Origin: Spiroplasma apis B31
Lineage (GTDB): Bacteria > Bacillota_I > Bacilli_A > Mycoplasmatales > Mycoplasmataceae
Assembly (NCBI RefSeq): GCF_000500935.1
Contig: NC_022998.1
Location: 434,001 to 498,000 of the forward strand
Direction: 5' to 3'
DNA length: 64,000 nucleotides
The notes below the pieces were generated by a model. The model worked only from the letters and a program-made list of their open reading frames with translations. It was not told the origin of the DNA and did no database searches. Of this stretch, positions 1 through 64,000 are shown piece by piece. The translations under genes were made by a program, and so were the position numbers. How positions within the stretch are numbered: the first letter of the stretch is position 1; each line of letters begins with the position of its first letter.

Positions 1-1007
1 ATAAATGAAAAGTAAAAAGTTTTGAAAATAATATAATGTTTGTTGTCGTAGAAAATAAGGATATCAATGATTTTATCCAAACTATTTCACATAATGATAT
101 TGAGTTTATCAAAGAGCATCCTTTAGATCTTGAACAATATTTTATGAAATATTACCAAAATGAAATTGAAAAGGACGTTATTGAGAAATTAGATAATATA
201 GAACTAAAGTCGGGTGCCAAAAAATCATTTGTTTCATTCGAACTTATAAAAGATACTTCAAGAAAATCATTTTGGCTATGATTCTTTATGACTATAATAC
301 CAACTATAATGTCTATTGTTGTGTTTTCGGTTATGTTTAACAATCAGTCGGTTTTAGATAAGGTTGCAAGCGGGGTTAGTTGAGAAATTATTATAAATGG
401 GGCAATTACATCTTTGATTACAAGCACAACAGGAATTGCGTATTTATTGATTTTAGTATATCTTCTTGTAACTGGTAATTCCTTAGTAGCGGGTGAAGTT
501 GAAAAAGGGACAATGGTAAATTTACTTACAACTAACCAATCTAGAAAAAGTGTTCTATTAACAAAAATGTTAACTTACATATCATTTTTAGTTCTAAGTA
601 TATTTATTCTGTTCATAACTTCTATTAGTACAATTGGAATTTTAGGAAAAGGTTCAGAAATTAATTTCGGATTAATAGGGATGTATTTCATTGGTTTATT
701 TCTAATAATTTTATTGATGTCTTCAATCAGTTTTCTTTCAAGTTGTTATTTTAATAAATCAGCTTACTCTTTAGCAACAGCTGGAGGAATAGCTATTATA
801 TTTTATGTATTATATTTCGTAAGTAAAATTAATGAATCAGTAGAATTTTTAAAATACTTCTCATTGAATACTCTATTTACAATTGATTACACTGAAGTTG
901 GTCAAGTTGGAAAGTATCTTGGACAATATTTATCTATGTTTATCCTTTCAATTGGTTTATATACTACTTCTTACTTCGTTTTCACTAAAAAAGACTTACC
1001 ATTATAA
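1..1007 (+). CDS. ABC-2 type transporter permease, 5' end outside the window
   Basis: The frame is open from base 3 to TAA at 1005-1007, so the start lies upstream; a TGA at 279-281 is read as Trp. About six hydrophobic segments are visible (near bases 282-345, 400-480, 580-640, 680-740, 775-820 and 930-985), preceded by a hydrophilic, acidic extracytoplasmic stretch. The segment VAGEVEKGTMVNLL followed by SRKSVLLTK is the usual ABC-2 permease pattern (E-x-E/K-G-T, then R...K before the next helix). It should move an unknown substrate together with an ATPase encoded upstream. A strong terminator follows directly. Family call is good; substrate cannot be stated. Confidence 0.75.
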
Positions 1008-1030
1008 TATGGTTATCAAATATTTAGATA

Positions 1031-1072
1031 AAAGTTATTTGTAATTACCACAAATAACTTTTTTCTTTTTTT
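1031..1072 (+). terminator. Intrinsic terminator after the ABC permease
   Basis: The stem AAAGTTATTTGT (1031-1042) pairs perfectly with ACAAATAACTTT (1050-1061) around a 7-base loop and is followed by a T-rich run. Confidence 0.9.
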
Positions 1073-1604
1073 ACAATAAATATTTATTCATTATATTTAT
1101 CTTATATTAGTTATTTTTATCAAGTTTTAACTATTTGTAAGTTAATTTAATCGATGTAATGTAAAAAAATTCTAATATTTTAAAATATGCAACAAGTTTA
1201 GATATATTAATAGATTATATTTAAGACTTAAAATTTAAATAAAAATATTTTTTAAACAAAATATCAATTTACCATTTAACGCAATGTTTAAATGATTTAA
1301 TTAATTATTGGTTCCTGCAATTGTTAACAATTTACATTAAACTGTCTCAATCAATGTTATGGCTAGGTAATAAATAAACATGTGTAAATTGGGAAATATA
1401 AACTCTAAACTAGTAATAGGTAAATATGATTTATCGATTATACAAGATGTCTTTATACTTGGCATAATATGTTTATAAGTTACTAAATGGGTATCTTTAG
1501 AATTTATGATAAATGTATAAATATAAAATAGATATCATTTCAATTTAGTTTATCGTCAAAATCTTATCGTCATAACCACATAAAACTTACTTTATATATT
1601 ATGT
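1073..1604. other. Gene-free AT-rich stretch
   Basis: About 530 bases with no open frame of useful length on either strand under code 4. It contains a perfect 14-base palindrome, AATTGTTAACAATT, at 1319-1332, away from any promoter. No tRNA, repeat array or recognisable gene remnant was seen. Confidence 0.6.
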
Positions 1605-1630
1605 TATAATTACCTTTGAATAAGGAGAAA
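1605..1630 (+). promoter_or_regulatory. Promoter -10 and ribosome binding site for the 1634 gene
   Basis: TATAAT at 1605-1610, then AAGGAG at 1622-1627 placed 6 bases before the ATG. The -35 region is not convincing. Confidence 0.6.
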
Positions 1631-1633
1631 AGT

Positions 1634-2140
1634 ATGAGTGAAAAAATTTATCAAATAAATTCAAATCAAATCGGCGTTGTTAATTTTGATAAACCTTGAT
1701 TTCTATGTCACTTTGAAATTGAGGGCGAAAAACCTGTTCAAGTATTTTTCCCAAGTCTAGAGCTAGGTGTAAAAAAAATCGCATTATTTTTTGAAGAAAC
1801 TGTTATTAGTAAATGATTAAAACTAGGACCAATGGGTATTGAAAAAATAGAACGACTAAGAAAATACTTATTAACAACTTGATTCAATCCCGGAGTAGAA
1901 ACTATGAGAGAAGCTATGTATGAACAATATGGTTTTCCTGAGTTTAGAGATAAAACTGGTGAACAACTGATTTATGACGGCTATAATTTCATGGCGGTTG
2001 TAATAGGTCATATTGCTTTAAGGTTTAATAAGTTACACTTTTATTTTGAGGGTTTCCATTTTTCTGGAAGAGTAGTTGACAAGTTCTTAGCTATCAACTT
2101 TTGAGACAAAGTTAAACAAGATGCATTAAATAAGAAATAA
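1634..2140 (+). CDS. Hypothetical protein, 168 aa
   Basis: The frame runs from ATG 1634 to TAA 2138-2140 with several TGA Trp codons (for example after NFDKP and in LLTTWF). It is soluble, with no signal peptide or membrane helix. The start is set by AAGGAG just upstream and a TATAAT further up. The C-terminal half has aromatic-rich strands (YNFMAVVIGHIALRFNK, HFYFEGFHFSG). I do not recognise the family. It is a single-gene unit between its own promoter and the terminator at 2144-2172. Confidence 0.7.
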
Positions 2141-2143
2141 AAG

Positions 2144-2174
2144 AGTCCCACAATATTGTTTGTGGGACTTTTAT
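2144..2174. terminator. Bidirectional terminator between convergent genes
   Basis: AGTCCCACAA (2144-2153) pairs with TTGTGGGACT (2160-2169). The hairpin has A/T runs on both sides, so it can serve the upstream plus-strand gene and the converging minus-strand gene. Confidence 0.85.
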
Positions 2175-2605
2175 CTATAAAGTTTTAATATGTCATTATT
2201 TTTTATATTCAAATATTTATTGGAATTTGGTGCTAAAACATAAATAGAGTAGGTTCCTTCTACATATCTAGTCATCTTATTCACTCTGAAATTAGAATAT
2301 GTTTCTATAACTTGGTGTCTTTTGTCGCAAAAAACTAAATCGACTTCTTCTTTAAAACCAAAAGAATTAAAACCATGAGAGTTGATTATTCTAAATCCAG
2401 CTTCCATTTTTATTCTATCTTTGAAAAATAATGCTTCCATTTTTTGTTTGTAATTTTTTATAGTCCTTATGTATACATTTTTCAAGCGATTATTATGCAT
2501 AAGTTGATGTGTAGCATCTTTTCTAGAAATTTGATCATAATTTTTTTCTGGTTTCAGTAACTTTAGAAACTCTTTAGTAAATCTATAAACAGACAATTTA
2601 ATCAC
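2171..2605 (-). CDS. DUF192-like protein, 144 aa
   Basis: The minus-strand gene starts with GTG (2605-2603). The second half matches what I know of the DUF192 fold: an N-terminal ...KMEALFFKDRI strand, a central EVDLVFCDKRHQVIETYSN segment (family pattern: D-hydrophobic-x-F-h-D-x2-x-V), then YVEGTYSIYVLAPNSNKYLNIKNNDIL at the end (family pattern: leading to a final IKVGD). No signal peptide is seen, whereas many DUF192 proteins are exported. The function of the family is not established. A TATAAT on the minus strand (2619-2614) lies only 8 bases before the GTG, so the mRNA may be leaderless. Start uncertain; the next Met is residue 36. Confidence 0.6.
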   Translation of the reverse strand: MIKLSVYRFTKEFLKLLKPEKNYDQISRKDATHQLMHNNRLKNVYIRTIKNYKQKMEALFFKDRIKMEAGFRIINSHGFNSFGFKEEVDLVFCDKRHQVIETYSNFRVNKMTRYVEGTYSIYVLAPNSNKYLNIKNNDILKLYR

Positions 2606-2613
2606 CCGTTTTA

Positions 2614-2641
2614 ATTATAACTTATTTTTTTTAGTTATAAT
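2614..2641. promoter_or_regulatory. Divergent promoters
   Basis: Minus-strand TATAAT (plus-strand ATTATA 2614-2619) serves the DUF192-like gene. Plus-strand TATAAT at 2636-2641 serves the DJ-1 gene. The two -10 boxes are 16 bases apart. Confidence 0.6.
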
Positions 2642-2663
2642 TAATTAAGAAAGAGGTATAAAT

Positions 2664-3239
2664 ATGGCAAATATAGCGGTTTTTGTTGCTACTGGTTTTG
2701 AAGAAACTGAAATGATAGCAACTGTGGATGTATTAAGAAGAGCAGAACAAATTTTTAAAGGAACTTTTCCAGTTATTGATATTATTTCAGTAAATGATAA
2801 AAAAAATATTAAAGGATCACATAACATAGAAGTTATGGCTGATAAAACAATTCAAGAGATAAACTTTGATGATTATGATTGCTTTGTTTTACCTGGTGGA
2901 CAACATGGAACTGATAATTTAATGTCTTGTGATAACTTATTGAAAGGATTAAAAGAACAAGCAAAGTTAGGGAAAGTAATGGCAGCTATTTGTGCTGCAC
3001 CTCAAATTCTAGGTTTCTTAGATTTAGTGGATGGCATAGAAGTAACTCATTACCCAGGATGTGATAAGTACTTAGATAAAGCGATAAAAAAACCACATAT
3101 GAGTGCTATTGCAGACGGTAATGTAATAACAGGTAGTTCAATTGGTGGCGCTTTACAATTTGGTTTGCAAATAGTCGATCATTTTACTTCTACTGAACAA
3201 ATGCTACACATCCACAAAACATTAGTGTTTAATTACTAA
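2664..3239 (+). CDS. DJ-1/PfpI family protein
   Basis: This 191-residue protein has the full-length single-domain DJ-1/ThiJ/PfpI fold. MANIAVFVATGFEETE gives the first strand and the conserved acidic residue (Glu16 region), CFVLPGGQHG the second, and AAICAAPQILG the nucleophile elbow with Cys110. Members act as glyoxalases, deglycases, peptidases or redox chaperones, so the exact activity is open; closest in look to YajL/ThiJ. The start is fixed by AAGAAAGAGG upstream and a divergent promoter at 2636. It is monocistronic, ending at a terminator. Confidence 0.9.
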   Translation: MANIAVFVATGFEETEMIATVDVLRRAEQIFKGTFPVIDIISVNDKKNIKGSHNIEVMADKTIQEINFDDYDCFVLPGGQHGTDNLMSCDNLLKGLKEQAKLGKVMAAICAAPQILGFLDLVDGIEVTHYPGCDKYLDKAIKKPHMSAIADGNVITGSSIGGALQFGLQIVDHFTSTEQMLHIHKTLVFNY

Positions 3240-3266
3240 TATCCCTTATGGGGATATTTTTTTTCT
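3238..3266 (+). terminator. Intrinsic terminator after the DJ-1 gene
   Basis: AATATCCC (3238-3245, overlapping the stop codon), loop TTAT, then GGGGATATT and an eight-T run. Confidence 0.85.
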
Positions 3267-3364
3267 ATTTCATTTAATAAGTGAGAAACTATTTTCAAAA
3301 CATTAATCAGTGTAGAAACTTTTAAGTTATTTGATAAAATACTACAAAGTGAGTTGATTGAAAA

Positions 3365-5203
3365 ATGAAGAAAATTTTATTCTTATTCAGTGCTTTTTAT
3401 ATGAGTTGCTTTACAATGACACAAACTATTGCTTGTTCAACAAAAAATAAATATCCTAATATCGATATATCTACTCCTAGTGACTTAGATAAAAACATAG
3501 CTGATTTACTAACTAAATTTAAAAACGAAGTTGGTTCAATAATCAAAAAAAGTTTAGATTCTGCCCAATCTAAACTTTTTGAGTATGAAAGTAACGCACA
3601 AAAAAATGACATTTTAAGAAGCGATACTTTAAATGAAATTAGTCGTAATAAGATTACAGATGAACAAAAACCACTTTTAATTAAGGACTTAAAAAATAAG
3701 ATAAACTACAAAGATATGTCTAATGAGATAGAAAGTTTAAAAAATAGATCTGAGTACGATTTATTTTTAAATGGTATTAACGATATAATTAGTCCAATAT
3801 CAATTGATTATGAAAGTTTTGAAATCAAAATGCCAAAGAAATTCACAGAACTTAAGATTATAAATGTTGTATTTGATTATACAATTGAAATAAATTATTT
3901 TAATAATTGACACACAAGAGACAACTTTAAGTTTACAAATAAGTTTAATTATTCACTTACCGATAGCAAAGATTTGGTTGAATGATGAGAAAATATTGTT
4001 AATAATTTAGTAAAAGAAGTTTGAAATCAAACCGATCTTACTTTCATAACACCTGAAAAACTGGGTATCACAACAGATGATAAATTCATTTCTAAAAATA
4101 GAAACCTATTTCCAAATTATATTAATAATGAAGTTTTTGCAAAAGAAGTTACCCAATATTTTGACAAGAAATTAGACTCAAAAAATAAAATCAAAAGTAG
4201 TTTTAAAAATTTTAAAAATATTTATTCTGATGTTGAATGAACAAAGGAATTAAATGCTAATAGTGCAAGTACTTATGATTATAAAGATGGAAAAACAGGT
4301 CAAAAAACCTATGATTTTATATTTCGTGATACTTCATCAAAAATAGATAAAGTTATTGGCAACTCAAATTATAGTTTTGAGGAAGGTATATATAACTATA
4401 TAAATTCGGAGTCAGAAAAATGATTAATAAATTATAAAAAAGATCTTGATGTTCAAATTAATAAATTATCTCTCAACATCAATAAAACAAATTCTATAAA
4501 TAAGCTTGGATACATATATTTAAAAGGTTTACAAATTAGCTTTGATGATTATACACAAGAATTACCTACAATTAAGTTATTTTCATCGTATTCAATTAAC
4601 AAAAATGAAAATATATATGTTAACAACAAAAAGATAGAAAATTCCGACTTACTAAGATCGATTTATAACAATGTTTTGAGCGGAGTGAAATCCTTTAAGA
4701 ATACTTTTGGTATTAGAAAATCAAAGTTTTCTTATCCACTTAGCGCATTCACGGGATCTAATCCTTCTCTTAATAAAAATATATGAGATATAGCCGTAAA
4801 TGAAATTGGCTTTACAGATGGTAAATTATTTTGATGACTTTATGAAGAAATAAATAATGTTTTATCCCTAACACATTCTTTATTAAAAGAGCAATATAAT
4901 TATTTATTAAAAAATGGTAATCAAGATAACTATAAATGAAATTTTGGAAGAAAGACCTATTTTACTTATGGTTATAGAAATACCACTGACAAAAAAGGTT
5001 TTTTTCTTGAGGCTTTTGTAGCGAATCCATCTTTAGAAGGTGTACCCGGTGGTTTAGCTGCTGGAGAAAAAGCGGTAGAAATAGATTATAAGCTTGATTT
5101 TCTGAACCTGATATTTAATTCATATGATGGTTGACGTTGGCAACCAGCTGGTTCAAATGTTATTCAACGAAATGGTACGCGTATATTTGAAAGAGTTACC
5201 TAA
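3365..5203 (+). CDS. Large lipoprotein, paralogue 1 of 3
   Basis: 612 residues with TGA Trp codons throughout. Lys-rich N-terminus, hydrophobic segment and lipobox TIAC give a lipidated Cys24, so the protein should be anchored outside the membrane. Residues 40-130 are Lys/Asp/Asn-rich and probably helical. It aligns along its whole length with the next two genes: shared blocks are QELP..KLFSSYSI, FGIRKSK...LSAFTG, and near the C-terminus LAAGEKAVEIDYKLDFLNL and GWRWQPAG. Role unknown; Spiroplasma encode many such surface proteins. The ribosome binding site is weaker than in its paralogues (GAGTTGATTGAAAA). Confidence 0.8.
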
Positions 5204-5358
5204 AAAATTTTAAATGCTTTTTTATCATCTAAAAATATGATAGCTAGTAACAAAATAAATAACTTTTGAAAAAAGTTATTGATGCTTGATTTAATCTCAT
5301 TGATTTTGGTTTATGTTAAGCTGAATTATTTGGCTCTTTTTAAAAATAACCATTGCAT

Positions 5359-5397
5359 AAATCTAACCATTATTGTGGGTAGATTTTTTTTTTTTTT
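5359..5397 (+). terminator. Terminator with T14 tract between lipoprotein genes 1 and 2
   Basis: AAATCTAACC pairs with GGGTAGATTT with one mismatch, followed by 14 consecutive T (5384-5397). The tract lies about 50 bases before the next start codon. Confidence 0.75.
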
Positions 5398-5450
5398 GTC
5401 ATACTTGCCTTGTATCAAAAAAAAACATATTCATATAAGGAGAATTTTTT

Positions 5451-7319
5451 ATGAAAAAACTTATGTCGATGTTGGGGGTTTTATCCTTGACAGGGTTAAT
5501 AGGTACACAAATAGTATCTTGTAGTACAAAAAATAATACTAAAGTAGACCCTACCGAACCTGAAAAACCTGAAAAACCAGGAACAGGTGAAGAAGAGTCA
5601 ATAGATAAACTAATAGAAGAATTTAAAAGTGATATAAATAAAATTGTGAGTGATGAGCTGAATGCAACAAAATCAAATTTGTTTGAGCTTGAAAGTCATG
5701 CACAAAATAGTTCATTCTTAAAAAATGACGTATTAAAAACAATAAAAGGAAATAACATAACAGATCAACAAAAAGAAGCCTTAATTAAAGACTTAAAAAA
5801 TAAGATTAATTATAATATAATGGATACTAAAATACAAAAACTTAAATCTAATCCTGCATATGATATATTATTGAGAGATATTGAAAAAGTTCTTCAAAGA
5901 ATTGAAATACCTACCGACACCATTAAAATAAAATATACAGAAGATAAATCTACAATCAAGATTTCTAATATTACCTTCGATTATTCAATAGTAACTAACT
6001 TCAAAAATAAAGATAGAGTAACAGAAGAGTATAAAGTTAATAATAGTTTTAATTACTCTCAAACAAATAATGAAAAAATAACTGTTTGATGAGAGAACTT
6101 AATGGATGAACTTGCTAATGTTATTTATGATAAATCTGATATTACACATTTAACATCTAAAAATTTACAAGTAAATGATGTTAATGATAAATTTTTTACA
6201 AATAATAATAAATATATTTCAAACTATATTAATAACGGTAAATCAGCAGAAACAATTCTAAAACTTATTGATAACAACAATGAGCTAAGCCAGTTTGGTA
6301 AACTTTCTTTCAAAGATCAAAAAGACATTTTTTCTAGAGTTGAATGAAACTTACAATTATCCGCTAATAATAACTCAACTTTTTATAATTGGAAAGACAA
6401 AGATTTTAATGGGAGAGGTTTATACGATTTGATTTTTAGAAATAAGTCAGATTTAATAACAGAGCAAATGGGAGAAAAGGATATTAAAGTTGAGAATGCT
6501 TTATATTACCATTTGAATAGAAGTATAAATTATTACACTTCGGGATTTAAGAATAATGTCGAAAAACTTGCAAAAAAATTGAAAATTGATAATACAACTA
6601 GTTATTTCAATTCTGCAATAAAATTTGGTTATATATTTTTCTCTGGCCTTAAATTAACAATTGGAGAAAATTATACACAAGAGCTTCCGGAATTTAAATT
6701 ATTTACATCATATTCAATAGATGAAACAGAAAATATTTATGTAAATAATAGAGGTTTTGTAAAGTCGCCACTTAACAAATCTATTTATTACAATGCTTTA
6801 AAAGGCATAAACGCATACAAAGAGATATTTGGTATAAAACCTACTAAATATCAATACGCTTTAGCTGCATTTACTGGTAAAAGCGAAAAAATAAAAGAAA
6901 ATTTATGAGATTTGATTTATAAACTAGCACCTTCTAAAAATGAAGGAAAAATATATATGGATAAAAAATTGTCTGATATTATGAGTCTAGACTTAAATCA
7001 GTTAAACAAATATAAAGACTACTTGTTAATGTTAGGTAATCAAAGTACATTTAAATGAAAATTTGATAGAGACTATCATATTGTAATGAAAGCCGATGAC
7101 AAAATTAATAGGGGAATTTATTTCTTTAGATACATTGTTAATGATGATTTAAAGAATGAACCTAATGGCGCAGCAGCTGGAGAAACAGGGATTAATATAA
7201 GATTCAATTTAGACTTTTTAAATTTGAATTTCTATTCTACTGAAGGATGAAGATGGCAGCCTAAATATCCTAGTGCATTTGAAAGATATGATACTGCTAT
7301 TTTTGAACAAGCATTCTAA
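5451..7319 (+). CDS. Large lipoprotein, paralogue 2 of 3
   Basis: 622 residues; lipobox IVSC with Cys24, the same position as in its two neighbours. After the Cys comes a short linker with repeated EPEKPEKP, typical of an extended spacer holding a domain off the membrane. The body aligns with paralogues 1 and 3: QELPEFKLFTSYSIDETENIY, FGIKPTKYQYALAAFTG, AAGETGINIRFNLDFLNL and GWRWQPKYP. ATAAGGAGAA lies 6 bases upstream of the ATG. Surface-exposed and of unknown function; no catalytic motif was seen. Confidence 0.8.
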
Positions 7320-7449
7320 TTTTATAAATTATCTTACTAAATAAGTACATTAATAATACACTACGAGTTGATTCTAAAATAGAATTTCTTCTGAATGAAT
7401 CAACAATAATTGTCACTTTTGTGTCGCTAAATTTATAATATGATTATGA

Positions 7450-7491
7450 AAGCAAGTAACTACTTTGTTAATTGCTTTTTTTTTTTTTTTT
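7450..7491 (+). terminator. Terminator with T16 tract between lipoprotein genes 2 and 3
   Basis: AAGCAAGTAAC (7450-7460) pairs with GTTAATTGCTT (7467-7477) with one mismatch; a run of 16 T follows (7476-7491), ending 36 bases before the next start codon. Confidence 0.75.
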
Positions 7492-7527
7492 GTTATCTTC
7501 TTCATTGTATAAATAAAGGAGATAATC

Positions 7528-9378
7528 GTGAAAAAGCTTTTAACTATTCTTGGTTCCTTGTCTATGGCAAGTTACTTTGGTATTCAGATTATTGCTTGCA
7601 GCACAAACAATAAGGGCGAGGATGGGATCGATAAAGAACCACCAACTACTGAAGAAGAGGAATCTTTGAATAAAATCATAGAAAAGTTTAAGTATGAAGT
7701 TAGCACTATTATCAATAAACAAGTTGAAAATACTATTTCAAATTTTTTCGAACATGAATCAAATGCAATGAAAAATAGTTTTTTAAAATATGATTTGTTA
7801 ACAAAAATTGAAAATAATAACTTAACAGATCAACAAAAAAAAGACCTAAAAACAGATGTAAAACATCTTGTAGATTATAAAACTATAGAAAATGAGATAC
7901 AAAATCTAAAGAATGAAGCATATTATGATTCAATTCTTAAAAACGTAGAAAAAGTCTTGAAAGATATAGAATTTGACTTTCACACATTAAAAATAGATTT
8001 TCCTAAGGATAGTGAAAAACTGAAAATCATTAGCGTTCGTTGTGATTATAAATTTGTTGCTAATTATGAAACAAGAGATCATTTTATTGAAAGTTATAAT
8101 GTAAAAAATACAATGAAATACTCTCAAACAAGCGACACTAAAATAGTAGGGTGATGAAAAAACTTAGTCGAAAATTTAAAAAATGAGGTATTTGAAAAAG
8201 CAGAGTTGACGCACTTGAATGCTAATCTTTTAGGAATAAAACAAGAAAAAGATGATAAGTTTTTTAATAAAAGTAGTAAATTGCTACCAAACTACGTAAA
8301 TACAAATACTTTTTCAACTCAAGTTCTTAAATTTATCGATAAAAATAGTTTGTTAGAAGGTCAAGGTGAAATAAAATTTAAAGATAACTCAAATCTTTAT
8401 AAAGAAGTAGAGTGAGTTGAGGAACTTGTTGCTAACAAAACCACAGACTACAACTGAAAAGATAATAAAGAAGGTCAAAATTTATATGACTACATTTTTA
8501 GAGATAAAAAATCAACTGATACAAAATCAGTATCAGGTACTCAAAAAACAGTCGATGAAAGTTTATATAACTATATAAATGCAAATGCATCAACATGAGT
8601 TGATTCACACAAAGAAAATACTTTTGATTTCTTAAAAAAAATTAACTTAAAAACAGACACCGATGCCGTTAAATCAGCTAATAAGATTGGTTATATTAAA
8701 CTTACTGGACTTCAATTTCATATAGGTAAGAATTATGTACATGATTTACCCGATTTTAAATTGTTGACCTCTTATGCAATTGATGAAAAAGAGGATATTT
8801 ATCAAGAAAATAAAACAATTGAAAACTCAAAATTACTCTCTTCGATTTATTTCAATTCATATAATGGAATAAAATCATATAAAGAAACGTTTGGTATTAG
8901 AGAAACTAAGAATGATTTAGCTTTAAGTGCGTTCACAGGAAAAAATAAAAACATAAATAAGAATTTCTGAGATATAAGTAAAGATTATTGAACCAATTCT
9001 GATAATTATATTTATTTTTCCTCAAAAATTTCAAAAACATTTGGTCTTGTTTTAGATGAACTTAAACCATTTAAAAATTATTTATTATTAAGTGGAAATC
9101 AAAACATATATAATTGAGATTTTGGTAAAAACGCTATATCATTAAAATACTTTGACGGAGATAAAAAAGGATTATATTTTCATAATTATGCAGCAAACCC
9201 ATCCTTAGAAGGTGTACCTGGTGGTGGAGGGGCCGGTGAACAAAGTATCAATATACGTTATCAACTTGATTTTATAAACTTAAAATTTAATTCACAAGAA
9301 GGATGGCGTTATAATCCAACAACCCCAGGTAGCATTACTAGATATAATACTTCGGTATTTGAAAAGGTAGATAATTAG
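7528..9378 (+). CDS. Large lipoprotein, paralogue 3 of 3
   Basis: 616 residues starting at GTG, set by AAAGGAGATAATC directly upstream; TAG stop. Lipobox IIAC, Cys24. A short acidic linker (DGIDKEPPTTEEEES) follows the Cys. The body carries the shared blocks HDLPDFKLLTSYAIDEKEDIY, FGIRETKNDLALSAFTG, GAGEQSINIRYQLDFINL and GWRYNPTTP. A TATAAA at 7508-7513 could be its -10 box, but it overlaps the region near the ribosome binding site, so transcription start is uncertain. Function unknown. Confidence 0.8.
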
Positions 9379-9401
9379 TATTTTTAGGTTAAATTATATT
9401 G

Positions 9402-9415
9402 TATTGAATTCAATA
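9402..9415. repeat. 14-base palindrome after lipoprotein gene 3
   Basis: TATTGAATTCAATA is self-complementary, with AT-rich flanks that could lengthen a hairpin. No T-run follows, so a terminator role is doubtful. Confidence 0.4.
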
Positions 9416-9444
9416 TAATAATTCATATAAAAACAACTAACACA

Positions 9445-9473
9445 TTGAATTTGAAAAAAAATACCCTTATAAT
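9445..9473 (+). promoter_or_regulatory. Promoter of the purine permease-hpt operon
   Basis: TTGAAT (9445-9450), a 17-base spacer and TATAAT (9468-9473): the best complete promoter in the window. It places the transcript start just before the riboswitch aptamer. Confidence 0.75.
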
Positions 9474-9484
9474 AAAAGAGTAAT

Positions 9485-9561
9485 TAATAGTCACTTTTAT
9501 AAGCCTACATAAAGGGTAGGCGTCTCTACGTTAGACCTATCTAACTCTATTAGTGCTATTA
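9485..9561 (+). promoter_or_regulatory. Purine riboswitch aptamer (guanine-type, C74)
   Basis: A three-way junction is readable. P1: TAATAG+CACT (9485-9495, one bulged T) with AGTGCTATTA (9552-9561). P2: GCCTAC (9503-9508) with GTAGGC (9516-9521), loop ATAAAGG. P3: GTTAG (9530-9534) with CTAAC (9541-9545), loop ACCTAT. The GG of loop 2 (9514-9515) can kiss the CC of loop 3 (9536-9537). J2/3 is GTCTCTAC (consensus GTTTCTAC) and J3/1 has CTAT, where the C corresponds to the guanine-specifying C74. It sits between a promoter and a terminator ahead of a purine permease, which fits the class. Confidence 0.85.
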
Positions 9562-9579
9562 CTGTAAGCATTTATTTTT

Positions 9580-9636
9580 AAACGTCTCTATTAATTACAC
9601 TTATAAATTTGTTTATTTGTGTGAGACGTTTTTTTC
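9580..9636 (+). terminator. Riboswitch-controlled terminator
   Basis: AAACGTCTC (9580-9588) pairs with GAGACGTTT (9623-9631), the stem continues inside with ACAC/GTGT, and seven T follow. The aptamer segment GCGTCTC (9520-9526) could also pair with the 3' arm. Ligand binding is expected to favour termination, as in other guanine switches. Confidence 0.8.
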
Positions 9637-9673
9637 ATCTCGCATTTCAAATAAAATAGTCTAAGGAGGACTT

Positions 9674-11128
9674 ATGGATAAAATCAAAAAAAATGATGAT
9701 TTTAAAATAAATAAAACAAAGGGTGAGCTTGATGAATCAATCAAGCGCAGAAGTTTCTTTAAATTTGATTATTTAAAGACTACTTTCAAAAAAGAAATAA
9801 TTGGTGGTTTCAGTACATTTTTAGCAATGCTTTACATTCTTTCAGTAGAACCAGATATATTAAGTAAAGCTAAAAGTGTTGTAGAAGGTGGAGCAAACAT
9901 GAATGCTGGTGGTATTTTTGTTGCAACAGCCGTGTCTGCATTTATTGCAACTTTAGTAATGGGTTTATGTTCTAATTTACCTGTTGGACTAGCACCAAGT
10001 ATGGGTTTAAATGCAATGTTTACATTTAACATAGCAAACAACGGTATTGGATATGAAGGTGCTTTGATTGCAACCCTAATATCTTCAATATTATTTACAA
10101 TTGTATCAATTACAAAATTAAGAGCAATATTAATAAGAAGTATTCCTCACTCATTACACTTAGCAATTGGTGTAGGAATTGGTTTTTTTATAGCATATGT
10201 TGGATTAACAAACATTGGTTGATTCAAAACTAGTGGAGGAATTCCTTCAGCAGAATTATCAAATTTCAAATTAAATTACCCAGGTATAATACTAGGAACA
10301 GTAATTTTATTTGGATCAGTTTTATTATATTTCAAAAAATTTATTGCACCAGTAGCAGTTATGATGCTTGGTGGATTTATATTAGCTATTATATTAGCAA
10401 ATACAACAAATGATCAAGCTGTACAAGAATCATTTAAATCTGCTAAATGAGTGGGTTGAAACTATGATGACTTTGATGGAGTTTGATATAACTTGAAAAA
10501 TACATTTACTCAATTTGGTAATACAAATATATGAAATAAACCTATAATTTATGTATCAATATTTATATTTGTTATATTAAACTTTTTCGATGCAACTGGA
10601 ACATTAAAAGCTATAAACATCGAATATAATCGTATTACTGGTTTAAATACTGAGTTAACACAAAAATCATTGATTATCGATGCAGGAGCTACAATTGGTG
10701 GATCTTTACTTGGTGTCAGCCATATGTCAGCTTATGTAGAAAGTTGTGTTGGTATATCTCAAGGTGCAAAAAGTGGATTTGCAAATATCATAACATCACT
10801 TTGTTTCGCATTAAGCTTAGCATTGTTCCCAATATTTAAAATGATGCCAAGTTGTATAAGTGGTGCAGCTACTGTTTTCATCGGAACTGTAATGATGAAA
10901 TCAATTATAGACATTGAGTGAAAAAAACCAGAAATTAGTCTTGGTGCTTTCTTGTCAATAATATTTATGATAACAACATACTCAATAGCAAATGGTATCG
11001 CACTTGGGTTAATGGGTTATACTATCGGATGTATTGGTACTAAAAAAACCAAAGAAATACACCCTCTATTATGATTCTTGGATGTAGTATTTATTCTATA
11101 CTTTATTGCCTACGCATTCATTCAATAA
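9674..11128 (+). CDS. NCS2/AzgA-type purine permease
   Basis: 484 residues with about 12 hydrophobic segments. NLPVGLAPSMGLNAMFTF and NFFDATGTLKA are signature regions of the AzgA-like adenine/guanine/hypoxanthine permeases (PbuG/PbuO of Bacillus). The protein sits in the membrane and imports purine bases with protons. AAGGAGGA precedes the ATG. The purine riboswitch upstream and hpt 23 bases downstream support a purine-salvage role. Whether guanine, hypoxanthine or adenine is preferred cannot be read from sequence. Confidence 0.9.
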
Positions 11129-11151
11129 ATATAAAAATATTAAGGAGAAAT

Positions 11152-11679
11152 ATGGAATTTAAACATAATCTAAAATTATTAATTAGCAATAATGAAATAC
11201 AAGAAAAAATCAAAGTTTTTGCTAAAGAAATAAATGAAAAATATAAGAATGAGACTTTAACTGTTATAACAATTATGAATGGAGCTGTATTCTTTTTTGC
11301 AGATCTTGTAAAACTATTTGAAATGCCTATAAAAATGGATACAATTGTTGTTTCTAGCTATTCAGGTACTAATTCCACTAAGGAATTAAAGTTTCATAAA
11401 AAAGTGATAAAACCAATTATTGAAGGCCAACATGTCTTGATAATTGAGGACATCATCGATACTGGAATAACAATGACTGGAGTTTATGAATATCTAAATA
11501 ATTTAAATCCAAAAACATTAGACATTGTAGTTTTGGCAACTAAGAAGGAAAACCATCCTGAATTCAAATACCCTTATAAGGCACTATTTGAAGTACCAAA
11601 TAAATTCATAGTTGGGTATGGTTTTGAAATTGATGATCTTTATCGTCAACTAGATTGTGTTTATACTGTCGAGGATTAA
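11152..11679 (+). CDS. hpt: Hypoxanthine(-guanine) phosphoribosyltransferase
   Basis: 175 residues, normal for the family. VLIIEDIIDTGITMTG is the PRPP-binding motif (two acidic residues before D-T-G), and VVSSYSGTNSTKELKF is the flexible catalytic loop with the conserved Ser-Tyr. It converts hypoxanthine or guanine plus PRPP to IMP or GMP. I chose ATG 11152 because AAGGAGAAAT lies directly before it; an upstream ATG at 11071 lies inside the permease gene. Cotranscribed with the permease under the purine riboswitch. Confidence 0.9.
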   Translation: MEFKHNLKLLISNNEIQEKIKVFAKEINEKYKNETLTVITIMNGAVFFFADLVKLFEMPIKMDTIVVSSYSGTNSTKELKFHKKVIKPIIEGQHVLIIEDIIDTGITMTGVYEYLNNLNPKTLDIVVLATKKENHPEFKYPYKALFEVPNKFIVGYGFEIDDLYRQLDCVYTVED

Positions 11680-11696
11680 AAAATTAATAATAATAA

Positions 11697-11744
11697 AATT
11701 AAAAAACAAGTTTTTATAAAAAACTTGTTTTTTAATTTACCTCA
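11697..11744 (+). terminator. Terminator after hpt
   Basis: A near-perfect 20-base-pair inverted repeat: AAATTAAAAAACAAG... pairs with ...CTTGTTTTTTAATTT around a short loop (ATA). Confidence 0.9.
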
Positions 11745-12064
11745 TTAATACATACTTTTATTTGTTATGAAATCGATATTAATAACTTACTAACACATTG
11801 TACATATTCCATTGTAAATATTTGTCGACTTCTATAGACGGCTTCTTATAAATTAGTATATTTGATAAGTTTCACTTTCTAATAAGTCACCATATTAATG
11901 TATAATAAAAAAAATAAGGAAAAAAAAGACTACAAATAGAATATATCGATTACTTAATTTAAGATAGTGTGATTTGTTAGGTAGTGTTTTTGTTTTTTGT
12001 CACATTAATAATGAACAAAAAATTCCAAATTTTAAAAGGAAATAAAAGGGAATAAGGTAAAAAT
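11745..12064. other. Gene-free stretch with a -10 box
   Basis: About 320 bases without a gene. TATAAT at 11901-11906 is the likely promoter of the ABC operon, giving a leader of about 150 bases. The leader holds a T-rich segment (GTGTTTTTGTTTTTTG near 11982-11997) and an imperfect TGTGA/TCACA repeat; no known motif. Confidence 0.45.
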
Positions 12065-13708
12065 ATGAATAACAGATTATTTCTCTATAATTTGAGACAA
12101 CCACTTAAAAATAAATGAACTTGAATTTTAAGCACACTATTTGTGGTTTTATCAATAGTAATTGAGCTTGTTTCATTTATAAATTTTTTTAATGATTCTA
12201 AAACTATTGCTTCTGGATATTCAACTTTTAATTCATTTTTTTCTGTCAAAAATATTTTTGATTTGATATTTTTAGGCATTTTAATTATTTATTTAACTGT
12301 TTTATTATTTTTGATTGATAAAGAAAATGGTAAATTGAGTTTAGAAATTAAAGGTGGCATAAGTTGAAAGTTCATATTCTTACAAAGAATATCGACTTTT
12401 ATAATTTACCTTTTGTCAATACTATCGATATTTATCTTACTGGAATCTTTAATTGCTATTTCAATAATTAAAAACTATAAAGATGCAGCCTTAAAAATTT
12501 TCAAAACTTTTCCCTTTCTGTTTTTATACTCAATAATTGTATTTTCTATAACATTAGTTTTAATCTTGTTCATAAATAAAAAAATTAGCTTACCTGTAAT
12601 TTCTTTTTTTATAACCTTATTATCTCTTTCTCCAATAATAGGTATCTCAAATTATGACAAAACAAATAAAATTTATGAAGTGATGGGTAAATATTCGGGA
12701 TTAAAACGTTATCATAATTACGATACAAATATGAAAAAGGATGAAAATTTAAAAAATATTGATAAATCATTTTATAAAATTTATTCAAGTACTAAAACAG
12801 ATGATGCCACAGCCTTGTTAACGGGTAATTATCATTATCTTGTTGAAAAAACAGATATTTTTAAAGATGAACCAAGTTTAGTTGAGTTAATCAAACATTT
12901 TGACAAAATTTTCGAAAACAATATTAGTAGTTTTAAAAAGTATGATTCTCAATCAAATTATCATAAGATCAAACAGAGTTATATCTATAAAATGAATATT
13001 TTATTCATGAAATCATCAGAAGTTAATGATAATTACCTATATAATTTAATAAAAAAAGTGAGTGATTTAAATAAAGAACCGAAGTATGACTTATTTTTGA
13101 AAACTTTAGAAGAATTTTCATTAGAGTTTTTAAAATTTTTCGATTCAATTAGTTTCTCTTCAATAGATATTTCCAGAGTTAGACTTGAAAATTTTATTAA
13201 TGAAAACGAAAACCACCAAAAATCATTTTTGAACGATTCTGACAATTATTATAAAACTGTAGATCAAATTGATTTTTATTGGTTTTTATCTTTAATTTAT
13301 TTTGAAATGTACAGTATTGCTAAAACAAATCTTTCTAATTTAGTGTTAGATGATGGCTTTCAAGAAAATCTGTCGGAGCTAAAAAAACAAGCAAATTATA
13401 ACCCATTTAATCAATTATCCTCTTTACAATTTGGAGATTATAAAGAAGATAATAGTGATGTTTATTACAAAACTTTTGGTAAATCAGTTTACCAAAGTTC
13501 ATTACCTATAATGATAATACCAAATTCAATCAAATATTATAAAGTTGCAAGTAAACCTGAAAACTCTAATATAAGTTTCGATGATATAGAAGAAGTTGAA
13601 GTTACTATCACTAACTATGTAGAAACTTATTTAGTATATTTACTTTTGTTTATTTTATTAATAGCTCCAAGTTATTTAAGTTTTAGAAGATATTTAGTTA
13701 GTCAATAA
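12065..13708 (+). CDS. ABC transporter-associated permease with large ectodomain (1)
   Basis: 547 residues. A cytoplasmic N-terminus (MNNRLFLYNLRQPLKNKWTW) leads to helices near residues 20-40, 65-85, 105-130, 155-175 and 180-195, then a hydrophilic region of about 320 residues (205-525), then one final helix and RRYL. The DKENGKLSLEIKGGISW segment between helices 2 and 3 is the ABC-2 coupling pattern seen in the next gene as DQGILSLEIKAGV. Only 27 bases separate it from that gene and an ATPase follows, so the three form one transporter or mechano-transmission complex. Substrate unknown. Confidence 0.7.
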
Positions 13709-13735
13709 AGTTAGATATTTAAAGGAGGAGCTAGA

Positions 13736-15361
13736 ATGAGAGAATTTAGAGATAATATTTCAATAATGAATTTCTTATTTAAGAAAATCATCATGAACTA
13801 TAAATTCATTTTGATAATGTTTTTATTATTCATCTCGGTGACTGTAATGCAAATTATAGTTGTTTTAGCAACCTCTAATAATATCAAATACAAAAGTTCT
13901 ATTTCCGAACTTTCTCAATATGTTGTTTCCATAATTTATTTTAAAACTATAGTATCAAATATTCTTTTTACGATTTTAAGCTTTGTATTTACATATTATT
14001 TTATTAAAAAGCATCAAGATCAAGGAATTTTAAGCTTAGAAATTAAGGCTGGAGTAAAACTAAAATATGGAATATTATATAGGCTAATCATTATTTTCAC
14101 TTATTGTATTAGTACATTATTAATATGCTTATTTTGCGAATATATTTGTACATTGTTCATAAAAGAAAGTTTCAAGCATATTAGTAGTTTAACATTAAAT
14201 AAATATAGCTTTTACTTGTTGAATATTATAATTACAGTCAGTTTTACTTTTCTTCTATTTAACTTTATAAAAGATTACGTCGTTTACATACTTTTTGGAT
14301 CATCATTATTGATATTGCCATTAGTCTCATATTTAATGCCGGTCCTGTTAAAATCAAATCAAACATATTTTAATACAATTAAAAACTCTGCTGAAATAAA
14401 TACAAAAAGCATTATTTTTGATGATCTATATAAACTATCCAATAGTATACTTGAAGATAATCTTTTGAAAAGTTCATTAAACTTGAAGTTTGATATAGGC
14501 TCAACTAAAGATAAAACTGTAAGTCAAGGGAACTTTTTAAATGATAATTACTTAAATAGAATAAAAAAAGAAAATCAGGAGTTTTTTGACTTTATAAGTT
14601 ACATTCATGATCGGTATAAAACAATATATCCTAATTCATCAATATCGGATTATCCACAGTTAAATAATTTTTATTACAACAAGGTTATAACCATCGAAAC
14701 ATTTGACCCATATTATTTTTTCAATATATTAAAAGACTTTAATAATCATGACAATAACTTACTTTACAAAGATTTTTTTAAAAATCTAGAAATATTCTCA
14801 AAAAAGTTTATATTTAATAATACTTTTAACGATAATTTATATATTGATGATAATTCAGCTAAAATAGATATAAATTTATGAGAATACAAAGATTTAAATA
14901 AGTACACTTCATTCCAAGAAATTTCTATGTATTGATTGATTTCAACATTGTATCAGTCATTAGATAATTTTTCGATTGAACGTGAAAAGGGTGTCGATAG
15001 TATAGAAATATTGATCGATAATAAAAATAGTAAAATAATAAATAGCATAAAAACACTTTTGTATCTTAATCCAATAGAATTATTTAATCAAATAAGATTA
15101 GGAAGTTATTACAATAAAGGATTATATTATCAAAATATTGGAAATTACTTTGATGATAATAATTTCACTCTTGGACGTGAATATTGATCATTAAAAGAAA
15201 AAACTATACCGATAATAAATACAGATTATAAAATATTAAATTATGAAGGCAAAAAAAGAGTCATTTTTAATTATGAAGGATTTTACTTTTTCCTATTAAT
15301 TTTGAGCTTTTTTATAATTTGATTAAACTATTATAAATTGAAATTAACAATAATCAGTTAA
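13736..15361 (+). CDS. ABC transporter-associated permease with large ectodomain (2)
   Basis: 541 residues with the same plan as its neighbour: five or six N-terminal helices (to about residue 205), a long Asn/Asp/Tyr-rich extracytoplasmic region, one C-terminal helix and a short basic tail. KKHQDQGILSLEIKAGVKLKYG matches the neighbour's coupling segment, so the two are probably paralogues forming a heterodimer. A strong AAGGAGGAG lies before the ATG. The ATPase gene starts 16 bases after the stop. No protease, substrate-binding or peptidoglycan motif was recognised in the ectodomain. Confidence 0.7.
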
Positions 15362-15377
15362 GAATAAGGAGATAAAT

Positions 15378-16127
15378 ATGATTGAAGTAATTAATTTAAG
15401 TAAAAGCTTTAAAAAAAATAAAAACCCCGCAATCAAAGACATTAGTTTCAAAATAAACAAAAATGATATATGTTTATTTTGTGGACCTAATGGTGCAGGT
15501 AAAACCACAACTATTAAATCAATTTTCCAGGAACTAAAATATGATAGCGGACAAATAAAAACAAACCAAAATAAACTAACTAGTAAAGATCTAAATAAGT
15601 TTGCTTTTTTCCCTGACAGCAACAATATCCCTTTAACTTTGACTGTAAAGGAATATATTGAGTACGTTGGTATAATTTATAAAGTAGACAAAAAAACTTT
15701 GGCAGAAAAGTTAGAATCGTTAAAAGAATCCTTCAATTTAGAGGAGCATTTTAACAAAAAATTAAAAGAATTATCCGCTGGTTGAAAAAAAAGAGCTATT
15801 TTCGCAGCAATTTTAGTTAATGAACCAGAATATATATTCATGGATGAACCTACAGCTAATTTAGATATCGCTTCTCAAGATTATTTTGTGAAATTAGTCA
15901 AAGAATTGAACAAAAAAGGAGTAACTTTTTTTATTACAACACATCAAATAGAAGATTTTGCTAAAATAACTAATCATTTAATATTGATAAATAAAGGTGA
16001 AGTTTTACTAGATAAATATGTAGATGGTGAAAAAGAAAATTTGAAAGAATTGTATTTAAAGTATATTAATGAAAATGAGAAAAACCCTAATTTATATGAA
16101 AAAATATATAAAAATAACAAAAAATAA
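15378..16127 (+). CDS. ABC transporter ATP-binding protein
   Basis: 249 residues. Walker A GPNGAGKTT (36-44), Walker B YIFMDEPTANLD (152-163), H-loop His189. The signature is LSAGW (132-136) with Trp encoded by TGA where LSGGQ is usual, and the expected Q-loop position reads FPDSNN without an obvious Gln. ATP hydrolysis here should power the two permeases just upstream. The gene ends before a 230-base spacer with no clear terminator. Confidence 0.9.
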
Positions 16128-16300
16128 AGATTTTTTCTTATTACTTAGACTGAAATACTAAATTTTGTATTTAATAGCATAAAATTTTGAAGTTTATAAT
16201 ATCAATCTTTAATGACTTTTTTCATTCTATTAAATTTGAATTTTAATAATATATGGTTTACAACATATTTAGGACATTTATAAAATTAGTTTTAATATGA

Positions 16301-16306
16301 TATAAT
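16301..16306 (+). promoter_or_regulatory. Promoter -10 of the small lipoprotein gene
   Basis: TATAAT at 16301-16306, 55 bases before the ATG; the -35 region is weak. Confidence 0.55.
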
Positions 16307-16360
16307 TTATTTGTGAATAAATATCAAATTTATTTATCGAAATAGAAAGAGGGAATAAAT

Positions 16361-16804
16361 ATGAAGAAATTAATTATGTTAGGAGCGTTTGCTTTAACCG
16401 CTTCTTCAAGTACTTTAGCAGTATCATGTAGTGAAAATATACCAGAATTTTCAACAACTAAAAGATTAGGATTTTTAGATAAAACTGAATTTACATCAAA
16501 AACTGATAGAATAACTATTTTTATTATTTTGCCAGAAGATTTAAGTTCAAAATATAAATTCGATGTTTTCTTTAATAATGCAGATAGTACTAAAAAAGAT
16601 GAAACTTTAAAAGTTTCAGAATTGAAACAAAATGCTGATAACAAAAGAATTTACCATGGTGAAATAACATTCAATGCGGAAGCAGAGTACCCAAAAACAG
16701 AAAAAGTTGTAAAACTTAATATTGGATTTAAAGATGTTATCACACAAAGAATTTTTGCTGATAAAGAAATAACAATCAAACCAGAAACAAGCAAAGTTGA
16801 TTAA
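16361..16804 (+). CDS. Small lipoprotein, 147 aa
   Basis: MKKLIMLGAFALTASSSTLAVSC is a lipoprotein signal with Cys23. The mature part (about 125 residues) looks like a single beta-rich domain: alternating hydrophobic strands such as RITIFIILPEDL, YKFDVFF, RIYHGEITFNAEA and KVVKLNIGFKDV. This suggests an Ig-like or similar sandwich, but no family was recognised. AGAGGGAATAAAT precedes the start. It has its own promoter and is not related to the three large lipoproteins. Confidence 0.7.
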   Translation: MKKLIMLGAFALTASSSTLAVSCSENIPEFSTTKRLGFLDKTEFTSKTDRITIFIILPEDLSSKYKFDVFFNNADSTKKDETLKVSELKQNADNKRIYHGEITFNAEAEYPKTEKVVKLNIGFKDVITQRIFADKEITIKPETSKVD

Positions 16805-16937
16805 TAATTAAAAATCGATGTTTTAAAGTTAAGTAATTTTTTAAAGATACAAACTATATAGCTAATCAATTAGTTAATTTGTATCAAAAGTATACACAAA
16901 AACACCAAATTATTTTAATATTTTAGAAATTTTGATT

Positions 16938-16985
16938 TATAATTAAATAGTCAGATTCAAAAAGGAGGGGAAGACGTAAGTCTTC
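16938..16985 (+). promoter_or_regulatory. Promoter and leader hairpin of the nusA-infB operon
   Basis: TATAAT at 16938-16943, then a hairpin GAAGAC-GTAA-GTCTTC (16970-16985) followed by TTTTCTATTTCTT. It directly follows an orphan AAAGGAGG (16961-16968). The hairpin could pause or attenuate transcription. Confidence 0.5.
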
Positions 16986-17053
16986 TTTTCTATTTCTTGG
17001 GTAATGTAATGACAAAATATATATAAATAATATATTAGGAGGATTAAAATACC

Positions 17054-18382
17054 ATGATTGATGGTGCGAAATTATTAGAAGCAATTTATACAATTGCAAA
17101 AGAAAAAAAAATCGAAAAAGATTTAGTATTTGAAGGAATTAGAGAAGGTTTTCAAAAAGCTTATGAAAAATACTTCGATCCAGAAGCTATCGTGCGAGTT
17201 GATATTGACGAAGTAACTGGACAAATTAAAGTTTTTAAAGAATTGACTATTGTTCAACAAATTGAAGATGAGTGATTAGAAATAGGAATAAACGCTGCTA
17301 AAGAAAAGTATGGTGATGATGTAACTATTGGTCAAAATATTTATGAACCAGTTTTATTCAATAAAGATTTTTCTAAACTTGCAGTTGCTCAAGTAGGTCA
17401 GATAATAAAACAAAAAATACGTGAAGGTGAAAAAAATAAAATATATGAAGAATTTTTACCTAAAAATCATGAGATTGTTGGGGGGTTTGTAAAAGATGTT
17501 ACAGAAACCAACTACTTGATAGACGTTGATGGTTCAATTATTCCTATTTGAAATAAAAAAATGATTCCTGGGGAAGATTTCGATGAAGGTGATAGAATTT
17601 GCTTCTATATTGAGGAAGTATCTAAGGATAATAAACATTCTCAAATACAAGCTTCAAGAATCCACCCTGAATTCTTATCTAAATTAATTGAAACATATGT
17701 ACCTGAAATTGCTGAAGGTATTATTGAGGTTAAATCAGTAGCTAGAGAACCTGGAAAACGTTCTAAATTAGCTGTTTATTCATATGAAGAAGGTGTTGAC
17801 CCAATAGGTGCTTGTGTTGGTGCTGCTGGAAGTAGAATTAAAGACGTTTCAAAAGAGCTAAATGGAGAAAAGATTGACATTATTCTTTGAAATGAGGATC
17901 GCAAGACCTTCGTTATGAATTCTTTGGCACCAGTTAAAGTGATTAGTATCGAGATTGATGAAGAAGAAAATGAATGTTTTATCGTGGTACCTAATGAACA
18001 ATTATCATTAGCTATTGGTAAAAAAGGTATGGCAGCTAGATTGGTTGCAAACCTTGTAAACATGAAAATTAATATTTTTTCATTAGATAACGCAAAAGAA
18101 AAAGGTATGGAAATTCACTGAAATGGAAATATTACAGAAGATGAATTATCAAACCCTGATTTTTTAAATAAAGTAAATAAAAAAAGGGAAAGAACACCAT
18201 ACAAACCTAAATACAATGATAATAAGTTCCAAGATGATCTTGAAGATGAACTACTTTTCGAAAGCAACGCTTCGATAGATGAAATTCAATCTAATATTGC
18301 TGCTTTTGAAGATTTGGAAGATAGCAATGTCGATGATTTAACAATCGATCCTGATGAATATGATAATTACTACGAAGGGTAA
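17054..18382 (+). CDS. nusA: Transcription termination/antitermination factor NusA
   Basis: 442 residues. N-terminal RNA polymerase-binding domain (LLEAIYTIAKEKKI, residues 6-120), S1 domain (about 135-200, including GFVKDVTETNYLIDVDG), then KH1 and KH2 with VGAAGSRIKDV and LAIGKKGMAARL. The tail after about residue 360 is acidic and low complexity, and no acidic repeats of the E. coli type are present. NusA binds elongating polymerase and modulates pausing. AGGAGG lies 8 bases before the ATG. rimP, which often precedes nusA, is not here. Confidence 0.95.
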
Positions 18383-18389
18383 GAATAAT

Positions 18390-18662
18390 ATGCAAAATAA
18401 ACATATTAGTTTGAGAAAAGACGTTGCATCTAATAAAATGTATCCGAAATTAGAATTAATTAGAATTGTTAAAAATAAAGAAGGTAAAATTTTTATAGAT
18501 AATACAAGAAAAGCAAATGGTAGAGGAATCTATATTAGACCAACAATAGCTTCAGTAGAGAAAATTAAAAAAACAAAAATTCTTGAAAAAGGTTTGAAAA
18601 CTAAAGTTGAAGATGAAATATATAATCTATTAATTGAAGAAATTGAAAACAATTGAGATTAA
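18390..18662 (+). CDS. ylxR: YlxR family (DUF448) RNA-binding protein
   Basis: 90 residues. LELIRIVKNKEGKIFID and KANGRGIYIRP are the YlxR core (family pattern: L-h-R-h-V, then G-R-G-A-Y). The Cys pair usual near the N-terminus is absent (RKDVASNK). The C-terminus runs through a TGA Trp at 18654 to a TAA overlapping the next ATG. I place the start at ATG 18390, 7 bases after the nusA stop; upstream in-frame ATGs fall inside nusA. Position between nusA and infB is the conserved one. Confidence 0.85.
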
Positions 18663-18955
18663 TGAAAAGCTTACTTAATTGCTTAGGTATGGCATCTTCT
18701 GCAAATAAATTGGTTTATGGTGAACAATTATTCAAAAAAATACAACAAAGAAAAATTAAATTAGTATTAACAACTTCGGATATGGGTAAAAGTCAATTAA
18801 AAAAAATAAATGACAAGTGCAGTTTCTATGAAACTGAAATCATAAATGGATTATTCAACTCAGATGAACTAAATAAGTCAGTTGGAAGAAAAAATGTGAA
18901 AGCTGTTGGTTTAGAAGACATCAATTTTATTAAACTTATCAAAAAAAATATATAA
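18662..18955 (+). CDS. ylxQ: L7Ae/YlxQ family ribosome-associated protein
   Basis: 97 residues; the ATG overlaps the ylxR stop (TAATG), indicating translational coupling. NCLGMASSANKLVYGEQL, KIKLVLTTSDMGKSQ and a final VKAVGLEDINFI match the L7Ae/L30e fold of YlxQ (RplGA), which binds kink-turn RNA. The operon position before infB supports this. Confidence 0.85.
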   Translation: MKSLLNCLGMASSANKLVYGEQLFKKIQQRKIKLVLTTSDMGKSQLKKINDKCSFYETEIINGLFNSDELNKSVGRKNVKAVGLEDINFIKLIKKNI

Positions 18956-18971
18956 GCAAGGAGATGATTTT

Positions 18972-20834
18972 ATGGCAAAAAATGAAAAAAATCAAAAAAA
19001 TAAACAAATAGCCAAAAATAAGTCTAAAGCTCATACCGCTAACTTAAAGAACAAGTTAAAAGAAACCAAACAAACCGGTTTAATTGATGGTGTTTTTGTA
19101 TATACAGAACCACTTTCAATTGCAGACTTTGCAAGTAAAATAAATAAAGGTGCAGCCGAAATTGTTAAGTGATTTTTCACTAATGGGAGTATGGTCACAC
19201 AAAATCAAATGTTAACAGAAGAGCAAATGGGAGAGTTGTGTCTAGAGTTTGGATACGATTTCAAGAAAGAAACAGCAGTCACAAAAGAAAATATTTTTGA
19301 GACATTTGATGTAAAAGATGACCCAAAAGATTTAAAAAACAAACCACCAGTTGTGACAATAATGGGTCATGTCGATCACGGTAAAACTACATTATTAGAC
19401 TCAATAAGAAATGCCAATGTAACACAAGGTGAGTTCGGTGGAATCACACAACATATTGGTGCTTACCAAGTTACATTAAAAAATAACAAAATTACATTTA
19501 TCGACACTCCAGGTCATGAAGCTTTTACAGAAATGAGAGCAAGAGGAAGTGAAGTTACTGACATTGTAATATTAGTTGTAGCTGCAGATGATGGTATTAT
19601 GCCCCAAACTGAAGAAGCAATTGACCATGCCAAAGCAGCAGAAGTTCCAATTATAGTGTTTATAAACAAAATAGATAAACCAGATTCTGACCCTAATAAG
19701 GTTAAGGTTGAATTGATGAAATATGGTATTGTGGCTGAAGAATTCGGTGGAGAAGTACCGTTCATAGAAGGTTCTGCGAAAAACAAAATAGGTTTAGATT
19801 CTCTACTTGAAACAATATTATTAATTGCCGAACTTAAAGATTTAAAAGCTAATCCTAATAAGTATGCAAAAGGAACAGTTATCGAAGCTCATTTAGACAA
19901 ATCAAGAGGACCTGTTGCAACAATTTTAGTTCAACAAGGAACTTTGAATTTGAGAGATATAATGATAGCAGGGGGAACTTTTGGTGCAATTAAAGATATA
20001 GAAAATGAAAATAAGAGCAAAATAAAGCTAGCATTACCTGGTCAACCAGCTTTGATAATTGGATTAAACGATGTACCAAGAGCTGGAGACAAGTTCATGG
20101 TAGTTTCTGATGAAAAAATGGCAAGAACTATTGCCCAAGCTCAAGCAGAAAAACAAGCTTCAGAAGCTAGACAAAAAAATCAAAGTTTTACATTAGATTC
20201 TATTAAAAATCAAATTGAGTCTGGTGAGCTAAAATCTATTAATATCATTTTAAAAGCAGACACTCAAGGTACTGTTGAAGCCGTAAGGAATTCAATGCTT
20301 AAAATCAGTATTGAAGGAGTAAAAGTCAATGTAATTCGTGCAACTGTTGGTGCTATATCTGTAAGTGATGTTACCTTAGCACTAGCATCTAATGCGCTTA
20401 TTTATGGTTTTAATGTTAGGCCTAATGCTCAAGTTAGACAAAAAGCCGAAGAAGATGGTGTAGATATCAGATTGCATAATATTATTTACAAATTAATCGA
20501 AGAAATTGCAGAAGCAGCCACTGGTATGTTAGACCCAGTTTTTGAAGAAAAATCACTAGGTGAGGCTGAAGTTCGACAACTATTTAGACACTCACAAGTA
20601 GGGACTATTGCTGGTTGTAGAATTGTTTCTGGTTCTGTTCCAAGAGCGTCGAAAGTACACGTATTAAGAAATGGTATAGTTATTTATTCAGGTGAATTAT
20701 CTTCACTTAAAATAAAAAAAGACGATATCAAAGAGGCTCGTGAGGGACAAGAATGTGGAATAACTATCAAAAACTTTAATGATTTGAAAGAAAATGATAT
20801 CATTGAAGCATACAAGGTAGAAGAGGTGAAATAG
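18972..20834 (+). CDS. infB: Translation initiation factor IF-2
   Basis: 620 residues, a short form with only about 120 residues before the G domain, typical of mollicutes. G1 GHVDHGKT (132-139), G3 DTPG (178-181), G4 NKID (232-235); the beta-barrel and C-terminal fMet-tRNA-binding domains follow to residue 620. A TGA Trp codon (residue 67) splits the frame under the standard code. IF-2 is a GTPase that brings fMet-tRNA to the 30S subunit. AAGGAGATGA precedes the ATG. The stop lies one base before rbfA. Confidence 0.95.
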
Positions 20835-20835
20835 T

Positions 20836-21180
20836 ATGGCAAAAGATATTAAACTAGAAAGAACACAATCTACAATCCTAAGAGAATTAAATTTGATCTT
20901 ACAAAGAGAGTTTCCAGATAGTGAATATGTAAAAACTCTATCAATTCACGAAGTTAGATTATCTAGTGATATGAGTCACGCAAAGATTTTTTACTCATTT
21001 TTAGATATAAATGCAGATAAAGAAGAAGTTCAAGAAGAAATCAATGATTATCTTAAAGAAATCAGAATGATTCTTGCAAGTAAAGTTGAAATGAAATCAG
21101 TTCCTGAACTAGTTTTTGAATACGATAAATCTTTGGAAAATGCTAACAAAATTGAAGAAATTTTGAAGGACATAAAATAA
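20836..21180 (+). CDS. rbfA: Ribosome-binding factor A
   Basis: 114 residues, normal length. LRELNLILQREFPD, VRLSSDMSHAKIFYSF (family: T-x-V-x-h-S-x-D-h-x-x-A-x-V-Y) and a C-terminal VPELVFEYDKSLENANKIEEIL are the RbfA landmarks. It matures the 5' end of 16S rRNA on the 30S subunit. The ribosome binding site GAGGTGAAATAGT lies inside the infB tail. Last gene of the nusA operon. Confidence 0.95.
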   Translation: MAKDIKLERTQSTILRELNLILQREFPDSEYVKTLSIHEVRLSSDMSHAKIFYSFLDINADKEEVQEEINDYLKEIRMILASKVEMKSVPELVFEYDKSLENANKIEEILKDIK

Positions 21181-21201
21181 TAACGATAACATATTTGTTT
21201 T

Positions 21202-21259
21202 AAAAAAAATCTAACCATAAATTAAATCGTAATGATTAATTTCCAGTTAGATTTTTTTG
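21202..21259 (+). terminator. Terminator of the nusA-rbfA operon
   Basis: AAAAAAATCTAAC (21203-21215) pairs with GTTAGATTTTTTT (21246-21258) around an AT-rich inner hairpin; A and T runs on each side let it act on both strands. Confidence 0.85.
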
Positions 21260-21286
21260 TTTATAATCGTTTGTTTAAATATAAAT

Positions 21287-21988
21287 TTATGTTTTAAACT
21301 TTGATACAATGAACTGAATTCTATTAGTTGTGAGTGTGAATAATATAATAGCAAATAAGTCAAAAACCATTAAGCTAATTCATGTATTAACAAAGACGAA
21401 CATTCCATATAATGTGTCTTGTTCAATTGCTGCTCTACCCAAAGAAAGCAAAGCAGAAAAGAATGGTTGAACAAATAAAATTATTGTTCCAGCACAAACT
21501 GAACACATAACTTTATATATTCGACTTTCAACATAATATATTCTAAAAATTTTATCAAATAACAATCAAAACATTAGGACCCAAATCATTAGACCTAATG
21601 ATGATGTAAACCTAAATAAAGGGCTTAATCCCCAAATTAAAAATTGTAATAATCCATCTAACAAACCTGTTATCATACCCCAGTATACGCCAACTACTTG
21701 AAAGCTTATAGCTATCACAAAATATTTTAATACAAATCCCAAATTTATAGTTGTTAATGGGACGGGTATAATTACATTGATTAAGCTAACAGCTGTAGAA
21801 ATACTTAGTAACAAACTGACAAGGGCTATATTAAGTGTTTCACTCTTAACTCTTGCTCGTTTATTTAATTTAGAAAGTTTGCTGATTTCATAATCTAAGT
21901 CGATATTATCTAAATCATAACTTATCTTATCTTGAACCGTTACATTTTGATTATCAACCTCTTGATTAATGTCATCAGTATTTTTCAT
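21287..21988 (-). CDS. ECF-type transporter S component (substrate unknown)
   Basis: 233 residues on the minus strand, read through two TGA Trp codons (21566-21568 and 21380-21382) to TAA at 21287. An acidic cytoplasmic N-terminus of about 50 residues is followed by six hydrophobic segments. The block TINLGFVLKYFVIAISFQVVG then YWGMITGLLDGLLQFLI has the layout of ECF S components (helix, G-x-x-x-G, then D near the start of the next helix). It would bind a vitamin or similar molecule and work with shared EcfAAT. I chose the ATG at 21988 because GGAGATTAAA lies just before it. Substrate cannot be assigned. Confidence 0.65.
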
Positions 21989-22056
21989 TTTAATCTCCAT
22001 TCTAATTAAATTTATTAAATAGAATTCAATTCATTTATTCACCTCGATAATTATTA

Positions 22057-22076
22057 TATAATATTCTAAATAGGAG
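22057..22076 (+). promoter_or_regulatory. Promoter -10 and ribosome binding site of rsmE
   Basis: TATAAT at 22057-22062 and AGGAGATAAC just before the ATG; divergent from the ECF gene. Confidence 0.6.
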
Positions 22077-22084
22077 ATAACAAA

Positions 22085-22798
22085 ATGCATAGTTTTTTTT
22101 TGGAAGAAAAATTTGAGGATAAGTTTGTTATCAAAGGTGACGATCTACATCATCTTAGAAATGTCGTAAAATTAAAGACAGGGGAAGAAATTTATTGTAT
22201 TTTTGAGGAAAAAAAATATTTATGCGAAATATTTAATGTAACTCAAGATGAATGTACAGCAATTATAAAAAAACAACTTTCTGCTCAAAAATCATTAATG
22301 ACCACTAACTTAATTGTTGGAGTAATTAGAGAACAAAAATGAGATTTAATTTTACAAAAAGCAACTGAGTTAGGGATAGATAATATTTATCCTGTTATTT
22401 TTTCAAGAAATGTTGTTAACATAGATCCAAAAAAAGAAGAAGCTAAATTATCTCGCTGACAAAATATATGTGTTGAAGCTGCAAAACAATCTAAAAGATT
22501 AACTATCCCTAAAATACATTCGATAATAAGAGATATCAATAAGATCAATAATATCAACTCTGATCTAAAACTAGTTGCTTGAGAGCAAGAGAATGAAAAG
22601 AGTTTCAAACAATTTCTAAAAACTAATTGAGAAACTATCAACATAATTATTGGACCAGAGGGCGGAATTAGTGAAAATGAAATATCAAAACTACAACAAA
22701 TGAATTATAAGACAGTATCGCTCGGTGATAATATTCTAAGAGCGGAAACTGCGGCTATTTATGCGCTTAGTGCGATTGTTTATGAAAAGAATGATTAA
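22085..22798 (+). CDS. rsmE: 16S rRNA (uracil1498-N3)-methyltransferase
   Basis: 237 residues. N-terminal PUA-like domain (HLRNVVKLKTGEEI), then the SPOUT domain with LQKATELGIDNIYPVIFSRNVV, IIIGPEGGISENEI and the knot LGDNILRAETAAIYALS, all standard RsmE motifs. It methylates U1498 in helix 44 of 16S rRNA using S-adenosylmethionine. The next gene begins 24 bases downstream without a terminator, so the two unknown genes may be cotranscribed with it. Confidence 0.93.
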
Positions 22799-22822
22799 TT
22801 AAGTATTGAGATGAGGTAAACT

Positions 22823-24019
22823 ATGTTTGAGAAAAAACAAAGTCTTTCTGTTACAACGGATATAAAATTGATAAACAAACAGTTAAAGACAGTTTCTTTA
22901 CCTAATGAACTAAAAAGGTTTATCGATAAAAATATTAGGTTCATTCAAAATGAGCTTAAGAAATATGTAAGAATAAAAAAACATGGTAGTTATGCTATCA
23001 AGAATGTTTTTAATTTTGACAATCCTTTCAAAGTCGACTTGTTAGCTATAAAATATGTAAGTAAGAAAAATTATTTTGTCTATGAAAATGAAATAAAAAC
23101 AAAAGATCATTTTTTTGATTGTGAAATTTGTAAAGTGAACGAAATTGTACTTAAGGCACTAAGAGATAAATATCGAATTAATGATAATATAAATGTTGGA
23201 TATTTTATTAAAAAATATCCGGCTAAATACATCAAAAACGAATTTATTTATCATACAGATTCAGTCAAAATTGATTTTATTAAAGAAAATAAAATAGTTT
23301 TTTCGATAATTATACGTGGTGCTCTTACTCACAATGAATATCCTTTAATTATTTGTAGTAGAAATCAGTATTCAAAATCTTTTTCACTAAACTTTGTTAA
23401 AACTTATAAAATACTTAATAAGTTAACCCTAAGAAAACTTGAAATATTATTCTTTTATATAAGGTTAAACTTTCGAGAAAAATATACTGCCAAACAACGT
23501 TGATTTATAAAACTAAAAATAATGGAAGATTTGCAATGAAATCTGATTAATAATAATTATTTTAAAGAATGATTAGCATATGCTTTCTATCAACTTTTTC
23601 CTAAAAATAAAATTTTAGATGAGTTATTTGAGACTAAGAATATATATTATAAGAAAAGTAAACCATTTGATAAGTTATATTCGTTAGTAAAACTCAAAAA
23701 TTTAAAATGAGTATATAATAATAGTTATTCTAGTACAAAAAGTTTTTTGGAAAAATATATGAAAATGGCTGAAACCTTTTTTGAAGATGGTAACGAAAAA
23801 AACGATATTTTATTCTGATATGATACAACACCATATTTAAAAAATACAACCGGAAATTCTAATATAACTATGAAAAAAAGAAAAAAATTATATGATGATT
23901 TAGAGATACGTATAGTTACCAAAAACGTTTATCCATCAGATAATAATATTGGTTTATTTCTTGTTTTTATAAGTTTTTATAAATACGATATAAATTTAGG
24001 AGAGATTTTTAATGTCTAA
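22823..24019 (+). CDS. Unknown protein; possible divergent nucleotidyltransferase fold (A)
   Basis: 398 residues, basic, no signal or membrane helix. I do not recognise it with certainty. RIKKHGSYAIKN followed by PFKVDLLAIKY resembles the pol-beta nucleotidyltransferase start (h-G-S, 10-15 residues, then D-h-D-h-h) with the first Asp replaced by Lys. VKIDFIKEN further on could supply the third acidic strand. If this is right, the active site is incomplete. TGA Trp codons carry the frame past 23504. The stop overlaps the next gene's ATG by 8 bases, and that gene shows complementary motif pieces. AGATGAGGTAAACT precedes the ATG. Confidence 0.5.
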
Positions 24020-25346
24020 ACCAAATCTATGTGCCCAATGAAAGATAGCTATAAATAAAAATTTATCCATAAATAAAGAGTTAATCAATTACATTAAGGA
24101 AAGTTATTTTGAGATTAAAGCTACTACGAATAATTCAGATTATCACTTTGAAAAGTTAGGTGACTTTCGTTATAACTCTTATATTTTAAATGATAATGTA
24201 ATAGATTTAGATCTTGCTTTGATAAAATACATAACTTATAACTCTTTTGATATGAAAAAAGCTCATGATGAAGTATTAGATTTCTTTAAAAAGCTTCCTC
24301 ATAAGTTTTCTATCAAAAGAAACGATAACTATATAGTTATCTCAACTCAGTTTAAAAATATAAAAATATATTTTAGAATAATTCTGATGATTAGAAATCA
24401 CGATTCTAAAAATTATATTGATTACGCAAATCGAAATGGGAACATAGAAAAAGATTATTGTTCAAAATTAACAAATGATTTCATTAAAGCTAATAATATT
24501 AGTAACGGAGTCTTGTTTAAGTTCAAAAAACTATTAAATTTTATTCTTGGTGGACAATTTAAGTACACCTATAATATCGATTATGCGATTATCACTTGAT
24601 TTTATGAATATTTATGTAGAACAATAAATACTTATGTAGAGAGTAAAACTGCAAGGGAAGGGTCTAGTTTTAATATTGATCAATTTATGAATAGAAAGAA
24701 TTTAAAAAAATGATTTGCTAAAGAGATAAAAATCAATAATTTATTCTATTTTATACTTATAAAGTTTCAAGATACCAATACTTATTACTTTAATAGTTTA
24801 GAGTTTGAAGATTACGAAATCTTTCAAGGTGTTTCAAGGTATTCTCTAAATACAAAAACCTCATTTAGACAACCAATCACATATTTTGATGGTTTTAGAA
24901 TTTTTGACTTGGAAAACTATGATGATCTTAATGATATATCATCAAAATACTCTAATAGCGATGGATATTCAAAAGTTTCTTGGGACAAGGCTAAAAGTGA
25001 TGGTAAAAGATACTTTGTAAGCCCAAAAATTATTACAGGATTTTCTAATTATGCAATGTTTAAAAAATGATTCACAAAATTAGGAGCTTCTTTATATACT
25101 AAATTATCAGATGATTTAAAAAAAGACATCAGAACTAAATATCAAAGAGAGGCTATGGAAGATCTTAATATAATCGCTCATAATTGATTAACAAGTTATC
25201 AAAACAAAATCAGTTATTTAATACCTTATTTTGATAAAAAGTATCCATTCAACTCGCAAGCTAACTTTGACATAACTATAAAGGCAATTCTTACAATACT
25301 AGAAAAAATCAACCCAGAAGATTGGATTATTGAAAATGATAATTAA
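24012..25346 (+). CDS. Unknown protein; possible divergent nucleotidyltransferase fold (B)
   Basis: 444 residues, basic; the ATG lies inside the end of the previous gene. FEKLGDFRYN then NVIDLDLALIKYI looks like the G-[GS]...D-h-D-h nucleotidyltransferase motif with Gly-Asp in place of Gly-Ser but both Asp residues kept. The later strand IKIYFRIILMI lacks the third acidic residue. Thus A keeps Gly-Ser and a possible third Asp, while B keeps the Asp-x-Asp. The rest, including GFRIFDLENYDD and a helical C-terminal region, matched nothing I know. Likely made together with A; function unknown. Confidence 0.5.
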
Positions 25347-25349
25347 GAA

Positions 25350-25378
25350 AAAACAACCTAATCTAAGGTTGTTTTTAC
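25350..25378. terminator. Bidirectional terminator
   Basis: AAACAACCT-AATCT-AAGGTTGTTT with A and T runs on the two sides, between convergent genes. Confidence 0.8.
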
Positions 25379-25893
25379 TTATCTTTTTGCTTCATAAGGT
25401 CATTTCTTCGCTTGATATGAACATTTTCAGCTGTTTTTCCGATATGTCTATAAAGATCTCTACTAGCTTTTATTCTCAATTTTTTCAATTCTTCGTCACA
25501 AAACACTCATGTTAATCAAATGATATGAAAATGTCTTAAATACTTTAATTCTCTTTCATCATACATTTCATAACTAAGTTTATATGCTTCACTTTGAGCA
25601 TAATCCACTCATTTTTGTGGGTCAATGTTTTGATTATAGGTTTCTTTAGCCAATTGTTGGTAAGATAAAGCCTTTTTAACAATTATGTCTTCAAGTGATT
25701 GAATTGTATTTGCTACTTCACTAACAACTGCTTGATCAAAATCATCGAAAGAGTTGAACTGATGTTTGGACAAGTAAAACATTTGAGTGCTCAAGTTACT
25801 TACAGGATTTGCTCCTCCACCCAAGTTTTCTTTTTCGGCAATAGTTTTAAATTCTGCTTCGATTTCACGATAAAAATCTGATTTTATACGCAC
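25375..25893 (-). CDS. Hypothetical protein, 172 aa
   Basis: Minus strand, GTG start at 25893 chosen because GGCGGGGTGAT lies just before it and a TATAAT lies just above that; TGA Trp codons at 25609-25611 and further on extend the frame to TAA at 25375. The protein is soluble and mostly alpha-helical by composition (QALSYQQLAKET, DYAQSEAYKLSYEMYDEREL), with a basic C-terminus. No family recognised. It is transcribed away from truB. Confidence 0.65.
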
Positions 25894-25975
25894 AATATCA
25901 CCCCGCCGCTTATCAATTGTAAATATTATAACATAAATATGACCATTTTTCCTTTTCAAACAGGACAGTAGAGGG

Positions 25976-25981
25976 TATAAT
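25976..25981 (+). promoter_or_regulatory. Promoter -10 of truB
   Basis: TATAAT 35 bases before the truB ATG; TTGGAGG gives the ribosome binding site. Confidence 0.55.
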
Positions 25982-26016
25982 TAAGTTAAATGTGATTAGA
26001 CAACTTGGAGGTATTT

Positions 26017-26943
26017 ATGTCTCAAAAATCAGGTATTTATTTAATAAATAAACCAAGCGGTATAACTTCAAATGATCTAATACAAAAACTAAAAAGAAAA
26101 TTCCAAATAAAGAAAATTGGTCATGCAGGTACATTAGATCCATTGGCGACAGGGATAATGGTAATACTTGTTAACCAAGCTACTAAAATTTCAAATTACT
26201 TATTGAGTAAAGATAAGATTTACAATGTTACAATGAAATTATTTATTCAAACAGATTCTGATGACATCACTGGAGCAGTATTGAAAGAAGAAACACCAAG
26301 AAAGTTTAGTAAAAAAGAAATTACTGATGTTGTCAATAAATACGATGGATATATGTATGAACAATATCCACCAATCTATTCTGCTGTTAAAGTAGAGGGT
26401 AAGAAGTTATACGAATATGCAAGAAATAATCAATCTGTTGAAATAAAACCTAGAACTGTGACGATAAATAGTTGTAAGCTTTTAGATTATAATTCAAAAC
26501 TAGGAACAATTAAGCTTAGTGTTAGTTGTAGTAAGGGAACTTACATAAGAAGTTTAGTAAAAGATATTGCAAAAGACTTATCAACGATTAGTACAGTCAA
26601 GGAGTTAGAAAGAGTGGCTTCTGGTGAGTTCTTCTTAACTGAAGCAAAAACTATTGAGGAAGTGACTGAGAACGATATCATCTCTATCTATGATGGATTA
26701 ATTCAAAATAAACAAGCTCTGATAGAATACCATAAAATTGAAGATATAAAACAAGGTAAAGCTATTACATTAGTTAATATAAACCTTCCAATTGTTTTTA
26801 TAATTGATGACAAAAAAAATGTCATAGCAATATATCGATGAGTGGCACACGAACTTTATGCATGTCAAAGAGGATTATGAGAAGTTGATGATAAGGCAAT
26901 TTTAACAGACGCTGAAAGGTCAAATTTTAATGGTATTAATTAA
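26017..26943 (+). CDS. truB: tRNA pseudouridine55 synthase
   Basis: 308 residues. KPSGITSNDLI and KIGHAGTLDPLATG hold the catalytic Asp41; YPPIYSAVKVEGKKLYEYAR and SKGTYIRSLVKDI are further TruB blocks. The enzyme makes pseudouridine 55 in the T-loop of tRNAs. A TGA Trp (26839-26841) and a second one continue the frame to TAA 26941, and the C-terminal piece may be a reduced PUA domain. I chose ATG 26017 over the TTG at 26005, which is part of the ribosome binding site TTGGAGG. Its end overlaps the next gene. Confidence 0.93.
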
Positions 26944-27682
26944 CTCCAACCTTGAAGAAAACGAGAATTTTAGTTTTCAAAAGGGGACAGTAGTTTGTAT
27001 TGGTTTTTTCGATGGATTACATAAATACCATCAAAAAATATTAAGGAGAGCTCAAAAAATAGCCCAAAAATATGATCTTGATTGAGGTGTAATTACATTT
27101 TCAAAAAAAATAAGAGATTATTTAAGGAATAAAAATATTATCATTCAATCAAATCACATAAAATATGATTTAATTTCATCTTCCTACAAACCAAATTTTA
27201 TTCTTGAGATTCAAGTAAACGATAAAACAATCGCCACCTCAAAACAAGAATTTATTAATTTTTTAAAAGATAAGGTTCTTGTAGAAAAGATAATTGTAGG
27301 AAGTGATTTTACTTTTGGACACAAGAGTTCAGGAAATGTTTCAGATTTAATAAATGTTTTTAAATCTGAAAATGTAATTATATACAGACGATGTGAAAAG
27401 TACTCAACATCGAACATCAAATATTATTTAAAAAATGGTTTGATAAGGAAAGTTCGGAGACAAATCAAACGGGATTTAGAAATTGAAATTATTAATAATT
27501 CGAACAAAAAAAATATGTTTTCAATAGTTGATAGTAATTTAGAATTGAGAGAAGGAACTTATAAAATTGAAATTGATAACAAAAAGTTAAAAGTTCAATA
27601 TATAAATAATTTTTTTAAAATCGATAATCTAATGCACTCTAAAAAATATTGCATAAAAATATTAAAATTTTATAAAAAATAA
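26930..27682 (+). CDS. RibF-like FAD synthetase, kinase domain missing or highly degenerate
   Basis: 250 residues; the ATG overlaps truB by 14 bases, the usual mollicute arrangement. TVVCIGFFDGLHKYHQKIL matches the FMN adenylyltransferase P-loop region (G-x-F-D-G-x-H-x-x-H), and VGSDFTFGHKSSGN matches its second motif. The later S-S/T-x-I-R motif is only STSNIK. The last 75 residues lack the flavokinase motif G-x-G-x-G-R-T-x-G-x-P-T and are short for the roughly 110-residue kinase domain. It may make FAD only, or be a repurposed homologue. Confidence 0.7.
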
Positions 27683-27692
27683 AAAAATTTGC

Positions 27693-27698
27693 TATAAT
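27693..27698 (+). promoter_or_regulatory. Promoter -10 of rpsO
   Basis: TATAAT at 27693-27698, giving a leader of about 85 bases. Confidence 0.6.
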
Positions 27699-27752
27699 TA
27701 TTCGGTATTGATGTTTTTACATTGCTATGATTTTCCCTAAATTTTAGCTTTG

Positions 27753-27788
27753 TTTAAACTTTTTCAATCAAGTTTAAAAGGGGAAAGA
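27753..27788 (+). promoter_or_regulatory. Hairpin abutting the rpsO ribosome binding site
   Basis: TTTAAACTT (27753-27761) pairs perfectly with AAGTTTAAA (27770-27778). The AAAAGGGGAAAG ribosome binding site begins at the foot of this stem. Placement fits translational feedback by S15, but the sequence does not match a named S15 leader class I can recall. Confidence 0.45.
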
Positions 27789-27791
27789 AAT

Positions 27792-28058
27792 ATGGTTTCA
27801 AAAAAACAAAAAGAAGATATTCTAAACGAATTTGGTAGCAATCCAAAAGATACTGGAAAAGCAGAAGTTCAAATTGCTTTGCTTACAACAGATATATCAA
27901 ACCTTACTGAACATTTGTCTGTTCATAAAAAAGATATAACTTCAAGAAGAAGTTTATTAAAAAAAGTGGCTAAAAGAAGACACTTACTAAACTTCTTATT
28001 AAAAAAAGATGTTGAAAGATACAAATCAATAATCGAAAGATTAAAAATAAGAAAATAA
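27792..28058 (+). CDS. rpsO: 30S ribosomal protein S15
   Basis: 88 residues, exactly family length. [34 protein letters not shown] and the C-terminal [13 protein letters not shown] are S15 signatures. It binds the 16S rRNA central-domain three-way junction and bridges the subunits. ATG 27792 follows AAAAGGGGAAAG; the in-frame ATG-like start upstream lies in the leader hairpin and would add 14 unrelated residues. Confidence 0.97.
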
Positions 28059-28080
28059 CCTTTAAAAAAGGTTTTTTTTA
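28057..28080 (+). terminator. Terminator after rpsO
   Basis: AACCTTT-AAA-AAAGGTT followed by a T run; the stem overlaps the stop codon. Confidence 0.8.
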
Positions 28081-28120
28081 TCTTTTATTATTATAAAATA
28101 TTTAAAATCGAGGTAAAAAA

Positions 28121-29338
28121 ATGAACGAAGTTTATGTTAATTTCAGTGCTCTTGCATTAAATGTTGAAGTTTATAACGAAAAACGCAAGTTGATTTTCAA
28201 AAAAAGGAGACCTAACTATGAGTTTTTATACGATTATAACAATCGTATAATCGTAGAGAATATTATGCCTGAAATCTATGATATATTTGACGAAGTGTTG
28301 AAAAACAATCCAAGAGATACGAAAGTCTTTTTATCATCATTTGGTCACAGTTTGATCCTTTTGGACCAAGATAAGAGACCAATTGATAAAGGATATTGTC
28401 CAATTGATAATGTTTCATCCAATGTCGAACAAAATCTAAAGAAAAAACTTAAAAAAATAAATGGATTGATAAACGGTGGATATTTACCTATATTTAAAAT
28501 TAAAAATGCAAATTATGAGAACCTTAGCGAATGAACAACGCTGAAGGGATGAATTTTAATCAATTTAATTCAAGAAAATATTATAGAAATAACAGATGCT
28601 TCCTCAAGTGGATTCTTAGATTACAAACAAAGGTGTTTCTCAGAAACAATTATGAAATTGGTTGATAAGAAAAATCTGATTTACCCAAGTATTTCCAAAA
28701 AGGATATAAATTACAAATTTGAATATAAGGGTTATAACTTTTTAATAGGCACTGGAATTTCTGAAGTATATGCTAAACATCTTGCAATTACCAAAAAACA
28801 AAATAATATATCCTCGGCTATTGATGACTTTATTTGTTCGAAAGTAATCGTGAATAAAGCTATTCAAGTAGATGACAAATTAGATTTCTGTTATCCAATT
28901 ACAAATGGTAAATATATTTACGGGTATTTTTCAAAAAACGGAATCAATAACATAAAATTTGTTCTTTCTCAATTGGATATAGATTATGAGAACTTAAATG
29001 AATTAGATTTCTCAGACTCAACAATAGAAGATGGACAAGTATCATTTTTTAAAGAAGATGATTACTTGTTGTATCAACAAAAAGTTTTAACTTACAATTT
29101 TACAAAAAATACAATCTTCACAATAATCTCTCAAATTGTAGACAAAGTTAATGACTTTCGAACAAATATTGAACTGAAACTTAACAAAAAATGCCAATTA
29201 TTTATAAGTGGTAAAGGGTTGAAAATCAAAGATATCAACAATCAATTAAAGAACTTATCAAACAATAATTTCACTTTTAAAGAAGTGGAAGAAGCAAACC
29301 CAATTAATGGTATGAAAGAGTACTTTAAGAAAAACTAA
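28121..29338 (+). CDS. Degenerate FGGY-like (actin/hexokinase fold) protein
   Basis: 405 residues, soluble. Pieces recall FGGY sugar kinases: VFLSSFGHSLILLDQDKRPIDKGYCPID (family: h-S-h-x-x-x-h-x-x-h-D-x-x-G-x-P-h, then W-x-D-x-R), ITDASSSGFLDYKQRCFSE (family: T-D-x-S-x-A-S-x-T-x-h-h-D) and FLIGTGISEVYAKHLA (the Gly-rich turn). The W-x-D-x-R substrate motif and the strong ATP-binding glycines are not clear, and the length is about 100 residues short. It may be a non-catalytic relative. A TGA Trp codon at 28532 splits the frame under the standard code. Confidence 0.4.
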
Positions 29339-29402
29339 GAATTTCCTTAAAAAATTCTGAAAACAATTAGAGTGCTAAATAGAAAAAAACTATTTTTTGG
29401 TG

Positions 29403-29408
29403 TATAAT
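29403..29408 (+). promoter_or_regulatory. Promoter -10 before the HNH-like gene
   Basis: TATAAT at 29403-29408, about 78 bases before the proposed ATG. Confidence 0.5.
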
Positions 29409-29485
29409 AGTAATATGTTTTGGTGTTCCAAAAAAGAATATTAAAATGATTATGTTTTAAGACTAGAAAGATGGTGCTAAAAATT

Positions 29486-30046
29486 ATGGCAAATACAACA
29501 AATAAAGGACCAGAAATAAAAGCAGTTAAAAGAGCTGCCTCTAATGCAAAAAGATCACAACATATCCAAACAAGAAAAAAAGTTACTGATCCAAAACCAA
29601 ACAAAATTGTTAATAAATTAATTAAGTTAACAGAAGGTCAAGAAAAATTCATATGAGAAAAAGCAGACCCAGTATCAGCAACAAACTCAGCTATATATAG
29701 AAAAGATGTAGCGGGAGCAATTATTAAACACAATGAATACGGTTTAGAATCTGAATTCGGTTGAGTTCATGCACTAGTTGATCCAGAAGGTGAATACGAT
29801 GATGTAAACAACATTGTGGCATTGCACTGAATGAATGCTAAAATTAAGCGTAAAGCTGGTGAACCTTGAGTTGCTGCAGTTACTGGCGCTAGAGAAATGC
29901 AACAAATTTACAACTACATGAAGGAAGTAAAAGTTCCTGGTGATGCATTGGATAAAGCAAGAAAAACTGTTTTGTTCCAACCATCAATTGTTGAACCAAA
30001 AAAAATCAATATTGAAATTAGAAAAGCTCCTTTATCTAAGAAATAA
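29486..30046 (+). CDS. HNH-fold-like protein lacking the catalytic histidine
   Basis: 186 residues. The first 45 are Lys/Asn-rich and probably bind nucleic acid. Residues 69-122 (AIYRKDVAGAIIKHNEYGLE, FGWVHALVDPEGEYDDVNNI, VALHWMNAKIKRKAGE) follow a known HNH layout: R-x-D-x-x-G...Y-G...G-W-E-x-D-H-I...G-G-x-D-D-h-x-N-h-x-x-L-H-x-x-N-x-x-K. The expected D-H after the Trp is H-A-L, so the catalytic pair is lost while the N and K positions remain. A structural or binding role is more likely than nuclease activity. The ATG at 29471 is an alternative start. Confidence 0.5.
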
Positions 30047-30050
30047 TAAA

Positions 30051-30077
30051 AGATATCCCCGAGAGGGATATTTTTTA
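30051..30077 (+). terminator. Terminator after the HNH-like gene
   Basis: ATATCCC (30053-30059)-CGAGA-GGGATAT (30065-30071) and a T run; a new TATAAT begins 10 bases later. Confidence 0.85.
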
Positions 30078-30080
30078 TAT

Positions 30081-30086
30081 TATAAT
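30081..30086 (+). promoter_or_regulatory. Promoter -10 of the structured leader before miaA
   Basis: TATAAT at 30081-30086, predicting transcript start near 30092. Confidence 0.55.
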
Positions 30087-30091
30087 AATTA

Positions 30092-30210
30092 TGTCCTTTG
30101 GGACACCAAGAATATTTGTTATTCTTACGTTTGCGTGAGTGTCCAAAACCGCTCTATAAATTAGTATTTCCTATCTCATGCATTTCATAGCGGGTGGAAA
30201 TATTTTTTTT
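30092..30210 (+). ncRNA. Structured leader or small RNA with competing helices and terminator
   Basis: No coding frame. GGACAC (30101-30106) can pair either with TGTCC upstream (30092-30096, loop TTTG) or with GTGTCC downstream (30139-30144). In the second form it encloses two hairpins, AAGAAT/ATTCTT (30108-30126) and ACG/CGT (30127-30136). Further on, ACCGCT (30148-30153) pairs with AGCGGGT (30189-30195, one bulge), while TATTTCC (30165-30171) pairs with GGAAATA (30196-30202), followed by T8. The last two helices interleave, so they form a pseudoknot or exclude each other. It ends 60 bases before miaA. Confidence 0.5.
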
Positions 30211-30269
30211 GTTTTTTTAATGAGAATTAAAAATTAATAGTTGTTAAAAAAACAAAAAAGGAGGTTAAC

Positions 30270-31199
30270 TTGTCAAAAATAGTCGTTATTGTTGGTCCAA
30301 CCGCATCAGGTAAAACTGATTTGTCAGTCATACTAGCACAAAAATTTAATGGAGAATGTATCAATGCAGATTCTACCCAAATTTTTCAAGGTACAGATAT
30401 TGCAACTAATAAAATATCAGAAAGTGAAATGCAAGGCATTCCACATCATTTATTTTCAATAAAAAAAGTTAATGAAAGTTATAGCGTTGCTGATTACCAA
30501 AGAGATGGTCGAAAGATAATAAATGAGGTATTAGAACGAGGAAAACTACCGATTATTGTTGGAGGCACTGGACTTTTCATTAATGCACTTATAATGAACT
30601 ATAATTTTAATAGTAAAGAACATATTCCTGATTTTGAAAATAAATATAGTAATTTGGATAATCAAGAATTATGAAATGTATTAAAAAAAGTTGATAAAGA
30701 AGCAGCTCTTTCGATACATCCAAACAATAGATACAGAGTTTTAAGAGCGCTTGAAATTTTCGAAATAAATGGACAAGTAAAATCAACGATAATAAAAAAT
30801 AATAAACATATGTTTTATGACGAAGTAATTATTATTGGTATAGAACCAGATAGGAAACTTCTACATAAAAAAATTGAAGATAGGGTTTTAAAACTAGTCG
30901 AAAAAGGTTTATTCGAAGAAATAAAAAAAGCATGATCAGATAATAATTACAATGAGACTTCGCAAGCTTTGAAGTGTATTGGTGGACCAGAAATTCTATC
31001 TTATCTAAAAAATGAAATTAATTATGAAAGATGTATTGAATTGATGCAAAGAAATAATAGAAGATATGCAAGAAGACAATTAACATGGTTTAAAAATCAA
31101 TTTGAGGACGTAAAATGATTTAATCATGATTATCAAAACTTTCAAGTAATGACTGAAAATGTATCAAATTATATACATTTGAAGTTAAATAATTTATAA
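30270..31199 (+). CDS. miaA: tRNA dimethylallyltransferase
   Basis: 309 residues, TTG start set by AAAAGGAGGTTAAC. P-loop GPTASGKT (9-16), NADSTQIFQGTDIATNKI (family: D-S-x-Q-x-Y-x-x-h-D-I-x-T-A-K), GIPHHLFSI and LPIIVGGTGLF are all MiaA motifs; NRYRVLRALEIF and QRNNRRYARRQLTWFK follow. It adds dimethylallyl to A37 of tRNAs reading UNN codons. It lies behind the structured leader at 30092-30210 and 22 bases before an RpiR regulator. Confidence 0.95.
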
Positions 31200-31220
31200 T
31201 AAAAAAAATGAGGCGATATT

Positions 31221-32000
31221 ATGATTTCAATGTATGAACGTGTAGAAAACCTAATCAAAGATAACAGAAATACCACTTTTAAAATTATAGCTAAACAGTT
31301 GTTACTTGATTTCCAGCAAGGGATATTTAAATCACAAAATGAACTTGCTGAAACTTGTTTTGTTTCATTGGCAACAATTACTCAATTTTCTAAAGCAACC
31401 TTGTGTGAAGGTTACAAAGAATTAACAATCCGTTTGAAAATAGAATACGAAAACACTCTTGGTGGTAATCGTCATGATGCACCAAAAAAAATAGATTATG
31501 AGAATCTTGATTTGACCAACTTTGAGGCTATTAAGACCTGAGTTTATGAGTCTTCTGATTTCATTTTAAAGTTCTCAAAAATTATTAATAAAAGAAGAAA
31601 ATTGTGAATTGCACCTTCGTTTCAATCAATGCAATCAGCAGTTTATCTTCAAACAATTTTAAGAAATCAAGGCATTGAAGTTCATATAATGGATAGTTCT
31701 ATCAATGTTGAAATTGTAAGACATATTGATTTTAAAAATGAAGTTGTTTTAATTCTTTTCACAGGGAGAGATACTGATACACTTTCTAGAATGCTTGACT
31801 TCTTAAAAATATTGACTGCTCATGTATTTATTATTACAACACAAAACCACATAACAGAAATTCCAGACGATAGTAGATGAGAAAAACTTATGGTTAATTA
31901 TCCTATAAGCACAAATGATTATCGATACCGTTCAATTGCAATGATGATATTGTTTTTCTTAATCTCAGAAAAAGTTTTTTTAAATGCTAAAATAAAATAA
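31221..32000 (+). CDS. RpiR/MurR-family transcriptional regulator
   Basis: 259 residues with two TGA Trp codons. Residues 10-85 form the RpiR-type helix-turn-helix (SQNELAETCFVSLATITQFSKATLCEGYKEL), and residues 110-230 the SIS sugar-phosphate-binding domain (RRKLWIAPSFQSMQSAVYLQTIL, VVLILFTGRDTDTLSRMLDFL, HVFIITTQ). The usual S-x-S-G-x-T sensor loop is replaced by FTGRDTDT, so the ligand may differ. GAGGCGATATT precedes the ATG. No sugar operon is adjacent, so the target is unknown. Confidence 0.85.
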
Positions 32001-32093
32001 TTATTATTTTATTTACAATTATTTATTTTATTTGGTGTATTATTGTTTGTAGGTTGATAACATAAAAAAATATCAAAAAAGTTTTAAAATTTA

Positions 32094-32122
32094 TTGACAC
32101 AAATGTATTAATGATATATTAT
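32094..32122 (+). promoter_or_regulatory. tRNA promoter
   Basis: TTGACA (32094-32099), 17-base spacer, TATTAT (32117-32122); the only consensus -35 box noted in the window. Confidence 0.7.
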
Positions 32123-32139
32123 CTACTTGTGTTTGATTC

Positions 32140-32213
32140 GCGGGTGTAGTTTAATGGTAGAACTTCAGCCTTCCAAGCTGACTGTGAGGGTTCGATTCCC
32201 TTCACCCGCTCCA
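32140..32213 (+). tRNA. tRNA-Gly, anticodon UCC
   Basis: Acceptor GCGGGTG pairs with CACCCGC; D-arm region AGTTTAATGGTAGAACT; anticodon stem TCAGC/GCTGA with loop CTTCCAA (anticodon TCC); T-loop GGTTCGATTCC. The discriminator T is followed by a genome-encoded CCA (32211-32213). UCC reads all Gly GGN codons in many mollicutes. Confidence 0.95.
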
Positions 32214-32223
32214 TTATGAAAGT

Positions 32224-32249
32224 TAACCTCAATATGAGGTTTTTTTATT
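32224..32249 (+). terminator. Terminator after tRNA-Gly
   Basis: AACCTC-AATAT-GAGGTT followed by six or more T. Confidence 0.85.
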
Positions 32250-32270
32250 TATTAATTGGAAAGGTAAGTT

Positions 32271-32999
32271 ATGAAAGAAAATAAAAAGCAAATAAATTTT
32301 ATAAGAGAGTTTAATAATGATAGAACTAATTTTTTATTAAGTGTCTTATTCGTATCTATCGAATCACTGATCCCTGGAATCACAATTTGAATTCTTGTAG
32401 GGTTTGATTTTGGTGTAACAATGAACCAAAATTTACCACAACCAGTAATCGGTTTTGTTGCACTTATTTGTTTTGTTTATTTTCTTTATACTTTTTTATC
32501 TACAACAATCTTTTATTTTTGTAAATTTCATAAAGCTGATAACTTTACATTCTCGATCACAATTACTGTAGCAATAATAACTGTTATTTTGATTGGATAT
32601 AAGTTACCTAATAAAAATGTTTGAATTCTAGTCAAATTCATAATAGTGGTAGTGGCAATTATATTAAGCATGAGTATTTCTGTTTTTACTACATTAGTTT
32701 TTAAAAATTATGAACTTCGCCGAAAAGAAAATTTAGAGATCATGTACAAAGCATGAAAAAATGGTGACAAAATACCAACTAATAAAGAGATAAAATTAAG
32801 AAGGTACGAAACTTACATCTTCAAAAAAAATAAGAGACAAGAAGATTTGCAAAAGTTTAAACAGGAACTAGATTATAAAATCAACAAACAACTAGAAGAA
32901 CGTGAGAACAAAAAAAATCAAAGAATAAAAAATATAAATGATAAACTTGATGAAAAAGAAAATAAAAAAAGAAATAAAAAAAATAGTAACTTTAAATAG
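32271..32999 (+). CDS. Four-helix membrane protein with charged coiled-coil tail
   Basis: 242 residues. Hydrophobic segments near residues 22-47, 57-80, 88-108 and 116-140 are followed by about 100 residues of Lys/Glu/Asn-rich cytoplasmic helix (KQELDYKINKQLEEREN...). No family recognised. AAAGGTAAGTT precedes the ATG. Convergent with the kinase gene on the other strand; the shared hairpin ATAGTAAC/GTTACTAT covers its stop codon. Confidence 0.65.
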
Positions 33000-33010
33000 T
33001 TACTATTTTA
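32984..33010. terminator. Terminator shared by convergent genes
   Basis: ATAGTAAC-TTTAAATA-GTTACTAT spans the TAG stop of the plus-strand gene and the TAG stop of the minus-strand gene. Confidence 0.7.
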
Positions 33011-33803
33011 TATCTTTTCTTTCTTTAAGTACTTTGTATTTTATTTTTGCAATTTTGTAATATATTTTTTCCTTAGTTTTTTCATACATATAATTAGCTC
33101 ATAAAGTCCACAATAAATCTTGATATTTGATAACAAAGTTTAAAATATACATTTCATTTTTCTTTAAAATTCCCTCATTTAAACATTCTTCAATAAAAAT
33201 ATTAACAAAGTCATCGTTACTAGAACAAGTTTCTGTAATGAAACTTGCTATATCAAAGAACTTATTATTTAACATAACAAAGTCGTAATCTATCAATATT
33301 AACTCTTGGTCCTTAATTAAGATATTTCCTGGAACCAAATCATTATGACTAATAACTTGTTCCAAGTTATCGATGATTTTCAACTTTTGCTTAATTAATT
33401 CATATTCTTGAGTTAAGTCATAAAACATTGTTTTAATACCATTATAAAAAAAATCTAAAAAAAACTCATAATCAAAGTTTTTTATATTTTTTTTATTGAC
33501 ATCAACTTCATGCATTTTCTTAATAGCTGATGCAACCATTTTGAGATGATTTTCTTGAAGTCCAAGTTCCTCTATTGTAAAGTGATTTGTTAAAATTTGA
33601 AATTTTGAGGTTAGTTCTCCATTTTCAAATGAAAAAGCTGCAGGTTTTAACATAATTTTTTGATCAGCATCGATAAACTCTAATAATACGTTTTTTTCAT
33701 TTTTCTTATCTAGATACTCTATGGTTATTGGTTTCGATTTTTTAACTATGTAGCCTTTTTCAACAGTGATATCATTTGTTAACCCCTTGTAAGTTTTTTT
33801 CAT
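33003..33803 (-). CDS. Choline/ethanolamine kinase-like phosphotransferase (LicA-like)
   Basis: 266 residues. VISHNDLVPGNILI holds the catalytic Asp of the aminoglycoside/choline kinase family (H-x-D-h-x-x-x-N), and ELILIDYDFVMLNNKFFDIASFI is the metal-binding D-x-E/D-x-h segment with the family's F-D-L-A. This matches bacterial LicA-type choline kinases. A TGA Trp at 33101-33099 extends the protein by 31 basic residues to a TAG at 33005-33003. I chose ATG 33803 because GAGGTGGCAAAA lies just before it. Substrate (choline, ethanolamine, thiamine or other) is not fixed by sequence. Confidence 0.75.
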
Positions 33804-33832
33804 TTTTGCCACCTCAAGTTAATGTTATTCTA

Positions 33833-33838
33833 TATAAT
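33833..33838 (+). promoter_or_regulatory. Promoter -10 of rdgB
   Basis: TATAAT at 33833-33838, 18 bases before the ATG; GAGGGAAAT is the ribosome binding site. Confidence 0.5.
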
Positions 33839-33856
33839 CTAAAAAAAGAGGGAAAT

Positions 33857-34465
33857 ATGAAAAAAATATGAATTGCAACTAATAATGAAGGAAAAATAAA
33901 AGACTTTAAAACTATACTAACTGATTATGAAATTAAGACTTTAAAAGATTTGGATAAAAATATTGATATTCCTGAGAATGAAAACACTTTTGAAGGCAAC
34001 TCATTAGCAAAAGCAAAGTACTTAGCTAAAATTGTTAATGAAAAAGTTATAGCAGACGATTCTGGAATTTGTATTGATAATCTTGATAATTTTCCAGGGG
34101 TTTATTCTGCAAGGTGAGCTAAACCATTGACTGATTGGTCCAAGATAAATGATAAGTTATTATCTAAATTAGAAGAAGCAAATTTATTGGCACCAAATGA
34201 CAGAAAAGCTCACTTTATTTCATGCATCACATTCTTAGATGAAAAAAACAATATTCATAAAACATTTGTTGGTAGGGTTGATGGCATTATATCATTCGAA
34301 CAAAAAGGCGAAAATGGTTTTGCATATGATAAGATATTTATTCCTAATGGTTATACTAAGACTTTTGCGGAAATGACATTTGAAGAAAAAAACTCTATAT
34401 CACACAGACGACAAGCGATCGAACTGATGAAAAATTTTTTTAAAGAATATAACAAAGAAAATTAA
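33857..34465 (+). CDS. rdgB: XTP/dITP diphosphatase (HAM1 family)
   Basis: 202 residues. WIATNNEGKIKDFKTIL (family: A-T-x-N-x-x-K), EGNSLAKAKY, VIADDSGICIDNL (family: D-D-S-G-L), PGVYSARWA, GFAYDKIFIPNG and AEMTFEEKNSISHRRQA are the full set of Ham1 motifs. It hydrolyses inosine and xanthosine triphosphates, keeping them out of DNA and RNA, which suits an organism relying on purine salvage. Confidence 0.93.
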
Positions 34466-34531
34466 TATGTAGAAAAACCTTGAAACTTGTTAAAATATTA
34501 GTAAGTAATTCGAAAAATTATTAAGATATTT

Positions 34532-34573
34532 TATAATGATAATCGTAGAGAGTTTCTAGCTCTCTTTTGTTTT
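34532..34573 (+). promoter_or_regulatory. Promoter and 5' hairpin of trmL
   Basis: TATAAT at 34532-34537, then AGAGAG-TTTCTAG-CTCTCT (34547-34565) and TTTTGTTTT. The hairpin would lie at the very 5' end of the mRNA, more a stabilising element than a terminator. Confidence 0.45.
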
Positions 34574-34582
34574 GGAGGAATT

Positions 34583-35098
34583 ATGCGTAAATTAAATGTT
34601 GTTTTATATGAACCAGAAATAGCTGCAAATGTTGGTGCAATTATGAGAACATGTGCATTAATTGGGGCTAAATTACACTTAATCGAACCTTTTGGTTTCG
34701 TATTTGATAAAAGAAACTTTCTTAGAAGTAGTGCAAATAACTTTGAAGGGTGCGAATTTGCTAGATATGAAGATTGAGATGAGTTCATAAACATAAATCA
34801 ACCAAAAGAATTATTTTTTATGACTAGATATGGAAAAAAACCGCCATCTTCTTTTGATTTCAAGGTCATATCTGAAAGCATATTTTTAGTTTTTGGTAGA
34901 GAATCTACTGGAATTCCAACAAATATTCTGAAAGAGAATCTTGAAAGATGTTTTAGAATCCCTATGTTATCAACTGGTAGAAGTTTGAATATTGCAAATA
35001 GTGTAGGGATAGCATCTTATGAAGTATTAAGACAATGAGATTATGAAGGTCTTAGCCTAGTAGAAGTTGAAAAGGGCGAGGATTATTTAGAAAGATAA
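34583..35098 (+). CDS. trmL: tRNA (cytidine34/uridine34-2'-O)-methyltransferase
   Basis: 171 residues. LNVVLYEPEIAANVGAIMRTCAL is the TrmL opening (E-P-x-I-P-x-N-T-G-N-x-x-R), with LVFGRESTGIPTNIL and the SPOUT knot RIPMLSTGRSLNIANSVGIASYEVLRQ. It 2'-O-methylates the wobble base of Leu tRNAs. TTTTGGAGGAATT precedes the ATG. The helicase gene follows 36 bases later with its own ribosome binding site. Confidence 0.93.
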
Positions 35099-35134
35099 AT
35101 TATAAAAAGGTATAATCAAAAAGCGAGGTAAAAA

Positions 35135-36499
35135 ATGAAATTTTCAGATTTTGGATTTAAAAAATTCTTAAATGATGCATTAGAAAAAATAGGATTTGTT
35201 AGTCCTACAAAAATACAAGAAAAGGTAATACCTTTACTTAAAAAACATAAATCAGTGATTGCTCAATCACATACAGGGACTGGAAAGACACATTCATTTT
35301 TATTACCTATTTTGAACAACATTGATTATGAAAGTAAAAAAACACAGTTTGTAATAGTTACGCCAACTAGAGAACTTGCAAGACAAATTTATAAAAATGT
35401 TAAAGAGTTATTAGAATTTAACTCTGAAAGCTCAGTTGCCTTGTTTGTTGGAGGAGATGACTTCGAGAAACAAGCTATAGCTTTAAAAAATAAACAACCA
35501 TTAATAGTTGTTGGGACACCAACTAGGTTAAAAAACTTGTATGAGCAAAATGCTTTACAAATCACAACAGCTAAAAATGTCGTTATCGACGAGTGTGATA
35601 TGATATTTGACCTAGGTTTCATTGATGAGTTGGACTTCATATTATCTAAAATGAATGAGAATGTTTCAATAAGTTTATTTTCAGCAACTATTAGTAATGG
35701 TTTAAAACCATTTCTATCAAAATATCTTTCTAAAGCTATTTTTATAGAGAGTACTGAAAAAAAACCAAGTAATAAAAATATTGAACACGTTCTAGTATGA
35801 ACAAAAAACAAAGAAAATAAAGATGTACTAAAAATAATCGTAGATTCAATTAATCCATATATCGCAATGATTTTTGTAAATAAAAAAGATCAAATAAAAG
35901 AAATAATTTCATGACTAAATGAGTTTGGTATAAAAAATGTTGGTGAATTACACGGAGATTTAGATGCTCGTGTAAGAACAAATATGCAAAAGAGAATCCA
36001 AAATATGGAGTTTAAATGAATAGTTGCAAGTGATGTTGCATCCCGTGGTATGGATATTGATGGTGTTAGTCATATAATTTCGATAGATTTACCAAAAGAA
36101 TTGGAATATTATGTTCACAGGAGTGGAAGAACAGGTAGAAATAACTATACTGGTCAAAGTTACATTTTATTTAATTCAAATAATCAACACCAAATTGATA
36201 CTTTGAAATCAATGGGGTTCACTTTTACAAATAAAAAACTTGTACAAAACGATTTAGTTGAAATAACTCAAAAAAGTAAAAAGAAAGTTATAAATAAAAA
36301 TAATCCAGCTAACATCGAAGAACAAAAAATAATCAGCAAATATAAAGCTAAATCAATTAAACCTGGATACAAAAAGAAACGTAAGGCAGAAATCGATAAA
36401 ATTAAGAAAGACATTCGAAGAAAACATATTAAAGAATCAATTGCTAAAATTAAAAAAGCAAAATACAAAAAAAGACGTGAAGATTTGTTTGACAATTAA
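35135..36499 (+). CDS. DEAD-box RNA helicase
   Basis: 454 residues. Q motif GFVSPTKIQ (20-28), motif [11 protein letters not shown] (43-52), Ia TPTRELA (76-82), motif II is DECD (152-155) instead of DEAD, motif III SAT, and motifs [13 protein letters not shown] and HRSGRTGR. The C-terminal 100 residues are strongly basic ([17 protein letters not shown]...), as in CshA/CsdA-like helicases acting on ribosome assembly or mRNA decay. TGA Trp codons at 35798-35800 and later continue the frame. Confidence 0.92.
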
Positions 36500-36540
36500 A
36501 AAATTACAATATTAAAGTTTAAAAATGAACTTATATGTTC

Positions 36541-36546
36541 TATAAT
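36541..36546 (+). promoter_or_regulatory. Promoter -10 of the ravA-viaA unit
   Basis: TATAAT at 36541-36546, with AAGGGGAGCAATT before the ravA ATG. Confidence 0.55.
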
Positions 36547-36570
36547 CATAATATTTAAAGGGGAGCAATT

Positions 36571-38076
36571 ATGGATATAACAGAAAGAATTAAAAAGCTG
36601 ATTGAGGTACTTTCTTATCAAGTTTATGAAAAAGAAACAATCTTCAAATTAGCAATGTTAGCACTCTTGGGTGAAGAGTCTATTTTTTTACTAGGTAAGC
36701 CAGGTATAGCAAAGTCGCTTATATCTCGTAGAATGAAATTCGCAATTAAAAACGGGAAAAATTTTGAATATTTGATGAGTAAATTCTCAACTCCAGAAGA
36801 AATATATGGTCCTATTGATCTTAAATTACTTAAAGAAGGAAAATATGTTAGAGTTATTGATGGTTTCTTACCATCAGCTAATGTTGGATTTTTAGACGAA
36901 ATTTGAAAAGCTGGACCAAGTATTCAAAATACACTTCTTACAATTATTAATGAGAAACTTTTTAGAAACGGACCAAATGATATTAAGGTTCCTTTGAAAT
37001 TATTAATTTCAGCATCAAACGAACTACCAGCAGAGGGTGAAGGATTAGAAGCCCTTTTCGATAGATTCATTATTAGATACATTGCAGAGGGTTTAAAAAG
37101 TGAAAATAACTTTGATGATCTATTAAATTCAGATTCTGCATTAGATGTTGATGTTGATCCAAGTCTACAAATCTCAATTGTTGAATTAGAGGCTTGAAAA
37201 AAACAATCTAGACAAGTCAATATGAGTAGAAAAACTTTAGACTTTATACACTATTTCAGAAAAAAAATGCAAAAAGACACAAATGGAGAAGCTTATATAT
37301 CAGACCGTAGATGAAAGAAAATAGCTGGTTTGATGAAAACAAGTGCCTTTTTTAATGGAAGAGGGGAAACTGACATCCCAGACTTATTCGTTATTCCTTT
37401 TTGTATATGAGATAATGAAGAACAAGAGAAAACCTATAAAGAAATCTTTTTCCAAGCATTTTTGGACCAGTTTGGTTTAGATTGAAGAAATGAAAAAAGA
37501 AACTTATTAAATCAACTTGATACAATTAACTCTCAAATTGGTCAAGTAGAAGCACAATATTTAAGATTAACTCCATACGACTCTCCCTTTAGAGGAAAAC
37601 TTATTGGTACCTATTATTTAATCAACTTTACAGACGGTGGTGACAACTACAGATATTGTTTTATTTCCGCTGCTGACTGAAATAAAATAAGTAAATTAAC
37701 TAGTGAATCTTTCGAAGTGGAACTACACTTTGGACCAAACATAAATAAATATGTTGGTAGCCAAGTTACATTAGTTAAATCTTACAAATCTGATCAAATA
37801 CTTTTTGTTAATGAAAACAAAAAGTATCAAGTTCAGAATGATAATCCTGGAGAATTTAATAATCAAATGATAACTTTAAGTCAAGAAGTTCAAGAAGTTG
37901 AAAAAAAAGTCTTAGAAGTTTCAAAGAAAATGTACAAAGAATATAAAAAATATACAGGTATGAATTGTATTTTCTTTGAAGATATTTATAACGAAAAAAT
38001 ATCTGAAGCATTTGATACTTTTAATAAGAAAACTTCTAACGAAGAACAATCAGACATCGAAATTGAACAATATTAA
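36571..38076 (+). CDS. ravA: RavA-type MoxR AAA+ ATPase
   Basis: 501 residues, the same length as E. coli RavA (498). Walker A GKPGIAKS (42-49), FEYLMSKFSTPEEIYGPID, Walker B FLDEIW (107-112), NELPAEGEGLEALFDRF and AYISDRRWKKIAG...SAFFNGR all match RavA closely from memory. The C-terminal half carries the beta-rich LARA-like region and a coiled coil. RavA forms hexamers and works with the VWA protein ViaA, encoded 21 bases downstream. In enterobacteria the pair acts as a chaperone-like complex on membrane and respiratory proteins; the target here is unknown. Confidence 0.92.
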
Positions 38077-38097
38077 TCGATAAAAGAGGGTGGCATT

Positions 38098-39765
38098 ATG
38101 GAATTTGATTTAGAAAAACCTAAAAGTGAAATAAACAAAGAGCTTGAAAAGTTAAGAAAGAAAGATCTTCACAACAGCGAATTTTTGTTATTCAAAAAAA
38201 ACCATGAACATGCCGCAGAGCAATTAGATGATAAAATTAATAATTTTTATAGCGCCTCTAAAATGTCGACTATCAATCAAATAAAATTACCTGAACCAAT
38301 TAGAAAAGAAATTGTCTATTACAACTTTATTTCCGATAAATATGATGAAGTAAGTTTTGCTAAGAATATCAATTTAATACAAACAAAGTTGATGGAGTTT
38401 GACTCTCCATTTTCAACATATATTGATACAATGAAATGAAAAATTGATAATGGTTATGTTGAACTAAGAGGACGCGAATGGTTAACTGAATTTTTTAGTA
38501 CTTGAACATTTATGTTAACTAAAAGAATTATAGATTTTCGTATGAAGACTGTCGAAGATTTGCGCTATAACTATTTAGTTGAAATTTACTCTATAATAAA
38601 AAACTACGGAAAGTATGCCCGTATTTATAAAACTATGTATGACGTTTTTGGTAAGGTGGCAAATATCGAAGATGAATTAAAAAATCAAAATATAGAATCA
38701 ATCTCTAGATTCACTGAGTTCCTTTTTAAAGATCCATCAATTCTAAAAATTGCCGAAATGCTTGGTAGGCTTAATGGTGAAGATGACAAAATGGAAGTAA
38801 ACATTACTGAACAAATTACAACTTACCCTACAGAAGTTAAATTACCTTATAACCCAGAAGAGTTAGTTGGTATAACAATGTCAAAAGATATTGAAAGACT
38901 ATTACCAATGGAGCTTGCAAATCTTTTTGATGAAGATTTAGAAATTATATTTTTTAAAAAGTTTGTTGAATCACAATTACAATCATTTTTGTTTGAGTCA
39001 AATGAAAGAATTATTGAGCATGAGATTGAAGAGGTTGAATACGAAGCTCCAATTCCGTTGGAACAAGGAAAGTTTATAATTTGTATAGATACTTCTAGTT
39101 CGATGGAAGGTGCTGGTGAATATATCGCCAAAGCATTATCAATGGCGGTTGCAAAAGTAGCTTTAAAAGAAAACAGGGATTTAATTTTTTTAAACTTTGC
39201 AAATCAACATGTTGAAGAATTCGTTGTCAAAGCAAGAAATGTAAATATTAAAAAAATGTTAGAGTTTCTTGCAAATTCATTTTATGGTAGAACAAACTCT
39301 GTTCCTGCTTTTCAAAAAGCAATACAAAAAATGACAACCGAAGAATTTAAAAGAGCTGATCTTTTAATGGTTTCAGATTTCATGATGGATTCTGTTCCAA
39401 ATAAAACTAGACTACAAATTGCTAATTTAAAAGAAAACTATAATAGATTTCATTCTTTAGTGGTTGGTACAATGCCAAATGTTGAAACACAAGAAGTTTT
39501 TGATAATGTTATGTACTACGATCCTAACGACCCTTATGCAACTCAACAAATTGTAAAATCATTAAATGAAACTTTAAGAGACCTAAGAGAACTTAAAGAA
39601 GAAGAAGTTGCTTATCGTGATGAACAATTAGCTGAAATGAATGCTATTAGAGATAAAAAAAGAATGCGAGAAGTTCATAAGACTTCACCAAAATCTAAAA
39701 AATTAGAAAAAGCAAAACAAAAAGCTCAAGAGTTAGAGAAAAGAAATAAAGAACTATTTGGTTAA
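38098..39765 (+). CDS. viaA: ViaA-type VWA domain protein
   Basis: 555 residues. The N-terminal two thirds are helical, including ERLLPMELANLFDEDLEIIFFKKF, which parallels the ViaA segment ahead of its VWA domain. GKFIICIDTSSSMEGAGEY (MIDAS D-T-S-S-S at 331-335) starts the VWA domain, with ENRDLIFLNFA, FYGRTNSVPAF (the Thr/Asn loop) and DLLMVSDFMMD (the distal Asp). A Lys/Glu coiled-coil tail ends it. The MIDAS binds metal and a partner acidic residue. It is clearly the partner of ravA just upstream. Confidence 0.9.
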
Positions 39766-39785
39766 GTTTCTTTGAGGGGATATAT

Positions 39786-40148
39786 ATGGAAATTAGAGAA
39801 AAAGGAAACTTGATAATTCTTTATTTTGAAAAAAATGAAGATTTGTTTTCAATGCTTAATAATGTTGTTCGTGAATATATGATAATCGATGCAAAAATAA
39901 CTGGCTTTGGTTTTTTTAAAAGAATGGAGTTTGGTATTCTAACTCAAACAGAACCACTTTTTTTTGGTAAAACTCTTGTAGAAAAGTTAGTGACAGTATC
40001 AGGGGTTCAAGGATTGATTGATAATCGAGATATCTCAATTATGTTTCACGGAGTTGACGCAGAAAAAAATAACTACAATGGCAAATTATTTTCTGCTGAA
40101 ACAATTGAGTCGTTTGTTATGACTTTAGATATTTTGAAAACCGAGTAA
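39786..40148 (+). CDS. PPC (DUF296) domain protein
   Basis: 120 residues, a single PPC domain: EKNEDLFSMLNNVVREYMIIDAKITGFGFFKRMEFGI at the start, then VEKLVTVSGVQGLI and ISIMFHGVDAEKNNYNGKLFSAETIESFVMTL. This is the standard order (gene silencing/lipid-binding trimers; AT-hook-associated in plants). No DNA-binding extension is present. It follows viaA by 20 bases, so it belongs to that unit; its role with RavA/ViaA is unknown. Confidence 0.8.
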   Translation: MEIREKGNLIILYFEKNEDLFSMLNNVVREYMIIDAKITGFGFFKRMEFGILTQTEPLFFGKTLVEKLVTVSGVQGLIDNRDISIMFHGVDAEKNNYNGKLFSAETIESFVMTLDILKTE

Positions 40149-40253
40149 TTAATATTTTTAAAGTAAATAATAATAATCGTTTAGAAGTTTGTATTTATTT
40201 TCCGCAAATAATTATTTGTTGAAAAAAATCAACCCCTTTTATCGATTTTTTAG

Positions 40254-40259
40254 TATAAT
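40254..40259 (+). promoter_or_regulatory. Promoter -10 of fib
   Basis: TATAAT at 40254-40259, 68 bases before the ATG; no -35 box at normal spacing, so strength must come from other features. Confidence 0.55.
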
Positions 40260-40327
40260 AATAATAATCTTTATATATGTTAAACATACTATAGAGGTAA
40301 AAAACGGAAATTATGAGGTGACACAAG

Positions 40328-41866
40328 ATGATCGGAATTATTTCGACAGCCTACTTTACAGTTAAAGATCGTCCTGGAATTAGAACGGTAAAAAAATACT
40401 GATGAAGAAATATGGTTATTCAACATGTTAAATATAGAGGAAAATTTTTTGTTATAGCTACTATCGGATATGGTAAAGCAAATGCTGCTATGGCAATTAC
40501 ATACTTAATGGAAGAATACCCAGGTTTAGAAACAGTACTAAACGTAGACTTGGCATTATCAACAAACGACAAATTTGATACAACAGATACAGTTATGGCA
40601 ACTAAATTTATTTATAGAGATGCAGACTTGACTGTTTTCAAAGATATTAAATATGGACAAATTGTTCATGAACCAGAAGCATTTACTTTCAACACTGAAT
40701 TTGTAAATGAAGTAAAAAACTTCAAACTTGGAGTTTCAGATGGGATTGTAGGAACATCAGATATGTTAATCTACAACTCAAAACAATTTAAAGAAATGGT
40801 TGACAAATATGGTCAAACTATTGATGTTATAGATACAGAAGCTGGAGCATTAGCTCAAGTTGCTAAAAAATCTAGTGTAAACTTTGTTGCAATGAAAATT
40901 ATGTACAACAATGCTTTATCTCCATGAGATAACGATCCACTACACAAATTTAAAATCTATGAAACTGCAAATACATTAAAATACTTATTAGCAAGATTAT
41001 TCAACTTATTATCATCAAGATATGTGTTAGACTTCACAAAAAACTCAATCGATGAATTAGAAGTAATTAACGAGTTATTTGAATTAGAACACGATTCATG
41101 AGTTAAACGCTTTAAGGGTGATGTAGCATCAATCATCTCAGGTATGGGACCATCAATTATGTTGGTTGACAAAAAAAGTCTTAAACCAGAAGCACTTGAT
41201 ATTGTTGAAGTTATGAAATCAAAAATTGAGGATGAAGGTCCATCAAAAGTTATTCTAGGAGAAGATGAGTGAAAAAATGCTCCTAAAAAATGATTACGTA
41301 AATTAATGTTCTTACAAAATATGCATGTTAATGATGATGAACTATTATGAAATAAATCAGCTAAATATGATGTTAAGAAAAGTAAAATAAACTCAATCGA
41401 AGAAGTTTCAAAAGCTATTGCTAAAGCAATTGCAGAACGTTCTCAAGATAAATCTTCATATACTTATGATGGTGCAACAGTTAACAAAAAACACTTGTTA
41501 GTAACTGTTGATGCTGCTATCTCTTTCTACATTACTCACAACCAAACTCACGAGTTTGTAGAAGGTAGAAAAAAAGGTTCTAGTCTTGTTGCTAACGAGT
41601 TCATTAAACACTTAAATGAACAATTAGCAGATGTTGACTCACCATTTGAAAAAATAGTTGTATACATTAAAGTTCCTGCAATGGGAGCAATCAAAATTCC
41701 TGTATTTATCGAAACTAAATCAAAAGCCAACCAACCAGTTGTTTTTGGTGGATTCTCAGCAAAAGATCAAAAAGATTTCACTGTTGTTGATATTACAAGA
41801 AATGATTATGACCCATTGAAAGTTGGTTCATTCAAAGTTACAATTCGTTTGAAAACAAAAGGATAA
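40328..41866 (+). CDS. fib: Spiroplasma fibril protein Fib
   Basis: 512 residues, close to the known Fib length of about 515. MIGIISTAYFTVKDRPGIRTVKKYWWRN, GYGKANAAMAITYL, NVDLALSTNDKFDTTDT, FIYRDADLTVFKDIKYGQIV and IDVIDTEAGALAQVAKKSS match S. citri Fib as I remember it. The N-terminal half has the methylthioadenosine/adenosylhomocysteine nucleosidase fold, including the D-T-E-A nucleoside-binding strand; the C-terminal half is found only in Fib. Fib polymerises into the internal ribbon that sets cell helicity and motility. GAGGTGACACAAG gives the ribosome binding site. It is the strongest taxon marker here. Confidence 0.97.
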
Positions 41867-41876
41867 TTACAAAATA

Positions 41877-41902
41877 AAATCACTTTATGTGATTTTTTTT
41901 AT
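41877..41902 (+). terminator. Terminator after fib
   Basis: AAATCAC-TTTAT-GTGATTT followed by T8. Confidence 0.85.
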
Positions 41903-41940
41903 TTGTTTATGTTATTTTTATATTAAAGGTGGCCACAATA

Positions 41941-42351
41941 ATGAGTAAAAAAACTTTAATTGATAATGATAAAACGGTTGAACTCGCTTTTGAAGAGTTA
42001 TTAGAATTATCAACAATGGAGTTAGAAAATTTAAGTTTCAGTATTGAAACTAATTCTAAAAAAACACCGCAACCTAATAAAATTTCTTATGATAACTTAT
42101 CGGGAATTCAAAAGATTATTTTTGACGCGAAAAATAAAAATACTAATATCAAAAAAGAAATAAAATATACACCCGAGTCTAGTGATGAAAGAGAGATTAT
42201 AATGCGTGCAAGCCAAAAAGGTAAATCAGCTTATGATTCGGATGTATTAAGAGAATTGATATTAAATCGACAAAAACAAAAAAGAAACTCAAATAATTTG
42301 TCAAGTTTAATAAATAATGTCAAAAAAAATAAAGATGACTATAATAAATAA
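41941..42351 (+). CDS. Small acidic/helical protein downstream of fib, unknown
   Basis: 136 residues, no signal or membrane helix. The first half is acidic and helical (VELAFEELLELSTMELENLS), the second basic (RQKQKRNSN...KKNKDDYNK). ATG 41941 is preceded by AAAGGTGG; an in-frame GTG at 41929 is part of that site. It is close behind fib but separated by the terminator. No family recognised. Confidence 0.6.
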   Translation: MSKKTLIDNDKTVELAFEELLELSTMELENLSFSIETNSKKTPQPNKISYDNLSGIQKIIFDAKNKNTNIKKEIKYTPESSDEREIIMRASQKGKSAYDSDVLRELILNRQKQKRNSNNLSSLINNVKKNKDDYNK

Positions 42352-42375
42352 AAAAAATTTTAAAACATAAATATT

Positions 42376-42381
42376 TATAAT
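42376..42381 (+). promoter_or_regulatory. Promoter -10 of the YitT-family gene
   Basis: TATAAT at 42376-42381; GAAGGAATTTTGCAA precedes the ATG. Confidence 0.5.
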
Positions 42382-42418
42382 ACAATACTTGTAAATAAAA
42401 AAGAAGGAATTTTGCAAA

Positions 42419-44179
42419 ATGAATGATGATATCTTAAATGACAAAGCAACTAAAACTTTAGAAGATTTGGTTATTGATGAGCCAAAAGAATCATTTCATT
42501 CAAAAAGCGAACAACGAACAATAAAAAAAGCAGCAAAAGAACTTGCTAAAAATGAAGGTAACACTATAGAATTAAGCAATATTGAAAGTATAGTTATGTC
42601 AAAAAGGGAGCAAAGACTATTGGTTCAAGAGTACTTCAAAAGTAAATTTTGAAGAGAACTAGGAAAACTAGCATTAGCTGCCCTAATGATCACCATAACT
42701 TTTGACTACTTTATTTCTGCAACTGGTAGAACAGGTTTGTTTCCCGCTGGAGTTGGTGCAATTGCTCGTTTTCTTGCAATTTTAACTTTCCCAACTGACA
42801 TTGGACTTCAAAGTTCATTTTATTTCATTTACTACTTCACAATAAACATACCATTGATGATTTTTGGATACTTTAAGCTAGGTAAAAAGTTCACTTTTAC
42901 TACTGTTTTATTTATAATTTTGCAAATAGCATTTGACCAAATCCTTCAAATCATACCATTTTTCAACCCAACAGATTTTCATATAATTATTAATTTCTCT
43001 CTAATTCAAAACCTTTCAAATTCTTGAAATACTTCTATATGGTTATTTATTTTTGGATCATTAGGGGGAGTTTTGTTAGGTGCTTCATATTCAATTGTCT
43101 ATAAAATCGGTTCATCATCAGGAGGAGCAGATTTTTTAACTATTTTTTTCTCAAAAATTAAGAATAAACCAGTTGGTAATTTAAATAGGAATGCTAATTT
43201 CATGATATTAGGTTTCATAATCATAATGAACTCAATCATTCTACCAGCTAGTATGTTGAGTGCAGAACAAAAGATGAATGCCTTGTACAATCTTTCAGTT
43301 GATGACGCTTTTCAAACTTACACAAAGGATGGTAAAAACCTAATAGAGTCATTATTTGAATATGTTCTTGGTAAAGACAATCGTGGACCAGCATATTTGG
43401 ACCCTGCATTCTCAAAATATTTTGATTTATTGGGAGATGCAAAAGCAAAAGAAATTTATAGTGTTTCAGAATTAATTGATTATTTAGTAAGTAAGCAACC
43501 TGATAATAATTACCTATACCGTTATTTAGTTCAATTAGCTTGCAACAATGGTTTTGGTGAAAATCTTGCTGGTTGAACACTAGTAAAAGTAAAATTAACT
43601 TTTATATTTGGTCCATCATTGTTTGCATCAATTGTCTTAATTTTGTGCAGTTCAGCAACAACAAATGCACTATATCCTAAATTTAAACTAAGAACATACT
43701 TAATTACTACTAACCAACCAAAAGAAATAAACAATTTTTTCCTAGAGCGTGGTTTTCAAAATGATATTGTAACTTGAGATGGTACTAACCGAATAAATAA
43801 AAACTATTTACACAGAAGTGTTATTATGGTTGCCATGTCAGTTATGGATTGAGACTCCTTAGAAAAAGAAGTTTTTCTAATTGATCCACAGGCTAAAATT
43901 AACATTTTAAAAACGAAGGCTGTTAAAGGAATATTTAACTACGAAATCAAGAAAAATGATGAAAGAGATTTCATTCATAGAAAAATAAATTCTGATGAAA
44001 TGGAATTGGAAAAAATCAGACAAATAGCAATTGTAAAACTTAATAGAGAAACCGAAAGACAGAATCGTAAAAATAATAAGAAAAGAAGAGATAACATAAG
44101 CCTCGATAAAAACGGTTTTGTAAGGGCGAATAAGCACAAAAATAACCGTATGACTCAAAAAGATATCTATGATGAATAA
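42419..44179 (+). CDS. YitT-family membrane protein with DUF2179 domain
   Basis: 586 residues, longer than the usual 280-300. An 80-residue charged cytoplasmic N-terminus precedes the membrane part: LALAALMITITFDYFISATGRTGLFPAGVGAIARFL and YKIGSSSGGADFLTIFFSKIKNKPVGNLNRN are YitT hallmarks. A hydrophilic insert of about 110 residues follows before the last helix. TTNQPKEINNFFLERG...VIMVAMSVMDWDSLEKEVFLIDPQA is the cytoplasmic DUF2179 domain, then a basic tail. YitT proteins are putative transporters of unknown substrate. Several TGA Trp codons interrupt it under the standard code. Confidence 0.85.
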
Positions 44180-44187
44180 AGTGTAGT

Positions 44188-44217
44188 TCTTATAACAAAA
44201 ATAAGATTTTATCATTT
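44188..44217 (+). terminator. Terminator after the YitT-family gene
   Basis: TCTTAT (44188-44193) and ATAAGA (44201-44206) flank a 7-base loop; a T-rich stretch follows. Confidence 0.65.
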
Positions 44218-44260
44218 CTTTAAAAATTTTTGTTTATAATAAATAAGTATGGTGATTTGA

Positions 44261-44536
44261 ATGTGAAATAATTATTTGCAAGATATTATTTATAAAATGT
44301 TAGAAATAAAACTCATTGAGGTAAAAAAACAAATAAAACAAATCACAATTGTTGATATATATGACTATTTAAAAAATGTCATTTTTAAGAAAAATAAAAT
44401 AAGGGATGTTAATGATGCTTCTTTCTACATAATGAATATCAAAGTTAATAAGTTGTTTGAATACATGAACATAAATGTTTTATTGGATAAAACCAATACG
44501 ATAGAAACAGATTTAAAATCTATATTAGAGGGATAA
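44261..44536 (+). CDS. Post-transcriptional regulator ComN-like protein
   Basis: 91 residues. ATG 44261 is followed at once by TGA (Met-Trp), so standard-code calling starts too late; GGTGATTTGA gives a weak ribosome binding site. MLEIKLIEVKKQIKQITIVDIYDYLKNVIFKKNKIRDVNDASFYIMNI fits the small ComN/Post_transc_reg family (helix, then I-x-D-h-x-x-Y-L). In Bacillus comN is also adjacent to secDF, and secDF starts directly after this stop. Its mRNA partner is not known here. Confidence 0.6.
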
Positions 44537-47500
44537 GTGGTCAAAGTGAAAAAAAATCAAAAAACAAATCAAAAAAATATTAATAAAAATGTTTTTAGGT
44601 TTTTAACAATTTTCTTATTATTATGTTCATTAGCACTTGGAATTTTATTTAGTACATGACGTTTTTCAAAAGATTACAAGCTAGGTAATGACTTTAGGGG
44701 TTATTATTCAGCATTGGTTTCAGTTGATAACGTAAATAATGAAAAAAAAGCCAATAACCAACCTAATGGTGATGCAAAAGAGGCAGCCAAGGTATTAGAA
44801 CAAAGATTAAACCCTATGGGTACAAATCAAATAATAATTGAAACTGCTGGTTTGAATTATTTAAAAGTTTTGTCACCAATAGAAGCATATAAAAACAAAA
44901 TTGTTTTCCAAAATCAAATTCAAAGAAAGGGTGGAGCCATCCTTTTAAATGAAGAGTACAAAGATTTACAATTCAAAGATCAAGAGAGAACTGGAATTAA
45001 TGACTTTTTCTCAAGTGCTAAATCTACTTCTATAACTACAGCTAGAGGTAAAAACCCAGCTGTGTCATTTGAATTAAAAGGTTCAAACTTTTCTTCTTTA
45101 TTTAAAGCAGAAGAAGGTCAAACATCTGCTAAGTTAAAAATGTCAGTATTAATTGATGCTGATGGTTTTTATAATGATATTAGAAACTTCTATAATTTAG
45201 TTGAGGCTGATAAAAATGAAGAAAAAGTAAATCTTTACTTCGAACAAATAATCGAACCATTTAGAAATATTTATAATAATAGCGAAACAAATGCTAAAGC
45301 TAAGCTGATATTAGCTGACTTTTTTAAAGGTCGTTATACAATTACAACTTCTGGTAATAATAAATCTTATTCTTATGTTAATTTACTTGACAAAAATTTT
45401 GAAAGAAAAACATTTTTAGACCACTTTAGTGATTTTGAATTTCTATCAGATACTTCTGGGTATGTTTATGATCCCAATGCTAAGACTGATGATTTCAAAG
45501 AAGGTGGAAAATATGCCGAAGAAGTTATTGGTTATTCAATATCAAGCGGTAATGACCGCAGTACAAAATTAGGTAAAGTAAATGAATTATTCAATGAGTT
45601 TAACCCTGTTATGGCTAAGTTTCTTAATACAAATGCTAACTCATTGAATAAAAAGATTTATAATTCTTTAACAAATTACTTCTTATTTGATGGTACTGCT
45701 TCAAATAGTGGAAGATTAAATGAAGCTTCTACATCAGTTAATGGTGCTTATGGTTATATAAAAGATAATCATTTTATTACAGAGTACCCTAAAGATCCTG
45801 AATCTAAAGCTAAAATGGGTGCATCTGTATTTAACGCTTCTACAAAAGGTTTTGTTTTCACAGTAAACGAAATTTCAGAAATATCTGGTTCAATTACTAG
45901 TTTAATGCTTTCATTCGCTATTATATTTATGGGTGTTATCGCCTTAGCATTGATGATTTATATAGCCTTTTTATATAGGGTATTAGGTATTTTCATGATT
46001 GCAATAATATTAGCGATTACAGGCCTTACATTGTTATCTACTACTTGATTTGGACTAACTTTAGGACCTGAAACAATCATTGGAATAATTTTAATTATCG
46101 CTCTCAACCTTGAAATATTTGTCCTTATATTTGAAAATGTTAAGTACAATATTTTCAATAAACAAAGGGGAGTCAAGACAAGTTTCAACATTTCAATTAA
46201 AGAAAACCTTGGTATTGCCATTGATGTTATAGTTGCCCTAATTGTGCCAAGTATTTGTTTATTTTGAATTACTTCTAACGCACTTCAGTCATTTGCAATA
46301 ATAATTTCAATGGGAATGGCTTTCTCAATATTGTTGACAGTTTTATTTGCTGTAATCTTATTCAAAATGTTAATAAATACAAATATCTTCAATAATAATC
46401 TATGATTATTTGCATTAAACACTAGTTTCGCCAAAAATGGTAGACCAGTGTTAAATTACAAAATATACACTTTGAAAAATAAAATTCAAAAACTAGATTA
46501 TGCAACAATTAATGATAAAAAAATTGAAGTTTTAGAAAGACAAAAGTCTTCTTTAAATGACTCAGTTCATTCATTGTCAAGTAAAAGTCAAAAAGCTACG
46601 CTTAAAAAAATAGAGAAAATAGAGAAGAAATTATTAAATCTAAAGAGTTTCAAAATAGATTCAAAAGATATTGATAAAAGAAAAACTTTACAAGCTAAAT
46701 TAGCAACTTTAGAAACTAAATTAGCACAAAAAGAACAGAAACACGAAGAACTGCATGTGTTAAAAGCTGAAAAAATAAAAGAGAAACTTAACAAAAAAAT
46801 AAACAAAAAAATAACTAAAATCAAAACTAAAATCTCTAAGTTAGATCAAGAAAAATATATTACTAAGATAAATAAATTAAATTTAGCTATCGAAGAACTA
46901 AATTATGTTTTGAACGATAATACAGAAACAATTATCGAGCAAGAAAGTGAAATAGTTACTTCAACTAAAGAAAAGTTGAAAGTAAAAACTTATGAAAAGG
47001 TTATTAAACACGGATCTAAACTACTCGCATTTATTTTAATTATTTTAACTTCAATAGCAGCCTTGGTTGGTGGTTTATGAGGACCTAATTACGACGCAAC
47101 ATTTGGTAACAGAACCGAGTATACAATTTGAGGAAGTAACATTGATGAGTTCTATCAAAATATCGAAGCGGTATCTAATAAAGATGAACCGAATAATGAA
47201 TTAATAAATATTGCGAAAAACACAGTTAAAAACTTCAATGATTTTGAAATTGAGAATCCTACTCTAGAACCTAGTTCATCTAAAAGACAACTTAAGAAAA
47301 CTCAATTAGTAAGTAATTTCATATATACAGTATTTCTTGACAAAGAATATGTAAATTATCTAGCGAATACTACAAATGCGATAACTACATATGTTAATCA
47401 TAATCATAGTGTCTCATATGGTTCTAAATTTGAATATAATTCTAAAACATCTGATGAAGAAAATTATCCATGAATTTCTTTATCAGTAGCAACAACTAAC

Positions 47501-48442
47501 TCAGAGCAATCATCAATTGCTAAAAACGTTTTCCAAAGAATGGGAATTAACATCACGAACGCTCGTGAAGACAGAGGGTTTATTTCAAAAAGAATTAGAC
47601 CAGCTACTATGCTATGAATGTCATTCCAAATGCTATGAACAGTTCTAGCTATTATATTAGGCTTATTAATTTATATATTGATAAGATTCAAATGAACATA
47701 CTATATTGCGATGATTGTGGCAATCATATTAACTCCTGCAATTACCCTTGGTGCTATTGTTGCATTACAAATACCATTAGGAATGAGCTCATTAATATCT
47801 ATTGTTGCTTCTATCTCATTTGTATGTATGGCATTATTTATAATTTTTGGAAAAGCAAGGTCATTAATTGTTTCAAAAGATGAAAAGAGTTTAAATGAAT
47901 ACTTCAAAAAAGAAATTGAATATTCATTCAACACTAAATCAGAAAAAAAACGTATCAAGGATGAACTTTTCTTAATTAAAGCAGATCTTAAATTAGCACT
48001 CAAAAGTAAAGATTTAACTGTTAAAGAAAAAAGAGAACTGTATGCACAGTTCAGTAAGACAAAACAAGAAAAATATTTAGCATTTAAAGATATCAAAAAA
48101 GAAAACAAAATCAAAATTTCTAGAGTAGCAAAAGAGAATAATTACCTTAAAGAAGTGATGGTTCAAACATTTAGGTTTGGTGTTAAAAGAACTTATTTAA
48201 TTGGATCGGTATATATAGCTGTTGCCTTACTATTGGCGATGACACTATCACCACTATTAGCATTTGGTATCAGTTTAATTATAGGTATATTATCATCAGC
48301 ATTAGTTGTATTATTTGTAGCAATACCAATATGAATTGGTTTAGAACAATTAAGAATTAGAAATCATCTTTCAAGAAAACACTTCATCAACAACCTTAAA
48401 GTTTCTGGTGAAGAGCAAATTATTGAAGGTATAAATGATTAA
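44537..48442 (+). CDS. secDF: Fused protein-export membrane protein SecDF with coiled-coil inserts
   Basis: 1301 residues, far longer than Bacillus SecDF (about 740). An N-terminal helix is followed by a large extracytoplasmic SecD P1 region (residues ~45-450, including AAKVLEQRLNPMGTNQIIIET). A first helix bundle (~455-635, with GPETIIGIILIIALNLEIFVLIFENVK) precedes a charged coiled coil of about 185 residues (640-823). The SecF half follows with its own ectodomain and helices (~1030-1110), a second charged insert of ~100 residues, and the last helices. It uses the proton gradient to help SecYEG export. I prefer GTG 44537 (after AGAGGGATAA) over GTG 44546. Confidence 0.88.
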
Positions 48443-48459
48443 AAACTAGGAGTAATATT

Positions 48460-48972
48460 ATGGATTTAAAAAAATATATTTGAGATGTTCAAGATTTTCC
48501 AATAAAAGGAATAACTTTTAAAGATATCACACCTGTCCTAAATGACATAGAAGCTTTTAAATATACTGTAGACCAAATGTCTGAATATGTTAAAAGCAGA
48601 GGAGCAAACGTAATTGTAGCTCCAGAAGCAAGAGGATTTGTTTTCGCAAGTGCTGTTGCATATGTTACTGGTTGCCGTTTTGTTTTAGTAAGAAAACCAA
48701 ACAAACTACCCAGAAAAGTAAAAGATATTAAGTATGATTTAGAATACGGTTCTGGTCATATTCAAATTCATGAGGACGATCTTAAAGCGAATGATAAAGT
48801 TGTTATCATTGATGACGTTCTTGCAACTGGTGGAACTATGGAGGCTATTATAAACTTAGTCGAAGATAGCAATGCTTCAGTTGAAGGAATTGTCTTTCTA
48901 GCTGATATAACTTCACTTCATAAACCAGAAATATTTGATAAATACGATTGAAAAACACTAGTTAGTTACTAA
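48460..48972 (+). CDS. apt: Adenine phosphoribosyltransferase
   Basis: 170 residues, normal length. VQDFPIKGITFKDITPVL, EARGFVFASAVAY, FVLVRKPNKLP and the PRPP loop VVIIDDVLATGGTM are diagnostic. It converts adenine plus PRPP to AMP. It follows secDF by 17 bases with an AGGAG site and precedes a strong terminator; the secDF-apt-rel order is common in Firmicutes, although here two other elements intervene before rel. Confidence 0.96.
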
Positions 48973-48975
48973 AAA

Positions 48976-49003
48976 AAGCCCCTATAAAGGGCTTTTTTTT
49001 ATT
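48976..49003 (+). terminator. Terminator after apt
   Basis: AAGCCC-CTATAAA-GGGCTT and T8. Confidence 0.9.
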
Positions 49004-49666
49004 AATAACTTATAAATAGAGTGGAAATGTTTTTTGTAACAATTCCTTGTCAAAATTTGATTATATTATTAAAATAAAGTAAATTCAGTTAATTAATCAA
49101 TTATTATACAAGTTACACTATAATACAGACTAATTGAACTTTAATACTTACATAAACAGTATGTGTTGAATTTACTAATAGAAGTGCAATTTATGGTATC
49201 TTAAATAAACTACTTATCTTCTGCGATAGAATAATTTATTTGCATTTTTATTTGAATAATATTTTTTTATATACTAAATTTTGATAGGTGTAAAAAAACC
49301 ACAATATTTTTTTACTATTTCATATTAACATTTACACTCAAAATAGCAACGGTTTTAAAAACAAACACAATTTAGTAAATTAATACTAGAAAAAGTATAT
49401 TTATTATTTATTATTTTTATTTTCTCGATAATTTAGTCTCTTTTTTCGTGTTTTTTAATATTAATTTGTATGAAAACTCATTAGTATTAATAATCATTTA
49501 TCTCCATTAGAAACCTATTTGTAAATGGTTACTATTGTTTGTTTCCTGTTATTTAATAGATGATCAAGCTTTGATGTATTCACAATACTAAAATAAACTT
49601 TATTCACTTAGCTAAGAATTTTTTTAAAATATAGATAAAATATTTGCTAAATTAAAATAAACCAAC
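49003..49666. other. Gene-free AT-rich stretch
   Basis: About 660 bases with no frame of useful length on either strand in code 4, many scattered stops, no tRNA and no repeat array. Nothing identifiable was seen. Confidence 0.6.
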
Positions 49667-49750
49667 TATAATAAAAGTAATAAGCATCAAGCTAATTTAG
49701 TTATTGAACGTGAAGTAACCTAGCACTAGGAGTGGGTTGCTTATTTTTGT
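49667..49750 (+). ncRNA. Short predicted transcript with own promoter and terminator
   Basis: TATAAT at 49667-49672 predicts a start near 49680. The hairpin AAGTAACC (49713-49720) / GGTTGCTT (49735-49742) with an inner CCTA/TAGG option and an ATTTTTG tail predicts an end near 49748. No start codon with a ribosome binding site lies between. A second TATAAT (49760-49765) restarts transcription for the next gene. Confidence 0.4.
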
Positions 49751-49759
49751 ATTTTGTAT

Positions 49760-49765
49760 TATAAT
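49760..49765 (+). promoter_or_regulatory. Promoter -10 of the disordered-protein gene
   Basis: TATAAT at 49760-49765; TTAAGGAGGTCGCGCAT is one of the strongest ribosome binding sites in the window. Confidence 0.6.
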
Positions 49766-49794
49766 ATAGTTAATAAATTAAGGAGGTCGCGCAT

Positions 49795-50514
49795 ATGAAT
49801 TATGTTTTTGCAGACGGTATGAATTTTTGAGTAGTTGACAGAAACTTTAACAGAGTAGCTAAGTTCACTAATTTCTCAGAAGCACAAAACTATGCTAACT
49901 CTTTAAATTTTCAATCTAAAGGTTTAAATACAAATTTCCAAGGAAATTTTGGAAATAATGGATTTGCAAATTATTTACCTAGTTCTTTTCCAAACATACA
50001 AAAGAATTTATTAGATTCACCTTATGGAAATGAATCAAGAAATTTACCAGTTAGTTACGGTAACATAACAATCAATTGTTCACCAAACCCACAATCAACT
50101 CCAATAGCATTTGGTCAACAACCTTTTGTACAACCTAAACAGTTTGGTGGTTTTGCTCCTCAACAAATGCCTTTCTTACAACAACCACTTAACCCAGTTC
50201 AATTTAATCAAGAGATTCCAAAACAAAAAGATCTTGATAGTGAACAAAAAGAAAACGACTATGTTGAAAGCAACACCAATAAAAAATCTAAAAAAGCAAA
50301 AGCTTCATTTGATGATTCTGATGACACATTAAATCTTGAAAGCTTGGATGATGAATTTGTTGTTAAACAAGAAAAAAAATTGAACAAAAGAAAAAAAGAA
50401 GTTACTGATACAAATGATTGGATTGTAGAAGAAACCATCGAACCTTCAAGTGCTGGTGAACTTAGACTGTCTAAAAGAGACATCGATAACTTTTTGGAAA
50501 AAATGAAATCTTAA
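49795..50514 (+). CDS. Asn/Gln/Phe/Pro-rich disordered protein
   Basis: 239 residues. The first 30 (MNYVFADGMNFWVVDRNFNR) look folded. Residues about 35-145 are rich in Asn, Gln, Phe, Pro and Gly (NTNFQGNFGNNGFANYLP, QPKQFGGFAPQQMPFLQQPL), resembling prion-like or condensate-forming low-complexity regions. Residues 150-215 are alternately basic and acidic, and the end ELRLSKRDIDNFLEKMK is a probable helix. No signal peptide or membrane helix, so cytoplasmic. The strong ribosome binding site suggests good expression. I do not recognise the family. Confidence 0.7.
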
Positions 50515-50542
50515 AACCAAACTTGTTTGGTTTTTTTATTTT
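50513..50542 (+). terminator. Terminator after the disordered-protein gene
   Basis: AAACCAAAC-TT-GTTTGGTTT and a T run. Confidence 0.85.
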
Positions 50543-50574
50543 TTGGGTACTGGGGTAATTATAGACTTATTCAC

Positions 50575-50590
50575 TATAATTAGTTATAAT
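50575..50590 (+). promoter_or_regulatory. Tandem -10 boxes before rel
   Basis: TATAAT occurs at 50575-50580 and again at 50585-50590; either could start the rel mRNA. Confidence 0.5.
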
Positions 50591-50626
50591 TAATCAAAGA
50601 AAAGTAGTATTGAGAGGGGTGTCAAG

Positions 50627-52933
50627 ATGTTCGAAGATTCAGGTAGTTTTAATTTTGTAGAATGTCGAGACGTTGAAATTTTAATAACTGAGATAAAAAA
50701 GTATATTCAAAATCCAAAAATTATTGCAGAGATTAAAGAAGCTTATGACTATGCTGAAGAAAAACATAGACCTCAAAAAAGAAAAAATGGAGATCCATTT
50801 ATAATACATCCATTATCAACAGCATATTATTTGGCTCAATGAAGAATGGGACCTAAAACAATAATTGCTGGACTATTACATGATGTTATTGAAGACACAC
50901 CCGTAACATTTGATGAAATAGAAGAATTATATGGAAATGATGTTGCTGATATTGTTGAAGCAGTTACTAAGGTGAGTTATTTTACTAAAGAAAACCGCGC
51001 ACAGATGAAAGCAAATTATTTGAGAAAACTTTTTGTTTCTATGATAAGGGATATAAGAGTTATCATTGTAAAAATTGCGGATAGAATGCATAATCTATTA
51101 ACTCTTAAATATATGACACCAGAAAAGCAAAAAATTATTGCAAAAGAAACTCTGGATATATATTCAACAATCGCCCACAGAATTGGAATGAAGTCTGCGA
51201 AAAACCTTTTAGAAGACCACAGTTTTTATTTTTTAAATCCAGAAGAATTTGAAAAAATAACTCAGCTTTTAGAAGAAAGTAAAGAAGCAAGAACACAAAT
51301 GATTAGTGAAATCATAAATGATATAAATAAAAGAGTGGAAAATGAATTAAAAGATGAACAATTAACTATTTTTGGTAGATCGAAAACAATATATTCTATT
51401 TATAAAAAAATGTCTATCTTTGGAAAGTCTTTCTCAGATATTAATGATATTTTAGCTGTTCGTATTATAACCAATACTGTTGATGAATGTTATAAATTAT
51501 TAGGTTGAGTTCATCAAATGTATACGCCTTTATCGGGAAGGTTTAAAGATTATATTGCAACACCTAAAAACAATTTATACCAATCTTTACATACAACTCT
51601 AGCCAACAGGGACGGGATAATTTTTGAAGTACAAATAAGAACCAAAGAAATGGATGATATCGCTGAACACGGGGCTGCAGCTCACTGGAAATATAAAGAA
51701 GGCGAAGGAAATGTTGACGTAGCTACAAAACAAAGAGAAATAGATGAAAAAGTAGATATGTTTACAAGACTAATGAATCTTGAAAAACTAGCTTCTGATG
51801 GTATGGAAGTGGAATATAACGAAAGTGGAATTGGCAATCTAGAACAAGAAATTGAAGAAACTGTTAAATCAGACTATCTTGCTCCCTTGATATATATTTT
51901 AACCCCTGATGGTCATGTTGTTACGTTACCCTTTGGTTCTACAGTTTTAGATTTTGCATATAAAATACACACTGAAATTGGTAATAAAACAATCGGTGCA
52001 AAAATCAATGGGGTTTTCTCTCCTTATAATACAACCTTAAACTCGGGTGAAATGGTTGAGATACAAACTTCAAAAGAAGCAGCTCCAACAGAAAAATGAC
52101 TTCGTTTTATTAGAACTTCCACTGCCCGTAAGGCAATTGAAGCTTATTTAGCTGAACGTAAGAAAATCGAAGAAGAAAAAGAAAAAATAACTAATCAAAA
52201 AATAATTAGAAATACTAAAAGAGAAATCGATAGATACATCGTAGCTAACAACTTAAAATGACAGATAAACTCGATAGATGAAATTCAAAAGAAGCTTAAA
52301 GTACTAGATTACAAGAATATTGATGCTTTCTTACTTTCTATTGGTAAAGGTGATTTTTCGATTCCTGAAGCCGTTGAAGTCGTTTATGTTTCTAAAGAAG
52401 AATTACGAGATGTTGAAAAAATTAATGATCTTAAAACAAGAAAATATATTTCTGTAAAAGGAAGAGATGACTTAAAAATCAACGGGATTGAACAAGTTAG
52501 TTGTTCAATCGCTCAATGTTGTTATCCAATTCCAATGGAAAAAGTAACTAGTTTTATGTCAAAAACTAAAGGAATACAAGTTCATAGGAGTGAATGTATC
52601 AATATTGTAAATATTAGGAAGGTCCACAACCTTTTACCAACTGAGTGAGTTCCAAAAAAAGTAGTTGGAAAAAAATACGCAACAAAAATTAGATTAGTAA
52701 CTTACGATAGAGTTGGTATCTTGGCAGATATAATCCAAGTTTTCACAAATCGTAGAGTTAATATTACAGAAGCAAAGTTAATAACAGTGGAAGAAGAATT
52801 TTTAGGAAAAGGTAGCTTAATTATTGAAGTTGAAAATACTGAACATTTGAACCAAACTATGACAGCGCTTGCTGAAATTGCTGGAGTTTCTAAGGTGACA
52901 AGAGCATTAACATCAGGAGATAATTTTGAATAA
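50627..52933 (+). CDS. rel: Bifunctional (p)ppGpp synthetase/hydrolase Rel
   Basis: 768 residues, full length. The HD hydrolase domain keeps H-D (85-86) and E-D (89-90) in LLHDVIEDT. The synthetase domain has GRSKTIYSIYKKM, NDILAVRIIT and FKDYIATPKNNLYQSLHTT. A TGS domain (DGHVVTLPFGSTVLDFAYKIH) and a C-terminal ACT domain (IRLVTYDRVGILADIIQVF) regulate it on the ribosome. GAGAGGGGTGTCAAG precedes the ATG. Three TGA Trp codons interrupt the frame under the standard code. Confidence 0.95.
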
Positions 52934-52997
52934 TAATATATATCAACCATTAACATAGTATTTATGAATTGTAGAAATATTAAGTTTAGAGGGTTTT

Positions 52998-54734
52998 ATG
53001 AGAAATTTATTTAAAAGTTTATCAATTGAAATACAAACACGGGTATTATCATCACCAAAAAGAATAATTAAATTCTTTGGTGTACTAATAGTACCTTTTT
53101 TATATGCCTTTGTTTTAATTATGGCATTTTGAAATCCAATGGCAAATTTAGGAAGAGTACCAGCTTCTTTTTTGGATAACGAAGGAACATACTTTACCTA
53201 TAAGAATTTAGCTGCTAAAAAATATGGTGTTTTAGTTGATAAAAATGGTAAAGTATTCAAAACAAAAGATGAAATAGTAAAAGCTAAGGATAATGATAAT
53301 CTTTATTTAAATACAACTAATGAAAATATTACTTACATGTATGATGATAAACTCACCAGTGAAACAAGTCTTTTTGATACTTTAATTAAAAACGGTGTAT
53401 TTAAACCAAATGATGCGAATTACAAAAATAAAGAAGAAACAAAATGGTCAACAAAAAATCTATCAAATATTACATTTAATAATTTCAGCTACTTGCAAGG
53501 TGAAAAAGCAAAAAAAGAATATAAAAACAAATCCGATTTTGTGCAAGTTTATGTACCTGAGAATTTCTCTGCACATTTATTAAAAGAACTTTATGAAATA
53601 TTATCGCACTCTATTCAATTAAAGGATTTTACAACAGAAAAACTTAAGTTATACACAACTTTCGAAAGGAATTATGTTGTAGGTTACTTTTTTGAAAATA
53701 TATTAAAAAATAAAGATGCACTTATGGCAGGGATATTGATACAAACATTACGTGAGTTTAGTGGATTATTTCCTCAATGAAGTGAAATAGCTGATAAATT
53801 AAAGTTAGATAGTTTCATTGACACTCAAAGTGGTGGTTCTAAAGAGGGATATTATGGAATTGGTTTAGGTCAATTATTTATAACTCTTGGACTATTTGTT
53901 GGTGCCTTTGTACAAACTTTCATTTATGATCGTGCAAAAAGATTTATCAAAGCAAATGCGATCCAATGATATTTTTCAAAAACACTACTTATGTATTTGA
54001 CTGGCGTTTTACAAGCGACTTTACTTTTAGCAACATTATCTTTGTCACCATTTAATATAATCGGTTCAAGTGCCTTATTATCAACTTGATTATGAATGTT
54101 ATTCATAGAATTGATAATAGTTATTTGTGTTCAAGCATTATGATTTAGTTTTAGAGACGAGACGGTTGGGAGATTTATGGTCATAGTATATATGGTTATG
54201 AACATTTCGAGTGGTTGAGGAACTTTCCCTGCAATCTTGCAATTTGGTATCTTCCATTTTTTAAGTCATTTCGCAATATTTAGTTATTCTATTAGTGGAT
54301 TTGGAGCTATTTTCTTTAGTATTAGTGAGAATGGATTTAACATTATAGATACCTTGTACTTACTAAAACAAGCTGGTTTCTTGAGCTTATTTTTGTTATT
54401 TTTTATAACCTTAGGAATTTATGGAGCAATTAAAAGAAATAGGGAGATTTGTTTTGGTACTTACAAAGGAAAACAAATAACCAATGCTTTGGATATTTTA
54501 GGAATGGAAGAATATAAAAACAACTTCTTCACTAAGTTAGGCTTTTTAAAACTTTATAAATGACATAACATCAAACAATTAGAATATAATCAAGAATTGA
54601 AAAAACACATAAATGAAAGTCATCCATGAGAAAAACAATTCAAATGATTTAAGAAAAAAGGTTACACTGATGTAAAAAAACCTAATGAATCAGATAACGA
54701 CATCATGAGTAGAAACGACAGCACTGAGGTTTAA
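52998..54734 (+). CDS. YhgE/Pip-like ABC-2 membrane protein
   Basis: 578 residues: one N-terminal helix (VLIVPFLYAFVLIMAFWNP), a hydrophilic extracytoplasmic region of about 230 residues beginning RVPASFLDNEG, then five or six C-terminal helices and a charged cytoplasmic tail. This is the YhgE/Pip layout, where the first helix leads into h-P-V-A-h-V-N-x-D-x-G. Members help export type VII-like cargo or serve as phage receptors; the role here is unknown. TTAGAGGGTTTT precedes the ATG, 65 bases after rel. Confidence 0.75.
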
Positions 54735-54806
54735 TAACATCATTTATTTGAAACCTATCCCCTAAGCCGTTTGGTAATTGGTAACTAAGAGTTGGTATTT
54801 TTGTGA

Positions 54807-54812
54807 TATAAT
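54807..54812 (+). promoter_or_regulatory. Promoter -10 of the 54843 gene
   Basis: TATAAT at 54807-54812, with AAGGGGAAGAAGTA before the ATG. Confidence 0.55.
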
Positions 54813-54842
54813 AAGCTTAGTAACTTATAAGGGGAAGAAGTA

Positions 54843-55661
54843 ATGAGAAGAGAAATGATTTATTTACCTATTCAAGAATTTGTTGATGCAAACTTGGATT
54901 TTAATTTAGCCTCAACAAGAAAAGAATCAGAGTATGACTTTAATTTTACAAGATGAAAAACATTGATTTATTCAAGTCAAAAACTTAAGTTTGTACTAAA
55001 GTATGCACAAGCAGTTCTACAATGATTAACAAAAGTTGTTGATGTTAAAAACTTCAATGTTTCAATTGATACAACAACTGTTGATAGATTCAACTTCTCT
55101 ATTTATGAATTTGATAATCATATCTTCAACTGTACTTTATTTACTAATTTTTATTTAATACCAGAATCTGATTGATCTTCAAAAGTATTTGAAATGCATT
55201 ACTCAAAATATGATTTGATTAATGGAGGACAACTAGTCTTGAATGATGAAGCAAGTTTTTGAAAAGGTGAATCTGGATTTGAAAAATTTGTTAATATGTT
55301 ATATGCAATAATAAAAGAACCATATAAATTTGAAGACAAAAGTCCAGTTCAATGACAAGTTGATTTTAAAGATAAAAAATTATCTAGCTCACAAATTAGA
55401 ATGCAAATAGCTTCATTAGTTAATAAAGGTGTAAGACCTGAAGATCCATACCTTACAATGGAACAAGCAGTTAAAATTGAACAAGGTGCTAATCCTGCAC
55501 AAGTTGCAGAACAAGCTAAAAAAGAAAGCCAAAAACGTGAGGCAATTAACCCTTTATGGGATGAAGCAATTCAACTAGAAGAGAAATTCAAAGATTTAAA
55601 CTATGCTATGAAAAAAGTTAGAGGTATTGAAACTAAAAATAATAAAAAAGGAAGAAGATAA
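54843..55661 (+). CDS. Hypothetical protein, 272 aa
   Basis: Soluble, with many TGA Trp codons (FNFTRW, SDW, FWKG, PVQWQVDF). The N-terminal 175 residues look alpha/beta; the C-terminal 95 are helical and polar (MEQAVKIEQGANPAQVAEQAKKESQKREAIN) and end in a basic patch. No family recognised. Single-gene unit with its own promoter and a long terminator. Confidence 0.7.
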
Positions 55662-55669
55662 TAAAAAAC

Positions 55670-55738
55670 TAAACAACCTTTTAAAGAAATGAATTAATTT
55701 AATTATTATTCTAATCATTTCTTCAAGGTTGTTTTTTA
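55670..55738 (+). terminator. Long two-tier terminator
   Basis: Outer stem AAACAACCTT/AAGGTTGTTT, inner stem AAGAAATGA/TCATTTCTT, then T6. Confidence 0.85.
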
Positions 55739-55803
55739 TTTATAAAAATAATTTTATAAATTAAAATTACTACAACTTAATCAATTAATTTTATCAGATA
55801 GTG

Positions 55804-55809
55804 TATAAT
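55804..55809 (+). promoter_or_regulatory. Promoter -10 of the first APC permease leader
   Basis: TATAAT at 55804-55809 predicts a start near 55816, just before the first helix of the leader. Confidence 0.5.
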
Positions 55810-55815
55810 GAAAAA

Positions 55816-56215
55816 AGATAATAAAGTTAGTACTTTATTAGAAAAAAATTTATTTGTATTTAATACAAAGCTTTACTTAAAACTAATGTTTAAGAATGTA
55901 CTAACTTTAAAAATTCATTTATAACTTTATAAAAGAGACAATGAGTTTAATTTATCTACTGATTAAAGAGATAAAAAAATTATTAGAAACGGAGATCAAG
56001 TTATGCGTAAATATAACATCATTAAAAATAAGTTTATGGCATTTAAGAAACACAAAGTATTTACTTTTGGTACGTTTTTTGAATTATTTTGCGTGTAATG
56101 ATGAAAACAGTTTTGAAAAGGTTGTCAATTAATATTTAATAATTAAACCACCTTAATACAGAAGTAAATATAAATTTAATTAAGAAAAAATTAAATTTAT
56201 ATTTTTTTTATATTT
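55816..56215 (+). promoter_or_regulatory. Long structured leader of APC permease 1 with three-way junction and terminator
   Basis: P1: AAAGTTAGTAC (55823-55833) pairs perfectly with GTACTAACTTT (55898-55908). Inside lie P2 TTTGTAT-TTA-ATACAAA (55853-55869) and P3 CTTAAA/TTTAAG (55876-55894). At the far end an AT-rich perfect hairpin (AAATATAAATTTAATT with its complement, about 56165-56207) plus T7 forms a terminator 30 bases before the permease ribosome binding site. The layout is that of a riboswitch or attenuator; no named class matched. Confidence 0.5.
55941..56132 (+). CDS. Possible small leader ORF, 63 aa
   Basis: ATG 55941 preceded by AAAAGAGACA (weak site), TAA at 56130-56132. The N-terminus MSLIYLLIKEIKKLL is hydrophobic, the rest mixed with two Cys. 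It lies between the leader's three-way junction and its terminator. It could be a leader peptide or chance; codon content is not distinctive. Confidence 0.25.
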   Translation: MSLIYLLIKEIKKLLETEIKLCVNITSLKISLWHLRNTKYLLLVRFLNYFACNDENSFEKVVN

Positions 56216-56245
56216 TTTTATCAAATAGAAAACGAGGAGAATTAA

Positions 56246-57895
56246 ATGAAGAGTATAAATGCAGAAAACCAGAGGATTGATCCTACTGGAAATATGCAAA
56301 ATCAAATTATCAACAAAAAAAGTCGAAACTCTGCAGCTTTTGATTTTTGAAGAGTATTCTCAATAGTCTTTGGAAATTCAATTGGTGTTGGAGTTTATCT
56401 AAAAAGTAAACAGGCATTGTTAGCAGCACATAACCCATATATTGTTTTAATTATTTTAGGATTAATGGCGTTTATTGGTATTTCAATGGTGTTTGTATTT
56501 ATTGAGTTAGGAACTAGTGCAAAAAATAGGTATCATACGCATACATGTTTTGCAGAGACTTTTATTGGAAGAAGAACAGGAAGTTTATTCTCGCTCTTTT
56601 ATTCAATAATATATGTTCCTGTTTATGTTGGTCTAATGGCTATAACAGTTTCTTACTATATTTTTAGAGTAATTGATGATTACCACAATAATGAAGCTTG
56701 AATCAATCCAGATACAGAAGCCTTCTTAATAATATTTATAGCGGTATTAATTATCTTTTTCATGTGTATATCAAATGCTCATGCTTCAAACGGATGATTT
56801 AAATATTTACATATATTTTTTAACAACTTAAAGTTTTTACCACTAGTTTTTGTCATCGGATTAGGTTTTTATGCAAAGTTCCATTTAAGTACAACAGCTT
56901 TCAATGAAGCAAATACTACACAATGAAAATTTAGTTATTTTATTCTTGTTATACCAATGCTTTTATTTGAACTAGATGGATTTATGTATGGTTCTAGTAT
57001 TGAAAAAGAAATCAAACATAAAAAAATGTTAGTTGCTGGACAAGTTGTTGGTGTTATTTTAGTGGTAATGGTAAATATCTTATTTGCAGTTTCATTATAT
57101 TTTGGAACATTGGATGCAGATTCATTTTCATTGATATCAGCAATTATTCCTAAAGATTGAGCATTATTTTGTAAGTTACTAATTGCAGTAGTTGTGCTAG
57201 GATCAGTTGCTGGATTCACTAGTTTTGGAGTAATAAACTTATCTAGCACAACTGACAATAATGGTCCGCAATTAATATATTACAAACAAGGTAAAGCAAT
57301 GATTTCGCATAAGTTGAGCGGTTATATAAATGCTATTATTATTTCATTAACATTAGTCATTATCACAACAACTTCATGACTAGTTTATCGAAACTCACTT
57401 GATAGAACTAATAAACTCAGCGAATATTATTATGTTGGTCAAGCAGTAACATTCTTGATTGACAAAATATCTGACTCAGCAGTTGTTATTGCTTTTACAA
57501 CTTATTTAACTTTGATGGTGGCAGCGCTTGTTAATCATAAGACCAAAAAAGTTGATGATGTTTTAAATGTCAGAGGTAGTGTTTATTATAATGTTATAGC
57601 TTCAAGTATTATGAGTTTATTTTTGATATACATTTATTATGATATCTTTAAAAAATTATGATCAGATGATGTTGGTCAAATATTACAACCAATATTTGTT
57701 ATTATCTTTACAACATTGTTGTTAATAATATTCTTAATAAATGAGTTGAGAATTTCAAAAGCTAACATAGATGAAAATGATTTTATATTAAAAATAAATC
57801 CTAAAAATTGAGGTAAATCTTATAATCGTTTAGAAGCGATCGAGAATTATAAAAACAAAAACAAAAGTTTCTATAGTAAATTAAATAGTAATTAA
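56246..57895 (+). CDS. APC-family amino acid permease 1
   Basis: 549 residues with about 12-14 hydrophobic segments. FDFWRVFSIVFGNSIGVGVYL is the first APC helix with its G-x-G substrate-binding break; FIELGTSAKN and the later VIPMLLFELDGFMYGSSIEKEIKHKK (family: h-h-F-x-G-F-E...E-x-K-x-P) also fit. A 30-residue polar N-terminus precedes it. It should import an amino acid or export one by exchange; which one is unknown. ACGAGGAGAATTAA is the ribosome binding site, behind a leader with a terminator. Confidence 0.85.
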
Positions 57896-57920
57896 ATTAA
57901 AATAATTAAATTTGAAGTGT

Positions 57921-57926
57921 TATACT
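57921..57926 (+). promoter_or_regulatory. Possible -10 box of the second APC leader
   Basis: TATACT at 57921-57926, one mismatch from consensus, no clear -35. Confidence 0.35.
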
Positions 57927-57929
57927 CAT

Positions 57930-58190
57930 AGAGTTGCAAAAAAATTTGGAGGTGAATACTATGATAACTGATAAGAAGATAAAGTGTAAATCAAAAATCA
58001 AAAACTTAAATTTATATATCTGTAGTTTAACTAAGATAAGTTTTCATAGTATTTATTGTGAAACCTTTTATAGTTATCTTAAATAATATTATTAATAATA
58101 ATGTAACAGACACTTTGTGTAGAGTTACAGTTTTCAAATATTATGGAAATATAAATTTTATTCAAATAAAATTTATATTTTTTTATTTTT
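57930..58190 (+). promoter_or_regulatory. Structured leader of APC permease 2 with terminator
   Basis: TAAGATAA (58032-58039) pairs with TTATCTTA (58074-58081), enclosing GTTTTCA/TGAAAC (58040-58064). A second hairpin joins TGTAAC to GTTACA with inner ACAC/GTGT (about 58101-58131). A perfect AT-rich hairpin (AAATATAAATTTTATT with its complement) plus T7 ends the leader about 15 bases before AAAGGAGG. The terminator sequence is nearly the same as that ahead of APC permease 1. Confidence 0.5.
57961..58086 (+). CDS. Candidate leader peptide, 41 aa
   Basis: TTGGAGGTGAATACT gives a near-ideal ribosome binding site and spacing to ATG 57961; the frame ends at TAA 58084-58086. The peptide is Lys-rich and has three Cys at residues 9, 21 and 33. 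Its 3' half covers the first leader hairpin, so ribosome movement could change the fold before the terminator. No family is recognised; the strong ribosome binding site is the main support. Confidence 0.45.
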   Translation: MITDKKIKCKSKIKNLNLYICSLTKISFHSIYCETFYSYLK

Positions 58191-58206
58191 AAAGGAGGAA
58201 AATATC

Positions 58207-59808
58207 ATGAACGAGCGTAAAAAAACCTTGTCGAAACTCACCATTATATTTATGGTATTTGCGACAGTTTTCGCTTTAAGAAATATTATCAACAATCAAG
58301 TTCAGTTTGGTTTATTATCAATGTTACTATTTTTAGTAGGGGGAATTGTTTATGCAATTCCAATAGTATTCATATCTTCTGAATTTGCAAGTATCAAAAA
58401 ATTAAAAAATGCTGAAGCAGGATTAGGGAGTTATTGTTCCCTAATCCTTGGTAAAAAATGTGGGTTCTTAGCAAGTTGATCGTCATTTTTTACAAACCTA
58501 TTTTACTTTGCTACCTTGGCACCATTTACTGTTATAGCAATTAGTTTTGTTATTACAGGAACAAATGGTTTTGACTTGTTGGCTTTAAAATTAAATGAAA
58601 ATGGAATGGACGAAAATAATGCTAGTCGAGTATCAGCTATCTTATTAGCTTGTATCGCCATTGTTATTTTTTGAACAGGTTCATTTATTGCAAAAAAAGG
58701 AGCACGTTGGATCGGAATCATTACCAACATTGGTGGAACTGCTTCACTAATGTTGGGAGTAGTGTTTATTGTTTTATGTTTATTTGTAGCATTACCAGTA
58801 TTCAAAAATGGACAAGTACCAAGTTCTTTTAATAAAGAACATTTAAATCCAATGAGTTCTTGAGGTTTTGATGGTGACTGATGAGGATTTATGTCAGCTT
58901 TTCCTTGAATTATGATTTCTTATAATGGGATTGAAACAATGGCTGTATTTATGAGAGATACTAAAAAAGGTCCAAAAGCTTTCAAAATATCAACATTGAT
59001 TGGAATGTTGATTGTTATTTTCTTAATGGTTTGTGGAGGATTAGCATTAAGTCTTGTAATTGAACAAGGATTAATTACTAAATGAGGTCTTTCAAATACT
59101 TATTATTACGTATTTTCATATATGTTTAATTTACCTTTTGATTCAATTGGTGGAACAATAATAATCAGAGTTGTTGCATTAGTAACAGCATTAAATGGAT
59201 TAGGAGCTCTGTTCTTTTGAACTGTAGGACCAGTTAAAGTTTTCTTTTCAGAAATACCAGAAGGTGTAATGGGAAAATGAGCACAAAAAACTAATAAAGC
59301 AGGAATTCCTACTAATGGAATTATTGCGCAAGCAATTGTTGTAACAATTATTTTATTAATTGTTGGAGTTACTACAACTGGAGCTATTGGAAAAGGTTCT
59401 TCTAATTTCTTGACTTTGATAACTCAAACAACTACAACTATGTCGGTTTTTCCATTTTTATTCTTTTTTATATCGTATATAAAATTAAGATGAAAATTGG
59501 AAGATACAGAAAGAACTACTAAATTCTTTAAAAATAAATATATTGCGATCACAATAACCTCAATATCCTTAATGGTTATTATAATAGCAATAATATTTGG
59601 AGCAATTCCTTCACCAGTGTCATGAAAAAGTGATTGAGTCACTTCTTTAACTAGTTTATTACTTTCGGTTGGTGGCTTAGTTATTTTTATGGGATTTGCA
59701 ATGTTGATGTGATACTTAAATGTTCAAAGAAAAAATAAAAAACTAAGTTTAAATAATACTGAGATTAATGAAATTATGACATCCAATATTACAAAAGAAG
59801 AAAAGTAA
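58207..59808 (+). CDS. APC-family amino acid permease 2
   Basis: 533 residues, about 12 helices. The opening LSKLTIIFMVFATVFALRNI and FPWIMISYNGIETMAVFMRDTKKGPKAF resemble the glutamate/GABA-antiporter branch of the APC superfamily (family: h-F-x-h-x-G-h-E-x-x-A-x-x...K-x-P). It is not a close copy of permease 1. AAAGGAGGAAAATATC precedes the ATG. It is regulated separately through the leader at 57930-58190. Substrate unknown. Confidence 0.85.
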
Positions 59809-59856
59809 AAGAAAATATAAAAACTAAATCAATTTAAATAAGGATAAAAACTAAAC

Positions 59857-59897
59857 CTACTAATTTGACGTAAATGTTAAGTTAGTAGATTTTTATA
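59857..59897 (+). terminator. Terminator after APC permease 2
   Basis: CTACTAA (59857-59863) pairs with TTAGTAG (59882-59888), followed by ATTTTTAT. Confidence 0.65.
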
Positions 59898-59961
59898 TTA
59901 TCAAGTGTTTTTATATAAAACTACAAACTCGATTATTCAAATTAAGAAGGATAATTTAATA

Positions 59962-60044
59962 TTTTGATAGTTTAGACATCAAAAGTATCCAACTACTTTC
60001 TCTTTTGGAAACCATTTAGTTATTGATCATTTTCACTATCAAAA
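59962..60044 (+). promoter_or_regulatory. Nested inverted repeats before the PTS operon
   Basis: TTTTGATAGT (59962-59971) pairs perfectly with ACTATCAAAA (60035-60044). Inside, CAAAAG (59980-59985) pairs with CTTTTG (60002-60007). It may be an RNA switch or a protein target; no ribonucleic antiterminator consensus of the LicT/SacT type was recognised. No T-run follows, so a plain terminator is unlikely. Confidence 0.45.
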
Positions 60045-60087
60045 ATAGTTTTCAAGCCGCATTATATAAATACAGGAGGAAAAAAGC

Positions 60088-63958
<3,871 letters not shown>

Positions 63959-64000
63959 CAATATTGCTTTGAAGCATTAGTTATGTTAAAAAACAAGGAG

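Follow-up and report, generated by a model that had tools for sequence, protein, structure and literature searches.

T-box leaders are Gram-positive-type attenuators linked to tRNA biology, and among the mollicutes Mycoplasma capricolum has a U6-like RNA of about 125 nt, MCS4. The HMP-PP (thiS motif) riboswitch, in the part of its description consulted, is a compact conserved RNA that holds a terminator stem within its conserved fold and lies upstream of one gene type (PMC6478431), and the orphan candidates yjdF and folE, in the portions of their reports consulted, are conserved structured leaders tied almost exclusively to one gene (PMC4793209, PMC6800512). The ABCABC arrangement of pseudoknot arms, the pseudotrefoil, is uncommon and is represented by 51 sequences in RNA STRAND (PMC3390330). 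In the literature we found no leader RNA described for miaA or from Spiroplasma.

The window, a 64,000-nt stretch of the Spiroplasma apis B31 genome (G000:C1:434001-498000; Spiroplasma group, TGA read as Trp), contains an RNA of about 120 nt that runs from about 30092 to a U-run at 30203-30219, ahead of the gene for tRNA dimethylallyltransferase. Comparison of related sequences identifies it as a genuine, previously uncatalogued family of conserved structured RNA directly before miaA in Spiroplasma. The features of the locus, in window positions, are as follows.

30053..30076, + strand: terminator of the upstream gene, hairpin ATATCCC-CGAGA-GGGATAT plus T-run, with its end immediately ahead of the -10 box of the RNA (sequence)
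30081..30086, + strand: -10 box TATAAT, 5 nt ahead of base 1 of the RNA
30092..30105, + strand: P1 hairpin at the extreme 5' end of the RNA (97% of cells paired in alignment A4; C-G to G-C swap in g12)
30108..30126, + strand: P2 hairpin AAGAAUA/UAUUCUU (both sides changed in up to 13 sequences per pair, RNAalifold consensus)
30132..30139, + strand: helix A 5' arm UGCGUGAG (changes in other clades matched by compensating ones in A')
30147..30153, + strand: helix B 5' arm AACCGCU (near invariant)
30154..30162, + strand: B-C linker CUAUAAAUU, with a conserved AUAAAU that is unpaired in the model (alignment)
30163..30171, + strand: helix C 5' arm AGUAUUUCC, the 5' side of the terminator stem (99% of cells paired; both sides changed in 6 of 9 pairs)
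30175..30182, + strand: helix A 3' arm CUCAUGCA (basis as for its 5' arm)
30189..30195, + strand: helix B 3' arm AGCGGGU (basis as for its 5' arm)
30196..30204, + strand: helix C 3' arm GGAAAUAUU, abutting B' directly (basis as for its 5' arm)
30203..30219, + strand: U-rich run after C/C', the predicted intrinsic terminator in the window's genus (sequence; present in g1, g6, g9 and g12)
30260..30264, + strand: miaA ribosome-binding site GGAGG (sequence)
30270..31199, + strand: miaA, tRNA dimethylallyltransferase, start TTG, code 4 (TIGR00174, E 4.2e-80; ORF)

An earlier note, made from the letters of the window alone, had described an independent structured RNA with its own TATAAT, placed after a terminator and matched to no known class. 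Both elements are where it put them: the neighbouring upstream gene ends at 30046, its hairpin and T-run follow at 30053-30076, and the TATAAT at 30081-30086 precedes an RNA start at about 30092. The same order of hairpin, T-run and -10 box is found at most loci of the window's genus. In nearly all homologues TATAAT or TAAAAT lies about 5 nt 5' of the first base of the RNA, the exceptions being L022 and L004, where the best match is 7-10 nt upstream; no conserved -35 element was identified. Such near-constant spacing of the -10 box gives the RNA a transcription start of its own, most likely at a set position at the base of P1. The region also folds more stably than its shuffles (z -2.56; 2 of 200 shuffles as good).

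Behind P1, whose tetraloop is UUCG, GUAA, GCAA or GAAA among relatives, and P2, the arms of three helices follow one another in the order A-B-C-A'-B'-C', such that each helix crosses the other two, a 'pseudotrefoil'. The A-B linker measures 6-9 nt and varies by single bases across the alignment. Run alone, RNAalifold selects C along with P1 and P2 and is unable to display A and B, which cross. Two of the three helices had been seen before: the pairing ACCGCT/AGCGGGT at 30148-30153/30189-30195 is helix B, TATTTCC/GGAAATA lies inside 30163-30171/30196-30204, ahead of the U-run, and is helix C, and the two interleave as described; the third, A/A' at 30132-30139/30175-30182, had been missed. Of the accompanying idea of mutually exclusive helices, the crossing of B and C is borne out; A, B and C have no base in common, so any mutual exclusion would have to be steric or topological, and the alternative pairing proposed as the switch finds no support in the alignment. 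The note has this helix, GGACAC/GUGUCC, closing a three-way junction. Its bases can indeed pair in the window, but the helix is not conserved. Column shuffles equal it in 215 of 500 cases for cells paired and, for covariation, in 196 of 500. Of its six pairs, two are lost in 8-10 of 20 sequences, and the S. citri clade lacks the right arm.

Compensatory changes strongly support helices A and C, and a few are found in the nearly invariant B. The arm sequences diverge greatly among clades and yet retain pairing: helix A is formed by UGCGUGAG/CUCAUGCA in the window's genus (g1), by UGUGUAAG/CUUAUACA in G030 and, in the S. citri clade, by GUGUUUGGG/CCCAAGCAC; helix C is formed by AGUAUUUCC/GGAAAUAUU, AAUGCUUCU/GGGGGCAUU or AGUAACUCU/AGAGUUAUU. 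Across 33 distinct sequences, P1, A, B and C together show both-side changes in 17 of 30 pairs (78 cells), a score reached by none of 500 shuffles, slid controls giving no more than 6 pairs with 15 cells; the alignment was fitted to a model that holds C and is biased towards it there, A and B being absent from that model. Counted along the MiaA protein tree, pair-keeping changes number 15 (4 double) for helix A against at most 5 when slid, and 26 (6 double) for helix C against at most 18. For helix B, the pair 72-126 occurs as A-U, G-U or G-C, a C-G pair is swapped for U-A in L056, and an A.G mismatch becomes A-U or C-G in other relatives. P2 covaries as well in the RNAalifold consensus. The changes sought in related Spiroplasma are present in P1, P2, A and C and, sparsely, in B.

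The covariance model R1 finds the RNA in 40 of 60 family genomes, once in each except G066, and a DNA search detects it in all 20 genomes of the window's genus (E <= 2e-34 across the genus) and in several other family genera; clade g8 takes in S. poulsonii and S. phoeniceum. In G066 the whole RNA-miaA unit is duplicated (L068 and L069; C1, 662 kb and 651 kb), with the second miaA interrupted. Every family genome that bears miaA has the RNA (39 of 39), the fortieth RNA genome having lost the gene, and in 38 of the 39 the RNA is directly upstream on the same strand, although the genes upstream of the RNA vary. Neither is present in 20 family genomes of six genera; these may stem from few losses, so that the co-occurrence weighs less than the tally. 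In the miaA-less genera the best candidate relative has an E of 0.0155, and those inspected do not preserve the helices convincingly. A further model, R2, which takes in the divergent clade, gave nothing convincing beyond the family in 320 order genomes or 395 class genomes, save one contig of G274; two weak matches outside the family were at chance level and were rejected. The RNA family is apparently confined to Spiroplasma, as judged from these searches.

None of the 4227 families of Rfam 15 matched at the gathering threshold at the site in the window or in nine divergent relatives, a search that covers T-box and HMP-PP RNAs only if they are among those families. A permissive search returned sub-threshold, chance-level matches that we discarded. 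No match to 6S RNA (RF00013) was found in the whole genome, and the genome's SRP RNA (RF00169) lies elsewhere, at G000:C1:8378-8475. Conservation, compensatory changes and promoter position strongly support the note's independent unit outside the known Rfam classes, and its failure to match SRP RNA or T-box agrees with these searches.

We favour, with a probability of roughly 0.55, the reading that the RNA is a structured 5' leader of miaA in Spiroplasma that acts by transcription attenuation. A transcript from the RNA's own promoter at about 30092 would carry P1, P2 and then the A/B/C core, and in the window's genus C/C' with the U-run would either end it as a short RNA or let it continue into miaA. 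A/A' and then B/B' would form as the RNA emerges, producing a pseudoknot around strand C that hinders C/C', and a signal that does or does not stabilise this pseudoknot would decide C/C' pairing and termination. The candidate signals are MiaA, its tRNA substrates and the isoprenoid substrate DMAPP, proposed from the identity of the gene only. What the comparison shows is that the RNA is conserved, that its helices have comparative backing, and where its promoter box and miaA lie; regulation, the way the switch goes and its signal are inferences. Before any pseudoknot gain, about 2-6 kcal/mol separate the terminator (C) state from the A state in most cases, and B can contribute a helix to the A state only by forming a pseudoknot. 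Alternatively, all three helices may coexist as a pseudotrefoil.

The layout supports attenuation in the window's genus, where the predicted terminator stands immediately before the miaA ribosome-binding site; the earlier proposal of a riboswitch or attenuator layout is supported to this extent, but not for its switch helix. Within this genus the U-run follows C/C' and the distance from the RNA's end to the miaA start is 18-97 nt. The shortest gaps, in L020 (18 nt) and L016 (24 nt), cannot fit a second promoter, so transcription of miaA there must pass through this RNA and then its terminator, as an attenuator would be laid out. The S. citri/poulsonii clade is arranged differently: the U-run after C/C' is interrupted, a separate hairpin terminator follows further on, and in part of the S. 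citri clade a promoter-like TTGAAA-16 nt-TAAAAT stands ahead of miaA, making an own miaA promoter possible there. That C/C' is nevertheless held by compensatory change in the S. citri clade points to a role in the fold beyond termination. The lack of shared bases among A, B and C, unlike usual alternative helices, counts against an attenuator leader.

The strongest competitor, which we consider possible but clearly less probable, is an independent small RNA, trans-acting or structural, with its own promoter and terminator, that stands before miaA by happenstance, with expression of the gene relying on readthrough or on a promoter of its own. It would account for the -10 box at a fixed distance and for the S. 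citri clade, where the copy resembles a complete unit, behind which come a separate terminator and a promoter-like sequence. It is also favoured by three copies in which the RNA and its promoter persist away from miaA, two of which, in G025 and G074, serve as natural tests of cis versus trans function. In G025 (L056, contig C29) the RNA is intact, with the compensatory change in B noted above, and a deletion has removed miaA together with the RpiR-like gene after it; miaA was not found in the assembly, which is 85% complete. A GAGGAG...ATG remains behind this RNA, before tRNA-Gly, as a natural scar of miaA loss. In G074 (L066, L095) an IS3-like element sits between the RNA and a miaA that is intact, and there is an A.A mismatch in helix B. 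Both broken ends around the element carry a copy of the 25-nt sequence AAATTGATGTTAGTTTTTTAATTTG. The third copy is on a 4.7-kb Spiroplasma-like contig (G274:C22, L129), where miaA does not adjoin and B and C are partly broken; since the genome is assigned to another family, this contig is probably a binning contaminant.

Against independence stands the adjacency to miaA in 38 of 39 genomes despite differing upstream genes. Helix B, moreover, is broken in two of the three detached copies (G074 and G274) and in no copy attached to miaA. This relaxation points to a cis function, the persistence of RNA and promoter to some independence, and three copies are too few to choose between them. An RNA-seq survey of two Spiroplasma species gave only tmRNA and rnpB as highly expressed non-coding RNAs (PMC5726471), which also speaks against an independent RNA, although short RNAs may have dropped out of its library. 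For the S. citri clade and the detached copies, an independent RNA is about as good a fit as the attenuation leader, so attenuation is not proven.

A sub-case of the leader reading, whose likelihood overlaps with it and which we regard as doubtful in itself, is autoregulation, in which MiaA would bind an anticodon-loop-like site at the AUAAAU linker and change termination. MiaA recognises A36-A37-A38 of its tRNA substrates, the RNA occurs with miaA and not with other genes, and AUAAAU is nearly invariant, reading ACAAGA in G025, where miaA was not found. The motif, however, reads AUAAGU in the miaA-bearing L019 and persists in the copies of G074 and G274 that are detached from the gene, and its presentation as a 7-nt loop on a 5-bp stem is unsupported. 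The unpaired AUAAAU would suit a mimic of the tRNA anticodon, though it does not point to one specifically.

Somewhat less probable still is a new class of riboswitch with an isoprenoid diphosphate as its ligand (DMAPP or IPP), or a leader that senses tRNA or MiaA, built on a pseudotrefoil core with all three helices formed at once. Membership of a riboswitch class cannot be claimed without a ligand, and an attenuator-like working is most likely. A leader-peptide attenuator whose reading frame runs across the A-B linker was discarded: no conserved frame spans this linker, and its length of 6-9 nt with single-base variation argues against a conserved peptide across it. Helices that arose by chance around an ordinary terminator in AT-rich intergenic DNA, of which the GGACAC pairing is a case, are a very improbable source of the whole fold and are refuted by the genus-wide conservation (E <= 2e-34) and by covariation far above slid controls.

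Compared with the known systems, the putative attenuation leader shares with T-box leaders the Gram-positive-type layout and the link to tRNA biology, and differs in that its GGUGG/ACCGC elements stand in reversed order; no specifier stem was identified in it. MCS4, compared by description only, is similar in length and likewise mollicute; the miaA-less genera hold no convincing relative of our RNA, and a likeness to U6 was rejected as being at chance level (431 of 1000 shuffles as good). With the yjdF and folE motifs, as the consulted portions describe them (PMC4793209, PMC6800512), the RNA has in common a near-exclusive tie to one gene, and it departs from them in its restriction to Spiroplasma and its three-way crossing topology. 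The nearest functional analogue found, as far as the consulted part of its description goes, is the terminator-embedded HMP-PP riboswitch (PMC6478431), which differs in the gene it precedes; our RNA has no Rfam match, has three interleaved helices and, in one clade, a C/C' that is not the terminator. The arm order is that of the ABCABC pseudotrefoils (PMC3390330), a topology and not a family, and is known here from comparative pairing. The papers and RNA families searched held no leader RNA for miaA, and the locus adds an uncatalogued family tied to a tRNA-modifying gene, folded into an uncommon topology of three mutually crossing helices, two of them with strong comparative support.
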